A stretch of 64,000 nucleotides of DNA from positions 1 through 64,000 of the forward strand of contig NZ_JAOOPY010000013.1 in assembly GCF_025486315.1 (NCBI RefSeq), given 5' to 3'. Of the stretch, positions 1-64,000 are shown in pieces (the first letter of the stretch is position 1; the number at the start of each line of letters is the position of its first letter). The stretch is from Variovorax sp. N23. GTDB taxonomy: Bacteria; Pseudomonadota; Gammaproteobacteria; Burkholderiales; Burkholderiaceae_C. Made by a program: the position numbers and the translations under genes. The notes below the pieces were generated by a model, which saw nothing but the letters and a program-made list of their open reading frames with translations, ran no database searches and was not told the origin of the DNA.

Positions 1-201
1 ATGGGCGAGATCGCCTCGGCCAGCCAGGAGCAGACCTCGGGCATCGAGCAGATCAACCAGGCCATCACGCAGATGGATCAGGTCACGCAGCAGAACGCGG
101 CGCTGGTGGAAGAGGCCGCGGCGGCCGCCGCTTCGCTGCAGGAGCAGGCCGGCCACCTGGTGCAGGCGGTCGGGGTGTTCCGCGTGGGCGAACCACGCTG
201 A
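1..201 (+). CDS. Methyl-accepting chemotaxis protein, C-terminal fragment
   Basis: Only the last 66 residues of a chemoreceptor are in the window; the gene enters from the left edge, so the ATG at base 1 is not its start. The segment has the typical end of the cytoplasmic signalling helix: [20 protein letters not shown], then [15 protein letters not shown], where the second half carries a Gln/Glu methylation-type pattern, and a short tail ending VFRVGEPR. The receptor would signal to CheA through CheW. Its ligand-binding half is outside the window, so the stimulus is unknown. It stops 270 bases before flgK and is transcribed in the same direction. Confidence 0.9.
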
Positions 202-386
202 GAACGCGCGAATGAACCTGCTGCGCGCCTCGATCTCGCATCTGCGGTCCTCACCGCACGCCAGTGCGGCTCCGGTCCTCGACGCAAGCTCGGGGCGCTC
301 GCGACGGTTCCTTCACGCGTTCTGAGCCGGCGGCCAAACGGGGAAAAGAAGGATGAAAGCCTCGCTGTTTGGCCCATCGAACCCTC

Positions 387-413
387 TTCAGATTCGGGCG
401 GCGCTGCCGATAA
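387..413 (+). promoter_or_regulatory. Sigma-28 (FliA) promoter for flgKL
   Basis: The -10 element GCCGATAA (406-413) matches the sigma-28 consensus exactly. Eleven bases upstream lies TTCAGATT (387-394), 5 of 8 matches to TAAAGTTT. The predicted start is near 420, giving a leader of about 50 bases before flgK. Class 3 control of flgKL is usual in enteric-type hierarchies. The rest of 202-471 shows nothing else recognisable. Confidence 0.75.
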
Positions 414-471
414 ACAGTCAACGGCATCGCACGGTGCCCTTCACATCCCTACCAAACAGGTATCGAAACAT

Positions 472-2436
472 ATGGCCGGCAACATGTTCCTGACGGGCCT
501 CAGTGGCCTCAACGTAGCGCGCAGCTCGTTGGTCACCACCGCCCACAACACCGCCAACGTCTACACCGCGGGCTACAGCCGGCAGGTGGCGCAGATCTCC
601 ACCAGCGGCGCGATCGCCACGGGCTCCGGCTTCGTCGGCATGGGTGCGCTGGTGACCACGACCAGCCGCAGCTATGACAGCTATCTGACGGCGCAGCTCA
701 ACACCGCGCAATCGGTGGCGGCGGGCCTGACCAGCTACGGCACCCAGATCGACCGCATCGACTCGCTGCTGGCCGACAAGACCTCAGGCATCAGCCCCCT
801 CATGCAGAGCTTCTTCACGGCGACGCAGGGCGTGGCCAACACGCCGGCCGACCCGGCCGCGCGCCAGCAGCTCATCAGCTCGGCGCAGGCGCTCGCCACC
901 AAGTTCCGGTCGACCGACCAGTACCTCACCGACCTGAACGGTTCGGTCAACGACCAGATCAAGGGCAGCGTCGAACAGATCAATACCTACGCCACGCAGA
1001 TCGCCAGCCTGAACCAGCAGATCAGCCAGCTCACCGCCACCTCCGGCGGCCAGCTGCCCAACGACTTGCTCGACCAGCGCGACCAGCTGGTGAGCCAGCT
1101 CAGCCAGATCGCCGACATCAAGGTGCTCGAACAGGACAGCGGCAAGTACAACGTCTTCATCGCCACCGGCCAGTCGCTGGTGGTGGGCGACCGTGCAGCG
1201 ACGATGAAGGCGGTGCCCTCGGCCACCGACCCGACCCGCATGGCCGTGGCCCTGGTCGGCCTGGCCGGCAACGTGATGGAACTGAGCCCCAACGCCATCA
1301 CGGGCGGATCGCTCGGCGGCCTGATGTCCTTCCGCACCGAAACGCTGATCCCCACGCAGAACGCCATCGGTCGCCTGTCGATCGCCCTGGCCGACGCCTT
1401 CAACGACCAGCACAAGCTCGGCGTCGATCTCACGGGCGCGCTGGGCAAGGACTTCTTCTCGGTGGGTTCGCCGACCGTGCTCAGCAACGCCAGGAACACG
1501 GGGAACGCCGTCATCTCGGCCAGCGTGACCAACACCTCGGCGCTCACCACCAGCGACTATTCCGTCGAGTACAAGGACGTGGCCGGCACGCCCACCTATG
1601 TCGTGACGCGCGTCTCCGACAAGACGCCGGTCGGCAGCTTCACGACCTTCCCCGCCACCTTCGACGGTGTCACCGTGGCGCTGGACAGCGGCACGGCGAC
1701 GCTCGGCGACACCTTCCTGGTGCAGCCCACCCGCACCGGCGCGCGCGACATGACCGTGCAGGTGCTCGACCCGGCCAAGGTGGCCGCGGCTTCTCCCGTG
1801 GTCACCGGCAACACGGCCGCCAACCAGGGCTCGGGCCTGCTGGGCAAGGCCACCATCGATGCGGGGTACCTCGCCGCACCACTGGCTGCGAACGTCACCA
1901 TGAGCTACGACGCCGCCACCGGCACGCTGTCGGGCTTTCCGGCCACGTCGGCCGTGACCGTCACGCTGGCCGACGGCACATCGACCGTGTATGCGGCCGG
2001 GACGGCCGTGCCCTACACCGCCGGCGCGAGCATCGGCTTCGACGGCATTTCGGTGAAGCTGACCGGCGCCCCGGCCAATGGCGACACCTTCACCATCGGC
2101 AAGAACGTCGGCGGCGTATCGGACGGCAGCAATGCGCTGCTGCTGGCGGGCCTGCAGCGCGCGACCATCATCGGCGGCGGCACCAGCACCTTCAACGGTG
2201 CCTATGCACAGCTGGTGAGCACGGTGGGCAACCGTGCCATGGAAGTCGCCGTGGCCGAGAAGACGCAGACCAGCGTCGCGTCCCAGATCAAGACGAGCCA
2301 GCAGTCGGTGTCCGGCGTGAACCAGGACGAGGAAACCGCCAACCTGCTGATGTTCCAGCAGATGTACCAGGCCAATGCCAAAGTGATCCAGACCGCCTCG
2401 ACGATGTTCGACGCGATCCTGGGCATCAGCCACTGA
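472..2436 (+). CDS. flgK: Flagellar hook-associated protein 1 (HAP1)
   Basis: FlgK forms the first of two junction rings between hook and filament and is exported by the flagellar type III system. The 654-residue product has the axial-protein N terminus (FLTGLSGLNVARSSLVTTAH followed by an NTANVYTAGYSRQ segment) and the coiled C terminus with NLLMFQQMYQANAKVIQTAS. It is about 100 residues longer than enteric FlgK; the extra length lies in the Thr/Gly/Ala-rich centre (about residues 320-550), exposed on the outside of the structure. It is followed 28 bases later by flgL and should be transcribed from the sigma-28 promoter at 387-413. Confidence 0.97.
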   Translation: MAGNMFLTGLSGLNVARSSLVTTAHNTANVYTAGYSRQVAQISTSGAIATGSGFVGMGALVTTTSRSYDSYLTAQLNTAQSVAAGLTSYGTQIDRIDSLLADKTSGISPLMQSFFTATQGVANTPADPAARQQLISSAQALATKFRSTDQYLTDLNGSVNDQIKGSVEQINTYATQIASLNQQISQLTATSGGQLPNDLLDQRDQLVSQLSQIADIKVLEQDSGKYNVFIATGQSLVVGDRAATMKAVPSATDPTRMAVALVGLAGNVMELSPNAITGGSLGGLMSFRTETLIPTQNAIGRLSIALADAFNDQHKLGVDLTGALGKDFFSVGSPTVLSNARNTGNAVISASVTNTSALTTSDYSVEYKDVAGTPTYVVTRVSDKTPVGSFTTFPATFDGVTVALDSGTATLGDTFLVQPTRTGARDMTVQVLDPAKVAAASPVVTGNTAANQGSGLLGKATIDAGYLAAPLAANVTMSYDAATGTLSGFPATSAVTVTLADGTSTVYAAGTAVPYTAGASIGFDGISVKLTGAPANGDTFTIGKNVGGVSDGSNALLLAGLQRATIIGGGTSTFNGAYAQLVSTVGNRAMEVAVAEKTQTSVASQIKTSQQSVSGVNQDEETANLLMFQQMYQANAKVIQTASTMFDAILGISH

Positions 2437-2467
2437 GCCCCCGCTTCCTACGAATCCAGGAGTCATG

Positions 2468-3679
2468 ATGCGTATCAGCACCAGCACCTTTTACGAGCGC
2501 AACCTGTCTGCCTTGAACTCGCAGCAGCAGCAACTCTTCCGGACCCAGCAGATGCTGTCGGCCGGCACCAAGTTCCTGACCGCCGGCGACGATCCGGTGG
2601 CGGCGACCCGCGTCCTCGGCGTGACGCAGACCCTATCGGAGTCCAAGCAGTTCGCCACCAGCCGCGAACGCGCCATGCTCACCCTGTCGCACGAGGAAAC
2701 GGCGCTGGACAGCGCCACGACGATCCTGCAGGACATCAAGACGCTCACCGTGGCGGCTGGCAACGGCACGCTGTCGGACGCCGACCGTGCGACGCTGGCG
2801 ACCACGCTGCAGAGCAAGCTCGATCAACTCGTCGCGGTGGGAAACACCGACGACGGCAACGGCCAGTTCCTGTTCGCCGGCTACAAGAGCGGCAGCGCGC
2901 CGTTCGCGACCAGCGCCGGCGGCGGCATCCAGTACGTGGGTGACCAGGGCCAGCGCATGATCCAGGTCGACGTGGCACGCCAGATGTCGAGTTCGGACGA
3001 CGGCCGCTCGGTGTTCCAGTCGGTCCAGGGCGGCGCCGGCTACGTGACCTCGGGCGGCACGGCGAACACCGGCACCGGAATCTTCGGTGCGGTGAGCGTC
3101 GTGGATGCCACCGCGGCCAACTACGGGAAGGACTTCGTCGTCAGCTTCGCGGCCGGCGCCTACACCGTCACCACCAACGACACACCGCCCGTGGTGGCGG
3201 CCACCGGCGCCTTCGTGGCCGGCACGCCGATCGCTTTCGGCGGCGTGCAGCTGAGCGTCTCCGGCACGCCTGCCGACGGCGACACCTTCGCCGTCACGAC
3301 GGCCAAGAATGCCGGCACCGACGTGTTCGCCAGCATCGGTCAGCTGGTGACGGCGCTGCGTACGCCACTGCAAGGCGGCGGTGAACCGGCGCGCGCCAAG
3401 TTGCTCAATGCGCTGAGCACCGCCAACGTCAAGGTGACGAACGCGCACGACAACGTGCTGACGATCCGCTCCTCGGTCGGTTCGCGCATGAACGAAATCG
3501 ACGCACTCGACAGCGGCGGCGCCGCGCGCGACCTGACGGAGAAGAGCTACCTCTCGAGCATCGAGGATCTGGACCTGACCAGCGCCATCTCGGACTTCTA
3601 CCAGCGCGAAACCTCGCTCAAGGCGACGCAGCTGACCTTCGCGCGCCTGTCGAACATCGCGCTGTTCAACTACATCTGA
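2468..3679 (+). CDS. flgL: Flagellar hook-associated protein 3 (HAP3)
   Basis: FlgL is the second hook-filament junction protein. The start MRISTSTFYERNLSALNSQQ and the flagellin-like ends (GDDPVAATRVLGVTQ near residue 40, LKATQLTFARLSNIALFNYI at the C terminus) identify it. Two ATGs are adjacent at 2465 and 2468; the second is preferred because CAGGAG at 2457-2462 then has a normal five-base spacing. At 403 residues it is longer than enteric FlgL (about 317); the extra mass is a Gly/Thr-rich mid-domain around residues 185-280. It is co-transcribed with flgK and ends at a hairpin shared with the convergent EAL gene. Confidence 0.96.
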   Translation: MRISTSTFYERNLSALNSQQQQLFRTQQMLSAGTKFLTAGDDPVAATRVLGVTQTLSESKQFATSRERAMLTLSHEETALDSATTILQDIKTLTVAAGNGTLSDADRATLATTLQSKLDQLVAVGNTDDGNGQFLFAGYKSGSAPFATSAGGGIQYVGDQGQRMIQVDVARQMSSSDDGRSVFQSVQGGAGYVTSGGTANTGTGIFGAVSVVDATAANYGKDFVVSFAAGAYTVTTNDTPPVVAATGAFVAGTPIAFGGVQLSVSGTPADGDTFAVTTAKNAGTDVFASIGQLVTALRTPLQGGGEPARAKLLNALSTANVKVTNAHDNVLTIRSSVGSRMNEIDALDSGGAARDLTEKSYLSSIEDLDLTSAISDFYQRETSLKATQLTFARLSNIALFNYI

Positions 3680-3683
3680 CCGG

Positions 3684-3719
3684 CTGACCGGGCAAGGCGC
3701 AGGTGGCTTGCCCGATCAG
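3684..3719. terminator. Hairpin between convergent flgL and the GGDEF/EAL gene
   Basis: The arms CGGGCAAG (3689-3696) and CTTGCCCG (3707-3714) pair perfectly around a 10-base loop. The stem extends with CTGA/TCAG after one mismatch. It sits between two converging genes and includes the stop codon of the minus-strand gene. There is no T-tract on either strand, so the bidirectional terminator role is inferred from position and stem strength. Confidence 0.5.
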
Positions 3720-5467
3720 GGGGCGCCGCCCGACCGCCTGCCTTCGGCCAGCCAAGCCGTCATGGCCGCGCGCGACAGCGGCTGCGCGAACAGGTAGCCC
3801 TGCCCCTTGGCGCAATGGAGCCGCGCCAGCGCGCTCGCCTGTTCTTCCGTCTCGATGCCCTCGGCCACGGTCCGCATGTTCAGGCTGCGCGCCACGAGGA
3901 TCACGGCCTCGATCAGCACCCGGTGGTGCTCGCTGCTTTCGACCTGCATGACGAACGATCGGTCGATCTTGAGCACGTCGATGGGCAGAAGATGCAAGGT
4001 TGCCAGCGACGAATAGCCGGTGCCGAAGTCGTCCAGGGCGATGGTGACGCCCATTGCCTTCAGTTCGTGAAGACTGTGCTGAACGCGCTCGTCCTGCGCT
4101 GCCAGGCTTTCCGTGACTTCCATCTGCAGTGCCGCGGCGTTCATGCCGCTCGACTCCAGCGCCTGCCGGACCTGTTCGGTGTGGTCGGTTCCGAGCAACT
4201 GGGCGCGCGAGACGTTCACCGAGACGCTGCGGGGTGCGTGGCCGCCGAACTGGCGCTTCCATGCCACGCAGGCCCGACAGGCCTCGTTCAGGACGAATCG
4301 GCCGAGTTCCGCGATCAGGCCGGTTTCCTCCGCGATCCCGACGAACTCCAGCGGCGACACGTCCCCCAGCGACGGATGGTGCCAACGCACCAGGGCCTCC
4401 ATGCCCACGCACTGCCGGCTCGCCAGCGACACGATCGGCTGGTAGGCCACCGCGAGTTCGCCGCGGCCGATGGCGCCACGCAGGTCCGACTCGATGGTGG
4501 CGCGCCGGGCGGCGCGAAGCTTCATCGCGGGGTCGAACAGGCTGTAGCCCGCACCGCCCGCGCGTTTCGCTTCGCCCATGGCGAGGCTGGCGTCCAGCAT
4601 CAGGGCGTCGGCGCTGCCGGCATCGCGCTGCCCCAGGACCACGCCCACGCTCGCGCTCACGCGCTCGGGCTGTTGATCGATCGCGTAGGGCTCGCCCAGT
4701 GCGTCGACCACCTTCTTCGCCAGCTGCGCCGCCACGTCGCGGTGCGCCACCTGGCGCGCCACGACGAGGAATTCATCCGCCTCCAGGCGGGCGGCGAGCA
4801 GTCCATGGGCACCGAGCGCCTCGATCCGGCCGCCCGGCTGGACCAGCCGAGCCAGTCGGTCCGCCGCGAGCCGCAGCAGATGATCCCCCGCTGCCTGACC
4901 GCGCGTGGTGTTGATTCGGTAGAAGCGATCGAGGTCGATAAATGCAATCGCGAACAAACCGTCGGGCGAGGTCGCGGCGTGGGCCCGTGCCGCCTCGATG
5001 TGTTCGGCAGCGACCGCGCGGTTGGGCAGCGCGGTCAGCTCGTCGCTGCGCGACTGGTCGTGCAGGCGCTTCTGCAGGTGCTGCTCTTCCTCGTGTACCG
5101 CCTGCGTGATGTCGCTGATCGTGGCCATCCACGTCTGCGCGTCGAGCAGCACCAGCCGCAGGCCCAGGGTCGACAGCAGGGTGCCCGGCTGGGCGCGATC
5201 GCCGACCGGGATGGGCAGCGTCCTGTCGCCCACAGCGTTGCCAGGGCTGGTGTGCGCAGCGGCCTGGGCACGGAGCTCGGGCGCGAAAGGATCGAGCACA
5301 TCGAACAGATTGATCAGGGCGCCGGCCCGCGTCAGCGGCATGAGCAGCGACGCAGCCATCGGATTGATCATGGTGATCTCGCCGCCGAGCTCGGTCTGCA
5401 GCAGCCCGATGGGCACCTGGTAGAGGAACTGGATCAGCGCGTCGTAGTCGCCGCTGTCGGCGCTCAT
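3716..5467 (-). CDS. PAS-GGDEF(degenerate)-EAL c-di-GMP phosphodiesterase
   Basis: This 583-residue protein probably hydrolyses c-di-GMP. Residues 1-80 form a PAS-like domain (YDALIQFLYQVPIGLLQTEL, then MINPMAASLLMPLTRAG). The GGDEF domain is degenerate, with EADEF at 229-233 in place of GGDEF, so cyclase activity is unlikely. The EAL domain looks intact: EALVRW from residue 357, SVNVSRAQLL, MEVTESL, the DDFGTGYSSL loop, LKIDRSFV and AEGIETEEQ. The start codon overlaps the stop of the upstream cyclase as ATGA (5467-5464), indicating translational coupling. Its N-terminal domain is clearly related to that of the cyclase, so the two enzymes may read the same signal. It is the last gene of the PYP/c-di-GMP unit. 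Confidence 0.9.
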   Translation of the reverse strand: MSADSGDYDALIQFLYQVPIGLLQTELGGEITMINPMAASLLMPLTRAGALINLFDVLDPFAPELRAQAAAHTSPGNAVGDRTLPIPVGDRAQPGTLLSTLGLRLVLLDAQTWMATISDITQAVHEEEQHLQKRLHDQSRSDELTALPNRAVAAEHIEAARAHAATSPDGLFAIAFIDLDRFYRINTTRGQAAGDHLLRLAADRLARLVQPGGRIEALGAHGLLAARLEADEFLVVARQVAHRDVAAQLAKKVVDALGEPYAIDQQPERVSASVGVVLGQRDAGSADALMLDASLAMGEAKRAGGAGYSLFDPAMKLRAARRATIESDLRGAIGRGELAVAYQPIVSLASRQCVGMEALVRWHHPSLGDVSPLEFVGIAEETGLIAELGRFVLNEACRACVAWKRQFGGHAPRSVSVNVSRAQLLGTDHTEQVRQALESSGMNAAALQMEVTESLAAQDERVQHSLHELKAMGVTIALDDFGTGYSSLATLHLLPIDVLKIDRSFVMQVESSEHHRVLIEAVILVARSLNMRTVAEGIETEEQASALARLHCAKGQGYLFAQPLSRAAMTAWLAEGRRSGGAP

Positions 5468-6816
5468 GGCAGTACCCCGCCGACCGAGGCGCGGCCCTGT
5501 TGCTCGAGAGCGTCGTCCCAGACGGCCACCCGATCACGCCCCGCAGCCTTCGCGGCGTAGAGCGCGATGTCGGCCTTCCGCAGAAGCTCGTCGATGCCGC
5601 AAGCCCCATCGGTAGAGGTCGCGACGCCCGCGCTCACCGTGCAGAGCACCTGAACGCCATCGACGGTGACCGGGCTGGCCGCGATGTGCGAACGGAAGCG
5701 ATCGGCAGTGGCTTTGGCCTCGGCGAGGGAGTTGCCCGTCAGCAGCACCACGAACTCTTCGCCGCCGAAACGCGCGACGACGTCCGTCGGCGTGAACGTC
5801 ACCGAAAGCCCCGCTGCGAGATGCCGCAGGACCGCATCGCCCGCTGCATGGCCATGCGTGTCGTTCACGGCCTTGAAATGGTCCGCATCGAACAGGACGA
5901 TCGTGATCGGTTCTCCGGTGCGCGTGCGGCGCTGCGCGGCAGTCGATGCGGCGTCGAAAAACGCACGGCGGTTGGCCAGGCCGGTCAGGTGGTCCGACCA
6001 TACGGATCGTCGCAGCGCTTCGTCGGATTCGCGGCGGTCGCTGATGTCACGAATGACAAGGCTGTAGGTGCATTTCGTGCCCGAAACCGCAGTGACCGTT
6101 TCGACCGGCGCGATCAGGCAGCTTCCCCAATAGCGCTCACCGTTGCTTCGCCGAAGCCATCCTTCCTCGAGGTTCCAGCCTGTCTGATCGGCTTCTCGAA
6201 GGCGTTCGAGCGCGCGATGGCCCAGCATTCCGCCTTCTGGATAGAAGTTTGCATAGGACCGGCCGATGGTTGCTTCGGCCTCGAAACCCGTCAGATTGCG
6301 GATGCCGACGTTCCACCCCTGCACGATGCCCTGGTCGTCCAGCGACATCAGTGCATAGCTGACATCGAAGATGCCGGAAGAGATGCTGTGAATCCATGAC
6401 TGGCTGTGGCGCAGCTCCCGGTCGCGCTTGACCGATTGGGTCACGTCGTCGAGAACGGCCATCAAGCGGTCGGCGTCCAGCTTGAGCAAGGTCAGCGACA
6501 GGATCTGCGCATCGTGGCTCGACGTGCCGCCATGGGTCTGGATGTGCATGGCATCGCACACCTTGCCATGCAGGGGCGCAAAGATGCGCGCACGATGCGC
6601 CAGGTCGGGCGCGACCGGCTTCAGCACCTCGAAGAGGTTGGAGAGATCTCCCTGCTTCGAAAGCGGCATCAGCAGCTGCGCGCACAGTGGGTTGATCAGA
6701 ACGATATTGCCATCGCGCGAGAGCTGCGCGAGACCGACCGGCGCCATGTAGAGAAACTGCAGCAGCGCCTCGTGGTCCTGTTCCAAGGTCGACGGGGCGC
6801 TGTCGCCGGGAATCAC
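5464..6816 (-). CDS. PAS-PAS-GGDEF diguanylate cyclase
   Basis: This predicted diguanylate cyclase makes c-di-GMP from two GTP. The start is GTG at 6816-6814, which overlaps the TGA of the PYP-like gene as GTGA and has AGAGG just upstream; the reading frame continues open upstream but only as a shadow of that gene. The product is 450 residues. Residues 10-90 are a PAS-like domain with MAPVGLAQLSRDGNIVLINP, closely resembling the start of the downstream EAL protein. A second PAS domain (GIFDVSYALMSLDDQGIVQG; NLTGFEAEATIGRSYANFYP) spans about 140-260. The catalytic motif FGGEEF is intact at 351-355. The usual RxxD inhibitory site five residues upstream is absent (TPTD), so product inhibition may be missing. 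Confidence 0.92.
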   Translation of the reverse strand: MIPGDSAPSTLEQDHEALLQFLYMAPVGLAQLSRDGNIVLINPLCAQLLMPLSKQGDLSNLFEVLKPVAPDLAHRARIFAPLHGKVCDAMHIQTHGGTSSHDAQILSLTLLKLDADRLMAVLDDVTQSVKRDRELRHSQSWIHSISSGIFDVSYALMSLDDQGIVQGWNVGIRNLTGFEAEATIGRSYANFYPEGGMLGHRALERLREADQTGWNLEEGWLRRSNGERYWGSCLIAPVETVTAVSGTKCTYSLVIRDISDRRESDEALRRSVWSDHLTGLANRRAFFDAASTAAQRRTRTGEPITIVLFDADHFKAVNDTHGHAAGDAVLRHLAAGLSVTFTPTDVVARFGGEEFVVLLTGNSLAEAKATADRFRSHIAASPVTVDGVQVLCTVSAGVATSTDGACGIDELLRKADIALYAAKAAGRDRVAVWDDALEQQGRASVGGVLP

Positions 6817-7211
6817 CGGTGCCTCTGCACGAAGAGATGGCGCAGGGGGATCGCCGGCTCGGCCAGCAGGCGCAACTTGACCTTGAGCGGCCGCATGCGC
6901 AGGGTCAGGACATAGTCGATCGTCTCGTCGAGCGTGCCGCCGGCCTGTGCCGTGTCCTCGAAGCGCTGGGCCACCATGAAATTGTTCATGCATGGCGCGA
7001 CCACGGTGAAGAGGGAATAGCCCACCACGCGATCGAGCGAGAGACCGGCTAACTGCGATTCATGTGCGTTGTAGCGCTGGACGACACCCTCGGCATCGAA
7101 CCCGATGACGCCGAACTCGAGGGCGTCGAGGTCGACCGCAGAAGCGCGACCCAGGAATGCTGAAACGTCGGCGGGGGCCGCGTCGAACTCGATCAAGACG
7201 GGTTGCGTCAT
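6813..7211 (-). CDS. Photoactive-yellow-protein-like PAS protein
   Basis: The 132-residue product resembles photoactive yellow protein (PYP), a blue-light sensor binding p-coumaric acid as a thioester. Without gaps from residue 31, LEFGVIGFDAEGVVQRYN matches PYP residues 26-43. Tyr47, Glu51 and Cys74 (in VAPC) align with PYP Tyr42, Glu46 and the chromophore cysteine Cys69. PYP Thr50, Arg52 and Tyr98 are replaced (Ala, Leu, Leu). RMRPLKVKLRL matches the PYP strand QMTPTKVKVHM. Start ATG 7211 is preferred; a GTG at 7259 in frame would add 16 residues encoded partly by a T10 tract. It lies after fliR and overlaps the cyclase start as GTGA. Light sensing is inference: no tyrosine ammonia-lyase or coumarate ligase gene is in the window. 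Confidence 0.85.
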   Translation of the reverse strand: MTQPVLIEFDAAPADVSAFLGRASAVDLDALEFGVIGFDAEGVVQRYNAHESQLAGLSLDRVVGYSLFTVVAPCMNNFMVAQRFEDTAQAGGTLDETIDYVLTLRMRPLKVKLRLLAEPAIPLRHLFVQRHR

Positions 7212-7224
7212 CAGGGTGGCTTTC

Positions 7225-7255
7225 AAAAAAAAAAGGGAGCCGTCGCTCGGCAACG
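7225..7255 (-). promoter_or_regulatory. T10 tract after a weak hairpin in the pyp leader
   Basis: On the minus strand a short GC-rich hairpin (GCCG-AGCGA-CGGC) is followed by CTCCC-type sequence and ten consecutive T (complement of A10 at 7225-7234). This ends 13 bases before the preferred ATG of the PYP-like gene. It could be a weak intrinsic terminator separating fliR from the PYP unit, or a slippage-prone tract. No convincing promoter was identified in 7212-7383. Confidence 0.45.
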
Positions 7256-7383
7256 TCACGGCGGGTCCGGGGGCTTACCGATCGTGGTCGGGGAGAAAGC
7301 GCAAGTCTTATGTTGTCCAGGAGGCCATCGTGTAGGAAGAGGCGCCATCGCTTGCGACGCCGGGGAGGCAAGTTGGCGCGGGG

Positions 7384-8181
7384 TCATGTCCCGCGCAGGG
7401 CCTGCGTGAAGCGCAGCACCCCGGCCGCGCTTTCCGCGAAGCGCGGCTCGAGGAAGGCGCCGAGGTTCGGGATCAGCAGCAGCAGCATCGCGATGCCCGC
7501 CAGCAGCGTGAGCGGGAAGCCCACGGCGAAGATGCTGAACTGCGGCGATGCGCGATTCAGGATGCCCATGGCCAGGTTCAGGATGAGCAGCGCCGTCACC
7601 AGCGGCAGCGAGAGCATCAGGCCGCTGGCGAACACCTGGGAGCCGCCTTGCACCAGGAACATCCAGCCGCCGGTGGACCAGGGCGCGTCGGCGATCGGCA
7701 GCGTCTGAAAGCTCTCGGCCAGCACGCTCACCAGCAGCAGGTGCACGTCGAAGGCCAGGAAGAGCAGCATGGCGAGCAGGTTGAGCAGACGCCCGACGAC
7801 CATCGTGGTGCCGCCGGCCATCGGATCGAAGAAGGACGCGAAGGACAGGCCCATCTGCAGGCTGATGTACTCGCCCGCTGCCTGGACGGCGGCGAAGACG
7901 AGCTTCATCGTGAAGCCCATGGCCGCGCCGATGAGCACCTGCTGGACGATGATCCAGATCCCCCCGGGTGAGACGATCGGCACGCTGGGCACCGGCCCGA
8001 TCGCCGGGGCGAGCACCACCGCCAGGATGGCGGCGATGCCGACCTTCACCTGGCGCGGCACCGACTTCTCGCTGAACACCGGCGCGGTGCTCATCAGCGC
8101 GAGCATGCGCACGAAGGGGTAGAAGAAGGTGGTCAGCCAGACGGTCAGCTCCGCCGAGGTGACCGAGAAGACGGCCGGCAT
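7384..8181 (-). CDS. fliR: Flagellar export gate protein FliR
   Basis: FliR is an inner-membrane component of the type III export gate, assembling with FliP and FliQ into the helical core through which axial subunits leave the cytoplasm. The 265-residue protein has the expected length and hydrophobic profile. The N terminus has LTVWLTTFFYPFVRMLALMS, and SEKSVPRQVKVGIAAILAVV and MGLSFASFFDPMAGGTTMVV are conserved FliR segments. It starts seven bases after fliQ stops and is the last classical gene of the fliL-R operon; the PYP-like gene follows after about 170 bases. Confidence 0.97.
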   Translation of the reverse strand: MPAVFSVTSAELTVWLTTFFYPFVRMLALMSTAPVFSEKSVPRQVKVGIAAILAVVLAPAIGPVPSVPIVSPGGIWIIVQQVLIGAAMGFTMKLVFAAVQAAGEYISLQMGLSFASFFDPMAGGTTMVVGRLLNLLAMLLFLAFDVHLLLVSVLAESFQTLPIADAPWSTGGWMFLVQGGSQVFASGLMLSLPLVTALLILNLAMGILNRASPQFSIFAVGFPLTLLAGIAMLLLLIPNLGAFLEPRFAESAAGVLRFTQALRGT

Positions 8182-8188
8182 CGAAGGC

Positions 8189-8458
8189 TCAGCCGACGAG
8201 CGTGGGGATGCTGCCGAACAGCTGGCGGATGTAGTCGACCATGTTGCCGAGCATCCACGGGCCGGCGATCACGAGCGTCGCGAAGACCGCCAGCAGCTTC
8301 GGGATGAAGGACAGCGTGGCTTCGTTGATCTGCGTGGCCGCCTGGAAGATGCTGATCACCAGGCCGATGACGAGCGCCACCAGCAGCATCGGTGCGCCGA
8401 GCAGCAGCGCCACGTTGATGGCCTGGTTGCCCATGGTCATGATGGTTTCGGGGGTCAT
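8189..8458 (-). CDS. fliQ: Flagellar export gate protein FliQ
   Basis: FliQ is a small two-helix subunit of the FliPQR export gate. The 89-residue length is typical. The sequence has two membrane helices (AINVALLLGAPMLLVALVIG near residue 15, FATLVIAGPWMLGNMVDYI near residue 60) joined by the conserved polar segment QAATQINEATLSFIPK. It lies between fliP (26-base gap) and fliR (7-base gap) in one minus-strand operon. Confidence 0.97.
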   Translation of the reverse strand: MTPETIMTMGNQAINVALLLGAPMLLVALVIGLVISIFQAATQINEATLSFIPKLLAVFATLVIAGPWMLGNMVDYIRQLFGSIPTLVG

Positions 8459-8484
8459 GGCTGGGGTTCCGTCGCGAAGGCTGG

Positions 8485-9243
8485 CTAAGTGAAAAAGCTC
8501 TGCGCCAGCGCGCCGATGAGCAGCTGCCAGCCGTCGGCCAGCACGAAGAGCATCAGCTTGAAGGGCAGCGCGATGCTCGCGGGCGGCACCATCATCATGC
8601 CCATCGACATCAGCACGCTGGCGACCACCATGTCGATGATCAGGAAGGGGATGAAGATCGTGAAGCCGATCTGGAAGGCCGTCTTCAGCTCGCTGATGAC
8701 GAAGGCCGGCAGCAGGATCCGCAGCGGCACGTCTTCGGGGCCCTGCATCTCGGGCACCTTGGCCAGCTTGGCGAACAGGGCCAGGTCGTTCTCGCGGGTC
8801 TGGCGCAGCATGAAGGTCTTGAAGGGCTCGATGCCGCGTGCCAGGGCGGTTTCGACCGGGATCTTGTTCTCGGAGAAGGGCTTGTAGGCGTCGGCGTAGA
8901 CCTTGTCGAACACCGGCGACATGACGAAGAAGGTGAGGAACAGCGACAGCCCGACCAGCACCTGGTTGGGCGGCGACGACTGCGTGCCGATGGCGGTGCG
9001 CAGCAGGCCCAGCACGATCAGGATGCGGGTGAAGCTGGTCATGCTCAGCATCAGCGCCGGCAGGAAGGTCAGCGACGTGAGCATCACCAGCGTCTGCACG
9101 CTGAGCGACCAGGTCTGGGCGCCGCCGGGGCCGGGGGTGCTGGTCACGCCGGGGAGGCCCTGCGTCCAGGCGGCCAGCGGCAGCGTCGCGGCCAGCAGGG
9201 CCAGCGCGATGCGCAGGCTGCGAAGAACGGTGCGCGGGTTCAT
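8485..9243 (-). CDS. fliP: Flagellar export gate protein FliP
   Basis: FliP forms the pentameric core of the flagellar export gate. The start is ATG 9243, which overlaps the fliO stop as ATGA; the frame is open further upstream but that part is fliO shadow. The 252-residue product begins with a cleavable signal sequence ([17 protein letters not shown]), as FliP usually does, then has the conserved [40 protein letters not shown] and [20 protein letters not shown]-like segments (here [20 protein letters not shown]). The C-terminal [20 protein letters not shown] is typical. It is part of fliL-R. Confidence 0.97.
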
Positions 9244-9728
9244 GCGGTCGGCCGGCCCTTGACGCCCAGCGATTCGCGGAACTTCTGCGCGAAGAGGTCG
9301 AGCGGGCGCTGCAGGGAGGCCGGTGTGGCCATGCCGTCGGCGGCGTGCGCGGCGCCGGGCCTGGCCGGCAGGGTGTGCAGTGTCTGGATCTGGCTGGCGG
9401 TGACGCCGAGCACGAGCCAGGTGCCGTCGATCTCGACCACCACCACGCGCTCGCGCTGGCCCAGGGACGAACTCGACACCACCTTCACGACGTTCCCGGT
9501 ACCGAAGCGTTGCAGCCCGAAGCGGCGGGCCGCCCAGGCGCACAGGAAGATCAGGCCCAGCACCATCGCCATGCCGAAGGCCGCCTGCAGCACGCCGCCG
9601 GCACCGACCGCGGCCGGTGCGGCTTCGGCCACCGGTGCGGGCACGGTCGGCAGTGCCGCGTGCGCGCCCGCGGCCAGCAGCCAGCCGCACACGAGGGCGG
9701 TGTGCGAGCGCCAGCGCAGCAGGTTCAT
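9240..9728 (-). CDS. fliO: Flagellar protein FliO
   Basis: FliO is a membrane chaperone that helps FliP assemble. The 162-residue product has a signal-like N terminus ([15 protein letters not shown]), an Ala/Pro-rich stretch, one membrane helix ([20 protein letters not shown] near residues 48-68) and the small cytoplasmic domain with [20 protein letters not shown]. FliO is poorly conserved, so position between fliN and fliP adds weight. Both ends overlap neighbours by ATGA, with fliN upstream and fliP downstream. Confidence 0.93.
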
Positions 9729-10186
9729 GAACGTGCGAGCTTCTGCATGCGTTCGGACGGCGTGATGATGTCCGTCAGGCGGATGCCGTACTTGTCGTTC
9801 ACCACCACCACTTCGCCCTGGGCGATGAGGTAGCCGTTGATCAGCACGTCCAGCGGCTGGCCGGCCAGGCCGTCGAGCTCGACCACCGAGCCTTGCGACA
9901 GTTGCAGCAGGCTCTTGATGGTGATGCGGGTGCGGCCGATCTCGGCGGTGAGCTGTACCGGCACGTCGAGCACGCGGGCCAGGTCGAGCCCGGCGACGCC
10001 GCTGGCCGCCGTGGGCGCGTCCATCGGCTGGAAGACCTGCGCGGTGGCGGGCGTTGCAGCGGGCGCCGCTGCAGGCGCGGGGGCCGGAGAAAGGGCCGGT
10101 GGAGGCGCCGGTGTGGCGGCGGTCTGTTCGGCCATTGCAGCCGCCCAGTCGTCCGTGTCGTCGGAAGCAGGGGTGTTGTCAGTCAT
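9725..10186 (-). CDS. fliN: Flagellar motor switch protein FliN
   Basis: FliN forms the base of the C-ring, where it helps CheY-P binding and docks the FliH-FliI export ATPase. The 153-residue product has an Ala/Pro-rich N-terminal 65 residues, which is usual in this group, and a complete SpoA/C-ring domain: [40 protein letters not shown], then [20 protein letters not shown] and the terminal [13 protein letters not shown]. The start overlaps the end of fliM by eight bases, and the stop overlaps fliO. Confidence 0.97.
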
Positions 10187-11183
10187 GGTCGGTCTTGGGC
10201 TCGGTGTCTTGGTGGGTGATCATGTGCTGCACGCGCAGCGCGTAACGGTCGTTCGAGGTGCCGAAGGTGCAGTCCATCACCGGGATGCCGTCGACGTTGG
10301 CGGTGACGGTGGTGGGGAGCTCGATCGGCAGCACGTCGCCGACCTCCAGTGCGAGCACCTTGCCGATGGTCGAGGTCATCTGCACGAAGTTGGCGACGAG
10401 TTCGACGTCGGCCGACTGCATCTGGCGCGACATCTGCGTCACCCAGCGCTTGTCGATCTCGACCTCGTCCTGGATCGGGTTGGACAGCTGGTTGCGGATC
10501 GGCTCGATCATCGAGTAGGGGATGCACACGTGCAGGAAGCCGCCCACCGGGCCGAACTCGATCTGCAGCGTGGTGTTCACCACCACCTCGTTGGCCGCCA
10601 CGATGTTGGCGAGCTTGCCGTGCATCTCGGCGCGCACATAGTCGAAGTCGAGCGGGAACACCGGCTTCCAGGCGTCGCCATAGCATTGCAGCGACAGGTC
10701 GAGCAGGCGCTTGATGATGCGTTGTTCGGTGCGCGTGAAGTCGCGGCCTTCCACGCGGACGTGGTAGCGACCATCGCTGCCGAACAGGTTGTCGACCACC
10801 AGGAAGACCAGCTTCGGGTCGAACACGAACAGCGCGGTGCCGCGCAGCGGCTTCATGTGCAGCATGTTGATGTTCGCCGGCACCGGCAGGTGGCGCACGA
10901 ACTCGCCGTACTGCTGGATCTGGATCGGCCCGACCGAGATGTCCGGGCTGCGCCGCATGAAGTTCAGCAGGGCGCCGCGCAGGCCGCGCGCGAAGCGCTC
11001 GTTGATGACTTCCAGCGTGTGCATGCGGCTGCGCACGACACGGTCGGGCGCGCCCAGGTCGTAGGCGGGCAGGCCGCTCTGCGGTGCCGCGGTCGTCGTG
11101 GTGGTCTGGTCGACCGTGCCACCGGTGACGCCCCGCAGCAGGTCGTCGACCTCGTCCTGCGAGAGGACTTGTTCATAGGCCAT
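10179..11183 (-). CDS. fliM: Flagellar motor switch protein FliM
   Basis: FliM is the middle C-ring protein and the main docking site for phosphorylated CheY. The 334-residue product starts with the CheY-binding peptide, VLSQDEVDDLLRGVTGG (residues 6-22). The central domain has the GGXG-related stretch around TGTALFVFDPKLVFLVVDNL-type sequence and GPVGGFLHVCIPYSMIEPIR. The C-terminal SpoA domain resembles FliN (ALEVGDVLPIELPTTVTANV; IPVMDCTFGTSNDRYALRVQ). It starts 21 bases after fliL and overlaps fliN by eight bases. Confidence 0.97.
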   Translation of the reverse strand: MAYEQVLSQDEVDDLLRGVTGGTVDQTTTTTAAPQSGLPAYDLGAPDRVVRSRMHTLEVINERFARGLRGALLNFMRRSPDISVGPIQIQQYGEFVRHLPVPANINMLHMKPLRGTALFVFDPKLVFLVVDNLFGSDGRYHVRVEGRDFTRTEQRIIKRLLDLSLQCYGDAWKPVFPLDFDYVRAEMHGKLANIVAANEVVVNTTLQIEFGPVGGFLHVCIPYSMIEPIRNQLSNPIQDEVEIDKRWVTQMSRQMQSADVELVANFVQMTSTIGKVLALEVGDVLPIELPTTVTANVDGIPVMDCTFGTSNDRYALRVQHMITHQDTEPKTDHD

Positions 11184-11204
11184 GGGTCGGTTGCCTGAAA
11201 GTGA

Positions 11205-11687
11205 TCACTGCACCACGAAGGTGTTGAAGGAGATGCTCGTGACGCCCTGGGGCGGCAGGTCGGCCGACAGCGGTGCGTTGATCGCGGTGCGGATCTCCTC
11301 GGCGAGCTTGGACTTGTCTTCGGTCGTCACCAGCGATTCGGGCTGGCGGTTCGACAGCAGCAGCAGCACGCGGCTGCGCAGCTCGGGCATGAATTCGACG
11401 ACCTGTGCCTTGGCCTTCTCGTCCTTCACCTTGAGGGCGATACCCACATGCAGGAAGCGGGCGCGGCCCTCGGACTGCAGGTTGACGGTGAAGGGCTCGA
11501 GGGCCACGAAGATCGGCTTCTCGGCGACCTTGGCGGCCGGTTCCGCCTCGGCCTTCTTGCCGGCGGCGAGATAGAAGTAGCCGCCACCGGCGAGTGCGCA
11601 GAGAGTGACCGCGCTCAGGACGATGATCAACAGTTTCGGCGAACGCGAGGACGGTGCGGCAGAGACGGGTGCGGTGCTGGTGGCCAT
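11205..11687 (-). CDS. fliL: Flagellar basal-body associated protein FliL
   Basis: FliL is a single-pass inner-membrane protein that surrounds the stator units and supports torque. The 160-residue product has one membrane segment near residues 17-40 (KLLIIVLSAVTLCALAGGGY) and a periplasmic domain with IFVALEPFTVNLQSEGRARF and the C-terminal LPPQGVTSISFNTFVVQ. It heads the fliL-M-N-O-P-Q-R run, 113 bases downstream of fliK; this gap may hold a promoter, but none was recognised with confidence. Confidence 0.96.
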   Translation of the reverse strand: MATSTAPVSAAPSSRSPKLLIIVLSAVTLCALAGGGYFYLAAGKKAEAEPAAKVAEKPIFVALEPFTVNLQSEGRARFLHVGIALKVKDEKAKAQVVEFMPELRSRVLLLLSNRQPESLVTTEDKSKLAEEIRTAINAPLSADLPPQGVTSISFNTFVVQ

Positions 11688-11800
11688 GGGTGGAACTGGT
11701 TGCGGTATGGGTCTTATTCTTGGCGAACTGGTCGCGGGAGCAACGGGGGATCAAGCAGGCAAAAGCGCGTCAGATCCCCGCATTGCGACGGCTGCGTGGC

Positions 11801-13210
11801 TCAGGCAAAGGTGTCGACGACACCCTCGGCACGGGCGCTGCGCACGGGCGCTGCCGGCGCCGCGCTCGAGGTCACGGTGCCGCTGCGTGCGGCGCCGGGG
11901 TAGCTGCTGCCGCTGTTGCCGCCCGAGCGGCCCGACGGGTTGTCTCCGGCGAAGTGGCTCTGGCCGCCCGGCTGGCGCGTGTCGGCGCCCACGGCGGTCT
12001 GGCCCAGGCTGATGCCGTGTTCGGCCAGCGTGGTGCGCAGTTGCGGCAGCGCGGCCTCGACCGCCTTGCGGACGCTTTCATGGCCCGAGACGAACATCGC
12101 CTGGGCCTGGTCGTCGCCGAGCTTGAGCGTGATCTGCAGCGGGCCGAGGTTCTCGGGGTTGAGGTTGAGCTGGGCGGTGTGCATGCCGCTGGCGCTCATG
12201 CGCAGCATCTGCTGGCCAAGGGCGGGCGCCCAGGCATCGCTGTCGACCGGCGGCGCCAGCGAGAGCACGGGCACGCGGTTCTCGGTCGTGGCGGCGTCGT
12301 TGCCGATGCCGGCGCTGCCGGGCTGGGCGGCCATCCATGCGAGCGGGGCGTTGGGCGCGCCGTCGTCGGCCAGGCCGGCGTCGTTGCCGGTGGAGACCTC
12401 GATGCGAGCGGCCAGCAGATCCAGCGGGTCGGCCTCGGCGGTGTCGGTGGCCGCCGCGGTGGTGGTGACCGCGGTGGCGGCCGTGTCGCGGCTGGCGGCG
12501 TCGGTGCGGCCCGTGCGTGCGGCGGGCGCTGGCGTGGCCGGCACGGTGCTGGCCGGCGCGGCGTTGAGCAGCGACGGGGCGACGGGCGTGGCCGGCACCG
12601 CCGCGGCGTCTGCCTTGGCGGTGGCTGCGGCGGTGGCTGCGGCGGCGTCGGCCTGGGCCGAGACGGTTGTGGATGTCTTGCCGGCTGCGGCGCGCAGGGC
12701 ATCCGCCGTCGTCGCGTCGGCGGGCTCACCGTCGGCGAGCGCCGCCTTTGCCGCGGCATCGGCGGCCGGCAGGTCGGGTTCGGTCACGGCCTTGGCGGCC
12801 TTGGCGGCCTCGGCGGCCGCGTCGGTGCCCGCCAGGGCCGCCCGCACGTCGGTGCGTTCGGTTGCCGTGGCGGCGCCGCGCAGGGCGGCTGCGGTGACGG
12901 CTTCGGCGCCGGTGCGCGCGGCCGTCGTCGTGACCTGGGCGGCCATGGCCGGCACGAAGAAGTCGAGGTTCGGGATCTGGGGCAGGGTGTCGTCCTTGGG
13001 CGCCGACGCACCGCGGCGCGGCGTCCCGGGGCGTGCGGTCGCGCTGTCGGTGGGGCCGTTAGCGTCGGTGTCGGCCTGCGACGCACGCGAGCGGTCGAGT
13101 GCCGCGTGGAAGCTGCGGCCCTGCGGCTCGTCGGCGTTGCGGGTGCGTGCCGGCGACGAGGTGGACGAGAGGCCGGGCGAGACGAGGGCGGGGGAGACGA
13201 GTGCGGGCAT
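11801..13210 (-). CDS. fliK: Flagellar hook-length control protein FliK (first copy)
   Basis: FliK measures hook length and, through its C-terminal domain, switches FlhB to filament export. The 469-residue product is mostly low-complexity Ala/Thr/Asp sequence up to about residue 320, typical of the ruler part. It then has the conserved FliK C domain: LGQQMLRMSASGMHTAQLNL, NPENLGPLQITLKLGDDQAQ, MFVSGHESVRKAVEAALPQL and RTTLAEHGISLGQTAVGADT. It follows fliJ by 14 bases in the fliF-K operon. A second, shorter FliK-like gene lies at 23890-25224, so division of labour between the two is possible. Confidence 0.93.
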   Translation of the reverse strand: MPALVSPALVSPGLSSTSSPARTRNADEPQGRSFHAALDRSRASQADTDANGPTDSATARPGTPRRGASAPKDDTLPQIPNLDFFVPAMAAQVTTTAARTGAEAVTAAALRGAATATERTDVRAALAGTDAAAEAAKAAKAVTEPDLPAADAAAKAALADGEPADATTADALRAAAGKTSTTVSAQADAAAATAAATAKADAAAVPATPVAPSLLNAAPASTVPATPAPAARTGRTDAASRDTAATAVTTTAAATDTAEADPLDLLAARIEVSTGNDAGLADDGAPNAPLAWMAAQPGSAGIGNDAATTENRVPVLSLAPPVDSDAWAPALGQQMLRMSASGMHTAQLNLNPENLGPLQITLKLGDDQAQAMFVSGHESVRKAVEAALPQLRTTLAEHGISLGQTAVGADTRQPGGQSHFAGDNPSGRSGGNSGSSYPGAARSGTVTSSAAPAAPVRSARAEGVVDTFA

Positions 13211-13224
13211 GGGGGCTCCTGGGG

Positions 13225-13680
13225 TCAGAGGGTCGGGTTGGCGGCGCGGTCGAAGAACTTGCGCGTGGCGCGTTCGTCGCTTTCGCGCTGCTCGCGCTTG
13301 GCCTGGACGAGCATTTCCTGCTGGCGCACACGTTCGGCCAGGGTGTCGAAGGAACTCTGGCGGCGCTTCTGGTGCTGCCAGTCGACGCGGCCGTGGTCCA
13401 GGCGGGTGGTGGCCTGCGCCACGATGGCGCGCTGCTGGTCGATGGCGCCGTCGAGCGTGATCAGGAAGTTCTGGTAGTTGCGCAGCTTGGCGGCGGGCAT
13501 GCCGTGGACCATCAGGGCGTTCAACTGGTCCACGTAGTCCTGTCGGTACTGCATCAGCAGCTCCAGCTTCTGCGTGCTGGTGATGCGCGCGGTCTGCAGG
13601 GCACCGAGGCGGATCGCGGCCTTGTCGGTCTGCGTGCGCGCCAGTTCGGTGAGCATGTCGAGGGGAAGCTTGGTGGACAT
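13225..13680 (-). CDS. fliJ: Flagellar export chaperone FliJ
   Basis: FliJ is the coiled-coil stalk of the export ATPase ring, linking FliI to FlhA. The start is ATG 13680, with AAGGAG three bases upstream; the longer open frame lacks similarity. The 151-residue product is almost wholly helical and charged, with the FliJ pattern LELLMQYRQDYVDQLNALMV, LRNYQNFLITLDGAIDQQRA and a basic C-terminal half (LAERVRQQEMLVQAKREQRE). It lies between fliI and fliK. Confidence 0.94.
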   Translation of the reverse strand: MSTKLPLDMLTELARTQTDKAAIRLGALQTARITSTQKLELLMQYRQDYVDQLNALMVHGMPAAKLRNYQNFLITLDGAIDQQRAIVAQATTRLDHGRVDWQHQKRRQSSFDTLAERVRQQEMLVQAKREQRESDERATRKFFDRAANPTL

Positions 13681-13708
13681 GGGACTCCTTGAGATCCTTG
13701 AAAAGGGG

Positions 13709-15124
13709 TCAGGCCGCGCGGGCCGGGTCGAAGAGGCTTCGCATCCGCGAAATGGAGGCGTCGTAGTCGGTGCGCTCATCCATCGGCTGCTGCAGGAAGG
13801 CCTCGATCTTTGGGTACATCGCGATGGCCTGGTCGAGCTGCGCGTCGTGCCCCGGGGCGTAGGCGCCGACGCTGATCAGGTCGCGGTTGCGCTGGTAGCG
13901 CGACAGCATCTGCTTGAAACGGCGCACCGTCTCGAACTGCGCCGGCTCGATCAGCGCCGTCATGGCGCGGCTGATCGAGGCCTCGATGTCGATGGCCGGG
14001 TAGTGGCCGGCTTCGGCCAGCGAGCGCGACAGCACGACGTGGCCGTCCAGGATGGCGCGGGCCGAGTCGGCGATCGGGTCCTGCTGGTCGTCGCCTTCGG
14101 ACAGCACCGTGTAGAAGGCCGTGATGGAGCCGCCGTTGCCGTCGGCGTCGCGCGCGCCGTTGCCGGCGCGTTCGACCAGTGCGGGCAGCTTGGCGAACAC
14201 CGAGGGCGGGTAGCCCTTGGTGGCGGGCGGTTCGCCCACGGCCAGCGCGATCTCGCGCTGTGCCATGGCGTAGCGGGTGAGCGAATCCATGATCAGCAGC
14301 ACGCTCTTGCCCTGGTCGCGGAAGTACTCCGCCAGGCAGGTGGCGTAGGCCGCACCCTGCAGGCGCAGCAGCGGCGAGTTGTCGGCCGGCGCGGCCACCA
14401 CGACCGCGCGGGCCAGGCCTTCCTCGCCGAGCGTGTTCTCGATGAAGTCCTTCACTTCGCGGCCGCGTTCGCCGATCAGGCCGACCACGATCACGTCGGC
14501 GCTGGTGTAGCGGGCCATCATGCCCAGCAGCACGCTCTTGCCCACGCCCGAGCCGGCGAACAGGCCCATGCGCTGGCCGCGGCCGACGGTGAGCATGCCG
14601 TTGATGGCGCGCACGCCGACGTCGAGCACCGAGTCGATCGGCGCGCGCGACAGCGGGTTCACCGGCGGGCTCGACAGCGGCACGCGCTTGGCGACGTCCA
14701 GCGGGCCGAGGCCGTCGAGCGGCCGGCCCGCCGCATCGACCACGCGGCCGAGCATGCCTTCGCCCACCGGCAGGCGCTTGGTGTGGTTGTCGCCGCTGGC
14801 GCCGCCCGCGGCGATGCGCGGGAAGACCCGCGCGCCGGGCAGCAGGCCCGCGACTTCGCTCTGCGGCATCAGGAAGATGCGGTCGCCCGCGAAGCCGACG
14901 ACTTCGGCCTCGGCATGGCGCATGGGGTATCCGGGCGGCAGCTCGATCAGGCAGTCGCTGCCCACGGGCAGTTGCAGGCCGGTCGCTTCGAGCACCAGGC
15001 CCACGGCGCGCGTGAGCCGGCCCGAGGCGACGGTGGTGGTGCAGCGGGCGATGTCGCTGCGCGCCTGGGTCAGCGCGTCGACCCAGTGCTGGACATGGGG
15101 GTTGGGGGCGATCGTGCTGCTCAT
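13709..15124 (-). CDS. fliI: Flagellum-specific ATPase FliI
   Basis: FliI is the hexameric ATPase of the export apparatus, related to the F1 beta subunit. The start chosen is ATG 15124, five bases after fliH stops, giving 471 residues, close to the family length. Visible motifs are the Walker A loop [20 protein letters not shown], the [20 protein letters not shown] segment, the Walker B region [20 protein letters not shown] and the C-terminal [20 protein letters not shown]. It operates with FliH (upstream) and FliJ (downstream). Confidence 0.97.
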
Positions 15125-15129
15125 GGTGG

Positions 15130-15936
15130 TCAGTCCTGGGCGTCGGCGTCGCGGTGGAGCGCGGCGGTCACGCTCTTCCAGCGGGTCTCGAGCGTCGCGT
15201 CGATCTCGCCGGCGGGCGACTGCACGCGGCAGCCGCCGCGCTGGATGCTGTCGTCGGGGCGCACCTGCCAGCCGGCCTGTTGCAGCTCGTTGCCCAGGCT
15301 GTCCTTGACCAGCGCGACATCGGCCGGGTTCAGCAGCAGCCGGGGTTCGCCCTGCAGCGTGGGTTCGGCGTGGACCAGGTCCTGCACCAGCGGCAGCAGC
15401 CATTCGGGTTCGGCGCGGAAGGTGCGGTGCACCACCTGGCGCGCGATGTCCAGGGCCAGCGTCAGCAGCACGTCGGTGATCTCGCGCTCGGCGCCGCGCA
15501 GTGCTTCGGGCAGCGAGGTGCTCAGCGCGCGCAGTTGTTCGGCGTGGGCGGTGGCCGCGGCCAGGCCGGTGGCCAGCCCGGCGATGTGGCCTTCGGCGTG
15601 GCCGGCGGCCCAGCCTTCGGCATGGCCGGTGGCCTGACCCGCGGCGGTGGCTTCCTGGCGCAGGCGGCGCAGCTCGGCCTGGGCGACACCCACGGGCACG
15701 GCCGGCGGGGGAGGTGGCGGCGGCAAGGTGGCCCGCGCGGCGGCCATCCGCCCGGCGGCGGTGGTGCGGCTCGGGTCGCCGGTGATGTTGCCCATCTCCC
15801 AGCGTTCCCAGGCCGACAGCACTGGCTTGGCCGGTGCCGCGTCTGTCTGCGGGGCGGCCGCGCCGCCCACGCGCGTCGACGCATACAGCGAGGCCAGCCG
15901 CGCCGCGGTCGCGGGGTTGGGCTTAGACGAATTCAT
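15130..15936 (-). CDS. fliH: Flagellar assembly protein FliH
   Basis: FliH is the stator-like regulator that tethers FliI to FliN. The 268-residue product has a variable N terminus, a Pro-rich patch and a helix with GxxxG-type repeats (residues about 105-140: [20 protein letters not shown] then [10 protein letters not shown]), the hallmark FliH motif. The C-terminal domain has [20 protein letters not shown] and [20 protein letters not shown]. Its start overlaps the end of fliG by 14 bases. Confidence 0.95.
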
Positions 15937-16921
15937 CGGCGCCCGGCGCGGAAATCACGATCTCGCCGGCTTCGGCCAGGCGGCGGGCCGCCTGCAGGAT
16001 CGTCTTCTGCTCGGCCTCGACCTGCGACACCCGGACCGGGCCGCGCAGCTCGATGTCCTCGCGCAGCGTCTCGGCGGCGCGGTTGGACATGTTCTTGAGG
16101 AACTTGTCGCGCAGCTCGATCGGCGCACCCTTGAGCGCGATGATGAGCGAGTCGGACTCCACTTCCTTGAGCAGGCGCTGGATGCTGCGGTCTTCCAGAC
16201 CCATCAGGTTCTCGAAGACGAACATCTCGTCGACGATGCGCTGGGCCAGCGTGTCGTCGAGCTCGCGGACGTGGGCGATCGTGGCTTCCTCGTTGGCGCT
16301 GTTCATCAGGTTGACCATCTCCGCGGCGGTGCGCACGCCACCCAGGCGGCTGCGCTTCAAGCCTTCGCCCGACAGCATCTCGGTCAGCACATCGGTCAGT
16401 TCCTTGAGCGCCGCCGGCTGCACGCCGCCGAAGGTGGCCACGCGCACGACCACGTCGTTGCGCAGGCGCACCGGCAGCTTCTCCAGCACTTCCGCGGCCT
16501 TGGCGCGGTCGAGGTGGACCAGCAGCGTGGCCAGGATCTGCGGGTGCTCGTCGCGGATGAGCTCGGCCACTTCGCCGGCTTCGAGCTGGTTGAGGCGTCC
16601 GATGCCGCTGTCGGGCTCTTCCGCCTTGAGGATGTCTTCCAGCAGGTCGCTCGCGCGGTCCTCGCCCAGCGCCTTCTTGAGCACGGCGCGGATGTAGTCG
16701 CTCGAGCCCAGGTGCAAGGCGGACAGCTGTTCGGTCTCCTCGCGGAATTCGCGCAGCACCGAGGCCAGCTCGGCGCGCGACACCTGTTGCAGCTTCGACA
16801 TCGCGAGGCCGAGCTCCTGCACCATCGCGGTCGGCAGCAGGTTCAGAGCCGCGGCAGCGCGGTCCTCGCCCACGGCCATAAGCAGGATGGCGCTCTTACG
16901 GGTTCCAACTTCATTGCTCAT
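15923..16921 (-). CDS. fliG: Flagellar motor switch protein FliG
   Basis: FliG is the C-ring protein that contacts the stator and generates torque. The 332-residue product has normal length. The N domain has KSAILLMAVGEDRAAAALNL; the middle has ELIRDEHPQILATLLVHLDR, the EHPQ motif; and the C domain has the charged helix with VRELDDTLAQRIVDEMFVFE and LEDRSIQRLLKEVESDSLII, where the torque-related Arg/Asp/Glu residues are found. It overlaps fliF by 11 bases and fliH by 14. Confidence 0.97.
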   Translation of the reverse strand: MSNEVGTRKSAILLMAVGEDRAAAALNLLPTAMVQELGLAMSKLQQVSRAELASVLREFREETEQLSALHLGSSDYIRAVLKKALGEDRASDLLEDILKAEEPDSGIGRLNQLEAGEVAELIRDEHPQILATLLVHLDRAKAAEVLEKLPVRLRNDVVVRVATFGGVQPAALKELTDVLTEMLSGEGLKRSRLGGVRTAAEMVNLMNSANEEATIAHVRELDDTLAQRIVDEMFVFENLMGLEDRSIQRLLKEVESDSLIIALKGAPIELRDKFLKNMSNRAAETLREDIELRGPVRVSQVEAEQKTILQAARRLAEAGEIVISAPGADEFV

Positions 16922-18647
16922 CGGTCGTCATCCAGTGTTGGATCATGATGGCCACCAGCTTGGGGTCCTGGGTGGCAGCCTCGAGGGCGAAGTCGAGGTC
17001 GGCCTTGTGGCGGTCGGCTTCGCGCTGGCGCAGCGCCTCGTCCGGGCTCGGGCCTTCGTCGGCGGTCGCCAGCTTGGCGAACACATCGTTGTCGTCGACG
17101 GCTGCCACCGGTGGCGGCGGCGGCGGCGCCAGGTGTTTGCGCAGCAGCGGACGGGCCACCGCGAACCAGGCGAACAGGGCGAACAGGGCGAGCAGCAGGT
17201 ACATGCCCCCCGTCTTGGCCAGCGGGATGTTGGCCGGGTCGCGCCAGAAATCCAGGGCAGGCGCTTCCTTCTCGCGTTCGTCGGCGAAGGCGCTGTTGAC
17301 CACGTTGAGCGAGTCGCCGCGGTCCTGGCTGAAGCCCACGGCTTCCTTGGCCAGGTTGCGGATCTGGTCGAGCTCGGCGGCGGTCAGTGCGCGGCTGGCG
17401 CCCTTGTCGTCGCCCACGCGGTTGTTCACCACCACGGCCACCGACAGGCGCTTGACGCCGCCGGCGCCCTGCTGCACATGGCGGATCGAGCGGTCGAGCT
17501 CGTAGTTGGTGGTCGTGTCCTTGCGGCTGCTCGACGGGCCGGTGGCGGCGGCCGTGGTGGTGGCGCGCTGGGCGGCGGCCTGTGCGGCGGCGGCCTGGGC
17601 CTGTGCCGGCGTCTGCGGGGCACCCGGCGGCGCGTTCGGCGGCGTGGTGATCGGCGCGTTCGGCGCGGTGGGCGGCTGGTTCGACAGCGCGCCGGGCACG
17701 CCACCGGGCGGGGTGCCGCCCAGCTGGTTCGACTCGCTCGACTGCTGGCTGCGCATCGCCGCATTCGCCGGGTCGGTGTTGGGGCGGTACTTCTCGTCGG
17801 TGTTTTCCACCACCGAGAAGTCGATGTCGGCCGCCACCTGGGCGCGCACGTTGCCGGTGCCCAGGATCGGCTGCAGGATGGCTTCGATGCGGCGGATGTA
17901 GCCCTGCTCGATCTCCTGCGTGTACTTCAATTGGCTGACATCGAGGCCGCGTGCGCCGGCGTTGGCCGCCGACAGCAGATTGCCGCGCTGGTCCACCACC
18001 GTCACGCTCTTGGGGTCGAGTTCGGGCACGCTGCTCGAGACCATGTGCACGATGGCGCTCACGGTGCCTTCGTCGATGCTGCGGCCGCGGTGCAGCGTCA
18101 GAACGACCGATGCCGAAGGCTTCTTCTGTTCGCGCACGAACAGGGAAGGCTTCGGCATGGCCAGGTGCACCCGGGCGGACTCGATGGTGCCGATGGATTC
18201 GATGGAGCGCGCCAGCTCGCCTTCGAGCGCGCGCTGGAAATTCACCTGCTCGGCGAACTGGCTGGTGCCGAACTTCTGGTTGTCCATCAGTTCGAAGCCC
18301 ACGCCGCCCGCCTTGGGCAGGCCCTGCGAGGCCAGCTTGAGCCGGATCTCGGGCACGCGGTCGGCCGGCACCAGGATCGCGGTGCCGCCCTCGGCGAACT
18401 TGTAGGGCACGTTCATCTGCGAGAGCGACGCGATGATCGCGCCGCCGTCGCGGTCCGACACGTTGGTGTAGAGCACCTTGTAGTCGGGCCCGCGGCTGTA
18501 CAGGGCGAAGGCCATGGCGATGGCCACCAGCGCGGCGCCGCCGACGATCAGCGGGAGCTTGGGCTGGGCGCGCAGCTTGTCGGTCCACGACGTGGCGTTG
18601 GCGGCGGGGGACGTCGGCGCGGCGCCGAGGGTCGCAGCCGAACTCAT
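16911..18647 (-). CDS. fliF: Flagellar MS-ring protein FliF
   Basis: FliF forms the MS ring that houses the export gate. The 578-residue product has an N-terminal membrane helix (LPLIVGGAALVAIAMAFALY, about 32-52), the ring-building motifs including ALEGELARSIESIGTIESAR and VRAQVAADIDFSVVENTDEK, and a second helix near residue 480 (MYLLLALFALFAWFAVARPL). A Pro/Ala/Gln-rich insertion covers about 290-370, the variable periplasmic loop. The C-terminal tail binds FliG. It is the first gene of the fliF-K operon and is divergent from fliE. Confidence 0.97.
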   Translation of the reverse strand: MSSAATLGAAPTSPAANATSWTDKLRAQPKLPLIVGGAALVAIAMAFALYSRGPDYKVLYTNVSDRDGGAIIASLSQMNVPYKFAEGGTAILVPADRVPEIRLKLASQGLPKAGGVGFELMDNQKFGTSQFAEQVNFQRALEGELARSIESIGTIESARVHLAMPKPSLFVREQKKPSASVVLTLHRGRSIDEGTVSAIVHMVSSSVPELDPKSVTVVDQRGNLLSAANAGARGLDVSQLKYTQEIEQGYIRRIEAILQPILGTGNVRAQVAADIDFSVVENTDEKYRPNTDPANAAMRSQQSSESNQLGGTPPGGVPGALSNQPPTAPNAPITTPPNAPPGAPQTPAQAQAAAAQAAAQRATTTAAATGPSSSRKDTTTNYELDRSIRHVQQGAGGVKRLSVAVVVNNRVGDDKGASRALTAAELDQIRNLAKEAVGFSQDRGDSLNVVNSAFADEREKEAPALDFWRDPANIPLAKTGGMYLLLALFALFAWFAVARPLLRKHLAPPPPPPVAAVDDNDVFAKLATADEGPSPDEALRQREADRHKADLDFALEAATQDPKLVAIMIQHWMTTDEQ

Positions 18648-18940
18648 GCGAAAGCCCCTGTGGCGCCCGCTGGATCCAGATGGTCCATGTTCATGTTCAA
18701 GAGGATGAGTCGTCGATGTTCAGTGGCCATGCCGGGCGCCGACAAAGGAGGCCGGCAGGCTTGGGGTACGGCGTTCATTGTCTGGATCGGCGCCGAATTC
18801 GATTGGCCGAACAGCCGGGGTTTTCGCCGTCAGTTGAGCCCATGTGAATCGGGGCTTCGCAGGTACGCTGAATAGGCGAGGAGGCACCCGGGTGCTTCTG
18901 TAGTCAACCCAAAGTTCACTTACCTGAGGAACACGACGCC
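18648..18940. other. Divergent fliF/fliE intergenic region
   Basis: These 293 bases separate the two divergent flagellar units and must hold both promoters. A 12-base palindrome, GCACCCGGGTGC, lies at 18884-18895, about 45 bases before fliE, and short AT-richer stretches are at 18797-18806 and 18868-18875. I could not assign a FlhDC box, sigma-28 or sigma-54 site with confidence. Confidence 0.5.
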
Positions 18941-19258
18941 ATGTCGATTTCAGCCATCGAATCCGTCCTGCAACAGATGCGGGCCACTGCCGTGCAGTCC
19001 GGCATCACCCCTCCTGCCGGCCCTGCGGTGGAGCACGGCGGCTTCGCTGCCGAGCTCAAGCGCTCCATCGACAACATCAGCGGGGCCCAGACCAAGGCCT
19101 ACGGCCAGGCCGAGGACTTCGAACTGGGCAAGCCGGGCGTGGCGCTCAATGACGTGATGGTCGACCTGCAGAAGGCCAACGTGGCGTTCCAGACCGGGGT
19201 ACAGGTGCGAAACAAGCTGGTTTCGGCCTACCAGGAAATGATGAGCATGCAGGCCTGA
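18941..19258 (+). CDS. fliE: Flagellar hook-basal body protein FliE
   Basis: FliE links the MS ring to the proximal rod and is among the first exported proteins. The 105-residue product has normal length, ending in the conserved NDVMVDLQKANVAFQTGVQV then RNKLVSAYQEMMSMQA. The ATG has CTGAGGAA about 13 bases upstream. It is transcribed away from fliF, so it is a single-gene unit, with fliC beginning 160 bases downstream under its own promoter. Confidence 0.97.
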   Translation: MSISAIESVLQQMRATAVQSGITPPAGPAVEHGGFAAELKRSIDNISGAQTKAYGQAEDFELGKPGVALNDVMVDLQKANVAFQTGVQVRNKLVSAYQEMMSMQA

Positions 19259-19311
19259 CGCGGGGTTGCGCGGTGTGGATGGACGCTCTGCAACTTTTTG
19301 GGGCACGCCCC

Positions 19312-19338
19312 TAAATGTTTGCAAAGCCCTGCCGATAA
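19312..19338 (+). promoter_or_regulatory. Sigma-28 (FliA) promoter for fliC
   Basis: The -10 element GCCGATAA (19331-19338) is a perfect match and is separated by exactly 11 bases from TAAATGTT (19312-19319), 6 of 8 matches to TAAAGTTT. The predicted start is near 19345, giving a leader of about 75 bases. AGGAG at 19408-19412 is the fliC ribosome-binding site. Confidence 0.88.
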
Positions 19339-19418
19339 CTAATCCAACGATGGCTTGAGTCCAGCGTTACGGCCCCCCGGGTCGGAGTCCACAACCTTTA
19401 GTCAACCAGGAGTCTTCA

Positions 19419-21053
19419 ATGGCGCAAGTCATCAATACGAACAGCCTCTCGCTGCTCACGCAAAACAACCTGAACAAGTCGCAATCGGCCCTCAACACCG
19501 CCATCGAGCGCCTGTCTTCGGGCATGCGCATCAACAGCGCCAAGGACGACGCAGCTGGTCAGGCCATCGCCAACCGCTTCACGGCCAACATCAAGGGCCT
19601 GACGCAAGCCACCCGCAACGCCAACGACGGCATCTCGATCGCTCAAACGACCGAAGGCGCGCTGACGGAAGTCAACAACAACCTGCAACGCGTCCGTGAA
19701 CTGTCGGTGCAAGCCGCCAACGGCACGAACTCGGCCAGCGACCTGGACTCGATCCAGTCGGAAATCGGCCAACGCCTGGACGAAATCAACCGCGTGTCGG
19801 AACAGACCCAGTTCAACGGCGTGAAGGTTCTTTCGGCTGACGCCGGCAAGCTGACCGTGCAAGTCGGCGCGAACGATGGCGAAACCATCGACATCGACCT
19901 GCAAGAAATCAGCGCCAAGACGCTCGGCCTCGACGGCTTCAATGTCAACAACACGGGTGCCAAGAACAAGCAAGCGTCCGCCAGTGACCTGCTGGTCGCC
20001 GGCTTCACCGCCGCTGCTCCCGCAGGTGGCATCACTGTGTACAGCCGCACCCTGACCACGGCCGCCAATGGCGCCGTGTCGTCCGATGCGCTCGCCAAAA
20101 TGGCGGACAAAGGTACCGTCACCATCGGCACTGAAAAGTTCACGTACAACGCTTCGACCAAGAGCTATGGCGCAGCTGACACTGCTCGCACGCTCGCAGC
20201 AACGAATGCGTCGCTGACCCCGCCGGCTGGGACCACCACGACCGCGACCGTCACCCTCAACGGCAAGGCGATGGATGTCAAGATCGACAGCAGCGGTTCA
20301 TTGACCGATGCTGCCGATGGATCGACGCTGTATCTGGATGCCAGCAAGAACTTGACGAAGACCGGCACGGGCGTGACGATCGCTGCAACGGTGGCCAACT
20401 TGACCGATCCCGCCAAGGGCATGCAGGTCAACGACACGATCAAGATTGGTGCAACCGGCGCGGTCTACACGGCGGCCACTGCTACGACGTTTGACGTGAA
20501 GGGCGAAACGGCCACTGCTGAAGCTGTTGCGGCCAAGCTCAAGTCGGTGGGTGGCACCGTTGACTTCGACGGTGATGCCACCACCGACTATACGATCGCG
20601 GCCGGGGGTGCGGTGACTGGCGGCTTTATGGGCGTCGGCGGATTGACGCTGACGGCTGCAGAGTCGGTCAACATGAACGCCAACGGCATCGCCACCAATG
20701 CGGCTGGCAGCGTGGTGTATGCCGACTCGTCCAAGGCAGGAAGCGTCACGACCAAGGCCGTCGCTGACGGTAAGGCGACTGTCGACCCGCTCAAGGCCTT
20801 GGACGCCGCCCTGTCGAAGGTCGACAAGCTGCGCTCCTCGCTGGGTGCGGTGCAGAACCGTTTCGACTCGACGATCGCCAACCTCGGCACCACGGTCGTG
20901 AACCTGTCCTCGTCGCGTTCGCGCATCGAAGACGCTAACTACGCGGTGGAAGTGTCGAACATGACGCGCGCTCAGATCCTGCAGCAAGCCGGTACCTCGG
21001 TGCTGTCGCAGGCCAACCAGACCACGCAAGGCGTGCTGTCCCTCCTGCGTTAA
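19419..21053 (+). CDS. fliC: Flagellin
   Basis: This is the filament subunit. The 544-residue protein has the conserved D0/D1 ends (INTNSLSLLTQNNLNKSQSA; ERLSSGMRINSAKDDAAGQA; C-terminal ISRSRIEDANYAVEVSNMTR-type sequence SRSRIEDANYAVEVSNMTRA and ILQQAGTSVLSQANQTTQGV). The middle, about residues 180-450, is a Thr/Ala/Gly-rich variable region forming the exposed D2/D3 domains, with noticeably less extreme GC content than its neighbours. It is the only flagellin gene in the window. It is driven by the sigma-28 promoter at 19312-19338 and followed by a strong hairpin. Confidence 0.98.
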   Translation: MAQVINTNSLSLLTQNNLNKSQSALNTAIERLSSGMRINSAKDDAAGQAIANRFTANIKGLTQATRNANDGISIAQTTEGALTEVNNNLQRVRELSVQAANGTNSASDLDSIQSEIGQRLDEINRVSEQTQFNGVKVLSADAGKLTVQVGANDGETIDIDLQEISAKTLGLDGFNVNNTGAKNKQASASDLLVAGFTAAAPAGGITVYSRTLTTAANGAVSSDALAKMADKGTVTIGTEKFTYNASTKSYGAADTARTLAATNASLTPPAGTTTTATVTLNGKAMDVKIDSSGSLTDAADGSTLYLDASKNLTKTGTGVTIAATVANLTDPAKGMQVNDTIKIGATGAVYTAATATTFDVKGETATAEAVAAKLKSVGGTVDFDGDATTDYTIAAGGAVTGGFMGVGGLTLTAAESVNMNANGIATNAAGSVVYADSSKAGSVTTKAVADGKATVDPLKALDAALSKVDKLRSSLGAVQNRFDSTIANLGTTVVNLSSSRSRIEDANYAVEVSNMTRAQILQQAGTSVLSQANQTTQGVLSLLR

Positions 21054-21147
21054 GTCGAACCGACGAAAAGCAGAACCAAGCCAGGTTCCGTCCCGCAAGG
21101 GATGGGCCTGGCGACCGCAGGCGCCGGGTTCCGACCCGGTCCCCCTG

Positions 21148-21195
21148 CGCTTTCCTCTGCGGCCATGCCCCACGGCGCGGCCGCAGAGGAAAGCG
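21148..21195 (+). terminator. 17-bp perfect hairpin between fliC and flaG
   Basis: A 17-base arm (21148-21164) and its exact complement (21179-21195) enclose a 14-base loop. No T-run follows, so it is not a textbook intrinsic terminator. It may stabilise the 3' end of the fliC message, attenuate read-through into flaG-fliD, or both. The flaG ribosome-binding site begins only about 14 bases after the right arm. Confidence 0.6.
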
Positions 21196-21219
21196 AAACC
21201 CTTCAATCAGGTGAACACC

Positions 21220-21567
21220 ATGTCCAACCCCGTGCCAGCCAGCAGCGCCCAGGAAAGCCCGTGGATACAACTGCTCGTCGGCCGTGCCGCGGTAGGTGCG
21301 GGTGCCACGGCGCGGGCGGTCGAGGACGTCGAGGAAGAAGCGACGCCGGTGCAGGTCGAAAGCGCGGTTCGCGCGGTGAACGCGGCGCTCGAGATCCGCT
21401 CGATCGGGATCCAGTTCGAGATCGACAAGGACACCGACAAGGTCATCGTGAAGGTGGTCGACCGCAACACCGGTGAGGTGATCCGCCAGGTCCCGAACGA
21501 GGAGGTGGTGCGCATCGCCAAGGTCATGGGCGAGATGTCCGGCCTGCTGGTCGACAACGCGGCCTGA
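21220..21567 (+). CDS. flaG: FlaG family protein
   Basis: FlaG proteins affect filament length and are commonly encoded between flagellin and fliD, as here. The 115-residue product has a low-complexity first half and the conserved FlaG domain from about residue 50: VNAALEIRSIGIQFEIDKDT, then DKVIVKVVDRNTGEVIRQVP and NEEVVRIAKVMGEMSGLLVD. ATG 21220 is preferred over the in-frame GTG at 21211, because AGGTGA (21209-21214) then serves as a correctly spaced ribosome-binding site. The molecular mechanism is not well established. Confidence 0.92.
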   Translation: MSNPVPASSAQESPWIQLLVGRAAVGAGATARAVEDVEEEATPVQVESAVRAVNAALEIRSIGIQFEIDKDTDKVIVKVVDRNTGEVIRQVPNEEVVRIAKVMGEMSGLLVDNAA

Positions 21568-21608
21568 GCCTCCCTTCATTCTTCCAACGCATTCCAGGAA
21601 ACACTCAC

Positions 21609-23066
21609 ATGGCAACCATCAGCAGCATCGGCGTCGGCTCCAATCTCGACTTGGCGGGCCTGCTCACCAATCTCGAGAAGGCTGAAAGCCAGCCCTTGGT
21701 GGCACTCGAGGCCAAGGCCAAGAGCTACACGAGCAAGCTCTCTGCCTACGGCTCGGTGCAGAGCGCCCTGAGCACCCTGCAGGCCGCGGCGCTGAAGCTG
21801 TCGGACCGTGCGCTGTTCCAGAGCGTCACCGGCACGCCGACCGTCAGCGGCATCCTCTCGGCCTCGGCCACGGACACCAGCGCGGCCGGCAACTACAACA
21901 TCACGGTGTCGCAGCTGGCGCAGTCGCAATCGTTGATCACCACCGGGCAGGCCAACACCACCACCGCGATCGGCAACGGAAAATTCACGATCGACTTCGG
22001 CACGGTCACCGGTGGCACGCTCGACCCGGCGACCGGCAAGTACACCGGCGCAGGCTTCACGGTGGACAGCGCGCGTACCGCGAAGACGATCACCGTCGAC
22101 CCGACCAACAACACGCTGGGCGGCATCCGCGATGCGATCAACGCGGCGGGCGCCGGCGTCACCGCGACCATCGTCAATGACGGCAGCGGCACGCCCAACC
22201 GTCTCGTGCTGACCTCGACGCAGACGGGCGAAGCCTCGAGCATGCGCATCAGCGTCGATGGTGCGGCCGACGCGACCCTCAAGAATCTGCTGAACAACGA
22301 CCCCGCCGGTACGCAGAACCTGCAGCAGACCGCGGCCGCGCAGAGCGCGAAGCTCAATGTCAACGGCATCGCCATCACGAGCCCGACCAACACCGTCAAG
22401 GAAGCCATCCAGGGCGCGACGCTGACGCTGGTGCAAACCGGCACGACGGGGCTGTCGATGAAGTCGAACACGGCCTCGGCGAAGACGGCGATCAACGATT
22501 TCGTCAAGGCCTATAACGCGCTGCAGAGCACCGCCAAGTCGTTCACGACCTACGACGCCGACACCAAGACGGCGGCGCCGCTGGTCGGCGATTCGACCCT
22601 GCGCAACCTGCAGACCCGCATCCGCCAGGCGCTGACCACGCCGCAGAGCGGTGGCGCCGACGACATGAAGGTGCTCACCGAGATCGGCGTGTCCTTCCAG
22701 AAGGACGGAACGCTGGCTGTGGATTCGACCAAGCTCGACAAGGCACTGGACACCGATCTGGCTGGCGTCTCGAGGCTTTTCGCGAGCGCGAGCGGCAGCA
22801 CCGCGGGCTACGGCAAGCAGATCGACGCCCTGGTGACGGACCTGAACAAGACGGGTGGCTCGCTGAAGGTCGCGCAGGACGGCGTGACGTCGACCATCAA
22901 GGCGCTGGACGAACAGTACAACCAGGTCCAGGCGCGCGTGGACGCCACGGTCGCGCGCTATCGCGCGCAGTTCACGGCCCTCGACGTGGCGATCAACAGC
23001 ATGAACAACACCAAGGCCTACCTCACGCAGCAGTTCGATGCGATGAACGCCAGCTCCGGCAAGTAA
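21609..23066 (+). CDS. fliD: Flagellar filament cap protein (HAP2)
   Basis: FliD caps the filament tip and helps flagellin fold into place. The 485-residue product has the expected N terminus (ISSIGVGSNLDLAGLLTNLE), a central domain with repeated ANTTTAIGNGKFTIDFGTV-like strands, the FliD C domain (AINDFVKAYNALQSTAKSFT) and the coiled C terminus (VQARVDATVARYRAQFTALD; NSMNNTKAYLTQQFDAMNAS). It starts 41 bases after flaG and is followed by fliS. Confidence 0.96.
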   Translation: MATISSIGVGSNLDLAGLLTNLEKAESQPLVALEAKAKSYTSKLSAYGSVQSALSTLQAAALKLSDRALFQSVTGTPTVSGILSASATDTSAAGNYNITVSQLAQSQSLITTGQANTTTAIGNGKFTIDFGTVTGGTLDPATGKYTGAGFTVDSARTAKTITVDPTNNTLGGIRDAINAAGAGVTATIVNDGSGTPNRLVLTSTQTGEASSMRISVDGAADATLKNLLNNDPAGTQNLQQTAAAQSAKLNVNGIAITSPTNTVKEAIQGATLTLVQTGTTGLSMKSNTASAKTAINDFVKAYNALQSTAKSFTTYDADTKTAAPLVGDSTLRNLQTRIRQALTTPQSGGADDMKVLTEIGVSFQKDGTLAVDSTKLDKALDTDLAGVSRLFASASGSTAGYGKQIDALVTDLNKTGGSLKVAQDGVTSTIKALDEQYNQVQARVDATVARYRAQFTALDVAINSMNNTKAYLTQQFDAMNASSGK

Positions 23067-23093
23067 ACCGGCCCACCTGATCGAAAGCCCGTG

Positions 23094-23516
23094 ATGTACA
23101 CCCCCCACACCTCCCGCAGCGGCGCTGGCGCCTATGCACGCGTCGGCGTCGAGACGCTGGCCATGAGCGCGTCGCCGCACCAGCTCATCGCGATGCTCTT
23201 CGATGGCGCCAAGACGGCGATCGGCATGGCGCGGCACCACATGGGTGCGGGCGATATCGAAGCCAAGGGGAACGCCATCTCCAAGGCCATGGGCATCGTC
23301 GAAAACGGGCTCAAGGCCAGCCTGGACGCCAAGGCGGCGGGCACCGAGGGCACGACGCTGGTGAGCAACCTGTCGGCGCTGTACGACTACGTCGTCCGCC
23401 GGCTGCTCTACGCGAACCTGCGCAACGACGTCGCGGTGCTCGACGAAGTCGACGCCCTGCTGGACAGCCTGGCTTCGGCCTGGCGCGAGATCGAGCCGGG
23501 CCGCGGCGGCTTCTGA
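23094..23516 (+). CDS. fliS: Flagellin export chaperone FliS
   Basis: FliS binds the C terminus of newly made flagellin and prevents early polymerisation. The 140-residue product has the four-helix FliS pattern: ARVGVETLAMSASPHQLIAM, LFDGAKTAIGMARHHMGAGD, EAKGNAISKAMGIVENGLKA and LSALYDYVVRRLLYANLRND. The ATG at 23094 is chosen; a GTG at 23091 is directly in front and cannot be excluded. It lies in the fliD-fliS-fliT order usual for the group. Confidence 0.96.
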   Translation: MYTPHTSRSGAGAYARVGVETLAMSASPHQLIAMLFDGAKTAIGMARHHMGAGDIEAKGNAISKAMGIVENGLKASLDAKAAGTEGTTLVSNLSALYDYVVRRLLYANLRNDVAVLDEVDALLDSLASAWREIEPGRGGF

Positions 23517-23522
23517 ACCGAT

Positions 23523-23876
23523 ATGACCTCTCCGGAACCCCTCATGGCCTATCCGCGCGACATCGTGCATTGCTACGGTCAGCTCGCCTCCACGATGGCG
23601 CAGATGGTCGTGCTGGCGCAGGCCAGGGACTGGGGCGCACTGCCGGCCGCGCAGGCGCAATGCGCGGCCATCGTCGACCGGCTGCGTGCCATCGAGCCGA
23701 CGGTGGTGCTCGGCCCGGCAGACGCCGCCGAAGCGCAGCGTCTGATCATCTGCATCCAGTCCGACCAGGCCATCGTGAACGGCATCGTGAAGCCGCAACT
23801 CGAACGCCTGGTGGAGAAGATGAGCGTGCTGCAGCAGCGCAAGAGCCTCGACAAGGCCTACGGCAAGGCCCACTGA
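23523..23876 (+). CDS. fliT: FliT-like flagellar chaperone
   Basis: FliT-type proteins are chaperones for FliD and, in enterics, also restrain FlhDC. The 117-residue helical product begins a few bases after fliS. Sequence features are weak but fit: CYGQLASTMAQMVVLAQARD, a WxxL-like segment (DWGALPAAQAQ), IQSDQAIVNGIVKPQLERLV and a basic terminal helix (MSVLQQRKSLDKAYGK). FliT is highly variable, so assignment rests on size, helical nature and position. Confidence 0.75.
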   Translation: MTSPEPLMAYPRDIVHCYGQLASTMAQMVVLAQARDWGALPAAQAQCAAIVDRLRAIEPTVVLGPADAAEAQRLIICIQSDQAIVNGIVKPQLERLVEKMSVLQQRKSLDKAYGKAH

Positions 23877-23889
23877 ACGCGACCGCACC

Positions 23890-25224
23890 ATGACCGGCCT
23901 CGTACGACTTCTCGACACCCTGCTGACGGCAAAGGTCTCGCCGCCGCTGGACGTTGGCGCCGTGGACGGCGACGCCGCCGTCAAGGCGCCGGGGTCCGTG
24001 TCGGGTGTGCAGAAGGTCGCCAACGACGTGCGCCTGCTGTCCAACGCGGCGCTCGACCGCCAGCTCGGCGGCGTCGACTCCCCGTTGACACGCGGCGCGG
24101 GCCTGGGCACCGCGGGCGGGGCAGCGCTGCCCGCATCGGCGGTGGCCCGGCTGTCCTTCGCGGCACGGATCATCAGCGCCGTGCTGGCCGACCTGGAGGT
24201 CGACGTCGGCCCCGTGCGCGGGCAGGGCCCCGTGTGGGCGTCGGGGCAGCAGCCGGCCGGCCCCGTGCTGGCGGGCTCATTGGCCCACACCGTGTCGAAC
24301 AGCGGCCTGTTCTATGAATCGCACCTGGCGCAGTTCGCGCAGGGCCATCGCACGCTGGCGCAGATGGCGCAGGAGCCGCAGGCCGCGTGGCCGGCGCCCG
24401 GTGTGGCGGCAGGCGGGCGTGGCGCCACGGCCTTGCAGGCGGTGATGGCCGTGGTGGCCGATGCCAGCGCGCCGGCCGCATCGGCGAAGGCCGATCCGTC
24501 GCAGCCGACGGTCGCGTCACCGGTGGCGGTCGCCGCCACGGCGGCTGCCGCCGCGCAGGCCGCGCCGTCTGCCCTGACCGCAGCGCGCAGCGATGGGCCG
24601 GCCGCACCTGGGGGCCAGCCGGCTGCCGCCGGCGCCCCGATGCCGTCCGAGCCGGCCATCCCGGAGGCGTCTCCCGACGTCCTCAAGGTGCAGGCCGCGT
24701 ACCGCTGGGGCGAGAGCGCTCAGACGGCCGCCGCCACGGCCGAGCGCGCTGCGATGCGTGACGTCGAGAACAAGCGCAGCGACAGCGACAACGCCGCCGC
24801 CGCGCGCCCCGCCTCGGCCCCGCCGAGCGGCGGCGACGTGGTGCACCCGCAATTGCTGACCACGGTCCATCAGCAGCTCGACCTGCTGGCGACCGCCGCC
24901 TTTCGCTGGACCGGCGAAGCCTGGCCCGGTGTGGCGATGGACTGGCGCATCGAGGAAGAGGGCGACCGTCACGCCGCCGGCGACGAGACGCCCGCCGATG
25001 CGCCGCGCCGCTGGTCGACGAACGTGTCGCTGCAACTGCCCACCCTCGGCACCGTCGACGTGCGCCTGAGCGTGGCGGGCGGCGACGTCCGGGCCACCGT
25101 GGTGTCGTCCAGCGAGAGCAGCCGCGCGCTGCTGGCCGGCGACGGCCGTACGCTCGCGGCGCGATTCGACGCGGCCGATCTGCGGCTGGAGCAGTTCCAG
25201 GTGGCGCAGGGAGTGGGTGTATGA
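23890..25224 (+). CDS. FliK-like hook-length control protein (second copy)
   Basis: The 444-residue product resembles FliK in layout: an Ala/Pro/Ser-rich first 300 residues without clear structure, then a C-terminal domain with WRIEEEGDR, WSTNVSLQLPTLGTVDVRLS and VRATVVSSSESSRALLAGDG followed by LRLEQFQVAQ. This is like the FliK switch domain, where the LGxVxVxL strand is typical. A true fliK lies at 11801-13210. This copy is translationally coupled (ATGA) to a gene for a FlhB-tail protein, the natural partner of a FliK C domain. The pair may modulate export specificity; that role is inference. Confidence 0.75.
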   Translation: MTGLVRLLDTLLTAKVSPPLDVGAVDGDAAVKAPGSVSGVQKVANDVRLLSNAALDRQLGGVDSPLTRGAGLGTAGGAALPASAVARLSFAARIISAVLADLEVDVGPVRGQGPVWASGQQPAGPVLAGSLAHTVSNSGLFYESHLAQFAQGHRTLAQMAQEPQAAWPAPGVAAGGRGATALQAVMAVVADASAPAASAKADPSQPTVASPVAVAATAAAAAQAAPSALTAARSDGPAAPGGQPAAAGAPMPSEPAIPEASPDVLKVQAAYRWGESAQTAAATAERAAMRDVENKRSDSDNAAAARPASAPPSGGDVVHPQLLTTVHQQLDLLATAAFRWTGEAWPGVAMDWRIEEEGDRHAAGDETPADAPRRWSTNVSLQLPTLGTVDVRLSVAGGDVRATVVSSSESSRALLAGDGRTLAARFDAADLRLEQFQVAQGVGV

Positions 25225-25511
25225 ACGCTGCTGCACCGTCGCTCGGCGACCGCCAGAGCGCCGTCGCCCTGTCTTACGACGACAAGACGCGCGCGCCGAT
25301 CGTCGTCGCCAAGGGCTACGGCGTGGTCGCCGAATCGATCATGCGCGAGGCGCGCGAGAACGGCCTGTACGTGCACGCCTCCGGCGACCTGGTCAAGCTG
25401 CTCATGCAGGTCGACCTGGACCAGCAGATCCCGCCACAGCTGTATGTGGCGGTGGCCGAGGTCATGGCCTGGCTGCACGGCCTGGAAGAAGCCGCAGGGT
25501 CTGCGCGATGA
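25221..25511 (+). CDS. FlhB C-terminal-domain protein (FlhX/YlqH type)
   Basis: The 96-residue product resembles the cytoplasmic domain of FlhB after its autocleavage site: AVALSYDDKTRAPIVVAKGY, GVVAESIMREARENGLYVHA, and QIPPQLYVAVAEVMAWLHGL parallel the same segments of full FlhB at 36070-37212. It lacks membrane helices and the NPTH motif itself. Proteins of this type are known in several bacteria and can partly stand in for the cleaved FlhB tail. It overlaps the preceding FliK-like gene as ATGA (25221-25224), which implies joint synthesis. Confidence 0.82.
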   Translation: MNAAAPSLGDRQSAVALSYDDKTRAPIVVAKGYGVVAESIMREARENGLYVHASGDLVKLLMQVDLDQQIPPQLYVAVAEVMAWLHGLEEAAGSAR

Positions 25512-25635
25512 ATACTTTATTTCTATTTATTCCCGCTGGATCCGTGCGGAAAGCCGCCGATGAGAACGGTTTCCAATTGCGCGCATCCTCGCCGGAAAAA
25601 TCCATTGGTAATGAATACTTTTTTCTAGGTATTCC
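25508..25635. repeat. Imperfect direct repeat in the flhDC leader
   Basis: Two AT-rich copies, at 25508-25533 and 25611-25635 (103-base offset), both start with ATGAATACTTT and end with TATTCC or TTATTCC; the middles differ slightly. The first overlaps the stop codon of the preceding gene. A shorter repeat, TCCATTGG, occurs at 25601-25608 and 25633-25640. They could be tandem sites for a regulator of flhDC. Confidence 0.6.
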
Positions 25636-25856
25636 ATTGGCCGTTGCGAAACGTCGTTCGGTGTCATTGAGCAGTCACAAAACCGATTGTGGCGGGTTTG
25701 TAAATTCTGTAGGCGCCGTCCCACATCGCGTGCAAAAAGTCTCATTTCGCCCCCTGTGGCCCCAGGCCTTGGTAACACTTGTTAACAATGTGTTTTAAGA
25801 TGCTACCAAGCTATCTAAATGGAGTCGGCGTGAATATCGAAAGAGAAGGCGTGTCA
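25512..25856 (+). promoter_or_regulatory. AT-rich flhDC leader and promoter region
   Basis: This 345-base gap before flhD is much richer in A and T than its surroundings. It holds the direct repeats and, at 25774-25794, a dyad: AACAC, the 10-base palindrome TTGTTAACAA, T, then GTGTT. A -10-like TAAGAT is at 25796-25801. No gene was seen in it. The density of repeats fits an input point for several regulators of the motility cascade, but the promoter itself is not certain. Confidence 0.6.
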
Positions 25857-26183
25857 GTGAACAGTGAGATGTTCCGGGAAATCGGAGACATCAATCTGGC
25901 CTACATGTTGTTGGCCCAGAAGCTGGTCAAGCAGGACAAGGCCGCGGCGATGTTCCGCCTGGGCATCGGCGACGAGCTGGCCGACCTGCTGGCCAACATG
26001 ACCCTGGCCCAGATCGTGAAGCTGGCGTCCTCGAACCTGCTGCTGTGCAGCTTCCGCCTCGAGGACAACCCGATGTTCGCGGTGATGGGGCAGCAGAAGG
26101 ACGGTGCCCTGCAGCAGGCGCACATGTCGATCCTGATGGCGGCGCGCCAGCAGACATCGGTTCGCACGACGGGGGTTGCATGA
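25857..26183 (+). CDS. flhD: Flagellar master regulator subunit FlhD
   Basis: FlhD with FlhC forms the activator of class 2 flagellar promoters. The start GTG 25857 is chosen because AGAGAAGG lies about eight bases upstream and the product (108 residues) then begins VNSEMFREIGDINLAYMLLA; the frame is open further upstream but without similarity. Conserved features are LLAQKLVKQDKAAAMFRLGI, LANMTLAQIVKLASSNLLLC and LQQAHMSILMAARQ, which parallel enteric FlhD. The stop overlaps the flhC start as ATGA, so the two subunits are co-translated. Confidence 0.95.
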   Translation: MNSEMFREIGDINLAYMLLAQKLVKQDKAAAMFRLGIGDELADLLANMTLAQIVKLASSNLLLCSFRLEDNPMFAVMGQQKDGALQQAHMSILMAARQQTSVRTTGVA

Positions 26184-26788
26184 GCGCGAAGACCGTCCTG
26201 GGCGAAGTCAAGGAAGTCAAGCTCGCCATCGAATTGATTGCCCTGGGTGCCCGTCTTCAATTTCTCGAAGCCGAAGTTAAATTGAGCCGTGAGCGGCTGA
26301 TCAAGCTCTACAAGGAATTGAAGGGCGTTTCTCCGCCAAAAGGTCTTTTGCCTTTTTCGACGGATTGGTACATGACCTGGCTGGCGAATATTCATTCGTC
26401 GATGTTCTACAACATTTACCGATTCATGATTGTCCAGGCAAAAGAATCGAAACTCCAGGCGTTGATAAAGAGCTACCGGCTTTATCAGGAACAAAGCGAA
26501 TATCAGGGCGGTGAAGTGGTGCTCGATTTCACCCGCGCCTACACGATGGTGCGTTTTTTCGACAGCGACATGCTGCAATTGAATTCCTGCAGCCGTTGCG
26601 GCGGGCAATTCGTGGCGCATGCGCATGACACCAAGAGCGGGTACGTGTGCGTGCTCTGCCGTCCGCCGTCGCGCGCCGGGAAGGCCCGTCCTCCCAAGCG
26701 TGTCGCTGCGGACGCGATGGTGCCGGTGCCCCATGCCCTGGATCGCTCCGGTTTTGGTTTGCCTTTGAACAGCGGCAGCGTGCATTGA
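26180..26788 (+). CDS. flhC: Flagellar master regulator subunit FlhC
   Basis: FlhC is the main DNA-binding subunit of FlhD4C2. The 202-residue product begins at the ATG overlapping the flhD stop. Recognisable features are AIELIALGARLQFLEAEVKL, RLIKLYKELKGVSPPKGLLP, FSTDWYMTWLANIHSSMFYN and the zinc site made of two CxxC pairs (SCSRCGGQF and VCVLCRPP). The C-terminal tail after the zinc site is basic. The message ends shortly before motA. Confidence 0.96.
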   Translation: MSAKTVLGEVKEVKLAIELIALGARLQFLEAEVKLSRERLIKLYKELKGVSPPKGLLPFSTDWYMTWLANIHSSMFYNIYRFMIVQAKESKLQALIKSYRLYQEQSEYQGGEVVLDFTRAYTMVRFFDSDMLQLNSCSRCGGQFVAHAHDTKSGYVCVLCRPPSRAGKARPPKRVAADAMVPVPHALDRSGFGLPLNSGSVH

Positions 26789-26851
26789 CCATGGTCCGCG
26801 CCGCCCTTCCCATTAATTGATCTAGATGCCTCAGGGCGAAAGGGGGCGCGT

Positions 26852-27712
26852 GTGCTCGTTCTTCTCGGTTATCTCGTTGTGGTCGGCGCCGTGTTCGGCG
26901 GGTATGCCCTCATGGGCGGCCACTTCGGTGTGCTGTTCCAGCCCATCGAAGTGTTGATGATCTGCGGCTCTGCCCTGGGCGCTTTCATTGCCGGCAACAA
27001 CGGCAAGACGATCAAGGCCACGGCGCGTGAATTGCCCCGGCTTCTGCGCTCGTCCAAGCACAACCGCCAGCTCTACATGGACCTGCTGGCCCTCCTGTAT
27101 GAATTGCTCGCCAAGGCACGCAAGGAAGGGATGATGAAGCTGGAATCGGATGTGGAAGACCCGAAGGGCAGCGAGATCTTCGGGCGCTATCCCACCATCC
27201 TGTCGAACGCGGAGCTGATGGAGTTCATCTGCGATTACCTGCGCCTGGCCATCAGCGGCAATACCGACCCTTTCGAGATCGAGGCACTCATGGACCACGA
27301 GATCGAGACGATCCGCCACGAGGCCGAAGTGCCTTCGCACAGCCTGTCCCGCGTGGGTGACGCATTGCCCGCCCTGGGCATCGTGGCCGCCGTGCTGGGC
27401 GTGGTGCATGCGCTGGCCTCGGCCGACCTGCCGCCCGCGGAAATGGGCGCCCTCATCGCGCACGCCATGGTGGGCACCTTCCTGGGTGTGCTGCTGGCCT
27501 ATGGCTTCGTCACGCCGCTGGCGACGCTGATCGACCAGCAGGTCGAGGAGAACATGAAGACCTACCAGTGTGCCAAGGTCACGCTGCTCGCGAGCATGCA
27601 CGGCTACACGCCGCAGCTGGCGGTGGAATTCGGCCGCAAGGTGCTGTTCTCGACCGAGCGTCCGTCCTTCACCGAACTCGACTCGCATGTCCGCGACGTC
27701 AAGACGCGCTGA
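26852..27712 (+). CDS. motA: Flagellar stator protein MotA
   Basis: MotA forms the proton-driven stator with MotB. The 286-residue product has four membrane segments; the first begins right at the N terminus (LVLLGYLVVVGAVFGGYALM) and the last two lie near 170-225 (ALGIVAAVLGVVHALAS; AMVGTFLGVLLAYGFVTPLA). The cytoplasmic loop with charged residues needed to touch FliG is present (residues about 60-165, including EIETIRHEAEVPSHSLSRVG). The start is a GTG with AGGGGGCG just ahead. It is coupled with motB 24 bases downstream. Confidence 0.97.
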   Translation: MLVLLGYLVVVGAVFGGYALMGGHFGVLFQPIEVLMICGSALGAFIAGNNGKTIKATARELPRLLRSSKHNRQLYMDLLALLYELLAKARKEGMMKLESDVEDPKGSEIFGRYPTILSNAELMEFICDYLRLAISGNTDPFEIEALMDHEIETIRHEAEVPSHSLSRVGDALPALGIVAAVLGVVHALASADLPPAEMGALIAHAMVGTFLGVLLAYGFVTPLATLIDQQVEENMKTYQCAKVTLLASMHGYTPQLAVEFGRKVLFSTERPSFTELDSHVRDVKTR

Positions 27713-27736
27713 CCGGGACGGGCACGGAGTTTCACC

Positions 27737-28678
27737 ATGAGCGCCGCCAAGGAAAGCCGTATCGTCGTCAAGAAGGTCATCAACGTGGCCGGGGGCCACC
27801 ATGGCGGCGGCTGGAAGATCGCCTACGCCGACTTCATGACGGCCATGATGGCGTTCTTCCTGGTGATGTGGCTGCTGTCGATCGCGACCCCCAAGCAGCG
27901 CGAGGGCATCGCCGAGCACTTCAAGATGCCGCTGAAGGTGGCGCTGGCCGGCGGCGACCGCAGCGGCATCAGCGACAGCGTCATTCCCGGCGGCGGCGAT
28001 GATCCCACGCGCGTGAAGGGCGAGGTCAACAACGCCGAGACGCAGAGCGAGGACGAGATCGACGCGCAGCGGCTGGCCAGCATGAAGGAGCGCCTGGACA
28101 AGATGCTCGAGAGCAGCCCCGTCTTCAAGCAGTTCCGCTCGCAGATCCTGATCGACATCACGAACGAAGGCCTGCGCCTGCAGATCGTCGACAACGAACG
28201 CAGCCCGATGTTCGACCTGGCCAGCGCCAAGGTGGTGCCGCACATGCGCGCCATCCTGCGCGAGATCGGCCCGATGCTGAACGACCTGCCGAACAAGATC
28301 ACGCTGACGGGCCACACCGACGCCTTCAACTACACCAACGGCGACCGGGCCTACGGCAACTGGGAACTCTCTGCCGACCGCGCCAATGCCTCGCGCCGCG
28401 AACTCATGACCGGTGGCCTGGCCGACGGCAAGGTGATGCGCGTGATCGGCGTGGCCGACACGATGCACCTGGACAAGGCCGATCCGCGCAACCCGATCAA
28501 TCGCCGCATCAGCGTGATCCTGCTCAACCACCGGACGCAGGCGCAGATCGAGCGCGAGAACGCCGGCAGCGCGAACCCGCTGGACCTGAAGAAGGCACCG
28601 CCGACGGCGGCGCTGGCGTCATCCCTTCCGGCGAACGTCAAGACCGTCGCATTGCAACCGGCCTCTCCAACGAAATAG
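27737..28678 (+). CDS. motB: Flagellar stator protein MotB
   Basis: MotB anchors the stator to peptidoglycan and carries the proton-accepting aspartate. The 313-residue product has a single membrane helix (WKIAYADFMTAMMAFFLVMW, with the key Asp in ADFM near residue 36), a plug/linker region and the OmpA-like domain (ILIDITNEGLRLQIVDNERS; ITLTGHTDAFNYTNGDRAYG; NWELSADRANASRREL). It is followed by cheA after 53 bases, so motAB and the chemotaxis genes are one transcription unit. Confidence 0.97.
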   Translation: MSAAKESRIVVKKVINVAGGHHGGGWKIAYADFMTAMMAFFLVMWLLSIATPKQREGIAEHFKMPLKVALAGGDRSGISDSVIPGGGDDPTRVKGEVNNAETQSEDEIDAQRLASMKERLDKMLESSPVFKQFRSQILIDITNEGLRLQIVDNERSPMFDLASAKVVPHMRAILREIGPMLNDLPNKITLTGHTDAFNYTNGDRAYGNWELSADRANASRRELMTGGLADGKVMRVIGVADTMHLDKADPRNPINRRISVILLNHRTQAQIERENAGSANPLDLKKAPPTAALASSLPANVKTVALQPASPTK

Positions 28679-28731
28679 ACCACAGCGAGCCTCAGCGTCG
28701 TTGGCACGGTGCCGACGGCAGGGGATAAAAA

Positions 28732-30792
28732 ATGGACCTCAGTCAATTCACGCAAGCATTCTTCGTCGAAGCCATCGAACTCCTCGCACAGATGGAGCAG
28801 TTGCTGCTCGAGCTGGATCTCGAACAGCCTGACAACGAACAGCTCAACGCGATCTTCCGCGCAGCCCACTCGATCAAGGGCGGGGCCGCCACGTTCGGCT
28901 TCTCGGCGCTGACGGAGACGACCCATCTTCTTGAAACCCTCCTGGACCGGGCGCGACACGGGCAGTTGCGCCTGAGCGGTCCCATGATCGATGCCTTTCT
29001 GGAAACGAAGGACGCCTTGCAAGAACAACTCACCGCCTACCAGGCCAATCGGGAACCCGAGGCCGACATGGTCGCGCACATCTGTGGCGTGCTTCAACAA
29101 CTGGCCCGCGAGAACAGCGATGCCGCCGCGGCGGCCGCGTCTGCGGCATCGCCCGCGCCGGCATCCGCTCCCGCACCTGCGGTGGTGGCCGCCGCGCCTG
29201 CACCGGCCGAGCCGGCAGCTGCGGCGGGTGGCGACGGCGCCTTGCGCATCCGCTTCTCGGCCTTGCCCGACAGCGAGTGCGAGTTGCTGCTCGGCGAGTT
29301 GACCAACCTCGGCACGGTGCGCTCGAAGACCCGCAGCGGCACCGACCTGACCGTGATGCTCGAGACCACCTGCGAGCCCGACGCGATCATCGCCGTGTGC
29401 TGCTTCGTGATCGACGATTCGCAGATCGTCATCGACCGCGCCGGCGCCGAGCCGGCCCCGGCCGAGGCACCCGTTGCCAGCGCCCCCGCTGCGCCGGTGG
29501 CCGTGGCTGCGGCGCCTGCACCGGTGGCCGCAGCACCGGCCGCCGCGGCGGCGGCAGCCGCCGGCACCAAGGAATCGAGCTCGATCCGCGTCGACGTGGA
29601 GAAGGTCGACCAGCTCATCAACCTGGTGGGCGAACTGGTGATCACGCAGTCGATGCTCACGCAGGCCGCCACCATGCTCGACCCCGTGGCCTACGAGCGC
29701 TTCCTCAGCGGCCTGGGCCACCTGGAGCGCAATGCACGCGACCTGCAGGAATCGGTGATGTCCATCCGGATGATGCCGATGGACTACGTCTTCAGCCGCT
29801 TCCCGCGCGTGATCCGCGACGTGAGCGCCAAGCTGGGCAAACAGATCCGCCTGGACACCTTCGGCAAGGAAACCGAGCTAGACAAGGGCCTGATCGAGCG
29901 CATCGTCGACCCGCTGACCCACCTCGTGCGCAACAGCCTCGACCACGGCATCGAGACGCCCGACGTGCGCGTCAAGAACGGCAAGGACGCGACCGGCCAG
30001 CTGCTGCTGTCCGCACAGCACCACGGCGGCAACATCGTGATCGAGGTGAGCGACGACGGCGCCGGCCTCAACCGCGAGAAGATCCTGGCCAAGGCCCTGC
30101 AGCAGGGCATGCCGGTGAGCGAGGCGATGTCCGACGACGAGGTGTGGCAGCTCATCTTCGCGCCCGGCTTCTCGACCGCCGAGCAGATCACCGACATCTC
30201 GGGCCGCGGCGTGGGCATGGACGTGGTCAAGCGCAACATCCAGGAGATGGGCGGCCATGTGGAGATCCAGTCGCGCGGCGGCCGGGGCACCACCACCCGC
30301 ATCGTGCTGCCGCTCACGCTGGCCATCCTCAACGGCATGTCCGTCAAGGTGGGCAGCGAGGCCTACATCCTGCCGCTGAGCTACGTCATCGAATCGCTGC
30401 AGCCGCTCGAGGAGCACCTGCACTCGATCACGGCCGACGGCCACGTGATCAAGGTGCGCGGCGAGTACCTGCCGATGATCGAACTGCATCGCGTCTTCGA
30501 CGTGGCCGGCGCCCAGACCAAGCCCACCCAGGGCATCCTGGTGATCGTGCAGGCCGATGACTCGCGCTTCGCGCTGATGGTCGACGAGCTGCTCGGCCAG
30601 CATCAGGTCGTGGTGAAGAACCTCGAGACCAACTACCGCAAGGTGCCGGGCATCTCGGCGGCGACGATCCTGGGCGACGGCAGCGTGGCCTTCATCATCG
30701 ACGTGGCCGCCATGCCCCGCATCCAGCGCGCGCAGGCGGCGAGCCTGTCGGCGCTGGCGACCGCATCGCGCACGGCATCGGCCGCGGCCTGA
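28732..30792 (+). CDS. cheA: Chemotaxis histidine kinase CheA
   Basis: CheA phosphorylates CheY and CheB in response to chemoreceptors. The 686-residue product has an Hpt domain with His46 in FRAAHSIKGGAATFGF, an Ala/Pro linker, a P2 domain (about 165-240: LRIRFSALPDSECELLLGEL), a second Ala-rich linker, the dimerisation helix (DVEKVDQLINLVGELVITQS), a complete HATPase domain (LTHLVRNSLDHGIETPD; ISGRGVGMDVVKRNIQEMGG) and a CheW-like regulatory domain to the end. It lies in the motAB-che operon. No cheW is adjacent. Confidence 0.97.
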   Translation: MDLSQFTQAFFVEAIELLAQMEQLLLELDLEQPDNEQLNAIFRAAHSIKGGAATFGFSALTETTHLLETLLDRARHGQLRLSGPMIDAFLETKDALQEQLTAYQANREPEADMVAHICGVLQQLARENSDAAAAAASAASPAPASAPAPAVVAAAPAPAEPAAAAGGDGALRIRFSALPDSECELLLGELTNLGTVRSKTRSGTDLTVMLETTCEPDAIIAVCCFVIDDSQIVIDRAGAEPAPAEAPVASAPAAPVAVAAAPAPVAAAPAAAAAAAAGTKESSSIRVDVEKVDQLINLVGELVITQSMLTQAATMLDPVAYERFLSGLGHLERNARDLQESVMSIRMMPMDYVFSRFPRVIRDVSAKLGKQIRLDTFGKETELDKGLIERIVDPLTHLVRNSLDHGIETPDVRVKNGKDATGQLLLSAQHHGGNIVIEVSDDGAGLNREKILAKALQQGMPVSEAMSDDEVWQLIFAPGFSTAEQITDISGRGVGMDVVKRNIQEMGGHVEIQSRGGRGTTTRIVLPLTLAILNGMSVKVGSEAYILPLSYVIESLQPLEEHLHSITADGHVIKVRGEYLPMIELHRVFDVAGAQTKPTQGILVIVQADDSRFALMVDELLGQHQVVVKNLETNYRKVPGISAATILGDGSVAFIIDVAAMPRIQRAQAASLSALATASRTASAAA

Positions 30793-30849
30793 GGCCGCGC
30801 ACCGACGCCGACCGCCACCAGCGAGCAACAGGGAACACGAGGAACCGCC

Positions 30850-32184
30850 ATGCGTTTCGATTTTTTCAGGCGTTCCGAACCCCAGGACGAGACGGTCGAC
30901 AAGCGGCCCCTCGACGACGTGAAGCTGCCCACCGCGACGCCTCGGGTGGCGAGCGATCCGGGCGAGGCGCCCGGGCACATCGTCCATGCCATGCTGCTCG
31001 ACAGCCGCAAGCGGACGGTGGGCTACCGCCTGGCCTGGCGTGTCACCGGGGCGCCGTCGGGGCAGGGCGGCATGGCCGGCTTCAAGCCGCTGCTGCGTGC
31101 GATCTCGCAGCACCTCAACGGCGACGGCCGTGCCTGGGCCCTGGACGAGATGGAGCTGTTCGTCGACGCGACCATCGAGTCCCTCTTCGCGAGCGAGCTC
31201 CAGGCGCTGCCGGCGGAACGCATGGTGCTGTGCATGTCGCTGCAGGACCTGTCGGATGCGGATGCGCGACCGATGCTGATGTACCTGCGCGAGCAGGGCT
31301 TCGGCTTCATGCTGTGCGGCACGTCGGAGTTCCCGGAAGACCCCGAGCTGCGGCGCATCGTCACCCACATGGACGTGGGGGCGGTCAACCCGCTGGTGCT
31401 GGCGCGGATGAGCGAAGGCCCGGACCCGCTGCGGGTGCAGTGGATCGCCACGCGCATCCACGACCTCGGCGACCTCGACGCGAGCGCGAACTTCCACATG
31501 AAGGCCTTCGTCGACGGCGGCTTCCCGCTGCTGCCGGTGGGCCAGCTCGTCGATGCGCTGCAGCCCGATGCGCAGCTGATCGTCAAGCTCATGCGCATGA
31601 TCCATCGCAACGAGGACACGCGCGAGATCGAGGCGACGCTCAAGCTCGACGCGCGCCTGACCTATCGGCTGCTGCGCCACATCAATTCGCCGGCCATCGG
31701 CGGCGGCGTGGAGATCCATTCGCTGCGGCACGCGGTGTCGATGCTCGGCTACACGCCCATGTTCCGCTGGCTGACGATGCTGCTGGCCAGCAGCCACAGC
31801 ACGGCGGGCACGCCCTACATGACGAAGAAGGCGATCATCCGGGGCCGCTTCGTCGAGCTGCTCGGCCAGGGCCTGCTGCCACCGGCCGAAGCCGACAACC
31901 TCTTCGTGGTGGGCATGCTGTCGCTGATCGACCAGCTGCTGGGCGTGCCGATGGACGAGATCCTCGGCCACGTCCATCTGCCGATGCCGGTGCAGGACGC
32001 GATCCTGCGGCGCAGCGGCGTGTACGGCGCCTTCCTCGCACTGGCCGAGAGCTGCGAGTCGGACGGTGCGCTCGCCGCCGAACTCTCCGAAGAACTTTTC
32101 CTGAGCCAGGACCAGGTGAACGACGCGCATCTCACGGCGCTGGCCTGGGCCCAGGACGTGGGGGCCGGCGCGGACGTGGCCTAG
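30850..32184 (+). CDS. Degenerate EAL-HDOD regulatory protein
   Basis: The 444-residue product has a YuxH-type layout. The first 220 residues resemble an EAL domain lacking catalytic motifs (in place of ExL there is YRLAWRV, and no DDFGTG loop). Residues about 225-400 form an HDOD domain: LPVGQLVDALQPDAQLIVKL, EIEATLKLDARLTYRLLRHI, NSPAIGGGVEIHSLRHAVSM, LGYTPMFRWLTMLLAS. HDOD proteins are signalling adaptors without known enzyme activity. It sits between cheA and cheR, where cheW is often found in related operons. A link between chemotaxis and c-di-GMP is plausible but unproven. Confidence 0.85.
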   Translation: MRFDFFRRSEPQDETVDKRPLDDVKLPTATPRVASDPGEAPGHIVHAMLLDSRKRTVGYRLAWRVTGAPSGQGGMAGFKPLLRAISQHLNGDGRAWALDEMELFVDATIESLFASELQALPAERMVLCMSLQDLSDADARPMLMYLREQGFGFMLCGTSEFPEDPELRRIVTHMDVGAVNPLVLARMSEGPDPLRVQWIATRIHDLGDLDASANFHMKAFVDGGFPLLPVGQLVDALQPDAQLIVKLMRMIHRNEDTREIEATLKLDARLTYRLLRHINSPAIGGGVEIHSLRHAVSMLGYTPMFRWLTMLLASSHSTAGTPYMTKKAIIRGRFVELLGQGLLPPAEADNLFVVGMLSLIDQLLGVPMDEILGHVHLPMPVQDAILRRSGVYGAFLALAESCESDGALAAELSEELFLSQDQVNDAHLTALAWAQDVGAGADVA

Positions 32185-32280
32185 GCGGCGTTGCATGAAA
32201 AGCGCGGCTTTGGCCTCTCTGATCGGACGCTCGCATCCATTGAACGCCAGGTACATTGAATCTCACCACCCGAGGCACCC

Positions 32281-33117
32281 TTGAGCACCGAATTCACCTT
32301 CACCGACAGCGATTTCGCCAAGGTCCGCACGCTGATTCATCGCCGTGCGGGCATCGCCCTGGGCGACCAGAAGCGCCAGATGGTCTACAGCCGCCTGTCG
32401 CGACGTCTGCGCGAGCTCGGTATCCCTGAATTCGCGACCTACCTGGCCATGCTGGAGGCCGGCAACGACGAGGGCGAGTGGCAGGCCTTCATCAATTCGC
32501 TCACCACCAACCTCACCTCCTTCTTCCGCGAAGCCCACCATTTCCCGGTGCTCGCGGAGCATGTGAAGAAGGCGCGCGAGCCGGTGACGATCTGGTGCGC
32601 GGCCGCCTCCACCGGCGAAGAACCGTACTCGCTCGCGATCACGCTGATCGAGGCCCTGGGCGAGCAGAAGGCCGCCTCGGCGCGCATCATCGCCACCGAC
32701 ATCGACACGGCCGTGCTGCAGAAGGCGGCGGCCGGCGTGTTCACGCTCGAACAGGTCGAGCGCCTGTCGACCGAGCGGCTGCGCCGCTTCTTCAACAAGG
32801 GCACCGGCGCGAACGCCGGGCGTGTGCGCATCCGGCCCGAAGTGGCGCAGCTGGTGAAGTTCTCGCGCCTGAATCTGCTCGACACGTCGTGGGCGGTGAA
32901 GGAACCAGTCGACGCGATCTTCTGCCGCAACGTGATGATCTATTTCGACAAGCCGACGCAGAACAAGATCCTCGAGCGCTTCCTGCCGCTGCTCAAGCAG
33001 GGCGGGCTGCTGTTCGCCGGGCATTCCGAGAACGCGTCGCTGGTGAACCAGAGCTTCAAGTCGCTGGGCCACACGGTGTATTCGGTGGTGCGCACGAAGA
33101 GCGCGGTGCCGGCATGA
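32281..33117 (+). CDS. cheR: Chemotaxis methyltransferase CheR
   Basis: CheR methylates glutamates of chemoreceptors using S-adenosylmethionine. The 278-residue product starts at TTG 32281, with GAGG six bases upstream. The N-terminal helical domain (FTDSDFAKVRTLIHRRAGIA; LGDQKRQMVYSRLSRRLREL) precedes the SAM-binding domain with VTIWCAAASTGEEPYSLAIT, RIIATDIDTAVLQKAAAGVF and DAIFCRNVMIYFDKPTQNKI. The stop overlaps the cheD start as ATGA. Confidence 0.97.
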   Translation: MSTEFTFTDSDFAKVRTLIHRRAGIALGDQKRQMVYSRLSRRLRELGIPEFATYLAMLEAGNDEGEWQAFINSLTTNLTSFFREAHHFPVLAEHVKKAREPVTIWCAAASTGEEPYSLAITLIEALGEQKAASARIIATDIDTAVLQKAAAGVFTLEQVERLSTERLRRFFNKGTGANAGRVRIRPEVAQLVKFSRLNLLDTSWAVKEPVDAIFCRNVMIYFDKPTQNKILERFLPLLKQGGLLFAGHSENASLVNQSFKSLGHTVYSVVRTKSAVPA

Positions 33118-33767
33118 GCCCTTCGGCGTCGAGTGCGCTGGCCAGCCACCACTACTTCGACCGCGATCTGAATCAGATGGCGGTCAAGTTGCTGCCGGCG
33201 GAGTACTACGTCACGACCACCAACACCGTGCTGAGCACGGTGCTCGGCTCGTGCGTGGCCGCCTGCCTGCACGACGTCGACAGCGGCATCGCCGGCATGA
33301 ACCACTTCATGCTGCCCGAGGACAGCGACCGCACCGCACGCAATGCCCGCGAATCGATGCGCTACGGCACCTATGCGATGGACGTGCTGATCGCCGAGAT
33401 GCTGCGCGCCGGCGCGCGGCGCGAACGGCTGCAGGCCAAGGTCTTCGGTGGCGGCGCCGTGCTGGCGAACATGACGACGCTGAACATCGGCGACCGCAAT
33501 GCCGACTTCGTCCTGCGCTACCTCGCCGAGCAGCACATCACGGTCGCGGCGCAGGACCTGCGGGGCCCGCACGCGCGCCGCGTCTGCTTCGTGCCGGCGA
33601 CGGGCAAGGCCAGCGTGCGCAAGCTGCGCGCGCAGACGGACGTGCAACTGGTCCAGCGCGAGGAAGGCGAGCTGCTGCGACAGATCGTGGCGCCGCGCGT
33701 ACTGGGCACTGACAAACCCACAGCCACGGCCACGCTGTCCGGGGCCAGGAACAAAGGAAGACTGTGA
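33114..33767 (+). CDS. cheD: Chemoreceptor glutamine deamidase CheD
   Basis: CheD deamidates receptor glutamines to glutamates. The 217-residue product is chosen to start at the ATG overlapping the cheR stop. Catalytic features are visible: [20 protein letters not shown] followed by SCVAACLHD (the catalytic Cys), [12 protein letters not shown] (the catalytic His), [20 protein letters not shown] and [20 protein letters not shown]. The stop overlaps the cheB start as GTGA, so cheR-cheD-cheB are translationally coupled. Confidence 0.96.
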
Positions 33768-34843
33768 GCACGAACAAGATCAAGGTCCTGTGTGTCGACG
33801 ACTCGGCACTGATACGCAGCGTGATGACCGAAATCATCAACAGCCAGCCCGACATGACGGTGGTCGGCACCGCGGCCGATCCGCTGGTGGCGCGCGACCT
33901 CATCAAGGTCACCCACCCCGACGTGCTCACGCTCGACGTCGAAATGCCGCGCATGGACGGGCTCGAATTCCTCGAGAAGCTGATGCGCCTGCGGCCGATG
34001 CCGGTCGTGATGGTGTCGTCGCTGACCGAGCGCGGTTCGGAGATCGCGCTGCGCGCGCTCGAACTGGGCGCCATCGACTTCGTCACGAAGCCCCGCCTGG
34101 GCGTGCGCGACGGCCTGCTCAACTACACCGAACTGATCGCCGGCAAGATCCGCACGGCCGCCAGCGCGCGCATCATCGCCGCGCGCCAGCCTTCGGCGAA
34201 GCCGGCCGACGCGCCACAGGAATCGCTGCTGCGCAGCCCGCTGCTGAGTACCGAGAAGCTGATCATCATCGGCGCCTCCACCGGCGGCACCGAAGCCATC
34301 CGCGAGGTGCTGCAGCCGCTGCCGCCCGACTCGCCGGCCGTGCTCATCGCGCAGCACATGCCCGGCGGCTTCACCAAGTCCTTCGCGCAGCGGCTCGATT
34401 CGCTCAGCCGCATCCACGTGAAGGAGGCCGAGCACGGCGAGCGCGTGCTGCCCGGCTACGCCTACATCGCGCCCGGCGGCTTCCACCTGTCGCTCGGCCG
34501 CAGCGGCGCCAACTATGTGGCGCACCTGGACCAGGAGCCGCCGGTGAACCGCCACCGCCCCTCGATCGACGTGCTGTTCGACTCGGCCGCCAAGCACGCC
34601 GGCAAGAACGCGATCGGGATCATCCTGACGGGCATGGGCAAGGACGGCGCCGAGGGCCTGCTGCGCATGCGAAAGGCCGGCGCCCACACCCTGGCGCAGG
34701 ACGAGGCGAGCTGTGTGGTGTTCGGCATGCCGCGCGAGGCGATCGCCATCGGCGCCGCCGACGAAGTGGCGCCCCTGGGAGAAATGTGCCGACGTGTGCT
34801 GACCCATCTGCGCACCTTCGGTGAGCGGACCAACCGTGTTTGA
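33764..34843 (+). CDS. cheB: Chemotaxis methylesterase/response regulator CheB
   Basis: CheB removes methyl groups from receptors when phosphorylated by CheA. The 359-residue product starts at a GTG overlapping the cheD stop. The receiver domain has acidic residues DD at 12-13 and phospho-acceptor Asp58 ([12 protein letters not shown]). The C-terminal esterase domain has the serine in [20 protein letters not shown], the histidine in [20 protein letters not shown] and the aspartate in [16 protein letters not shown]. All key residues are present. Confidence 0.97.
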
Positions 34844-34869
34844 TGAATGACTTTGTGGAGTGAAATATC

Positions 34870-35265
34870 GTGATTGACAAGAGCATCAAGATCCTGGTCG
34901 TGGATGACTTCCCGACCATGCGGCGCATCGTGCGCAACCTGCTGAAAGAGCTGGAGTTCCTCAACGTCGACGAGGCCGAAGACGGCGCCGCCGGCCTCGA
35001 GAAGCTCAAGGGCGGCGGCTTCGGTTTCGTCGTGTCCGACTGGAACATGCCCAACATGGACGGTCTCACGATGCTGCAGACCATCCGCGCCGATCCCGCG
35101 CTGTGCAAGCTGCCGGTGCTGATGGTGACCGCCGAAGCCAAGAAGGAAAACATCGTCGCGGCGGCCCAGGCCGGCGCGAACGGCTATGTGGTCAAGCCCT
35201 TCACCGCGGCGACGCTGGAGGACAAGCTCACCAAGATCTTCGAAAAGCTCGCCAAAGAGGCCTGA
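34870..35265 (+). CDS. cheY: Chemotaxis response regulator CheY
   Basis: CheY-P binds FliM and changes motor rotation. The 131-residue product starts at GTG 34870, with GGAGTGA about ten bases upstream. Conserved residues are Asp12/Asp13 ([12 protein letters not shown]), phospho-acceptor Asp57 ([13 protein letters not shown]), the Thr in [11 protein letters not shown] and the Lys in [13 protein letters not shown]. It is directly followed by cheZ two bases after the stop. Confidence 0.98.
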
Positions 35266-35267
35266 TC

Positions 35268-35915
35268 ATGTCCACCCAAGCGCTGGAAACAGCAGACCAC
35301 CACAACACGGCCGAAGAACTCCTCGGCCGCATCGGGCATCTCACGCGTCAACTGCGCGATGGGTTGCGAGAACTGGGCCTGGACAAGCAGGTCGAGAAGG
35401 CGGCACAGGCCATTCCCGATGCCCGGGACCGTCTGAGCTACGTCGCCGCCATGACCGAGCGCGCCGCCCACCGCGCGCTCAACGCGGTCGACGTGGCGCA
35501 GCCGCTGCAGGAAGACCTGGCGCGCAGCGCCAAGGACCTGACCGCACGCTGGGACGAATGGTTCGCCAACCCGATCGAGCTCGACCAGGCGCGCGGCCTC
35601 GTGCAGGACACGCGCGGCTACCTGGGCGCCGTGCCCGAGAAGGCCAGCGCGATCAACTCGCAGCTCATGGAAATCCTCATGGCGCAGGACTTCCAGGATC
35701 TGACCGGGCAGGTGATCAAGAAGATGATGGAAGTCGTCAACGACGTGGAGACGCAGCTGCTCCAGGTCCTGATCGACAACGTGCCGGCGGACCGCCGGCC
35801 GGTCGAGCCGACGGCGGCGAGCCTGCAGAACGGCCCACAGGTCGTGGCCGGCAACCCGGACGCGGTGAGCGACCAGTCGCAGGTCGACGACTTGCTGGCG
35901 AGCCTGGGTTTCTAG
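35268..35915 (+). CDS. cheZ: CheY-P phosphatase CheZ
   Basis: CheZ speeds dephosphorylation of CheY. The start is ATG 35268, two bases after cheY; the longer open frame upstream is a shadow of cheY. The 215-residue product is a long helical hairpin with the catalytic segment MAQDFQDLTGQVIKKMMEVV (Gln in DLTGQ) and the C-terminal CheY-binding peptide VDDLLASLGF, nearly identical to the enteric DDLLDSLGF. It ends the che operon. Confidence 0.97.
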   Translation: MSTQALETADHHNTAEELLGRIGHLTRQLRDGLRELGLDKQVEKAAQAIPDARDRLSYVAAMTERAAHRALNAVDVAQPLQEDLARSAKDLTARWDEWFANPIELDQARGLVQDTRGYLGAVPEKASAINSQLMEILMAQDFQDLTGQVIKKMMEVVNDVETQLLQVLIDNVPADRRPVEPTAASLQNGPQVVAGNPDAVSDQSQVDDLLASLGF

Positions 35916-36006
35916 GCGGGAGAGCGGTGGCCGCCCCGGGTTTTCGGGCGGCTCATTGTGCGAGAAGCGGGGGGTTCGGGGGCTTGATCGACCGATTGTT
36001 TCGGAC

Positions 36007-36028
36007 GACTGAATTCAATAATTCAGTC
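36007..36028. promoter_or_regulatory. Perfect inverted repeat upstream of flhB
   Basis: GACTGAATT (36007-36015) and AATTCAGTC (36020-36028) are exact complements around CAAT. The site is AT-rich in a GC-rich setting and lies 41 bases before flhB, overlapping a possible -10-like AATAAT. A regulator operator is more likely than a terminator, as no T-run follows and cheZ ends about 90 bases earlier. Confidence 0.5.
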
Positions 36029-36069
36029 ATGTGCAAGGCGCGATTCGCGCATGCCGGTTCGGAGCAAGA

Positions 36070-37212
36070 ATGGCTGAGGAAAGCGATCTCGAAAAGACAG
36101 AATCCGCCTCCCCGCGGCGCCTGGAAAAGGCGCGTGAGGATGGCGATGTCGCCCGCTCCCGCGAGCTCGTGACCCTGGTGATCCTGGGGGCGGGCATCTC
36201 CGGGCTCTGGCTCACCTCCGGCTCGCTGGGCACGACCTTCGGCGGTGCGCTCCAGCACGGCCTGCAGTTCGACCGCAAGTCGGCCTTCGATGCGTCCCAC
36301 ATGCTGACCCAGACCGGGTCGATGGTGCTGGAGGCGCTCCTGGCCATCGCCCCGTTCTTCGGCATGATGATGCTGGCCGCGCTGGTCGGGCCGATCATCC
36401 TGGGCGGCTGGCTCTTCTCGACCAAGGCCATCGCGCCCAAGTTCAGCAAGCTCAACCCCCTGGCCGGCATCGGCCGCATGTTCTCGACCCAGTCGCTGGC
36501 CGAGCTGACCAAGGCGCTGGCGAAGTCGCTGCTGGTCGGCGTCGTCGCCTGGTGGGTCATTTCGGGCCACGTCGGCGACATGGTCGCGCTGATGGGCGAG
36601 CCGGCGCATCGTGCGTTGCCGCACGCCATCCGCATGGTGGCGGTCGACTGCGCCGTGATCGCCGCCACGCTGGTCATCGTGGCGATGATCGACGTGCCCT
36701 ACCAGCTCTGGAGTCACGCCAAGAAGCTGCGCATGTCGCGCGAGGACCTGCGCCAGGAACACAAGGAGAGCGAAGGCGACCCGCATGTCAAGGCGAACAT
36801 CCGCCGCATGCAGCAGCAGACCGCTAAGCGCCGGATGATGGCCGAGGTGCCCAAGGCCGACATCGTGGTGACCAACCCGTCGCACTTCGCGGTGGCGCTG
36901 AAGTACCGCGATGGCGACATGCGCGCACCGCGCGTCGTCGCCAAGGGCAGCGACCTGGTGGCCCAGCGCATCCGAGAACTGGCCAAGGAACACAACGTGG
37001 CCGTGCTCGAGGCGCCGCCACTGACGCGTGCGCTCTTCAAGCACACCCGCCTGGGCGACGAGATTCCCGCGGGCCTGTACACGGCGGTCGCCGAGGTGTT
37101 GGCCTGGGTCTACCAGCTCAAGCGCTGGAAGGACGAGGGCGGTGATGCACCGCGCACGCCGAGCGACCTGCCTGTTCCCTCCGAGCTTCAATACAACGTG
37201 AGCGCCGCATGA
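36070..37212 (+). CDS. flhB: Flagellar export switch protein FlhB
   Basis: FlhB is a membrane protein of the export gate whose cytoplasmic domain self-cleaves at NPTH and switches specificity from hook to filament. The start ATG 36070 has GGAG five bases upstream; the longer frame is not supported. The 380-residue product begins AEESDLEKTESASPRRLEKA and has four membrane helices. The cleavage motif reads NPSH at residues 269-272 (VVTNPSHFAVALKYRDGD), so threonine 271 is a serine. The C-terminal region matches the separate FlhX gene at 25221-25511. It overlaps flhA as ATGA. Confidence 0.97.
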   Translation: MAEESDLEKTESASPRRLEKAREDGDVARSRELVTLVILGAGISGLWLTSGSLGTTFGGALQHGLQFDRKSAFDASHMLTQTGSMVLEALLAIAPFFGMMMLAALVGPIILGGWLFSTKAIAPKFSKLNPLAGIGRMFSTQSLAELTKALAKSLLVGVVAWWVISGHVGDMVALMGEPAHRALPHAIRMVAVDCAVIAATLVIVAMIDVPYQLWSHAKKLRMSREDLRQEHKESEGDPHVKANIRRMQQQTAKRRMMAEVPKADIVVTNPSHFAVALKYRDGDMRAPRVVAKGSDLVAQRIRELAKEHNVAVLEAPPLTRALFKHTRLGDEIPAGLYTAVAEVLAWVYQLKRWKDEGGDAPRTPSDLPVPSELQYNVSAA

Positions 37213-39308
37213 ATTCACTCGCCGGACTGATGCGCCTGCCCAAGGGCATGCTCGACATCAAGCAGTTCAAGGGGCTGATGGGCCCCATCCTGGTCATGCT
37301 CATCCTGAGCATGATGGTGCTGCCGCTGCCGCCTTTCCTGCTGGACCTGCTGTTCACCTTCAACATCGCGGTCTCGATCATGGTGCTGCTCGTGAGCATG
37401 TACACCATGAAGGCGCTCGACTTCGCCGCCTTCCCGGCCGTGCTGCTGTTCTCGACCCTGCTGCGCCTGTCGCTCAACGTGGCGTCCACGCGCGTCGTGC
37501 TGCTCGAAGGCCACACCGGACCCGACGCGGCGGGCAAGGTGATCGAGGCCTTCGGCCACTTCCTGGTGGGCGGCAACTTCGCTGTCGGCGTGATGGTCTT
37601 CATCATCCTGGTGCTGATCAACTTCATGGTGATCACCAAGGGCGCCGGCCGTATCGCCGAGGTCGGCGCACGCTTCGCGCTCGACGCCATGCCCGGCAAG
37701 CAGATGGCGATCGACGCGGACCTCAACGCCGGCCTGATCGGCGAAGACGTGGCGCGCAAGCGCCGTGCCGAAGTGGCGCAGGAAGCCGACTTCTACGGCT
37801 CCATGGACGGTGCCAGCAAGTTCGTGCGCGGCGACGCGGTCGCCGGCCTGCTGATCATGATCATCAACATCATCGGCGGCCTGGTCGTCGGGATGCTGCA
37901 GCACGGCCTGGATTTCAAGACCGCCTCGACCACCTACACGCTGCTGGCCATCGGCGACGGCCTGGTGGCGCAGATCCCGGCGCTGATCATCTCGACCGCG
38001 GCCGGCGTGATCGTCTCGCGCGTCGCGACCGACCAGGACGTGGGCAGCCAGCTCACCGGCCAGCTGTTCTCGAACCCGAACGTGATGTTCCTCACGGCCG
38101 GCATCGTCGGCCTGCTGGGCATGATCCCGGGCATGCCGAACCTCGCCTTCCTGCTGATCGCGGGGGGGCTGGTCTGGATGGGGCGAAAGGGCCTTCAGCG
38201 CAAGGCGGCCATCCCCACGCCCGAGCAGGTGGCCGCCGAGCAGGCCGCGGTGCAGACCCAGAACCCCGACACGGCCGAAGCCACCTGGGACGACGTCGCG
38301 CTGGTCGATCCGCTGGGCATGGAAGTGGGCTACCGCCTGATCCCGCTGGTCGACCAGTCGCAGAAGGGCGAGCTGCTCGGCCGCATCAAGAGCATTCGCA
38401 AGAAGATCGCACAGGACATCGGCTTCCTGGTGCCGGTGGTGCACATCCGGGACAACCTCGAGATCAAGCCCAACAGCTACATCGTGAGCCTCAAGGGCGT
38501 GGAGATCGGCCGCGGCGAAGCCTTCCCGAACCAGTGGATGGCGATCAACCCGGGCCAGGTCTCGGGCACGCTGGCGGGCACGCCGACGCAGGACCCGGCC
38601 TTCGGCCTGCCGGCGGTGTGGATCGACGGCAGCCTGCGCCAGCAGGCGCAGATCCTGGGCTACACCGTGGTCGATGCGTGCACCGTGATGGCCACGCACC
38701 TGAACCACCTGATCCAGACCCACGCGGCCGACCTGCTCGGCCGCCAGGAAGTGCAGCAGCTGCTCGACCAGATCAGCAAGACCGAACCCAAGCTCACCGA
38801 GGACCTGGTGCCCAAGGCGCTGTCGCTCAGCACGCTGCACAAGGTGCTGCAGAACCTGCTGGAAGAGGACGTCTCGATCCGCGACATGCGCACCATCCTC
38901 GACGTCATGGCCGAGCACGCGCCGACCGTCAAGGACGCGACCGAACTCACCTCGCTCGTGCGCCTGGCCCTGGGCCGCGCGATCGTGCAGCAGCTCTTCC
39001 CGGGCGACTCGGAAGTGCAGGTCATCGGCCTGGACGGCTCGCTCGACGGCGTGCTGCAGCAGGCCATGAGCAGCAACAGCGGCATCGAGCCCGGCCTGGC
39101 CGACAACCTGCTGCGCCAGGCGCAGGCCGCCATCGCGCGCCAGGAGCAGATGGGGCTGGCCCCGGTGCTCGTGGCGCAGCACGGCCTGCGCGTGCTGCTC
39201 GCCCGCTTCCTGCGGCGCAGCCTGCCCCAACTCAAGGTGCTCTCCCATTCGGAGATCCCTGACACCCGCAACATCAAGATCACCGCCACCCTTGGAGGAA
39301 GAGTTTGA
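37209..39308 (+). CDS. flhA: Flagellar export gate protein FlhA
   Basis: FlhA is the large export-gate protein; its cytoplasmic ring binds chaperone-substrate complexes. The 699-residue product has about eight N-terminal membrane helices (LMGPILVMLILSMMVLPLPP; the conserved FHIPEP-type loop between LLRLSLNVASTRVVLLEGH and VEVGARFALDAMPGKQMAID) and a soluble C-terminal half (from about 355). It overlaps flhB upstream and flhF downstream (TTGA), making flhB-flhA-flhF one coupled run. Confidence 0.98.
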   Translation: MNSLAGLMRLPKGMLDIKQFKGLMGPILVMLILSMMVLPLPPFLLDLLFTFNIAVSIMVLLVSMYTMKALDFAAFPAVLLFSTLLRLSLNVASTRVVLLEGHTGPDAAGKVIEAFGHFLVGGNFAVGVMVFIILVLINFMVITKGAGRIAEVGARFALDAMPGKQMAIDADLNAGLIGEDVARKRRAEVAQEADFYGSMDGASKFVRGDAVAGLLIMIINIIGGLVVGMLQHGLDFKTASTTYTLLAIGDGLVAQIPALIISTAAGVIVSRVATDQDVGSQLTGQLFSNPNVMFLTAGIVGLLGMIPGMPNLAFLLIAGGLVWMGRKGLQRKAAIPTPEQVAAEQAAVQTQNPDTAEATWDDVALVDPLGMEVGYRLIPLVDQSQKGELLGRIKSIRKKIAQDIGFLVPVVHIRDNLEIKPNSYIVSLKGVEIGRGEAFPNQWMAINPGQVSGTLAGTPTQDPAFGLPAVWIDGSLRQQAQILGYTVVDACTVMATHLNHLIQTHAADLLGRQEVQQLLDQISKTEPKLTEDLVPKALSLSTLHKVLQNLLEEDVSIRDMRTILDVMAEHAPTVKDATELTSLVRLALGRAIVQQLFPGDSEVQVIGLDGSLDGVLQQAMSSNSGIEPGLADNLLRQAQAAIARQEQMGLAPVLVAQHGLRVLLARFLRRSLPQLKVLSHSEIPDTRNIKITATLGGRV

Positions 39309-41812
39309 CCATGACCCACGACGTGCGTACCACTGCCCGCAGATTTGTCGCCGCGACCAGCCGCGAGGCCCTGCGACTCGTTCGCGAGGCCCTCGGCACC
39401 GAGGCCATCGTGCTGACCAACCGCGCTTGCGCCGATGGCGTGGAGATCGTGGCGATGGCGGAAGGCGACGTGAACGCCGCCGTCGCGCAGGTCTCGCTGC
39501 CCGCGTCGCAGGCGGTGCCGGTCCATGCCGCGCCGATGGCCGTCCCGACACCGGCACCGCAGCCGCTGCGCGCGATGGCGGCGCCAGTGACACCCGTTGC
39601 CGTGATGGCGCCCGTCGCCGCGGCGGCGCCGGTGGCCCCGGTTGCACCCGTTGCCGTCGCCCCCGCCGCAGCCCCTGCCGACGACTCCGTGCTGAACGAA
39701 CTGCATTCGATGCGCGGCATGCTCGAAGAGCAGCTCGCCAGCGTGGTCTGGAACGACAAGCAGCGCCGCGACCCGGTGCGCGGCCGCGTGCTGCGCACGC
39801 TGCTCGGCGCCGGTTTCTCGGCGCGGCTGTCGCGGGCGATGCTCGAGAAGATGCCGGCCGGCCAGAGCTATGCCGAAGGGATGGCCTACGCCCGCGCCGA
39901 GCTGATCCGTGCGGTGCCGGTGCATGAAGACGAAGACGCGCTGTTCCGCCAGGGCGGCGTGTATGCGCTGATGGGGCCGACGGGCGTCGGCAAGACCACC
40001 ACCACCGCCAAGCTCGCGTCGCGCTGCGTCATGCGCTTCGGCGCCGACAAGGTGGCGCTGGTCACCACCGACAGTTACCGGATCGGCGCCTACGAGCAGC
40101 TGCGCATCTACGGCCAGCTCCTCGACGTGCCGGTGTACGCCGTGAAGGACAGCGCCGACCTCCACCTGGTGCTGCAGGACCTGCGCGACAAGCACCTGGT
40201 GCTGATCGACACCGTGGGCATGAGCCAGCGCGACCGCGCCGTGTCCGACCAGATCGCGATGCTCTGCACCAGCCACCGGCCGGTCAAGCGCCTGCTGCTG
40301 CTCAACGCCACCAGCCATGGCGACACCCTCAACGAAGTGGTGCATGCCTACCGCAACGGCAACGGCGGCAACGAGCTGGCCGGCTGCATCTTCACCAAGG
40401 TCGACGAGTCCACCCACCCGGGCGCGCTGATCGACACCGTGATCCGCCACCGCCTGCCGGTGCACTACATCTCCTGCGGCCAGAAGGTGCCGGAGAACCT
40501 GATGCCGGCCGACCGCGCCCAGCTGATCGACAGCGTGTTCCAGCCGCGCCGCCACAGCCCGCTGTTCGTGCCGCCGGAAGTGGAGAGCAGCGAGGAGTCC
40601 GGTGCGCCCTCGGCGCAGACCGTGCAGGCCCAGGCCGAAGCCGACCGCCTGCGCTCGCAGTACCACAACCTCATTCGCGCCATGGCGCACGACGCGCAGG
40701 AACTCGCGACCGCCGCCGGCGCGCTGGCCGGCGCGCAGATCGGCTTCGAGCGGGCCCGTGGCCTGTGGCGCCAGGCCGGCGACGAAGGCGCGGCCCAGCG
40801 CACCGTGATGGACGACCTGCTGGTGCACGCCCGCAGCGAAGTCGCTGCCGGTTGCCGCGGCCATGTGCTGGCGCTGAGCAGCCAGGTCGGCCTGCGCTCC
40901 GAAGGCGACGACGCCTACGAATGCCATACCAGCTTGCTGCTGTCCGACCGCACCGGCCAGCCGCTGGCCGCGCCGAACGGCTGGCTGTCGACCGCCGGTG
41001 CCGATGCGGTGCGCCGCCCCGGCCTGCGCCAGGTGCAGTGGCTGCGCCAGCAGGACTTCGGCAAGTCGCTGGTGCATGTGCTCACCAAGCTGCCCACGGC
41101 CGAGACGATGCTGCAGTGGCAGGCGCAGGGCCAGCGCTGGCTGGCGCGCGCCGTCGCCTCCACCGCCGTGACCGACACCGCGACCGGCGCCGGCCGCACG
41201 CTCGCGCGGCTTGAGCATCGTTTCGACGACCCCCGCACGGTGCAGTTCGGCGGTCGTCCGGCGCTGCAATCCCAGGCCGAGTGCGAGGTGCTGCTGCGCT
41301 TCAACGCCGCCGCCGCGGCATCGGGCCTGACCCGCGCTGACATGCCGACGCTGCGCTGCGTGGTCACGCGCATCGTCGACGCGCGCAGCGGCAAGCTGCT
41401 GCAGCAGAGCTATGCGTTGTCGAACCTCGGCAGCGACGTGAGCGGCGCGCAGCTGGCGCAATGGCAGGCCTGGGCCAGCGAGAACGAGCCGTGCTTCCGC
41501 CTGATCCGCCAGGGCGTTCAGCTCGTCGGCGGCCTGGGCGAACTGGGTGACCCGCACATGATGAAGCGGGTGCTGATCGCCGGCCAGATGACGACCACCG
41601 TGTGGCGCCTGCTGCGTGCCGACGGCGAGTGGGCCGACCGCACGCGCCTGCTGCTCAACCAGTTGAGCGGCCGGCCGGCGCGCGCCGGCCGGCCGCTGAC
41701 GGGCAACGCGCTGTACGCGGGCATGGGCAAGTTGTTCCTGCTGCTCGAAGCGCTGGGAACGGAGTCCACGGCGCCGACGCAGACGTCGAAGCCACTGGAA
41801 CAGCTGGGATGA
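39305..41812 (+). CDS. flhF: Flagellar GTPase FlhF with long C-terminal extension
   Basis: FlhF is an SRP-type GTPase that sets flagellar position. The product is 835 residues, far longer than usual (about 400-500). Residues 1-60 form the conserved N terminus (RRFVAATSREALRLVREALG); 60-125 are Ala/Pro/Val-rich; the GTPase has GPTGVGKTTTT with Lys230, TTDSYRIGAYEQL, LIDTVGMSQRD and FTKVDE. Normal FlhF ends near residue 420. The remaining 415 or so residues match nothing I recognise, but are well-formed protein with no stop or codon break. TTG 39305 is chosen as start, with GGAGG six bases upstream; ATG 39311 is the alternative. Confidence 0.9.
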   Translation: MTMTHDVRTTARRFVAATSREALRLVREALGTEAIVLTNRACADGVEIVAMAEGDVNAAVAQVSLPASQAVPVHAAPMAVPTPAPQPLRAMAAPVTPVAVMAPVAAAAPVAPVAPVAVAPAAAPADDSVLNELHSMRGMLEEQLASVVWNDKQRRDPVRGRVLRTLLGAGFSARLSRAMLEKMPAGQSYAEGMAYARAELIRAVPVHEDEDALFRQGGVYALMGPTGVGKTTTTAKLASRCVMRFGADKVALVTTDSYRIGAYEQLRIYGQLLDVPVYAVKDSADLHLVLQDLRDKHLVLIDTVGMSQRDRAVSDQIAMLCTSHRPVKRLLLLNATSHGDTLNEVVHAYRNGNGGNELAGCIFTKVDESTHPGALIDTVIRHRLPVHYISCGQKVPENLMPADRAQLIDSVFQPRRHSPLFVPPEVESSEESGAPSAQTVQAQAEADRLRSQYHNLIRAMAHDAQELATAAGALAGAQIGFERARGLWRQAGDEGAAQRTVMDDLLVHARSEVAAGCRGHVLALSSQVGLRSEGDDAYECHTSLLLSDRTGQPLAAPNGWLSTAGADAVRRPGLRQVQWLRQQDFGKSLVHVLTKLPTAETMLQWQAQGQRWLARAVASTAVTDTATGAGRTLARLEHRFDDPRTVQFGGRPALQSQAECEVLLRFNAAAAASGLTRADMPTLRCVVTRIVDARSGKLLQQSYALSNLGSDVSGAQLAQWQAWASENEPCFRLIRQGVQLVGGLGELGDPHMMKRVLIAGQMTTTVWRLLRADGEWADRTRLLLNQLSGRPARAGRPLTGNALYAGMGKLFLLLEALGTESTAPTQTSKPLEQLG

Positions 41813-41840
41813 CGGGGATGACGGGGACGAGGACACGGGC

Positions 41841-42725
41841 ATGAGCAAGCAGGTCGCAGACCAGGCCGACGGATTGAGGCGCCTGCTGGCGCCGGCGCCG
41901 ACGCGGGTGATCGCCGTGGCCGGCATGGCGCGGGGCGCCGGGGCCACGACGACCACGATGAACATCGCCGCCGCGCTGGTGCTCCAGGGCAAGAACGTGC
42001 TGCTGCTGGACCAGCATGCGGCGCGCGCGGGCTCGGTCTGCGCACAGTGGGCGATCGATGCGCTGGGCACCTGGACCGACGTGGCCCAGCACCGCCTGCG
42101 CTGCGCCGGCGCGGCGGTGGCCACCGGCTCCGGCGTGCATGTACTGCCGGCGCCGCCCGACCCCGCCGTGGCCACCTCCGACCCGCGCGAGTTCTACCCG
42201 AGCGGCGCGATCCTGATCGACGCGGCGATCGACGACGAAGGCCGGCTGCTGCCCCTGGCGCAGATGGCCGACGAGCTGGTGCTGGTGCTCCAGCCCACGC
42301 CCAGCGCCGTGACCGCCGCCTACGCCGGCATCAAGCGGCTGCACTACGCGCATGCGCTGAAGCAGGCGCGGCTGATCTTCAATGGCGTGCGCGATGCCGA
42401 CGCGGCCCAGCAGATGCTCACCAACCTCGTGAACACCGGCAGCCGGCACCTGGCCGTGTCGCTGCAGGACGGCGGTCTGGTGCGCGCCGACCCGCACCAG
42501 GCCGACGCGCGGCGCCTGTACCAGACCGTGGTCGAGGCCTTCGGGACCAGTCCCGCCGCCGTCGATTTCCGGCGCATCGCCGACGAGCTGTGGCGCTCGC
42601 CATGGCGCTCCAAGGTGCTGCGATCGCGCGCGGCCGAACAGGGCCACCGCATCGTCGACGGCGCCATCGACGCGGCGCATGCCGCTTCCCATCCCGCTGC
42701 TGCCTTCCAGGGCTGCAGCTTCTGA
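41841..42725 (+). CDS. flhG: FlhG/FleN-like MinD-family protein with degenerate P-loop
   Basis: FlhG is a MinD-type ATPase that limits flagellar number and acts with FlhF. The 294-residue product sits between flhF and fliA, the standard position, and has the family's layout: VIAVAGMARGAGATTTTMNI at residues 23-42, KNVLLLDQHAARAG, ILIDAAIDDEGRLLP, and ELVLVLQPTPSAVTAAYAGI. However, the P-loop KGGVGKTT is here ARGAGATT: both the signature lysine and the Walker A lysine are alanine (30 and 35). ATP hydrolysis is therefore doubtful. It may work as a binding or adaptor protein. Confidence 0.85.
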   Translation: MSKQVADQADGLRRLLAPAPTRVIAVAGMARGAGATTTTMNIAAALVLQGKNVLLLDQHAARAGSVCAQWAIDALGTWTDVAQHRLRCAGAAVATGSGVHVLPAPPDPAVATSDPREFYPSGAILIDAAIDDEGRLLPLAQMADELVLVLQPTPSAVTAAYAGIKRLHYAHALKQARLIFNGVRDADAAQQMLTNLVNTGSRHLAVSLQDGGLVRADPHQADARRLYQTVVEAFGTSPAAVDFRRIADELWRSPWRSKVLRSRAAEQGHRIVDGAIDAAHAASHPAAAFQGCSF

Positions 42726-42745
42726 AACCCATCGAAAGGCCACGC

Positions 42746-43489
42746 GTGTACACCGCACAGGGAACCATGGAAAAGTCCCACCTGCTGGCACAGCACCAGC
42801 CGCTGGTCAGGCGCATCGCGCTGCAGATGCTGGCCAAGCTGCCGGCCAGCGTCGAACTCGACGACCTGATCCAGGCCGGCATGATCGGCCTGCTCGATGC
42901 GTCGAGCCGCTACGAAGACGGCAAGGGCGCCCAGTTCGAGACCTTCGTGAGCCAGCGCATCCGCGGCGCCATGCTCGACGAGCTGCGCGCGAGCGACTGG
43001 GGCTCGCGCGGGCTGCGCCAGTCGGCACGCGCCGTCGAGAAGGCGATCCATAAGCTGGAGCATGTCCTCGGGCGTCCGCCGACCGAAGGCGAGATCGCCA
43101 AGGAAATGAAGATGGAGCTGAGCGACTACCAGTCGCTGCTGCAGGACGTGCAGGGCTGCCAGCTGCTCTACGTCGAAGACTTCGCCAAGGGCGAGGCGGA
43201 GAACCCGTTCATCGACATGCATGCGCAGGCGGCGAGCCATGATCGTGGCGGCAGCAACGACCCGCTCGCGCAACTGCTGGAAAGCGGCTTCCGCCATCAG
43301 CTGATCGATGCGATTTCCACGCTGCCCGAGCGCGACCAGCTGCTGCTGAACCTGTACTACGAGGAAGAGCTGAACCTGCGCGAGATCGGTGCCATTCTCG
43401 AAGTGAGCCAGTCGCGCGTGTGCCAGCTGCACAGCCAGGCGATCAGCCGGCTGCGCGCGCGCCTCAAGGACGAGCTGAAGGACGACTGA
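42746..43489 (+). CDS. fliA: Flagellar sigma factor sigma-28
   Basis: FliA directs transcription of late flagellar genes. The start GTG 42746 gives a 247-residue product beginning VYTAQGTMEKSHLLAQ, which parallels the YTAEGVMDK start of enteric FliA and has AAGG six bases upstream; ATG 42767 is a possible alternative. Region 2 has LPASVELDDLIQAGMIGLLD and FVSQRIRGAMLDELRASDWG; region 4 ends with LPERDQLLLNLYYEEELNLR and EIGAILEVSQSRVCQLHSQA. Matching promoters are at 387-413, 19312-19338 and 44335-44361. Confidence 0.97.
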   Translation: MYTAQGTMEKSHLLAQHQPLVRRIALQMLAKLPASVELDDLIQAGMIGLLDASSRYEDGKGAQFETFVSQRIRGAMLDELRASDWGSRGLRQSARAVEKAIHKLEHVLGRPPTEGEIAKEMKMELSDYQSLLQDVQGCQLLYVEDFAKGEAENPFIDMHAQAASHDRGGSNDPLAQLLESGFRHQLIDAISTLPERDQLLLNLYYEEELNLREIGAILEVSQSRVCQLHSQAISRLRARLKDELKDD

Positions 43490-43493
43490 TGCC

Positions 43494-44243
43494 TCAGGCT
43501 CGGGCCGCGTGCCAGTCGATGACCGGCAGCGCCTCGACCTGCGGTCGCGCGAACAGGTAGCCCTGAAACAGCTCGACCCCGAAGCCGCGCAGCACCTTCA
43601 GCTCGTCGCGCGTCTCCACGCCTTCGGCCACGACGCGGATGCCCAGCTCGCTGCAGATGCCCACCAGCCCGCGCACGATGGTGCGGCGCACGCGGTCGGT
43701 GTGGATGTCGCGCACCAGGTGCATGTCGATCTTCACCACGTCCGGCTGGAACATCGCGAGCAGTTCGATGCCGGCGAAGCCCGCGCCGAAATCGTCGATG
43801 GCCGAGGTGAGGCCGCGGGGCTTGTAGGCGCGCAGCACGTCGGTGAGGTGGGGCACGTTGGCGATCTGCTCGCCTTCGGTCACCTCGAACATCAGGCGGT
43901 CGATGGGGAAGTTGCTGCGCTCGGCGGCCAGCACGGTCTGCGAGGCATAGTCTTCCGGCCGGGCCAGCGCATTGGGCAGCATGTTCAGGCTCAGACGCGA
44001 CGCCATGCCGAGCGAGCCGGCGAGCGCGATCGCCTTGCCGCGGCAGGCCTGGTCGAAGGCATAGCGTCGCGCGGGATGCAGGCCGCGAAAGAGCGCGGCC
44101 ACGCAGGGGCTGCCCGGTGAGCGCACCAGCGCCTCGTGGGCGAAGACCTCGTGACGCACCACGTCCACGATCGGCTGGAACGCCATCGTGAAGGGGCTGA
44201 AGGCCGGCGCACCGCCGGTGCCGAACATTGGGTTTGTTTCCAT
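43494..44243 (-). CDS. Stand-alone EAL c-di-GMP phosphodiesterase (PdeH/YhjH-like)
   Basis: The 249-residue product is a single EAL domain with no sensor. Catalytic motifs are intact: HEALVRSP with Glu37, SLNMLPNAL, MFEVTEGEQI, SAIDDFGAGFAGIELL, DVVKIDMHLVRD, VVAEGVETRDELKVL and FQGYLFARPQ. It should break down c-di-GMP. The start is ATG 44243. It converges on fliA, stopping four bases from it, and has a sigma-28 promoter about 90 bases upstream. Size, lack of sensor and FliA control match E. coli PdeH (YhjH), which keeps c-di-GMP low for swimming; equivalence is inference. Confidence 0.92.
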   Translation of the reverse strand: METNPMFGTGGAPAFSPFTMAFQPIVDVVRHEVFAHEALVRSPGSPCVAALFRGLHPARRYAFDQACRGKAIALAGSLGMASRLSLNMLPNALARPEDYASQTVLAAERSNFPIDRLMFEVTEGEQIANVPHLTDVLRAYKPRGLTSAIDDFGAGFAGIELLAMFQPDVVKIDMHLVRDIHTDRVRRTIVRGLVGICSELGIRVVAEGVETRDELKVLRGFGVELFQGYLFARPQVEALPVIDWHAARA

Positions 44244-44334
44244 CGCATCGATACCCGCATGGCTGCATTGAAAAGCCGCCCGCGATGCCATGGCCGGCGC
44301 TCGAGCGCGGCCACTGCCGACGGGCTCATCAGGC

Positions 44335-44361
44335 TTATCGGCGCCGGGTGGAGAAACTGAA
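44335..44361 (-). promoter_or_regulatory. Sigma-28 (FliA) promoter for the EAL gene
   Basis: Read on the minus strand, GCCGATAA (44342-44335) is a perfect -10 element and TTCAGTTT (44361-44354) matches 6 of 8 bases of the -35 consensus, separated by exactly 11 bases. The predicted start is near 44328, 85 bases before the ATG. The -35 is close to that before flgK (TTCAGATT), which supports it. Confidence 0.85.
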
Positions 44362-44382
44362 GGGCGTGCCGTGCCCCGGCGC

Positions 44383-45216
44383 TCACATGGCGCGGAACAG
44401 GTGGGCGTAGAGCCGGCTGACGGGGATGGTCTCGCGGCGGCTGCGGAGTGTGAGCGACAGCTTGCCTGCGTCGTCGCGGTGCACCGATTCGATCGCGCGG
44501 CTGCGCACGACCGCCGCGCGATGCACCTGCCAGAACACGGTGGCATCGAGCTGCGGCAGCAGCGCCTTCAGCGGCGTGCGGATGAGGTATTCGTCGGTGG
44601 CGGTGAGCACGCGGACGTATTTGTCGGCCGCCTCGAAGACCTGCACGTCGTCGATCGACACCATGTGCACCGTGGCGCCGGATGTGCCGGCCTTGCCCGC
44701 CGCGATGAATTTCAGCGGGACGCTGGTGTCGGTGGCGCCCACCGTGCCGCCGGCCACGCTCAGCAGCTTGCGCCATTGGGCCAGCGTGCTGGCCAGAATG
44801 TCCTCGCTCGGCAGCGCGGCCGAGCGGCGCAGCGCCAGCGCCTTCTGCAGCCGCATCACGGTGCGTTGGAGCCGATCGGGCTGCACCGGCTTGAGCACGT
44901 AGTCGATGGCCTGGGCGTCGAAGGCGCGCGCCGCGTATTCGTCGTAGGCCGTGACGAACACCAGCTGCGGCAGCGGCGCCTGTTCGGTCGGCCAGGCATC
45001 GGCCAGTTCGGCCGCGGCGGCCAGGCCGTCGAGGCCGGGCATGCGTACATCGAAGAAGAGCACCTGCGGCAGCAGGCGCAGGCTCTCCCGCACGGCACTG
45101 CGGCCATCGCCGACGCTGGCGATCACCTGCAGGTCGGGCCAGGCGAGGGCGAGTTCTGCCTGCAGCGCTTGGGCCAGCAGCGGCTCGTCCTCTGCGATGA
45201 GGGCAGTGGGCTTCAT
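44383..45216 (-). CDS. LytTR-family response regulator
   Basis: The 277-residue product has a receiver domain (residues 1-120) with acidic residues at 9-11 and phospho-acceptor Asp56 (LFFDVRMPGLDGL), followed by a linker and a LytTR DNA-binding domain (about 180-277: VHMVSIDDVQVFEAADKYVR; RTPLKALLPQLDATVFWQVH; RSRRETIPVSRLYAHLFRAM). The start ATG 45216 overlaps the stop of the kinase as ATGA, so the pair is a coupled two-component system. Target genes are unknown. It resembles AlgR/LytR/YehT regulators. Confidence 0.93.
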   Translation of the reverse strand: MKPTALIAEDEPLLAQALQAELALAWPDLQVIASVGDGRSAVRESLRLLPQVLFFDVRMPGLDGLAAAAELADAWPTEQAPLPQLVFVTAYDEYAARAFDAQAIDYVLKPVQPDRLQRTVMRLQKALALRRSAALPSEDILASTLAQWRKLLSVAGGTVGATDTSVPLKFIAAGKAGTSGATVHMVSIDDVQVFEAADKYVRVLTATDEYLIRTPLKALLPQLDATVFWQVHRAAVVRSRAIESVHRDDAGKLSLTLRSRRETIPVSRLYAHLFRAM

Positions 45217-46268
45217 GACGGCACCGGAAACCAAATGCTGGCGCAGGTGCCGCCGTCACGCAAGGGGGTCAACCGCAGGCCGGCGCCATCGCCATGAACG
45301 GTGGCGAGGCGTTCCTTGACCTGCATCAGACCGAAGCCGTCGTTCGAGGAGGGCGGGGCATCGGTGTCGATGTCGATCCCCACACCGGTGTCGCACACCT
45401 CGAGCGTCATGCGTCCGCCCGTGCGGCGCGCGCGCACCGTGATCTCGCCCCCTTCGAGCTTCGGCTCGAGGCCGTGGCGGATGCTGTTCTCCACCAGCGG
45501 CTGCAGCAGCAGCGGCGGCACCGGCAGGTCGCGCAGGTCGTCGGGCAGGTCGAGCGTGTAGCGCAGGCGGTCGCCCATGCGCACCTGCATCAGCGCGAGG
45601 TAGTCCGACAGGCGGGCGAACTCCGCCGAGAGCGGATGCGACAGCGCGCGGGAGCCGGCGAGCGTCACGCGCAGGTAGCTGTTGAGCCGGTCGAGCATCG
45701 CCACGGCACGCGGCGGGTCGAGCGTGATCAGCGCGCGCAGGTTGGCCAGCGTGTTGAAGAGCATGTGCGGCTCGAGCTGCGTCTCGAGCAGCTTGAGCTT
45801 GGCTTCGCTCGCATCGCGCTCGGCTGCGCTGATCTTGGCGGCCATGGTCGCGGCCTTGCCGCGCGCGTGGAAGTAGAAGCTGCCGATGATCCCCGCCAGG
45901 ATCGTGATGGCCAGGCTCAGCCTGTTGTCGCGCGGCGTGTTCACGAAGCCGGGGGTCAGGAACAGGTCGCCGATGCGATCGCCGACCACAAAGCCGCAAC
46001 CGATACCGAGGCCGGTCAGCAGCAGCCCGCGCCAGCCCTTCGGCCAGCCGTGGCCTCCCGAACTGTCGCCGTGGCAATGGCGCTCATCGAAGAAATAGCG
46101 GCCGAACTCGATCACGCCCCAGGTGACGGTGCCGACAGACACCGAGTAACCCAACTGCGTGAAGTAACTCTTGGCCGGCCAGATCAACGTGGTCAGCACC
46201 GCGATCGCGCAACAGAACGCCAGCACCTGCAGGTAGTGGCGGGCTGCGTCGATCCAGCGGATGTTCAT
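45213..46268 (-). CDS. LytS/YehU-type sensor histidine kinase
   Basis: The 351-residue product begins at ATG 46268 (a much longer open frame is shadow). About 150 N-terminal residues hold four membrane segments (YLQVLAFCCAIAVLTTLIWP; TWGVIEFGRYFF; LLLTGLGIGCGFVVGDRIG; AITILAGIIGSFYFHARGK). The kinase core is of the His_kinase type: LKLLETQLEPHMLFNTLANL with the phospho-acceptor His, then an ATPase domain with LLQPLVENSIRHGLEPKLEG and GLMQVKERLATVHG. It forms a pair with the LytTR regulator. The signal is unknown. Confidence 0.92.
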   Translation of the reverse strand: MNIRWIDAARHYLQVLAFCCAIAVLTTLIWPAKSYFTQLGYSVSVGTVTWGVIEFGRYFFDERHCHGDSSGGHGWPKGWRGLLLTGLGIGCGFVVGDRIGDLFLTPGFVNTPRDNRLSLAITILAGIIGSFYFHARGKAATMAAKISAAERDASEAKLKLLETQLEPHMLFNTLANLRALITLDPPRAVAMLDRLNSYLRVTLAGSRALSHPLSAEFARLSDYLALMQVRMGDRLRYTLDLPDDLRDLPVPPLLLQPLVENSIRHGLEPKLEGGEITVRARRTGGRMTLEVCDTGVGIDIDTDAPPSSNDGFGLMQVKERLATVHGDGAGLRLTPLRDGGTCASIWFPVPS

Positions 46269-47302
46269 GGTGCCAGATTCTGGACGAAGAAGCGTGTGAT
46301 GGCCGCGTTGGCCAGGGGCACCGCCGCGCGGTCGAAGCCGGGCGGGTCGCTCAGCAGGCGCGCGGCCTTGGGCGGAAGGTCGGGGATCTGCGGCGACAGG
46401 ATCGAGCCATGCCCGCCACCCGGCATGTCGGCCAGCAGCGTGCAGGTCTTGCAGACGGCACGCACCGCGTCGATGTGCCACTGCGGCGCGAGCCACGCAT
46501 CCTTGCCGGCGCGCACCAGGCCGAGCGGAACGCGCGGCTGCGCCAGCGAGGCCATGTCGATCGGCGCCGCCATCGGCACCGCCGCGACCACGGCGGCGAT
46601 GCGCGGTTCGTTCCAGCCCTGCGGCGTGGTCTCGTCGCCGAACTTCCAGTCGACCACCCACCGGCCGACAGCCAGCTTCAGCCCATCGAAAGCGCCACCG
46701 GTGAGTTCGGTCGCCAGGCCGACGCAGGTCGGAAAGTCGTCGGCGATGTGGGCGTCGCAGTGCGCCGCGAGCCGGGACGGCGACCATTGCGCGCCGGCCA
46801 GCGTCAGTGCGGTGAGGCCGCCGGCGGACATGCCGTAGTGGCCCACGCGCTGGAAGTCGAGCAGGGGCGCGAAGCGCGCATCGGCGACCATCGCATCGAT
46901 GGCCTGCGACACCTCGCGCGGACGATGTTGCCAGGAGCGCGGCCCGACGGCGCTCATGTCGTGGTAGTTGTCGCCGGCATGCTCGGGCATCGCCACGGTG
47001 AAGCCGGCTTGCACCAGCGCGATGGCCAGGTCGGCCTGCGGCCAGGGCGAGCCGCCGGAGCCATGCGACATCACGACGAGCCGGCCATTGCCGCGCTGCG
47101 GTGCCGCGTCGAGCGCCGCCTCGACGACGAAGGGCCCGCGCTGCAGCCGCGCGGCGGGCGCGGCCGTGGGATAGAAGACAGTGATCGGGCCGCTCTCGGT
47201 CGGCGCGGCCAGCGTCGTGAGGCCGGTGGCGGCGACCACCGCGGCGCTCGCGAGGCCGAGCGCCGCGGCGGTCAGCAGCCGCCGCAGGCCCACGGCTACC
47301 AC
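46265..47302 (-). CDS. Secreted alpha/beta hydrolase (dienelactone-hydrolase-like)
   Basis: The 345-residue product has a signal-like N terminus (LLTAAALGLASAAVVAATGL), then an alpha/beta hydrolase fold: VVMSHGSGGSPWPQADLAIA (oxyanion segment), GHYGMSAGGLTALTLAG with nucleophile Ser159, and a late GGGHGSILSP where the catalytic His is likely. It resembles the predicted dienelactone hydrolase/PAF-acetylhydrolase-like group. Substrate is unknown. The GTG start overlaps the end of the 2TM gene, and its stop overlaps the start of the kinase, so it is inside the two-component operon. Confidence 0.82.
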   Translation of the reverse strand: MVAVGLRRLLTAAALGLASAAVVAATGLTTLAAPTESGPITVFYPTAAPAARLQRGPFVVEAALDAAPQRGNGRLVVMSHGSGGSPWPQADLAIALVQAGFTVAMPEHAGDNYHDMSAVGPRSWQHRPREVSQAIDAMVADARFAPLLDFQRVGHYGMSAGGLTALTLAGAQWSPSRLAAHCDAHIADDFPTCVGLATELTGGAFDGLKLAVGRWVVDWKFGDETTPQGWNEPRIAAVVAAVPMAAPIDMASLAQPRVPLGLVRAGKDAWLAPQWHIDAVRAVCKTCTLLADMPGGGHGSILSPQIPDLPPKAARLLSDPPGFDRAAVPLANAAITRFFVQNLAP

Positions 47303-47589
47303 GGCTCCCCCCGGGTGCTCGCTGGGAGCTTCGCGCGTTCGCGCCGCACCATGCGTTCCATCAGGTCGTTGCCGGGCGCGAACACCCAGACCGAGAGCCC
47401 ATGGAAGAGGAGGCCGATGCCCCAGCCGAGCAGCGGGAAGATCGCCCAGGCCCGGCCGTTGTAGAGCGACAGCGCGATCAGCCCGAAGTTCACCGCGACA
47501 TAGAGGCTCGCGTGGAAGAAGAAGCCCAGCTTCGCCTTGGCGCGGCGGCGTGCCAGCTGGTCGAGTTGAAGGTCGGTGTGTTGTTGCAT
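47296..47589 (-). CDS. 2TM domain membrane protein
   Basis: The 97-residue product has a charged N terminus (LDQLARRRAKAKLGFFFHAS), two membrane helices (LYVAVNFGLIALSLYN; WAIFPLLGWGIGLLFHGLSV) and a cytoplasmic tail with RMVRRERAKL. This is the 2TM-domain pattern often found next to or fused to LytS-type kinases, where it may help sensing. GGAG lies upstream of the ATG. It overlaps the hydrolase gene by a few bases. Confidence 0.85.
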   Translation of the reverse strand: MQQHTDLQLDQLARRRAKAKLGFFFHASLYVAVNFGLIALSLYNGRAWAIFPLLGWGIGLLFHGLSVWVFAPGNDLMERMVRRERAKLPASTRGEPW

Positions 47590-47606
47590 GGAGGACTCCG
47601 GTGGTT

Positions 47607-48131
47607 TCAGGCGCGCTGGGTGGGGGTGACGAGGGCCGCGTCGCGCCGCAACGCGAGCTTCCAGAGCCGCAGGCCCCGCGCCGCGAAGATGCCGCTGAAG
47701 GCGCCGTACAGCGCGCCCACGCACAGGGCGAAGACCCGGTCGTTCGGCAGCGACGGATGCATCGCGATCTGGACGGCCACGACGTACTTGGTGAAGAAGA
47801 TACCCATCATCAGCACCAGCGGCACGGCCGTGCCGGCGAGATGGACGCGGCGCGCGGCCGGGTCGTAGCGTGTGCTGTCCGGCAGCGCGCGCTGCAGCAC
47901 GGCGATGGCGGTCATGAGCGCGGCAACGGCCCAGCCCAGCACCGCGACCGGCTGGTGGCTGAAGACCGACAGCAGGCCGTAGATGGACAGGGCGGTCATT
48001 GCGAACGGCAGGATCGTGGCGCGCCGGAGGGCGACGTCATGCGCCACCAGCTGTCGGCCGCCCAGCCACAGCAGCAGGGCGAAGAGGGCGAACACCCAGA
48101 GAGGCGTGCCGGCGAGGATATGGATCAGCAT
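47607..48131 (-). CDS. DUF6622-like integral membrane protein
   Basis: The 174-residue product starts at ATG 48131 with AGGAG eight bases upstream. It has about five hydrophobic segments (HILAGTPLWVFALFALLLWL; TILPFAMTALSIYGLLSVF; VLGWAVAALMTAIAVL; AVPLVLMMGIFFTKYVVAVQ; VFALCVGALYGAFSGIFAAR). I recognise it only as the conserved DUF6622 type, with no known function. It is the first gene of the minus-strand operon with the 2TM protein, hydrolase and two-component pair. Confidence 0.75.
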   Translation of the reverse strand: MLIHILAGTPLWVFALFALLLWLGGRQLVAHDVALRRATILPFAMTALSIYGLLSVFSHQPVAVLGWAVAALMTAIAVLQRALPDSTRYDPAARRVHLAGTAVPLVLMMGIFFTKYVVAVQIAMHPSLPNDRVFALCVGALYGAFSGIFAARGLRLWKLALRRDAALVTPTQRA

Positions 48132-48315
48132 GAGGGGCTCCTGAAAGCAAGGGTGGCGAAGGAAGCGATGGGAACGGACGCGACTGTGCCCGGAGGGTGC
48201 GGGCCGCGACAGCGCGATGCGACGAAATGCGGATCGACGGTGCCGGATGTCGGCAGCCGGGGCGAACGGCACGGACCGGCGCCGACCGGGCGCGTGCGCC
48301 GCGTCTGCCGCGGAG

Positions 48316-48329
48316 TTGATCTGCGTCAA
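48316..48329 (+). promoter_or_regulatory. FNR/ANR-like box before the UspA gene
   Basis: TTGAT-CTGC-GTCAA matches 9 of 10 defined bases of the FNR/ANR consensus TTGAT-N4-ATCAA. A -10-like AAGATC lies at 48352-48357, placing the box centre about 41.5 bases before the predicted start, the class II activator arrangement. The gap 48132-48405 also contains the promoter of the divergent membrane-protein operon; nothing else was seen there. Confidence 0.75.
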
Positions 48330-48405
48330 CGGGAGGGCGCCACGCGCCCGCAAGATCGGTCGTGTCACGCGTCCGTCCTCAGGGCGCGGCACCGCAAGGT
48401 CGTTC

Positions 48406-49248
48406 ATGAACTACAAAACCATCCTTGTTCACCTGGACCCTTCCCCGCGCAGCGCCGCGCGCGCGGCGCTGGCGGCCCGCTGGGCCCGGGCCTTCGGAAG
48501 CCATCTGGTCGGGCTCGTGCCGACGGGCCTGTACGACGGGGTGATCCCGGTCGAGGTGATCAGCAGCGACCCGGAGGACACCGTCGCCGCATCGGACGGC
48601 TACCTGCGGCGGCGTTCGGACGCCATTGCCCGCGCGTTCAAGGACAGCATCGCCGGTGACGGCCCCCTGTCCTGCGAGGTGCGACCGAGCGACGACCCCA
48701 CGGTCGATGCGCTCGTGCGGCATGGGCACACCAGCGACCTGGTGGTGCTGGGCCAGGATGGCGCCGACGACCACCGGGACACGACGCCGCACCGGCTGGT
48801 CGACCCGGTGCTCCTGGCCCTGGGCCGGCCGGTGCTGGTGCTGCCTTCGGTCGGCACGGTGAGCGATATGCCCTGCCATGCGCTGGTGGGGTGGGACGGC
48901 TCGCGCGCGGCGGCGGTCGCGCTGGGCGCGGCGATCCCTGTGCTGCGGGGCGCCGATCGGGTCACGCTGGTCTCCCTGCGCCACCCGGGCGACGTGGCGG
49001 CGCCGCCCGACTGGCAGATCCCCGAGCTTCTCGCTTTCCTGCACCGGCATGGCGTCCGGGCCGCGGCCGAGTCGGACGTCGTCGAGACCGGCCTGGCCGA
49101 TGCCCTGCTGTCGCGGGTGGCCGACCGCGGCGCCGACCTGCTCGTGGTGGGCGCCTACGGCCATGGGCGGCTGCGGGAGCGCGTCCTGGGCGGCGTGACG
49201 CGGCAGCTCCTGGCGGAGATGACCGTGCCGCTTCTCATGGCGCATTGA
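48406..49248 (+). CDS. Tandem universal stress protein
   Basis: The 280-residue product has two UspA domains, about 1-145 and 150-280. The first starts MNYKTILVHLDPSPRSAARA; the second has ALVGWDGSRAAAVALGAAIP and the ATP-binding loop VVGAYGHGRLRERVLGGVTR (GxxGxG...GGVT). The first lacks a clear glycine-rich loop. Tandem Usps of this kind are commonly induced in low oxygen. Start ATG 48406 is supported by similarity to the family's N terminus. An FNR-like box is upstream. Confidence 0.93.
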   Translation: MNYKTILVHLDPSPRSAARAALAARWARAFGSHLVGLVPTGLYDGVIPVEVISSDPEDTVAASDGYLRRRSDAIARAFKDSIAGDGPLSCEVRPSDDPTVDALVRHGHTSDLVVLGQDGADDHRDTTPHRLVDPVLLALGRPVLVLPSVGTVSDMPCHALVGWDGSRAAAVALGAAIPVLRGADRVTLVSLRHPGDVAAPPDWQIPELLAFLHRHGVRAAAESDVVETGLADALLSRVADRGADLLVVGAYGHGRLRERVLGGVTRQLLAEMTVPLLMAH

Positions 49249-49283
49249 AGGTGTCGGCCCCCCTGGCCCCGGGGCCCCCTTCC

Positions 49284-50693
49284 ATGTCCCCCTCTTTCCC
49301 GACCGGTTTTCCGGATGCCTGGCTGATCGGCAGCGTGGCCGCCGATGTCGCCGTGGCGCCCCTCGGCGGTGCCAGCGCGATCGCGCAGCGCGCCCAGCAG
49401 CGCCTGGCCGACCTGCTCGCGCACGCGGCGCGCCATTCGCCGCTCTATCGGGAGGTGCTCGGCGGGCGCCCGGCGTCGGCGCTGCGGCTGGCCGACCTGC
49501 CGGTGATGCGCAAGGCCGACCTGATGCAGCGCTTCGACCAATGGGTGACGGACCCGGATCTCACGCTGGACGCCCTGCGCGCCTTCATGGCGGACCGCAC
49601 GCGCATCGGCGAAGCCTTTCGGGGGCGGTACATCGTCTGGGAGAGTTCGGGCAGCAGCGGCGCGCCGGGCATCTTCGTGCAGGACCCGTTCGCCATGGCC
49701 GTCAACGATGCGCTGGAGGCCTTGCGGCGACCGGTCCTCGATCCGATGCGTGCCCTGGTCGATCCGATGGGGCTCGCCGACCGCATCGCGTTCGTCGGCG
49801 CCATCGACGGGCACTTCGCCAGCACCGTCTCGATCGAACGCCTGCGCCGGCTCAACCCGTACCTGGCGCCCCGGCTGCACGGCATCTCCTTCCTGCAGCC
49901 CATCGCGGCGCTGGTGGCCGAGATCGATGCCATGGCGCCGACGGTGATCGCCACCTATCCCAGCGTGGCGCTGCTGCTCGCCGAAGCGCATCGCCGGGGC
50001 CAGCTGCGCACGCGGCCGCGCGAGATCTGGACCGGCGGCGAGGACCTGTCCGGTGCGCAGCGCCGGCGCATCCGGGAGGCGTTCGATTGCGCCGTGGTCA
50101 ACAGCTACGGCGCATCGGAATTTCTCTCGCTGGCCTCGGAATGCCGCCATGGCCGGCTGCACCTCAACAGCGACTGGTGCATCCTCGAGTCGGTCGATGC
50201 CGACGGTGCGGCGGTGGCCCCGGGGCACCGGGGCGCGACGACCCTGTTGACCAACCTGGCCAACCGCGTCCAGCCGCTGCTGCGCTACGACCTGGGCGAC
50301 CGGGTCGTGTACGCGGCCGAGCCCTGCGCCTGCGGCTCCTGCCTGCCCGTGATCGAGATCCATGGCCGCTGCGACGACACGCTGCGGCTGGGCCGCGCCG
50401 GCACACGGCGGGTGCAGGTCACGCCGCTCGCCCTCACCACCGTGCTCGAGGAAGACGCGGGCCTGGTCGACTTCCAGCTGGTGCAGGAGGGGCCCAGCGA
50501 GCTCATGCTGTGCACTGGCCTGCAGGGGCCGGCCGCCATCGCGGCGCTGCGGCATGCGCGCCCGGTGCTGGCGGCGTTCCTCGCAGCGCAGGGCGCGACG
50601 GGGGTGCGCATCCGTTGCCGCTCGGGCGAGCCGGCGCAGCGCGGGCGCAGCGGGAAGATCCAGCGGGTGCTGCGCGCGCCGGGCGCCGCCTGA
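49284..50693 (+). CDS. PaaK/CapK-like adenylate-forming enzyme
   Basis: The 469-residue product resembles phenylacetate-CoA ligase-family enzymes, which activate a carboxylic acid as adenylate. Visible motifs are the phosphate-binding loop VWESSGSSGAPGIF (about residues 117-130), NSYGASEFLSLASECRHGRL, the YDLGDRVVY segment and CACGSCLPVIEIHGRCDDTL near residue 350, where cysteines may bind metal. The C-terminal lid is short. The substrate cannot be told; the setting among fermentation and stress genes does not suggest aromatic breakdown. It follows the UspA gene by 35 bases, so it probably shares its FNR-dependent promoter. Confidence 0.8.
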   Translation: MSPSFPTGFPDAWLIGSVAADVAVAPLGGASAIAQRAQQRLADLLAHAARHSPLYREVLGGRPASALRLADLPVMRKADLMQRFDQWVTDPDLTLDALRAFMADRTRIGEAFRGRYIVWESSGSSGAPGIFVQDPFAMAVNDALEALRRPVLDPMRALVDPMGLADRIAFVGAIDGHFASTVSIERLRRLNPYLAPRLHGISFLQPIAALVAEIDAMAPTVIATYPSVALLLAEAHRRGQLRTRPREIWTGGEDLSGAQRRRIREAFDCAVVNSYGASEFLSLASECRHGRLHLNSDWCILESVDADGAAVAPGHRGATTLLTNLANRVQPLLRYDLGDRVVYAAEPCACGSCLPVIEIHGRCDDTLRLGRAGTRRVQVTPLALTTVLEEDAGLVDFQLVQEGPSELMLCTGLQGPAAIAALRHARPVLAAFLAAQGATGVRIRCRSGEPAQRGRSGKIQRVLRAPGAA

Positions 50694-50711
50694 GAGGCTG
50701 CACCGTCGGCG

Positions 50712-51317
50712 TCAGCCGCCGGCCGGCGGGCCCGAGCGCTGCCGCTGCCTGGCCGCCTCGACGGTACGGCGGGCGGTGTCGCGGGCGGTACGCGCCGCGC
50801 TGTGAAGGGCCGCGTCGGCCTTCTGCAGGGCCTCGCGCGTGGCCTGCGCGGCCTGTTCGGCATCTTCCCGGCTCGCATCGGTGGCGCGCTGCACGGCCTC
50901 GTCGGCCGCGCGCAGGGCTTCTCTGGCCGCCTGCGCGGCGTTCCGGCTTTCCGTCTCGACGGCCCGGGCCGCTTCCCGCGTTTCATCCGCCGCACGGGCG
51001 GACGACGCGGCGGCTTTCTCCTCGAAGCGCGTGGCCGATTCCGCCGCCTTGCGGGCCGCGCGACGGATGGCCTCGGCCAACTGGCGCGAGACCCGGCCTG
51101 CCGCCGCCACGCTTCGGTCGGCGGCGGCCTTGGCGTTCCGGGCGGCGGCAGCGGCCGCGCGCTCGGCCGCCTGGGCGGCATCGGCATCGGCGGTGTCGCG
51201 CGCGGCCGGGGCGCGATGGGGCGGCGGACTGAGCTGACCCGGCGGCACCATGTCCGCGGCGAAGGCGGCGGTGCCGAGCAGGGAAGCCAGGACCAGCAGG
51301 GCGGGAACGATTTTCAT
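50712..51317 (-). CDS. Secreted Ala-rich helical repeat protein (LEA-like)
   Basis: The 201-residue product has a signal peptide ([18 protein letters not shown]) and a long Ala/Arg/Glu-rich helix with 11-residue periodicity in its second half (for example [44 protein letters not shown] in sequence). This hendecad pattern recalls group 3 LEA and apolipoprotein-like helices; sequence composition could also give this by chance. No enzyme motif is seen. It is divergent from phosphoketolase, sharing a promoter region with two FNR-like boxes. The function is unknown; envelope protection is a guess. Confidence 0.65.
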
Positions 51318-51371
51318 GCGAGTCTCCGTGGTGGAAGAGGGGCAGGATCCCTCAGCGCGAAGGCGCCGGTA

Positions 51372-51409
51372 TTGCGCTCGCGCAAGCGAGCACGCTTGAC
51401 GCAGCGCAA
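51372..51409. promoter_or_regulatory. Two FNR-like boxes in the phosphoketolase divergon
   Basis: TTGCG-CTCG-CGCAA (51372-51385) is a perfect palindrome and TTGAC-GCAG-CGCAA (51396-51409) is a better FNR/ANR match. For the second, a -10-like TACGCT at 51431-51436 puts the box centre about 40 bases before the predicted start of phosphoketolase, a class II layout. The first is placed for the minus-strand gene. Confidence 0.65.
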
Positions 51410-51502
51410 GCGGCCCGCCGCCCGGTGCGCTACGCTGGGCCGATCGCAGCGGGTCCGCCGCTTGGGGACGGACATGCAGCCTGCCAACGAGGAGTGCGGT
51501 CC

Positions 51503-53890
51503 ATGCTTCATGAAGACGGTGTCGAGATGACCGGCACGCCGGCCGCCCAGAGCGAACTGGCCCGCGTGGACGCCTGGTGGCGTGCGGCGAACTACCTGTC
51601 GGTGGGGCAGATCTACCTGCTGGACAACCCGCTCCTGCAGGAGCCGCTCGCCCTGTCCCACATCAAGCCGCGGTTGCTGGGCCATTGGGGCACGACCCCC
51701 GGGCTGAACTTCATCTACGCGCACATGAATCGCGCGATCAGGGCACGCGACCTCGATGCGATCTTCATCGCCGGGCCCGGCCATGGCGGCCCGGGCGTGC
51801 TTGCCAACAGCTGGCTCGAAGGCACGTACAGCGAGGTCTATCCCGGGGTGGGGCGCGACCTCGACGGGATGCGCCGGCTGTTCAGGCAGTTCTCGTTTCC
51901 GGGCGGCGTGTCGAGCCATGTGGGGGCGGAGACGCCCGGCTCGATCCACGAAGGCGGCGAGCTCGGCTATTCGCTGCTGCACGCCTACGGGGCCGTGTTC
52001 GACAACCCGGGGCTCATCGCCTGCTGCGTGATCGGCGACGGCGAGGCCGAGACGGCGGCACTGGCCGCGAGCTGGCACTCGAACAAGTTCCTGAACCCGG
52101 CGTGCGACGGCGCGGTGCTGCCGATCCTGCACCTCAACGGCTACAAGATCGCCGGGCCGACCGTGCTCGCGCGCATCGGCGACGAAGAGCTCACCCAGCT
52201 CATGCGCGGCCTCGGCCACGAGCCGTACTTCGTCTCTGGCGACGAACCCGCCGCCATGCACCGCGACATGGCAGCGGCGATGGATCGCGCCCTCGATGCC
52301 ATCCGGGCGATCCAGGTGGAAGCGTGCGAGGACGGCTTCGACCGCCGCCGGCACTGGCCGATGATCGTGCTGCGCTCGCCCAAGGGCTGGACCGGACCGA
52401 AGACGGTGGATGGCCGCGCGATCGAGGGCACCCAGCGTGCGCACCAGGTGCCTCTATCGGGCTTCGCCGGTCAGCCGGCGCACATCGAACTGCTCGAGGC
52501 CTGGCTGCGCAGCTACCGGCCGGAGACGCTCTTCGACGCCAGCGGCACGCTGGCCCCGGAGATCGCCGCACTGGCGCCGCACGGGCTGCGGCGCATGAGC
52601 GCGAACCCGCATGCCAACGGCGGCCTGTTGCTGCGCGATCTGCGCATGCCGGACTTTCGCCGCTACGCGGTGGCCGTGCCGCAGCCGGGCGCGGCGAAGG
52701 CCGAGGCCACGCGCGTGACCGGCGCCTTCGTGCGCGATGTGATGGCCCTCAACGAGCACCAGCGCAACTTCCGGCTGATGGCGCCCGACGAAACCACCTC
52801 GAACCGGCTGGACGCGGTCTTCGAGGTGACCAAGCGCATGTCGGCGGCCGAGATCCGTCCGGGCGACGACCACATCGCGCCGAACGGCCGCGTGATGGAG
52901 GTCCTGAGCGAGCACCTGTGCCAGGGCTGGCTCGAGGGCTACCTGCTCACCGGGCGCCATGGCCTGTTCACCTGCTACGAGGCGTTCATCCCCATCATCG
53001 ACTCGATGTTCAACCAGCATGCGAAGTGGTTGAAGGTGGCGGCCGGCGTGCCGTGGCGCCGGCCCATCGCGTCGCTGAACTACCTGCTCACCAGCCACGT
53101 CTGGCAGCAGGACCACAACGGCTTCAGCCATCAGGACCCGGGCTTCATCGACCATGTCGCCAGCAAGAAGGCCTCGGTCGCGCGCATCTACCTGCCGCCC
53201 GACGCGAACACGCTGCTGTCGGTGATGGACCACTGCCTGCGCAGCCGCGACCTGGTGAACGTGATCGTCATCGGCAAGCAGCCCGAGGCGCAGTGGCTGG
53301 ACATGGCCGCCTCCGAGCGGCACTGCAGCGACGGCCTGGGCATCTGGCGATGGGCGAGCAGCGACGCCGGCGAGACCCCCGACGTGGTGATGGCGTGCGC
53401 GGGGGACGTGCCGACGCTGGAGACGCTGGCGGCCGTGGACCTGCTGCGCGAGCTCCTGCCGGCGCTGCGGGTGCGCGTGGTCAACGTGGTCGACCTGATG
53501 GCCCTGCAGCCGCCCTCGGCCCATCCCCACGGGATTTCGGACGCCGACTTCGATTCGATCTTCACCCGCGACAGCCCCGTCGTCTTCGCCTTCCACGGCT
53601 ACCCGTGGATGATCCACCGCCTCGTCTACCGCCGCGCCGGGCACGCCAATTTCCATGTGCATGGCTACCGGGAAGAGGGCTCGACGACCACGCCCTTCGA
53701 CATGACGGTGCTCAACCGCCTGGACCGCTTCCATCTGGCCGCCGATGCGATCGACCAGGTGCCGCGCCTGCGCGACGCGGCTGGCCATGTCCGGCAGATC
53801 CTGCGCGATCGCCTCCTCATGCATCGTGCGTGGATCGAGGCGCACGGCGAGGACATGCCGGAGATCCTGAACTGGCGCTGGGGCGGCTGA
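51503..53890 (+). CDS. xfp: Phosphoketolase
   Basis: This thiamine-diphosphate enzyme splits xylulose-5-phosphate or fructose-6-phosphate with phosphate, yielding acetyl phosphate. The start ATG 51503 has AGGAG eight bases upstream, giving 795 residues, the normal size. Motifs include [80 protein letters not shown], and [20 protein letters not shown]. Acetyl phosphate could drive ATP formation via acetate kinase (not in the window). Its FNR-like box suggests use under low oxygen. Which sugar phosphate is preferred cannot be read from the sequence. Confidence 0.96.
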
Positions 53891-53934
53891 GAGGCCGCGC
53901 CCGCGGGCCGCGTCGCGTCAGCGGCCGTGCCCCG

Positions 53935-54741
53935 TCATGGCGACGCCGGGCCCGCCGGCGCCGGCGACCAGGGCGGGCGCTCCGTGCGTTCGGTCTCGAC
54001 GACGATGACCCAGCGCCCCGCATCCGCCAGGGGCGTGCGGTCGGGGGCGAGCACCCATGAGGCAGCGCCATCCGTCACGTTCAGGTAGTCCGCGTCGAGC
54101 ACGCCGAAGCGGTCGAGCAGGCGGTTCAGGCTGGCGGGAATCCGGATGCATCCCTTGGACTGCGGGCTTCCCAGCCGCGGCTCCAGCCGTTCGGCGTCGG
54201 TCGCATGCATCTGCAGGCGCATGGTGCTGATGCCGCCCGTGCCCCAGAGCCGCCGCGCCTGCTGCCAGCCCAGATCGAACACGCGCAGCCCCTTGGCGCC
54301 GTAGCCGCGGATGCCGTTCGCATTGCGCGTCCCTTCCGCACGGAAGTCCGGATTGGCCGTGCCGTGCTCGAACACGCCGAGCGGCGTCTCGAAGTGGTCG
54401 AAGGCACCGCCGCGGCCGGTCGAGACCGGCGAGGCGCCCACCAGCCATCCCGGAAAGCCCGGCGACAGCCAGTAGAGGAAGAGGGCCTGCACGTGCGGGC
54501 TGCGATCGATCACGACCACGTATTCCGCCGAGGTCAGCGAGATGCCCGCGGCCGCCAGCGCGCTGCCTGCGAGCTCGCCATAGCGTTGCACCTCGTCGGC
54601 CGGCACCGCCAGGCGGCGATCCACCTCGTCCTGGTAGCGCTGACTCAGTTCGGCCGGGCCCGCCAGGGCACTGGCCGCGGCCCACCACACCGCGCCGAGC
54701 ACCAGCGCCACCCGAAGGGCATGCGAGCGGCGCCGGCCCAT
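53935..54741 (-). CDS. L,D-transpeptidase (ErfK/YbiS/YcfS/YnhG type)
   Basis: The 268-residue product has a signal-like N terminus (ALRVALVLGAVWWAAASALA) and a YkuD-type domain with MHATDAERLEPRLGSPQSKG and the catalytic SKGCIRIP (Cys198). Such enzymes form 3-3 peptidoglycan crosslinks or attach proteins to the wall. The start ATG 54741 shares one base with the stop of the flavodoxin-like gene (TGATG), so they are one unit. The gene converges on phosphoketolase with a 44-base gap. Confidence 0.9.
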   Translation of the reverse strand: MGRRRSHALRVALVLGAVWWAAASALAGPAELSQRYQDEVDRRLAVPADEVQRYGELAGSALAAAGISLTSAEYVVVIDRSPHVQALFLYWLSPGFPGWLVGASPVSTGRGGAFDHFETPLGVFEHGTANPDFRAEGTRNANGIRGYGAKGLRVFDLGWQQARRLWGTGGISTMRLQMHATDAERLEPRLGSPQSKGCIRIPASLNRLLDRFGVLDADYLNVTDGAASWVLAPDRTPLADAGRWVIVVETERTERPPWSPAPAGPASP

Positions 54742-55268
54742 CAGGCGTTGCGCGGCGACAGCGTGACCGGCCGCAGCGCGGGCGCGTCGGCGCGCGCCTG
54801 GTCGACCGCCGTGCCGAAGGCCTGCAGCCGGGCGCCGTGACTGCCTTCGTCGACTTCGCGCATGGTGACCGCGGTGGCGAGGACGGGCGCACGCCCGGTC
54901 AGCTGCGCGATCTCGGCGACGGCATTGGGCGCGCCGCGGCCGCCCATCACGGAAACCACCGCCATGTCGGGCAGCGCCGCCCGCCGCTCGGCCACGAAGC
55001 TGCGCATCGGCCCGGCCAGGCGCTGGGCCCAGATCGGCGACACCAGCACCACGGCGTCGAAGCCGATCGGCGGCGGGCCGTCGTAGAGGATCTGCGGACG
55101 CCGCCGCAGGAGCGAATCGGCCACGCAGCGCACGTTGCCCCAGACGCCCCGCCGCGGCTGCGCGTCGGTGATCGACGCGAGCCGCCAGCCCTGCTGGCTG
55201 CACAGGAGTTCCGCCACCCGTCGCGAGGTGCCGCTGAGCGAATAGACGACCACCAGGACATTGCTCAT
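54741..55268 (-). CDS. Flavodoxin-like protein
   Basis: The 175-residue product has a flavodoxin fold: VLVVVYSLSGTSRRVAELLC with the FMN phosphate loop (SLSGTSRR), YDGPPPIGFDAVVLVSPIWA and MAVVSVMGGRGAPNAVAEIA. It may be an FMN electron carrier or NAD(P)H:quinone-type reductase. It starts the minus-strand pair with the L,D-transpeptidase and is divergent from the MBL-fold gene; the shared 291-base region has two FNR-like boxes. Confidence 0.85.
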   Translation of the reverse strand: MSNVLVVVYSLSGTSRRVAELLCSQQGWRLASITDAQPRRGVWGNVRCVADSLLRRRPQILYDGPPPIGFDAVVLVSPIWAQRLAGPMRSFVAERRAALPDMAVVSVMGGRGAPNAVAEIAQLTGRAPVLATAVTMREVDEGSHGARLQAFGTAVDQARADAPALRPVTLSPRNA

Positions 55269-55403
55269 CGTTGTCTCCGGTTCAGCACAGGGCGGGGGCG
55301 GGCCGGGCGGGGCCGCGATCCGTCGTCCGGCGGGTTTCGTGATGCAGGTTCATGCAGCCTCCTGAAGCAATGGCCCATCATCGCCAGCGCGCGGCACGGC
55401 GGG

Positions 55404-55508
55404 TTGATCCAGCGCAATGCATTTCCCGGAGGCCGGCGCCGGCCGGGCTGGACCCGTCGAGACGAGGCGAGGCGGCCGGGCACCGCAGCGTGCCTTGACC
55501 CCGGTCAA
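55404..55508. promoter_or_regulatory. Two FNR-like boxes between flavodoxin and MBL genes
   Basis: TTGAT-CCAG-CGCAA (55404-55417) lies closer to the flavodoxin gene, and the symmetric TTGAC-CCCG-GTCAA (55495-55508) lies 52 bases before the MBL gene. Each is at a position suited to one of the divergent promoters. The second has AAGCTG at 55531-55536 as a possible -10, placing the box near -41.5. Both fit low-oxygen activation by an FNR/ANR regulator. The rest of 55269-55559 shows nothing more. Confidence 0.7.
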
Positions 55509-55559
55509 GCCGTCGACCGCGCACCGTGGGAAGCTGGTGGCCCTTGCGAAGGACACGCG

Positions 55560-56912
55560 ATGCAGATCGAATTTTTTGGCGGCACCGGGACCGTCACCGG
55601 CTCCAAGTACCTGCTGACGCACGAGGGCCGCCGGCTGCTGGTCGACTGCGGCCTGTTCCAGGGCCTCAAGCAGCTGCGCCTTCGGAACTGGGAGCCTCTG
55701 CCCTTCGACCCGGCGTCGGTCGACGCGGTGCTGCTCACCCACGCGCACATGGACCACAGCGGCTTCCTGCCGCGCTTCATGACGCTGGGCTTCCAGGGGC
55801 CGGTGTACGCCACGGCCGCCACGCGCGACCTGTGCGGGCTGCTGCTGCCCGATTCCGGCCGCCTGCAGGAGGAAGAGGCCGAGTTCGCCAACCGACACGG
55901 CCACAGCAAGCATGCGCCAGCGCTGCCGCTCTACACCGAGGACGAGGCGCGTGCCGCGCTCAAGCGCTTCGAGACCGTGGCCTTCGACCAGGACTGGTCG
56001 CCCTGGCCCGGGTGGACGGTGCGCCTGCGCCGCGCGGGCCACATCCTGGGCGCCGCGAGCGTGCATGTCGCATGGCCGGGCGGCAGCATCCTGTTCTCCG
56101 GCGACCTCGGCCGCAGCGACGACCTCGTCATGCGCGCGCCCCAGGCACCCGAGCCGGCCGACTATGTCGTGATCGAGTCGACCTACGGCAACCGGCTGCA
56201 CCCCGAGGTCGACACGCTGCGCGCGCTGGCCGAGGTGGTCAACCGCACGGCCGCGCGCGGCGGCATGCTCGTGATCCCGGCGTTCGCCGTGGGGCGGGCG
56301 CAGACGATCCTGCACGGTCTGCAACTGCTCAAGCAGGCGCGGCGCATTCCCGACATGCCGGTGTTCCTCAACAGCCCGATGGCCGCCGACGCAACGCGCA
56401 TCTACCGTCGGCATCTCGACGAGCACCGGTTGAGCGCCGAGCAGTGCGCCGCGATGAGCCACGAGGCGATCATCGTCAACACCGTGGCCGAGTCGAAGCG
56501 GCTCAATGCGCTGAACTACCCGTCCATCATCGTGTCGGCCAGCGGCATGGCCACCGGCGGCCGGGTGCTGCATCACCTCAAGGCCTACGCGCCGGACGCC
56601 CGCAACACCATCCTCTTCGCCGGCTTCCAGGCCGCCGGCACGCGCGGCGCGGCACTGGTCGGCGGCGCCGACGCGGTGAAGATCCATGGCGAATACGTGC
56701 CGGTGCGCGCCGAGGTCGCCAACCTCGACACCCTGTCGGCGCACGCCGACCGCAGCCAGCTGCTGGCCTGGATCGGCCAGCTGAAGGCGCCGCGGCGGGT
56801 GTTCGTCACGCACGGCGAACCGGTGGCCGCCGATGCCCTGCGGCTGGCCATCGCCGAGCGCCACGGCTGGCCGGTGAGCGTGCCCGACTACCGCGACAGC
56901 GTCGCGCTTTGA
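55560..56912 (+). CDS. MBL-fold/beta-CASP ribonuclease
   Basis: The 450-residue product belongs to the beta-CASP metallo-beta-lactamase family, most of which are RNA nucleases related to CPSF-73 and archaeal aCPSF. The metal-binding motif LTHAHMDHSGFLPR (HxHxDH) is intact, followed by RAGHILGAASVHVAWPG, FSGDLGRSDDLV and beta-CASP motifs: ESTYGNR, IIVSASGMATGGR and DTLSAHADRSQLLAWI, ending HGEPVAADALRLAI. The start is ATG 55560 with GAAGGA upstream. It precedes the phosphorylase by 14 bases, so RNA breakdown and nucleotide phosphorolysis are encoded together. An FNR-like box is at 55495-55508. Confidence 0.93.
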   Translation: MQIEFFGGTGTVTGSKYLLTHEGRRLLVDCGLFQGLKQLRLRNWEPLPFDPASVDAVLLTHAHMDHSGFLPRFMTLGFQGPVYATAATRDLCGLLLPDSGRLQEEEAEFANRHGHSKHAPALPLYTEDEARAALKRFETVAFDQDWSPWPGWTVRLRRAGHILGAASVHVAWPGGSILFSGDLGRSDDLVMRAPQAPEPADYVVIESTYGNRLHPEVDTLRALAEVVNRTAARGGMLVIPAFAVGRAQTILHGLQLLKQARRIPDMPVFLNSPMAADATRIYRRHLDEHRLSAEQCAAMSHEAIIVNTVAESKRLNALNYPSIIVSASGMATGGRVLHHLKAYAPDARNTILFAGFQAAGTRGAALVGGADAVKIHGEYVPVRAEVANLDTLSAHADRSQLLAWIGQLKAPRRVFVTHGEPVAADALRLAIAERHGWPVSVPDYRDSVAL

Positions 56913-56926
56913 GCGGGCACCGGTCC

Positions 56927-58444
56927 ATGGCCTTCGACCGCCTGCCCGCCCGCCGCGCGGGCATCGATACCTATCAGCAGCCGGTGGCCTACCTGCGCGC
57001 CGACAGCGCCGTCTGCCTGGCCGAGGGCTTCGAGGCCCAGGCCCAGGTCGAGCTGATCGTGCGCGGCCGGCATGTGCTGGCGATCCTGCACCACGTCCGC
57101 AGCGACTGGCTCCGGCGCGACGAGATCGCGCTGTCGGAGGCGGCCTGGGCGATGCTCGGTGCGGCCGAGGGCGAGGACGTGGAGGTGCGGCATCCGCCGC
57201 AACTGGCGTCGCTGGCGTACCTGCGCGGCAAGGTGCACGGCATCCGCTTCGACGACGTGGCGCTGCACGCGCTGATGGCGGACGTGAGCCAGGGCCGTGT
57301 GTCGGACATCCACCTGGCTTCCTTCGTGACCGTCTGCGCCGGCGGCGGGCTGGACCTGACGGAGACGGTGGCGCTGACCCGCGCCATGGTCGACGTGGGC
57401 GAGCGCATCGACTGGGGCGTTGCGCCCGTCATGGACAAGCATTGCATCGGCGGGCTGCCCGGCAACCGCACCACCTTGCTGGTGGTGCCCATCGTCGCGG
57501 CCTGCGGCGCGGTCATGCCCAAGACCTCGTCGCGCGCCATCACCTCCGCGGCCGGCACGGCCGATGCGATGGAAACGCTCGCGCCCATCGGGTTGGACGT
57601 GGCGGCGATGCGCCGCGTCGTCGAGCGCGAAGGCGGCTGCATCGTCGGCGGCTCGGCCGCGCGCATCAGTCCGGCCGACGACATGCTGATCCGTGTCGAG
57701 CGGCCGCTGAACCTCGACAGCGAAGGCCTGCTGGTGGCGTCGATCCTGTCGAAGAAGGTGGGGGCCGGGGCGCAGCGCGTGCTGATCGACCTGCCCGTCG
57801 GCCCGCAGACGAAGGTGCGCACCGCGGCGGCGGCCGAGGCCCTGTCGCGCAGCCTGGTGGCCGTAGGGGCCGAGTTCGGGCTGCAGGTGCGCAGCGTGCT
57901 GAGCGACGGCTTCCAGCCGGTCGGCCGCGGCATCGGCCCGGCGCTGGAGGCGCTCGATGTGATGGCGGTCCTCCGGCGCGAGCCCGATGCGCCGGCGGAC
58001 CTGCGCGACCGGGCGCTGGTGCTGGCCGGCCTGCTGCTCGAGATGGCCGGCAAGGCCGCGTCCGGTGCCGGCCTGGCGCTGGCGCGCAGCGTGCTGGACG
58101 ACGGTCGGGCCCTGGCCAAGTTCATCGCCATCTGCGAGGCGCAGGGCGGCCTGCGGGTGCCGCCGCGGGCGCCCCATACCCATGTGCTGTGTGCCCCGGT
58201 GGCGGGGCAGGCGACGGCCATCGACACGCGCCTGGCCGCGCGCGCCGCCAAGCTCGCCGGCGCACCGCGCGACCCGTCGGCCGGTGCCGTGATGCACGTG
58301 CGCGTGGGCGAGCGCATCGCGGCCGGCCAGCCGCTCTTCACCCTGCACGCCGGCAGCGTGGGCGCGTTGCAGTACGCGCTGGGCTTCCTGCGCGCGCAAC
58401 CGCCGGTGGTGCATCTCGCGGTCGACCCCTTTTCAACCCCCTAG
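56927..58444 (+). CDS. AMP/thymidine phosphorylase family enzyme
   Basis: The 505-residue product is a pyrimidine-nucleoside-phosphorylase-fold enzyme of the longer type seen in archaea (AMP phosphorylase) and some proteobacteria (type 2 thymidine phosphorylase). It has an extra N-terminal domain of about 85 residues (VCLAEGFEAQAQVELIVRGR) absent from the enteric enzyme. The active-site signature DKHCIGGLPGNRTTLLVVPI is at about residues 168-187, followed by MPKTSSRAITSAAGTADAME. It phosphorolyses nucleosides or nucleoside monophosphates; the substrate is not certain. Start ATG 56927 lies just after the RNase gene; the two are one unit. Confidence 0.9.
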   Translation: MAFDRLPARRAGIDTYQQPVAYLRADSAVCLAEGFEAQAQVELIVRGRHVLAILHHVRSDWLRRDEIALSEAAWAMLGAAEGEDVEVRHPPQLASLAYLRGKVHGIRFDDVALHALMADVSQGRVSDIHLASFVTVCAGGGLDLTETVALTRAMVDVGERIDWGVAPVMDKHCIGGLPGNRTTLLVVPIVAACGAVMPKTSSRAITSAAGTADAMETLAPIGLDVAAMRRVVEREGGCIVGGSAARISPADDMLIRVERPLNLDSEGLLVASILSKKVGAGAQRVLIDLPVGPQTKVRTAAAAEALSRSLVAVGAEFGLQVRSVLSDGFQPVGRGIGPALEALDVMAVLRREPDAPADLRDRALVLAGLLLEMAGKAASGAGLALARSVLDDGRALAKFIAICEAQGGLRVPPRAPHTHVLCAPVAGQATAIDTRLAARAAKLAGAPRDPSAGAVMHVRVGERIAAGQPLFTLHAGSVGALQYALGFLRAQPPVVHLAVDPFSTP

Positions 58445-58454
58445 AAAGTCAGAA

Positions 58455-58835
58455 ATGTCCCTCTTTCATGCAGTCGCTTTCGTCGACCATCAATCCGCCC
58501 AGGTGATGCAGTTCGACGCCGAACACACGGTGGAGCAGAAGATCCACGCGCATGCGCACTACACGCGCCAGCATGGCAGCGCCGTGCGCTCGGAACATGA
58601 ATTCTTCGCCGAGGTCTGCGATGCGCTCGAAGGCATCGCCGAGGTGCTCATGGCCGGCGGGCATACCGGCCTGGCCGATTTTCGCCATTACGTCGAGAAG
58701 CACCGCCCGCAGACGGCCGCGCGGATCACCGGCTACGAGGTCGTGGATCACCCGAGCGAGAAGGCGCTGGTGGCGCTGGCGCGCAAGCACTTCGCCAGGT
58801 ACGACCAGATGGGCGGCACGGGCACGCCGGCCTGA
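58455..58835 (+). CDS. Translational machinery protein-like small protein
   Basis: The 126-residue product, starting ten bases after the phosphorylase, matches a small Burkholderiales family often labelled translational machinery protein, with SLFHAVAFVDHQSAQVMQFD, HTVEQKIHAHAHYTRQHGSA, EFFAEVCDALEGIAEVLMAG and RITGYEVVDHPSEKALVALA. The fold may relate to the eRF1/Pelota central domain, as in ribosome-associated factors, but I cannot show this from the sequence. The position after an RNase and phosphorylase fits a role in RNA or ribosome turnover under stress. Confidence 0.7.
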   Translation: MSLFHAVAFVDHQSAQVMQFDAEHTVEQKIHAHAHYTRQHGSAVRSEHEFFAEVCDALEGIAEVLMAGGHTGLADFRHYVEKHRPQTAARITGYEVVDHPSEKALVALARKHFARYDQMGGTGTPA

Positions 58836-58857
58836 GCGGCCGAGCGGCCGAGCGTCC

Positions 58858-60390
58858 TCAGGTCGCCGCGAGCCACTGCGCGGCGATCGACTGCGGTGAC
58901 ACGGGTGCAGCGGCATCGGCGACGATCGCGGCCGCGCGCTCGGAGGCGCTGAGCGCTTCGTCCGCGCCGGCCAGCTGCTCCAGTACCGTCAGGTCGGCCT
59001 CCGACGCATCCGCGCCGCCGGCCTGCCGCGCCTGGACCCTTTGCCGCAGCACGGGCAGCGCGGCGCGGCAATCGAGCACGGAAAACGGCGCGCCCATCGC
59101 GGCCGCCAGGGCGGCGAACGAGGCCCTTTCTGAATGGCGCAGAAAGGCCGCATCGACGATCACCGGCCAGCCGGCGCGCAGGGCGGTGCCGGCGATCTGC
59201 TGCAGGCGCGCATAGGTGCGGTGTGTCGTGGCCGCATCGTAGATGCCGCCGGGCACACGATCGCGGGACGACGCGCGCGCCTCGAGCCCGAACAGGCGCT
59301 TGCGCTCGACGTCGGAGCGCACGCAGATGGCGCCGGCCGTTTCGAGCACGCCTTGCGAGACGAAGCTCTTGCCCGAGCCCGGCAGTCCGTGGGTGATGGC
59401 GAGCCGCGCATCGCCGGCGGTCGACAGCGCTTCTGCGAGCGCCCCGTAGGCGGACGCATCGCAGCCGTCGACCGCCTGCACGCCCTGCCGCTCGGCCAGC
59501 GTGGTGACCTGCGCGCGCACCAGCGCGCGGCACACCATGGCAAAGCGCAGGCCGGGGAGGGCGTCGTAGTCGCCGCTGGCGGCGAGGTAGGCGTTGATGA
59601 AGCGGAAGGCGAGCGGGCGGCGGTCGTTCGCCAGCAGGTCCATGGCGAGAAAGGCGATGTCGTCGACCACGTCGATCCAGCGCAGCGCCGGGTCGAACTC
59701 GATGCCGTCGAAGGCGGTGGCCTGGCCGTCGAGTTGCAGCACATTGCCCAGGTGCAGGTCGCCGTGGCACTCGCGGACACGGCCTTCGCGCTGACGCGCG
59801 GCCCACCAGGGCGCCAGCGCCTGCAACTGCCCGGCCAGCCAGGCGCGCAGCGCCGGCGCCTGGACCGTCTCGCCCAGGCCCTGCACCACCTGCGCGTGGG
59901 CGGCGGCGGACCCGAACGCGCTGCCCGCGGGCGCCACCGCGGCGTCGCGGTGGAACGCTGCCAGCGTCTGCGCCATCGCGTCGATGTGGTGCGGCGCCAG
60001 CGTGCCGGCCCTCAGCATCTCGCGCCACAGGGCGCCATCCGGGAACCGGCGCATGCGGACCGCGACATCGAGCACCTGGCCCGGGCCGCCAAAGGTGGCG
60101 CCCTGCCCGTTGTCGCAGACCTCCACCACGTCGAGGTAGAGCGAGGGCGCCAGCCGGCGGTTCAGCCGCAGCTCCTCGTTGCAGAACCGGCGCCGCGCGG
60201 CCAGCGTCGTGGCGTCCAGAAAGGGCAGCCGCAGGGGCTTCTTCAGCTTGTAGGCGGTCGACCGGCCGAGCAGCAGCCACGAGATGTGCGTCTCGATCCG
60301 TGTCGCCGGCACGCCGTCGGCGGCGCCGAGCCCGGCCTGGAGCGCCGCGACACGGTCGCGTGCCGCGGCCAGGGGTGACGAGGGGTTCAT
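58858..60390 (-). CDS. APH-like kinase fused to AAA-type kinase
   Basis: The 510-residue product has two parts. The N-terminal 330 residues resemble aminoglycoside phosphotransferase-like kinases: RECHGDLHLGNVLQLDG (catalytic loop) and AFDGIEFDPALRWIDVVDDI (metal-binding). The C-terminal part is a P-loop kinase with THGLPGSGKSFVSQGVLET (Lys341), a VRSDVERKRLFG segment and a lid rich in Arg. The substrate is unknown; such fusions occur in low-oxygen regulons in several bacteria. Start ATG 60390. It is divergent from the cytochrome gene. Confidence 0.85.
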   Translation of the reverse strand: MNPSSPLAAARDRVAALQAGLGAADGVPATRIETHISWLLLGRSTAYKLKKPLRLPFLDATTLAARRRFCNEELRLNRRLAPSLYLDVVEVCDNGQGATFGGPGQVLDVAVRMRRFPDGALWREMLRAGTLAPHHIDAMAQTLAAFHRDAAVAPAGSAFGSAAAHAQVVQGLGETVQAPALRAWLAGQLQALAPWWAARQREGRVRECHGDLHLGNVLQLDGQATAFDGIEFDPALRWIDVVDDIAFLAMDLLANDRRPLAFRFINAYLAASGDYDALPGLRFAMVCRALVRAQVTTLAERQGVQAVDGCDASAYGALAEALSTAGDARLAITHGLPGSGKSFVSQGVLETAGAICVRSDVERKRLFGLEARASSRDRVPGGIYDAATTHRTYARLQQIAGTALRAGWPVIVDAAFLRHSERASFAALAAAMGAPFSVLDCRAALPVLRQRVQARQAGGADASEADLTVLEQLAGADEALSASERAAAIVADAAAPVSPQSIAAQWLAAT

Positions 60391-60438
60391 GCAGCGCACC
60401 ATACAGGCAATGCGGGGTTCGACAGCAGTGATCAGGAC

Positions 60439-60452
60439 TTGCGCCAGCGCAT
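60439..60452 (+). promoter_or_regulatory. Weak FNR-like box before the cytochrome gene
   Basis: TTGCG-CCAG-CGCAT resembles the TTGAT-N4-ATCAA box only partly. Its centre is about 41 bases before a predicted start if CATCAT (60475-60480) is the -10. It may serve the cytochrome, its divergent neighbour or neither. Confidence 0.35.
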
Positions 60453-60526
60453 GGACGGCCTGCGGCGACGGGGGCATCATGGAATCGGGGACATTGCCCG
60501 GTGGCCCCGTTCCAAGGAGCCCACGC

Positions 60527-60898
60527 ATGAACCTGCATTCCAAATTCAGCCACGCCGGCGCCGTGATCGCTGGCGCATTTCTGGGGGCATCGCTCCTCGC
60601 GCCGGCCGCCCAGGCGCAAAGCCGGGGCGAACTGCTCTACGCGACGCACTGCATCGCGTGTCACACCACCGAGATGCACTGGCGCGACAAGAAGATGGCC
60701 ACCGACTGGGTGTCGCTCACGTTCCAGGTCCGCCGCTGGCAAGAGGCTTCCGGGCTGGGCTGGAGCGAAAGCGACATCCAGGACGTGGCACGCTACCTGA
60801 ACGAGACCATCTACCGCTACCCGCCCATGGTCGACTCGGTGACGCGCCTCGGCGCGCCTCCGCCGGCGCGCGCAGCGGCACCGGTTTCATCGCGCTGA
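60527..60898 (+). CDS. Small periplasmic c-type cytochrome
   Basis: The 123-residue product has a signal peptide (AVIAGAFLGASLLAPAAQAQ) and one heme-binding motif CIACH (Cys42, Cys45, His46), with a Met-containing C-terminal part (YPPMVDSVTR) for the likely distal ligand. It is a small soluble or anchored electron carrier. AAGGAG precedes the ATG. It starts a plus-strand run with the nitroreductase (nine-base gap) and the P-type ATPase. Confidence 0.9.
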   Translation: MNLHSKFSHAGAVIAGAFLGASLLAPAAQAQSRGELLYATHCIACHTTEMHWRDKKMATDWVSLTFQVRRWQEASGLGWSESDIQDVARYLNETIYRYPPMVDSVTRLGAPPPARAAAPVSSR

Positions 60899-60907
60899 GG
60901 GCCGGGC

Positions 60908-62026
60908 ATGGCGCACCTCACCCGACGGCATTTCTCGACCCGTTGCGCCAGCGCGATGGCCCCGCCGCTGCTGCTCGGCGGATGCTCCTTCGGCAACGCA
61001 GAAGTGAGCTACACCGAGGCGGTTCAACGCACCTGGCAGCGGGATGCGCCCGTGGCCGCGGGCCGTGTGCCGCTGCTCGAGGAACTGGTGCGCTGCGCCA
61101 CGCTGGCGCCGTCGAGCCACAACACCCAGTGCTGGAAGTTCGCCCTGCAGGAACAGGCCATCGCCGTGATGCCGGACCTGTCGCGCCGATGCCCGGCGGT
61201 CGATCCGGACGACCACCATCTGTTCGTGTCGCTCGGGTGCGCCACGGAGAACCTGGTGCAGGCGGCGCTGGCGCACGGGCTGAAGGCCGAGCCCGTCGTC
61301 GACACCTCGGCGGGCGGCGTGGTGAGGGTGCGACTCGACCCGACCCGGGCGGCCACCTCCGACCTGTTCGGTGCGATCTTCGAGCGGCAATGCACGCGCG
61401 CCGAATTCGACGGCCGGCCGGTGTCCAGCGACGAGCGGAAGCTGCTCGAGCGGGCCGGCACCGGCACGGGCGTCGAGGTGCTGATCCTCGACGACCCGGC
61501 GGCCATGGAGAAGATGCTGGCCTATGTCGTCGCGGCCAACACCGCGCAGATGGACGACTCGGCATTCGTCGAAGAACTCAAGCATTGGATACGGTTCGGC
61601 GACGCGGAGGCGGTCTGCACGGGTGACGGTCTGTTTGTCGGCGCGTCCGGCAATCCGTCGCTACCGCGATGGCTCGGCGAACGGCTCTTCTCCAGCTTCT
61701 TCACCGCGAAGAGCGAGAACGACAAGTATGCGAAGCAGCTTCGCAGTTCGGCTAGCATCGCCGTGTTCGTCTCCGCCGGGAACGACAGGGCGCACTGGGT
61801 GGAGGTGGGGCGCTGCTACCAGCGCTTTGCGCTGCAGGCGACGGCGCTCGGCATCCGCAATGCCTTCCTCAATCAGCCGGTCGAGGTCGCCGGCGTGCGG
61901 CCGCAGCTGGCGCATGCGCTGGGACTCGGCGCGCGGCGCCCGGATCTCGTGGTGCGCTTCGGCCGGGGCCGCGCGATGCCGCGCTCCTTGCGGCGCCCCG
62001 TCGCGACGGTGCTGACGAGCGAATGA
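60908..62026 (+). CDS. Acg-like nitroreductase-fold lipoprotein
   Basis: The 372-residue product has a twin-arginine-like start (LTRRHFSTRCAS) and a lipobox LLGGC with Cys26, suggesting export and lipid anchoring. The rest resembles FMN-binding nitroreductase-fold proteins of the Acg type: VRCATLAPSSHNTQCWKFAL, VSLGCATENLVQAALAHGL and a second repeat-like half ending with RYQRFALQATALGIRNAFLN-type sequence (CYQRFALQATALGIRNAFLN). Acg is a hypoxia-induced protein in mycobacteria. Whether this one has enzyme activity is unknown. The stop overlaps the ATPase start as ATGA. Confidence 0.8.
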   Translation: MAHLTRRHFSTRCASAMAPPLLLGGCSFGNAEVSYTEAVQRTWQRDAPVAAGRVPLLEELVRCATLAPSSHNTQCWKFALQEQAIAVMPDLSRRCPAVDPDDHHLFVSLGCATENLVQAALAHGLKAEPVVDTSAGGVVRVRLDPTRAATSDLFGAIFERQCTRAEFDGRPVSSDERKLLERAGTGTGVEVLILDDPAAMEKMLAYVVAANTAQMDDSAFVEELKHWIRFGDAEAVCTGDGLFVGASGNPSLPRWLGERLFSSFFTAKSENDKYAKQLRSSASIAVFVSAGNDRAHWVEVGRCYQRFALQATALGIRNAFLNQPVEVAGVRPQLAHALGLGARRPDLVVRFGRGRAMPRSLRRPVATVLTSE

Positions 62027-64000
62027 CGGATGCGCTGAAAGCGCCTGCACCCGGCGATCCGTCCGTGCAGGCGGTGGGCCAGGTGCTGCAGGCGCTCGGG
62101 GCCGATGTCGAGCACGGCTTGACCTCGCAGGAGGCCGCGCGGCGGCTGGTCGAGCACGGCCGCAACGAGCTGCGCGGCGTGCCCGCCGTGGCAACGTGGC
62201 GGCGCCTTCTGGCGCAGTTCCAGGACCCGCTGGTCTACCTGCTGCTGGCCGCCATCGGCATCGCGCTGGGCGCCTGGGCGATCGAGGGCTTCGCCGGTTG
62301 GCCGCTGGATGCGCTGGTGATCGCGGCGGTGGTGCTGCTCAACGGCGTGCTCGGCTTCGTCCAGCAGGCCAAGGCGGCGAACGCGGTGGCCGCACTGGCC
62401 CGCATGACGGCGGTGACGTCGGCCGTCGTGCGCGACGGCCACGCGCTGCGCGTTCCGAGCGTCGAGCTGGTGCCGGGCGACCTGCTGGTGCTGGGCGAAG
62501 GCGATGCCGTCGGGGCCGATGCCCGGCTGCTGGAGGCGTCGTCGTTGCGGGTGCTCGAGGCGTCGCTGACGGGCGAGAGCGAGGCCGTGCTGAAGGATGC
62601 CGCGACGCTGCCGGCGCCCGCAGCGCTCGGCGACCGGCTCGACATGGTGTTCAAGGGCACGGCCATCGCCCAGGGCACCGGCCGGGCCGTCGTCACCGCC
62701 ACCGGCATGCACACCGAGCTGGGCGCCATCGCCGGGATGCTGGACGCCACCGTGGAAGCGCCGACACCGCTGGGCATCGAGGTGGCACGCATCGGGCGCA
62801 TGCTGGGCATCGCGGTGCTGGCGATCGCCGCCGTGGTGGTGGCGATGATCCTGCTGATCGCCGACATCCGCACGGCGGCCGATGTGGTCGCCGTGCTGCT
62901 GCTGGGCGTGTCGCTCGCGGTGGCGGCGGTACCCGAAGGCTTGCCGGCCATCCTGTCGGTGGTGCTGGCCATGGGCGTGCAGCGCATGGCGAAGCACAAC
63001 GCCATCGTCAAGAAGCTGTCGTCGGTCGAGACGCTGGGCGCCGCATCGGTGATCTGCACCGACAAGACCGGCACGCTCACGCGCGCGGAAATGACGATCG
63101 AACGCGTCGTGACTGCCTCGGGCAGCACCCGCATCACCGGCGCGGGCTATGCGCCGACGGGGCGGGTCGAGCACCAGGGCGCCGAGCTGCAAGCCGGTCC
63201 GCTGCGCGACGAGCAGACCGTGGTGCTCGCCGGCGGCAGCCTGGCCGGCGATGCGCAACTGCGCCAGGACGAGGACGGCGCCTGGCTGATCCATGGCGAC
63301 CCCACCGAAGCGGCGTTTCTCGTGGCCGAACGCAAGATGGGCCTGACCGCGCACCGGGTGCAGCGCTTCGAGCGCATCGCCGCCATCCCCTTCACCTCCG
63401 AGCGCAAGATGATGTCGACGATCGAGCGCGATCACGCGCACGACGACGAGGTCGTGCTCGTCGCCAAGGGCGCGCCCGACGTGCTGCTGGCCCGCTGCAC
63501 CCGGGTGCGCGTGGGCCGGGACGTGATCGCGCTCGACGCGGCGATGCGCGCGCGGATCGTGGCCGATGTCGACGCGCTGTCCGACGCCGCCCTGCGCACG
63601 CTGGCCGTCGCCTACCGGCCCCTCACGGCGCTGGAACAGGCGTCGGCGATGGACACGGTCGAGGGGCTCGATGCGCTGGAACACGAGCTGGTCTTCGTCG
63701 GCACGGTGGGCATCATCGATCCGCCCCGCGCGGAAGCGGCCGTGGCGATCCGGGAGGCGCAGCGCGCCGGCATCCGGGTCATCATGATCACCGGCGACCA
63801 CCCGCGCACGGCGGCCCGCATCGCGGCCGATCTGGGCATCGTGGCGCCGGGCGCGACGGCGCTCACCGGGCTGGAACTCGACAGGCTGGACGCCGCCGCC
63901 TTCGCAGAGGCCGTGCGCCGCACCGCGGTCTTTGCGCGGGTGGCGCCCGCGCACAAGCTGCGCATCGTCGCCGCGCTGCAGGCCGACGGCAACGTCGTCG
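62023..64000 (+). CDS. P-type cation-transporting ATPase (truncated by window end)
   Basis: The first 659 residues of a P2-type ATPase are present; the gene continues past base 64000. The start ATG overlaps the nitroreductase stop. Features are the N-terminal cation-ATPase domain, membrane helices (LVYLLLAAIGIALGAWAIEG), the actuator loop SLTGESEAVLK, the type-II ion-binding helix AAVPEGLPAILSVVLAMGVQ, the phosphorylation site CTDKTGTLT with Asp347, and the MITGDHPRTA loop near residue 587. The PEGL motif suggests Ca2+, Mg2+ or Na+ type rather than heavy metal. The ion is not certain. Confidence 0.92.
   Translation, partial: MTDALKAPAPGDPSVQAVGQVLQALGADVEHGLTSQEAARRLVEHGRNELRGVPAVATWRRLLAQFQDPLVYLLLAAIGIALGAWAIEGFAGWPLDALVIAAVVLLNGVLGFVQQAKAANAVAALARMTAVTSAVVRDGHALRVPSVELVPGDLLVLGEGDAVGADARLLEASSLRVLEASLTGESEAVLKDAATLPAPAALGDRLDMVFKGTAIAQGTGRAVVTATGMHTELGAIAGMLDATVEAPTPLGIEVARIGRMLGIAVLAIAAVVVAMILLIADIRTAADVVAVLLLGVSLAVAAVPEGLPAILSVVLAMGVQRMAKHNAIVKKLSSVETLGAASVICTDKTGTLTRAEMTIERVVTASGSTRITGAGYAPTGRVEHQGAELQAGPLRDEQTVVLAGGSLAGDAQLRQDEDGAWLIHGDPTEAAFLVAERKMGLTAHRVQRFERIAAIPFTSERKMMSTIERDHAHDDEVVLVAKGAPDVLLARCTRVRVGRDVIALDAAMRARIVADVDALSDAALRTLAVAYRPLTALEQASAMDTVEGLDALEHELVFVGTVGIIDPPRAEAAVAIREAQRAGIRVIMITGDHPRTAARIAADLGIVAPGATALTGLELDRLDAAAFAEAVRRTAVFARVAPAHKLRIVAALQADGNVV

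Follow-up and report, generated by a model that had tools for sequence, protein, structure and literature searches.

A clade C PYP encoded beside two opposing c-di-GMP enzymes and a shared N-terminal PAS domain proposed as its partner

PYP is among the most studied photoreceptors. Through which partner does such a protein pass on its signal? In the portions available of four papers, the signalling partners of PYP are reported to be still unknown (PMC9664959, PMC12826048, PMC5812497, PMC13250908). A locus of Variovorax sp. N23 raises this question anew, as it joins a pyp gene to the genes of a predicted diguanylate cyclase and a predicted phosphodiesterase. For the window, which denotes the whole 64-kb stretch of DNA that was analysed, and for related loci, we computed gene order, gene overlaps, conserved residues, a domain shared by the two enzymes, and the co-occurrence and linkage of this domain with PYP.

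A pyp operon with c-di-GMP enzyme genes

The preliminary description of this DNA had reported three coupled genes after fliR, and our analysis confirmed this layout. The pyp, cyclase and GGDEF-EAL genes all lie on the minus strand downstream of fliR and overlap at both junctions. At the first (GTGA), the GTG of the cyclase gene (6816-6814) overlaps the TGA of pyp; at the second (ATGA), the ATG of the EAL gene (5467-5465) overlaps the TGA of the cyclase gene. The features of the locus are as follows.

6813..7211, minus strand: PYP homologue, 132 aa (ATG at 7211, stop at 6813)
5464..6816, minus strand: predicted diguanylate cyclase with an N-terminal candidate partner PAS domain, a second PAS domain and a GGDEF domain (GGEEF) (Pfam GGDEF 142 bits, PAS_9 34 bits)
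3716..5467, minus strand: GGDEF-EAL protein with an N-terminal candidate partner PAS domain, a degenerate GGDEF domain (EADEF) and an EAL domain (Pfam EAL 234.6 bits, GGDEF 93.9 bits)
6385..6792, minus strand: shared N-terminal PAS-fold domain (predicted), copy 1, in the cyclase (profile A1, E 3.3e-56)
5051..5464, minus strand: shared N-terminal PAS-fold domain (predicted), copy 2, in the EAL protein (profile A1, E 3.7e-48)
7212..7383, minus strand: fliR-pyp spacer, 172 bp, with a weak terminator-like hairpin (7255-7241) before a run of 10 T
7384..8181, minus strand: fliR, upstream flank, outside the conserved module (its 26 strongest FliR matches in the genus are 66-77% identical)
2465..3679, plus strand: flgL, converging downstream flank, outside the conserved module (the 10 FlgL matches found in the genus are 70-75% identical)

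The unit had earlier been extended upstream to 7259, an in-frame GTG upstream of the pyp ATG; we set the start at ATG 7211 because the resulting length is near that of relatives. The spacer between fliR and pyp contains no promoter-like site. Terminator-like sites between 3600 and 8300 are not above chance (1 observed versus 1.7 expected in shuffles), and the hairpin at 7255-7241, with a fold z-score of -1.05, gives no evidence of function.

For counts among relatives of the locus, the best 80 of 96 were kept. In 79 of these 80 loci, the first gene detected downstream of pyp encodes a homologue of one of the two enzymes, the sole exception being a stretch that ends 152 bp past pyp (L041), so the arrangement does not reflect chance. 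In 69 of the 79, pyp overlaps this gene or the gap between them does not exceed 20 bp. The opposed pair of enzymes is not universal beside pyp: among the best 80 of 96 relatives, 15 loci yielded a cyclase-type partner alone, at least one of them cut by a contig end (L117), and 10 yielded an EAL-type frame alone, which is of single-gene length in L055, L065, L082, L089 and L114. The operon type itself is not new, since clade C pyp genes beside GGDEF/EAL genes are already described in the available parts of two papers (PMC9664959, PMC12826048). The latter, by Dohmen et al. (2025), predicted 113 pyp operons, 29 of which include GGDEF and 22 EAL.

The sensor is assigned to clade C of the PYP family

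The preliminary description had called the first protein PYP-like, with a PAS fold, and this was borne out. Its Tyr47, Glu51 and Cys74 correspond to Tyr42, Glu46 and Cys69 of the Hhal protein, and all three are also present in 80/80 relatives (best 80 of 96). Ile31, Ala67 and Pro68 are likewise kept throughout these 80, and the positions of Phe62 and Phe96 are mostly Leu among them. In the window PYP, places 92, 96 and 100 are occupied by Ile98, Leu102 and Met106, and Trp is absent. The protein matches PDB entry 1mzu (E 4.6e-18), and its AF2 model (pLDDT 87) has a PAS-like order of elements. With 75.4 bits (E 3.8e-21), it stays below the equivalog cut-off of TIGR02373 (143.05). According to the sections available of PMC9664959, however, this model recognises only some 20% of the PYP homologues that BLAST finds and thus does not define the family, which is defined there as homologues with Cys69; the window protein combines homology with Cys69, Tyr42 and Glu46.

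Clade C was described by Xing, Gumerov and Zhulin (2022) and equals ‘group 6’ of a previous classification to which that paper refers (PMC9664959). As far as that text was available, its members occur mostly in Proteobacteria, especially Burkholderiales, lie beside GGDEF and EAL genes, keep Tyr42, Glu46, Cys69 and Met100, and have lost Phe92, Phe96 and Trp119. The window protein likewise lacks Phe92, Phe96 and Trp119, keeps Met100 and has a GGDEF neighbour, and by these residues and gene neighbours we assign it to clade C. The portions seen of the same paper mention neither a domain common to the partner enzymes nor an operon at a flagellar locus.

A separate, coupled sensor gene had been put forward as unusual, yet it is the usual form, with 83% of PYPs being single-domain (PMC12826048, available in part). 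Fusions of the Ppd/Ppr type, in which PYP is joined to a phytochrome and to GGDEF/EAL domains or a histidine kinase, resemble the window system in that PYP feeds into c-di-GMP enzymes or a kinase. In contrast to these, the window PYP is a separate 132-aa protein with neither phytochrome nor output in its chain, and it would act in trans through a PAS receiver. A parallel in form is Idiomarina loihiensis, where, according to partial accounts (via PMC9664959, PMC12826048), a single-domain PYP presumably acts on a neighbouring GGDEF protein and blue light lowers biofilm formation; that PYP belongs to clade A, whereas we place the window protein in clade C.

Light input and chromophore supply

The residues kept in the window PYP make it a likely blue-light sensor. 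Of the ‘light or redox’ input suggested earlier, the hypothesis that light acts on c-di-GMP is well supported by a clade C PYP with Tyr42, Glu46 and Cys69 together with the almost invariable link to a c-di-GMP enzyme. The redox half found no support and was set aside, because the protein has a single Cys, which sits at the chromophore-attachment place.

A search of the whole genome for tyrosine ammonia-lyase (TAL) and coumarate-CoA ligase, which had been suggested as a check, found neither. Genomes with PYP usually have both, though they need not. Only one gene here matches PF00221, and it is HutH (674 bits versus a hutH cut-off of 539), followed by hutU; the TAL and mutase models remained under their cut-offs. 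For TIGR02372, the PYP-specific ligase model, the best match reached about 98 bits versus 334.7. By eye, the cluster in which this match sits resembles the aryl-polyene type. From the chemistry, an aryl-polyene pathway is conceivable as a chromophore source, as an idea only. The ligase search was extended to 25 of the 30 PYP-matching family genomes, namely 24 with a clade C-level PYP and one with a distant match (G246), leaving out G035, G143, G154, G171 and G236. Only 4/25 have a ligase over the cut-off, and all four ligases adjoin a second PYP that is 31-35% identical to the query.

With neither TAL nor a ligase over the PYP-specific cut-off in this genome, the window PYP could be unloaded. 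It might then not be an ordinary light sensor here: it would stay empty, or be loaded only with p-coumarate or a related thioester from outside, and so report plant phenolics or a combination of light and phenolics. The HutH identity of the sole PF00221 gene, the low-scoring ligase match in its aryl-polyene-like cluster and the rarity of dedicated ligases among the 25 genomes all speak for such a reading. It is nevertheless distinctly unlikely, as Tyr42, Glu46, Cys69, Ile31, Ala67 and Pro68 are kept in every one of the relatives counted (best 80 of 96), even though Phe62 and Phe96 are mostly replaced by Leu. Furthermore, a ligase homologue lies in reach of the clade C pyp in 16/80 loci and a TAL-like gene in 6/80 (best 80 of 96), general CoA ligases may suffice, and many genomes likely encode TAL and ligase elsewhere than at the pyp locus, according to the available part of PMC12826048. 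That paper describes operons of PYP with GGDEF and EAL genes like that of the window, whose genome differs in lacking TAL and a dedicated ligase; the text seen names no partner domain.

Fourteen of the 16 ligase homologues lie 105-250 bp upstream of pyp, codirectional or divergent. The idea that the ligase belongs only to the second, canonical-like PYP is contradicted by these 16 clade C loci.

Both enzymes begin with the same PAS-fold domain

The active-site motif of the cyclase, GGEEF, is intact, and the protein is a predicted diguanylate cyclase; its I-site position reads TPTD instead of RxxD. The EAL protein has a degenerate GGDEF motif (EADEF) and keeps all EAL signatures that were inspected, among them EALVRW and DDFGTGYSS, which makes it a predicted phosphodiesterase. 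Both peculiarities had been pointed out before and hold for the window, but neither is a general trait: RxxD, a frequent but not a defining site of such cyclases, is carried by 57 of the 66 compared, and 44 of the 64 EAL proteins have an intact GG[DE]EF (window included in both sets; downstream genes below 900 bp left out). The nearest same-genus copy, L212, also lacks RxxD.

Sequence comparisons revealed that the cyclase and the EAL protein begin with the same domain of about 135 residues, copy 2 being 40.3% identical to copy 1 over 139 columns (blastp, E 6e-25). An N-terminal match was found in 46/49 same-locus enzyme pairs; two of the unmatched pairs have misassigned starts (L048, L087), and the third consists of two rows labelled EAL (L112). 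Profile A1 was built from 22 rows that include both window copies; 20 of them come from 16 of the 86 pyp loci, which had been found through pyp. None of the 22 members has an above-cut-off Pfam match, the best being an unrelated family at E 0.025, with PAS models at E 0.14-0.3. By prediction, the fold is PAS: the AF2 model of copy 1 has a pLDDT of 90, and its top Foldseek hits are PAS-containing structures. The domain also holds a nearly invariant Cys.

In a tree of 134 domain rows, which includes added same-genus rows and excludes four enzymes whose N-termini were misassigned or missing, cyclase-type and EAL-type copies separate with a support of 0.89. As many as 131/134 rows fall on the expected side, and the exceptions comprise a mislabelled cyclase and two fusion proteins. 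Purely vertical inheritance inside the genus was considered and rejected, as only three of five same-genus cyclases group with that of the window and two (L211, L213) group elsewhere.

The preliminary description of the locus did not include the shared domain.

The shared domain as a candidate PYP receiver

The domain was found in 24 of 299 family genomes, and the same 24 contain a PYP match of E 6.2e-19 or better. It was absent from all 275 remaining family genomes, including six whose PYP/PAS matches are weaker (E no better than 1.4e-13); the E-value line separating these six from the 24 clade C-level genomes was drawn after seeing the results. In a sample of the order (n=399), 11 genomes have both PYP and domain and 386 neither, one has weaker PYPs (E ~1e-15) and no domain, and one has only a 28-bit domain fragment. 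In a sample of the phylum (n=229), the two occur together only in the window's own genome, and two genomes have a PYP match in a frame of about 900 codons and no domain. These searches scored 10-17 candidates per genome. So far, the domain has thus been seen intact only in genomes that also have a clade C-level PYP. At 86 pyp loci, each of the 145 domain copies follows pyp on its strand, at a distance of no more than 3.5 kb.

Because both enzymes carry the domain and it has so far been seen intact only in genomes with this PYP type, it is a likely docking site, and from these sequence patterns we propose it as the PYP partner domain. Operon linkage and co-inheritance are no proof of contact between the two. 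The shared PAS could instead be an independent sensor or a dimerisation piece, with PYP acting on just one enzyme or at another site, such as the cyclase's second PAS. PAS domains commonly sense ligands or dimerise, and the nearly invariant Cys, the loci with only one of the two enzymes, and two orphan copies (L220, L221) fit such a role; the stretches read around these copies (13.5 and 14 kb) contain no PYP, and both genomes have clade C-level PYPs elsewhere. An independent domain would, however, be expected in genomes without clade C PYP as well, and none of the 275 family genomes that lack a clade C-level PYP contains it. It is moreover kept when the output changes, as in a myxobacterial MAG (L099) where it sits on a histidine kinase (HisKA-HATPase_c) directly after pyp, and when the cyclase domain is absent, as in L088, where tblastn found it and Pfam reports PAS only. 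We therefore consider an independent role unlikely.

The reading that we prefer, with a probability of roughly 0.6, is a clade C PYP signalling operon in which a one-domain photoreceptor acts in trans on two opposing c-di-GMP enzymes via their shared PAS domain. Docking, the light response and its sign, and the phenotype are what we infer in this scheme. A p-coumaroyl-type thioester would be formed on Cys74, blue light would isomerise the chromophore, and PYP would change shape and bind the N-terminal PAS of both enzymes, cyclase and EAL phosphodiesterase, in a light-dependent manner. One enzyme would then be favoured over the other, and the resulting shift in c-di-GMP would alter attachment and possibly swimming. 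The shared PAS would serve as a dedicated receiver, with PYP as a detachable input for a cyclase, a phosphodiesterase and, in one locus, a histidine kinase. A more specific version, which we hold tentatively and place somewhat below an even chance, is that clade C PYP serves as a detachable photosensory subunit and has a receiver PAS of its own, which in the sampled genomes is intact only beside or together with this PYP and was duplicated onto cyclase and phosphodiesterase (and the myxobacterial kinase), and that light makes PYP exchange between two versions of the docking site.

Little of our literature search was aimed at this point; in the open literature, it found no paper on a shared PYP partner domain. 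If the proposal is true, a dedicated receiver would be the missing signalling partner of single-domain PYPs, and one photoreceptor would drive two opposing enzymes. A partner domain defined by near-perfect co-occurrence reduces the partner question to binding between a PYP of about 130 residues and a domain of about 135, and would provide compact, separate components with which blue light could control c-di-GMP.

Position beside the flagellar genes

The location after flagellar export genes, from which an effect on motility had been suggested as plausible, holds for the window and is not conserved. FliR, FliQ, FliP, FliL, FliM, FlgK and FlgL were used as probes (E <= 1e-3), which recovered the window's own genes and found none near pyp in any of the 80 relatives (0/80; best 80 of 96) or of six same-genus copies (0/6); 59 of the 80 loci extend more than 9 kb on both sides, and L215 only 5.3 kb. 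A flagellar link as a conserved feature was hence rejected. In 20 same-genus genomes examined, the fliR-flgL junction is empty in five and holds other genes in five, and flgL was not found in the stretch read in ten.

The operon might still be a light switch dedicated to the flagellum, its position after fliR reflecting flagellar control and its job being motility. The same strand and the short distance to fliR (172 bp) would fit this, as would other GGDEF/EAL genes at the fliR-flgL junction of three same-genus genomes (L139, L140, L149). Given the absence of the probed genes around the other copies examined and the empty junctions in the genus, we regard a dedicated switch as very improbable. 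Instead, the flagellar placement looks like a local event in the window's lineage. The trio has a GC3 of 0.79-0.87, below the 0.91-0.96 of the five measured flagellar genes, which would be expected had it arrived later.

Operon layout and conservation

Three minus-strand genes for a photoactive yellow protein (PYP) homologue and two c-di-GMP enzymes lie between fliR and flgL and are joined by GTGA and ATGA overlaps:

7384-8181, fliR, flank of the trio
7211-6813, minus strand, PYP homologue (132 aa)
6816-5464, minus strand, cyclase with Pfam PAS_9 and GGDEF domains
5467-3716, minus strand, GGDEF-EAL protein with Pfam GGDEF and EAL domains
2465-3679, flgL, converging flank of the trio

Coordinates and junctions confirmed in the sequence bear out the overlap-joined unit beside fliR of the preliminary description. 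Of its span, 3716..7259, the trio stands, but 7259 marks a GTG further upstream; we prefer the ATG at 7211, because the resulting length is close to that of relatives' PYPs.

Among the best 80 of 96 relatives, the gene found next after pyp is a homologue of either enzyme in 79 loci, and the lone exception stops at a contig end. The order is exactly cyclase then EAL in 48 loci, with the cyclase type only in 15, the EAL type only in 10 and other combinations in 6; contig ends truncate some of these loci. The next gene overlaps pyp or lies within 20 bp of it in 69 of 79 loci. In two loci (L088 and L095, the latter judged by length) the frame after pyp has no room for a cyclase domain, with PAS only in Pfam in L088, and in two others (L100, L111) the genes form a single frame that encodes one domain each of GGDEF and EAL type.

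A shared N-terminal domain linked to PYP

Cyclase and EAL protein start with a homologous stretch of ~135 residues. The window's two copies of it are 40% identical, and its consensus reads E-A-L-x-Q-F-L-Y-x-A-P-[IV]-G-L ... N-P ... L-L-M-P-L ... N-L-F ... A-P. None of 22 members reached a Pfam cut-off, and a profile search of PDB sequences gave no match below E 0.1. The domain is predicted to adopt a PAS fold: its model has a pLDDT of 90, and the top Foldseek matches are PAS-bearing kinases, PYP, heme-PAS and LOV structures. In the domain tree, cyclase-type and EAL-type versions separate with support 0.89, and 131 of 134 fall where expected (the others are one mislabelled cyclase and two fused proteins), so the pairing looks old. 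The 22-row alignment contains a nearly invariant Cys (at least 90% of rows) at residue 87 of its first row, where the window's EAL copy has Gly.

The domain's distribution follows that of PYP in three partly overlapping samples, in which the domain searches scored only the best 10-17 candidates per genome. It occurs in 24 of 299 family genomes, exactly the 24 that match PYP at E 6.2e-19 or below, a line set after the lists were seen; six more have weaker PYP/PAS matches only (E 1.4e-13 or worse) and lack the domain. In the order sample, domain and PYP each occur in 12 of 399 genomes and together in 11; one genome (G460) carries four PYPs with weaker scores (E about 1e-15) and lacks the domain, and another (G526) has only a 28-bit domain fragment. 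The phylum sample has the domain in 1 of 229 genomes, the window's own, and PYP in 3, two of them in ~900-codon frames without the domain.

Across 86 loci (80 named, 6 same-genus), which were located via pyp and of which 16 supplied 20 of the profile's 22 rows, all 145 copies lie downstream of pyp on the same strand within 3.5 kb, and none was found elsewhere in these stretches. A single locus, truncated at a contig end, lacks a copy. Two orphan copies come from genomes with clade C-level PYPs elsewhere; the stretches read (L220 and L221, with the frames starting near 8552 and 6103, respectively) carry no PYP, and the C-terminal part of both proteins is GGDEF-like by eye. The domain also occurs on other outputs: in an Archangium MAG (L099:858-2445), a clade C-like pyp precedes a gene with the domain on a HisKA-HATPase_c kinase, and in Roseomonas (L115:2913-3992) and Lichenicoccus (L118:10354-11475) pyp is followed by the domain, a PAS and a tail of ~100 aa that matches nothing in Pfam.

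PAS proteins often meet through PAS-PAS pairing. PYP is proposed to dock on the shared domain; light would alter this docking and so tip the balance between cyclase and phosphodiesterase. A PYP-linked putative partner domain common to both enzymes was not met in the portions of the PYP literature surveyed, and this reading is directly testable.

PYP clade and c-di-GMP enzymes

The PYP homologue is the sole TIGR02373 (PYP model) match in its genome at E <= 0.1. It scores 75 bits, below the cut-off of 143, and matches the Ppr PYP domain (PDB 1mzu, 4.6e-18); its predicted model has elements in PAS-like order (pLDDT 87). In the best 80 of 96 relatives, Tyr42, Glu46, Cys69, Ala67, Pro68, Phe63, Ile31, Met100, Pro102 and Val105 (Hhal PYP numbering) are invariant, and substitutions recur at Phe62 (Leu in 64), Phe96 (Leu in 79), Phe92 (Ile in 66) and Gly77 (Gln in 71). 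By residue pattern, the window PYP and its relatives match the published clade C signature, in which Met100 is retained and Phe92, Phe96 and Trp119 are lost. In that survey, clade C is found mostly in Proteobacteria, especially Burkholderiales, GGDEF genes often adjoin its pyp, and no member is characterised (Xing and colleagues, PMC9664959). Together with 113 predicted pyp operons, of which 29 contain GGDEF and 22 EAL (Dohmen and colleagues, PMC12826048), this means that the pyp-GGDEF/EAL operon type is already published.

Motif comparison upheld the described pairing of an intact GGEEF cyclase without RxxD and an EAL protein with a degenerate GGDEF, which reads EADEF; the EAL motifs are intact. 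Of 66 cyclases, 57 retain RxxD, and 44 of 64 EAL proteins retain GG[DE]EF. Both losses recur in the nearest same-genus copy (L212), so the window's lineage may set a cyclase without product inhibition opposite a more dedicated phosphodiesterase.

Chromophore supply

A whole-genome check for tyrosine ammonia-lyase (TAL) and coumarate-CoA ligase, proposed in the preliminary description, was negative. The single PF00221 gene is HutH (674 bits vs cut-off 539), with hutU following it, and falls below the cut-offs of the tyrosine ammonia-lyase and mutase models; no ligase exceeds the cut-off of TIGR02372, the PYP-type ligase model (best 98.5 vs 334.7). Such a ligase is present in 4 of 25 family genomes searched, each time adjoining a second PYP.

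Among the best 80 of 96 relatives, a ligase homologue occurs in 16 loci: it lies upstream in the same direction in 6, is divergent in 8 and follows the trio in 2. A TAL-like gene, labelled by 36-38% identity to HutH and position, occurs in 6 loci. Given these neighbours, clade C PYP probably binds a hydroxycinnamoyl chromophore. Four Methyloversatilis loci (L052, L056, L060, L067) place a TAL-like gene and then a coumarate ligase ahead of clade C pyp, cyclase and EAL, in that order, and so form a candidate light-to-c-di-GMP cassette with its own chromophore supply. The arrangement in a Methylibium MAG (L057) looks similar, and in eight loci, mostly from Massilia (L059, L064, L066, L079, L092, L094, L097, L103), the ligase homologue and clade C pyp point away from each other across about 220-250 bp.

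From its gene content, the window's genome must rely on a general ligase or an outside source for the chromophore, or else do without it. The first intermediate of the aryl-polyene pathway is a p-coumaroyl thioester, and an aryl-polyene-type cluster is a conceivable source. The genome's best PYP-ligase-like enzyme lies in a cluster resembling this type by eye (L137, G000:C23:355000-367000).

Flagellar placement

Probes for FliR, FliQ, FliP, FliL, FliM, FlgK and FlgL, which recover the window's own flagellar genes, had no match at E <= 1e-3 in any of 80 relatives' loci (more than 9 kb on both sides in 59 of them) or around any of six same-genus pyp copies. This rules out a conserved flagellar placement of the trio, and a dedicated flagellar link is not supported. 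Of the proposed path from light through c-di-GMP to motility, the light input to c-di-GMP is plausible and partly published, but the flagellar part lacks support.

A strong PYP match is present in 7 of 61 same-genus genomes, the window's included; an eighth match is distant (E 2e-15, in a 768-codon frame). The trio, for which a survey of fliR neighbourhoods had been suggested, does not lie at the fliR-flgL junction in same-genus genomes where this was read through. Among 20 such genomes, fliR and flgL converge directly in 5, the junction holds other sequence in 5, which in three of them includes unrelated matches to GGDEF or EAL, and flgL was not found within the 7-8 kb read in 10. The junction thus seems to gather c-di-GMP genes in this genus.

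The window cyclase clusters with 3 of 5 same-genus cyclases (L212, L215, L216; supports 0.94-1.0), the other two (L211, L213) being placed elsewhere, and GC3 is 0.79-0.87 in the trio vs 0.91-0.96 in the five flagellar genes measured. The simplest history would be that the module is present in part of the genus and came into the flagellar locus in the window's lineage. In three same-genus loci (L139, L140, L149), the unrelated GGDEF and/or EAL genes between fliR and flgL are 27-35% identical to those of the window.
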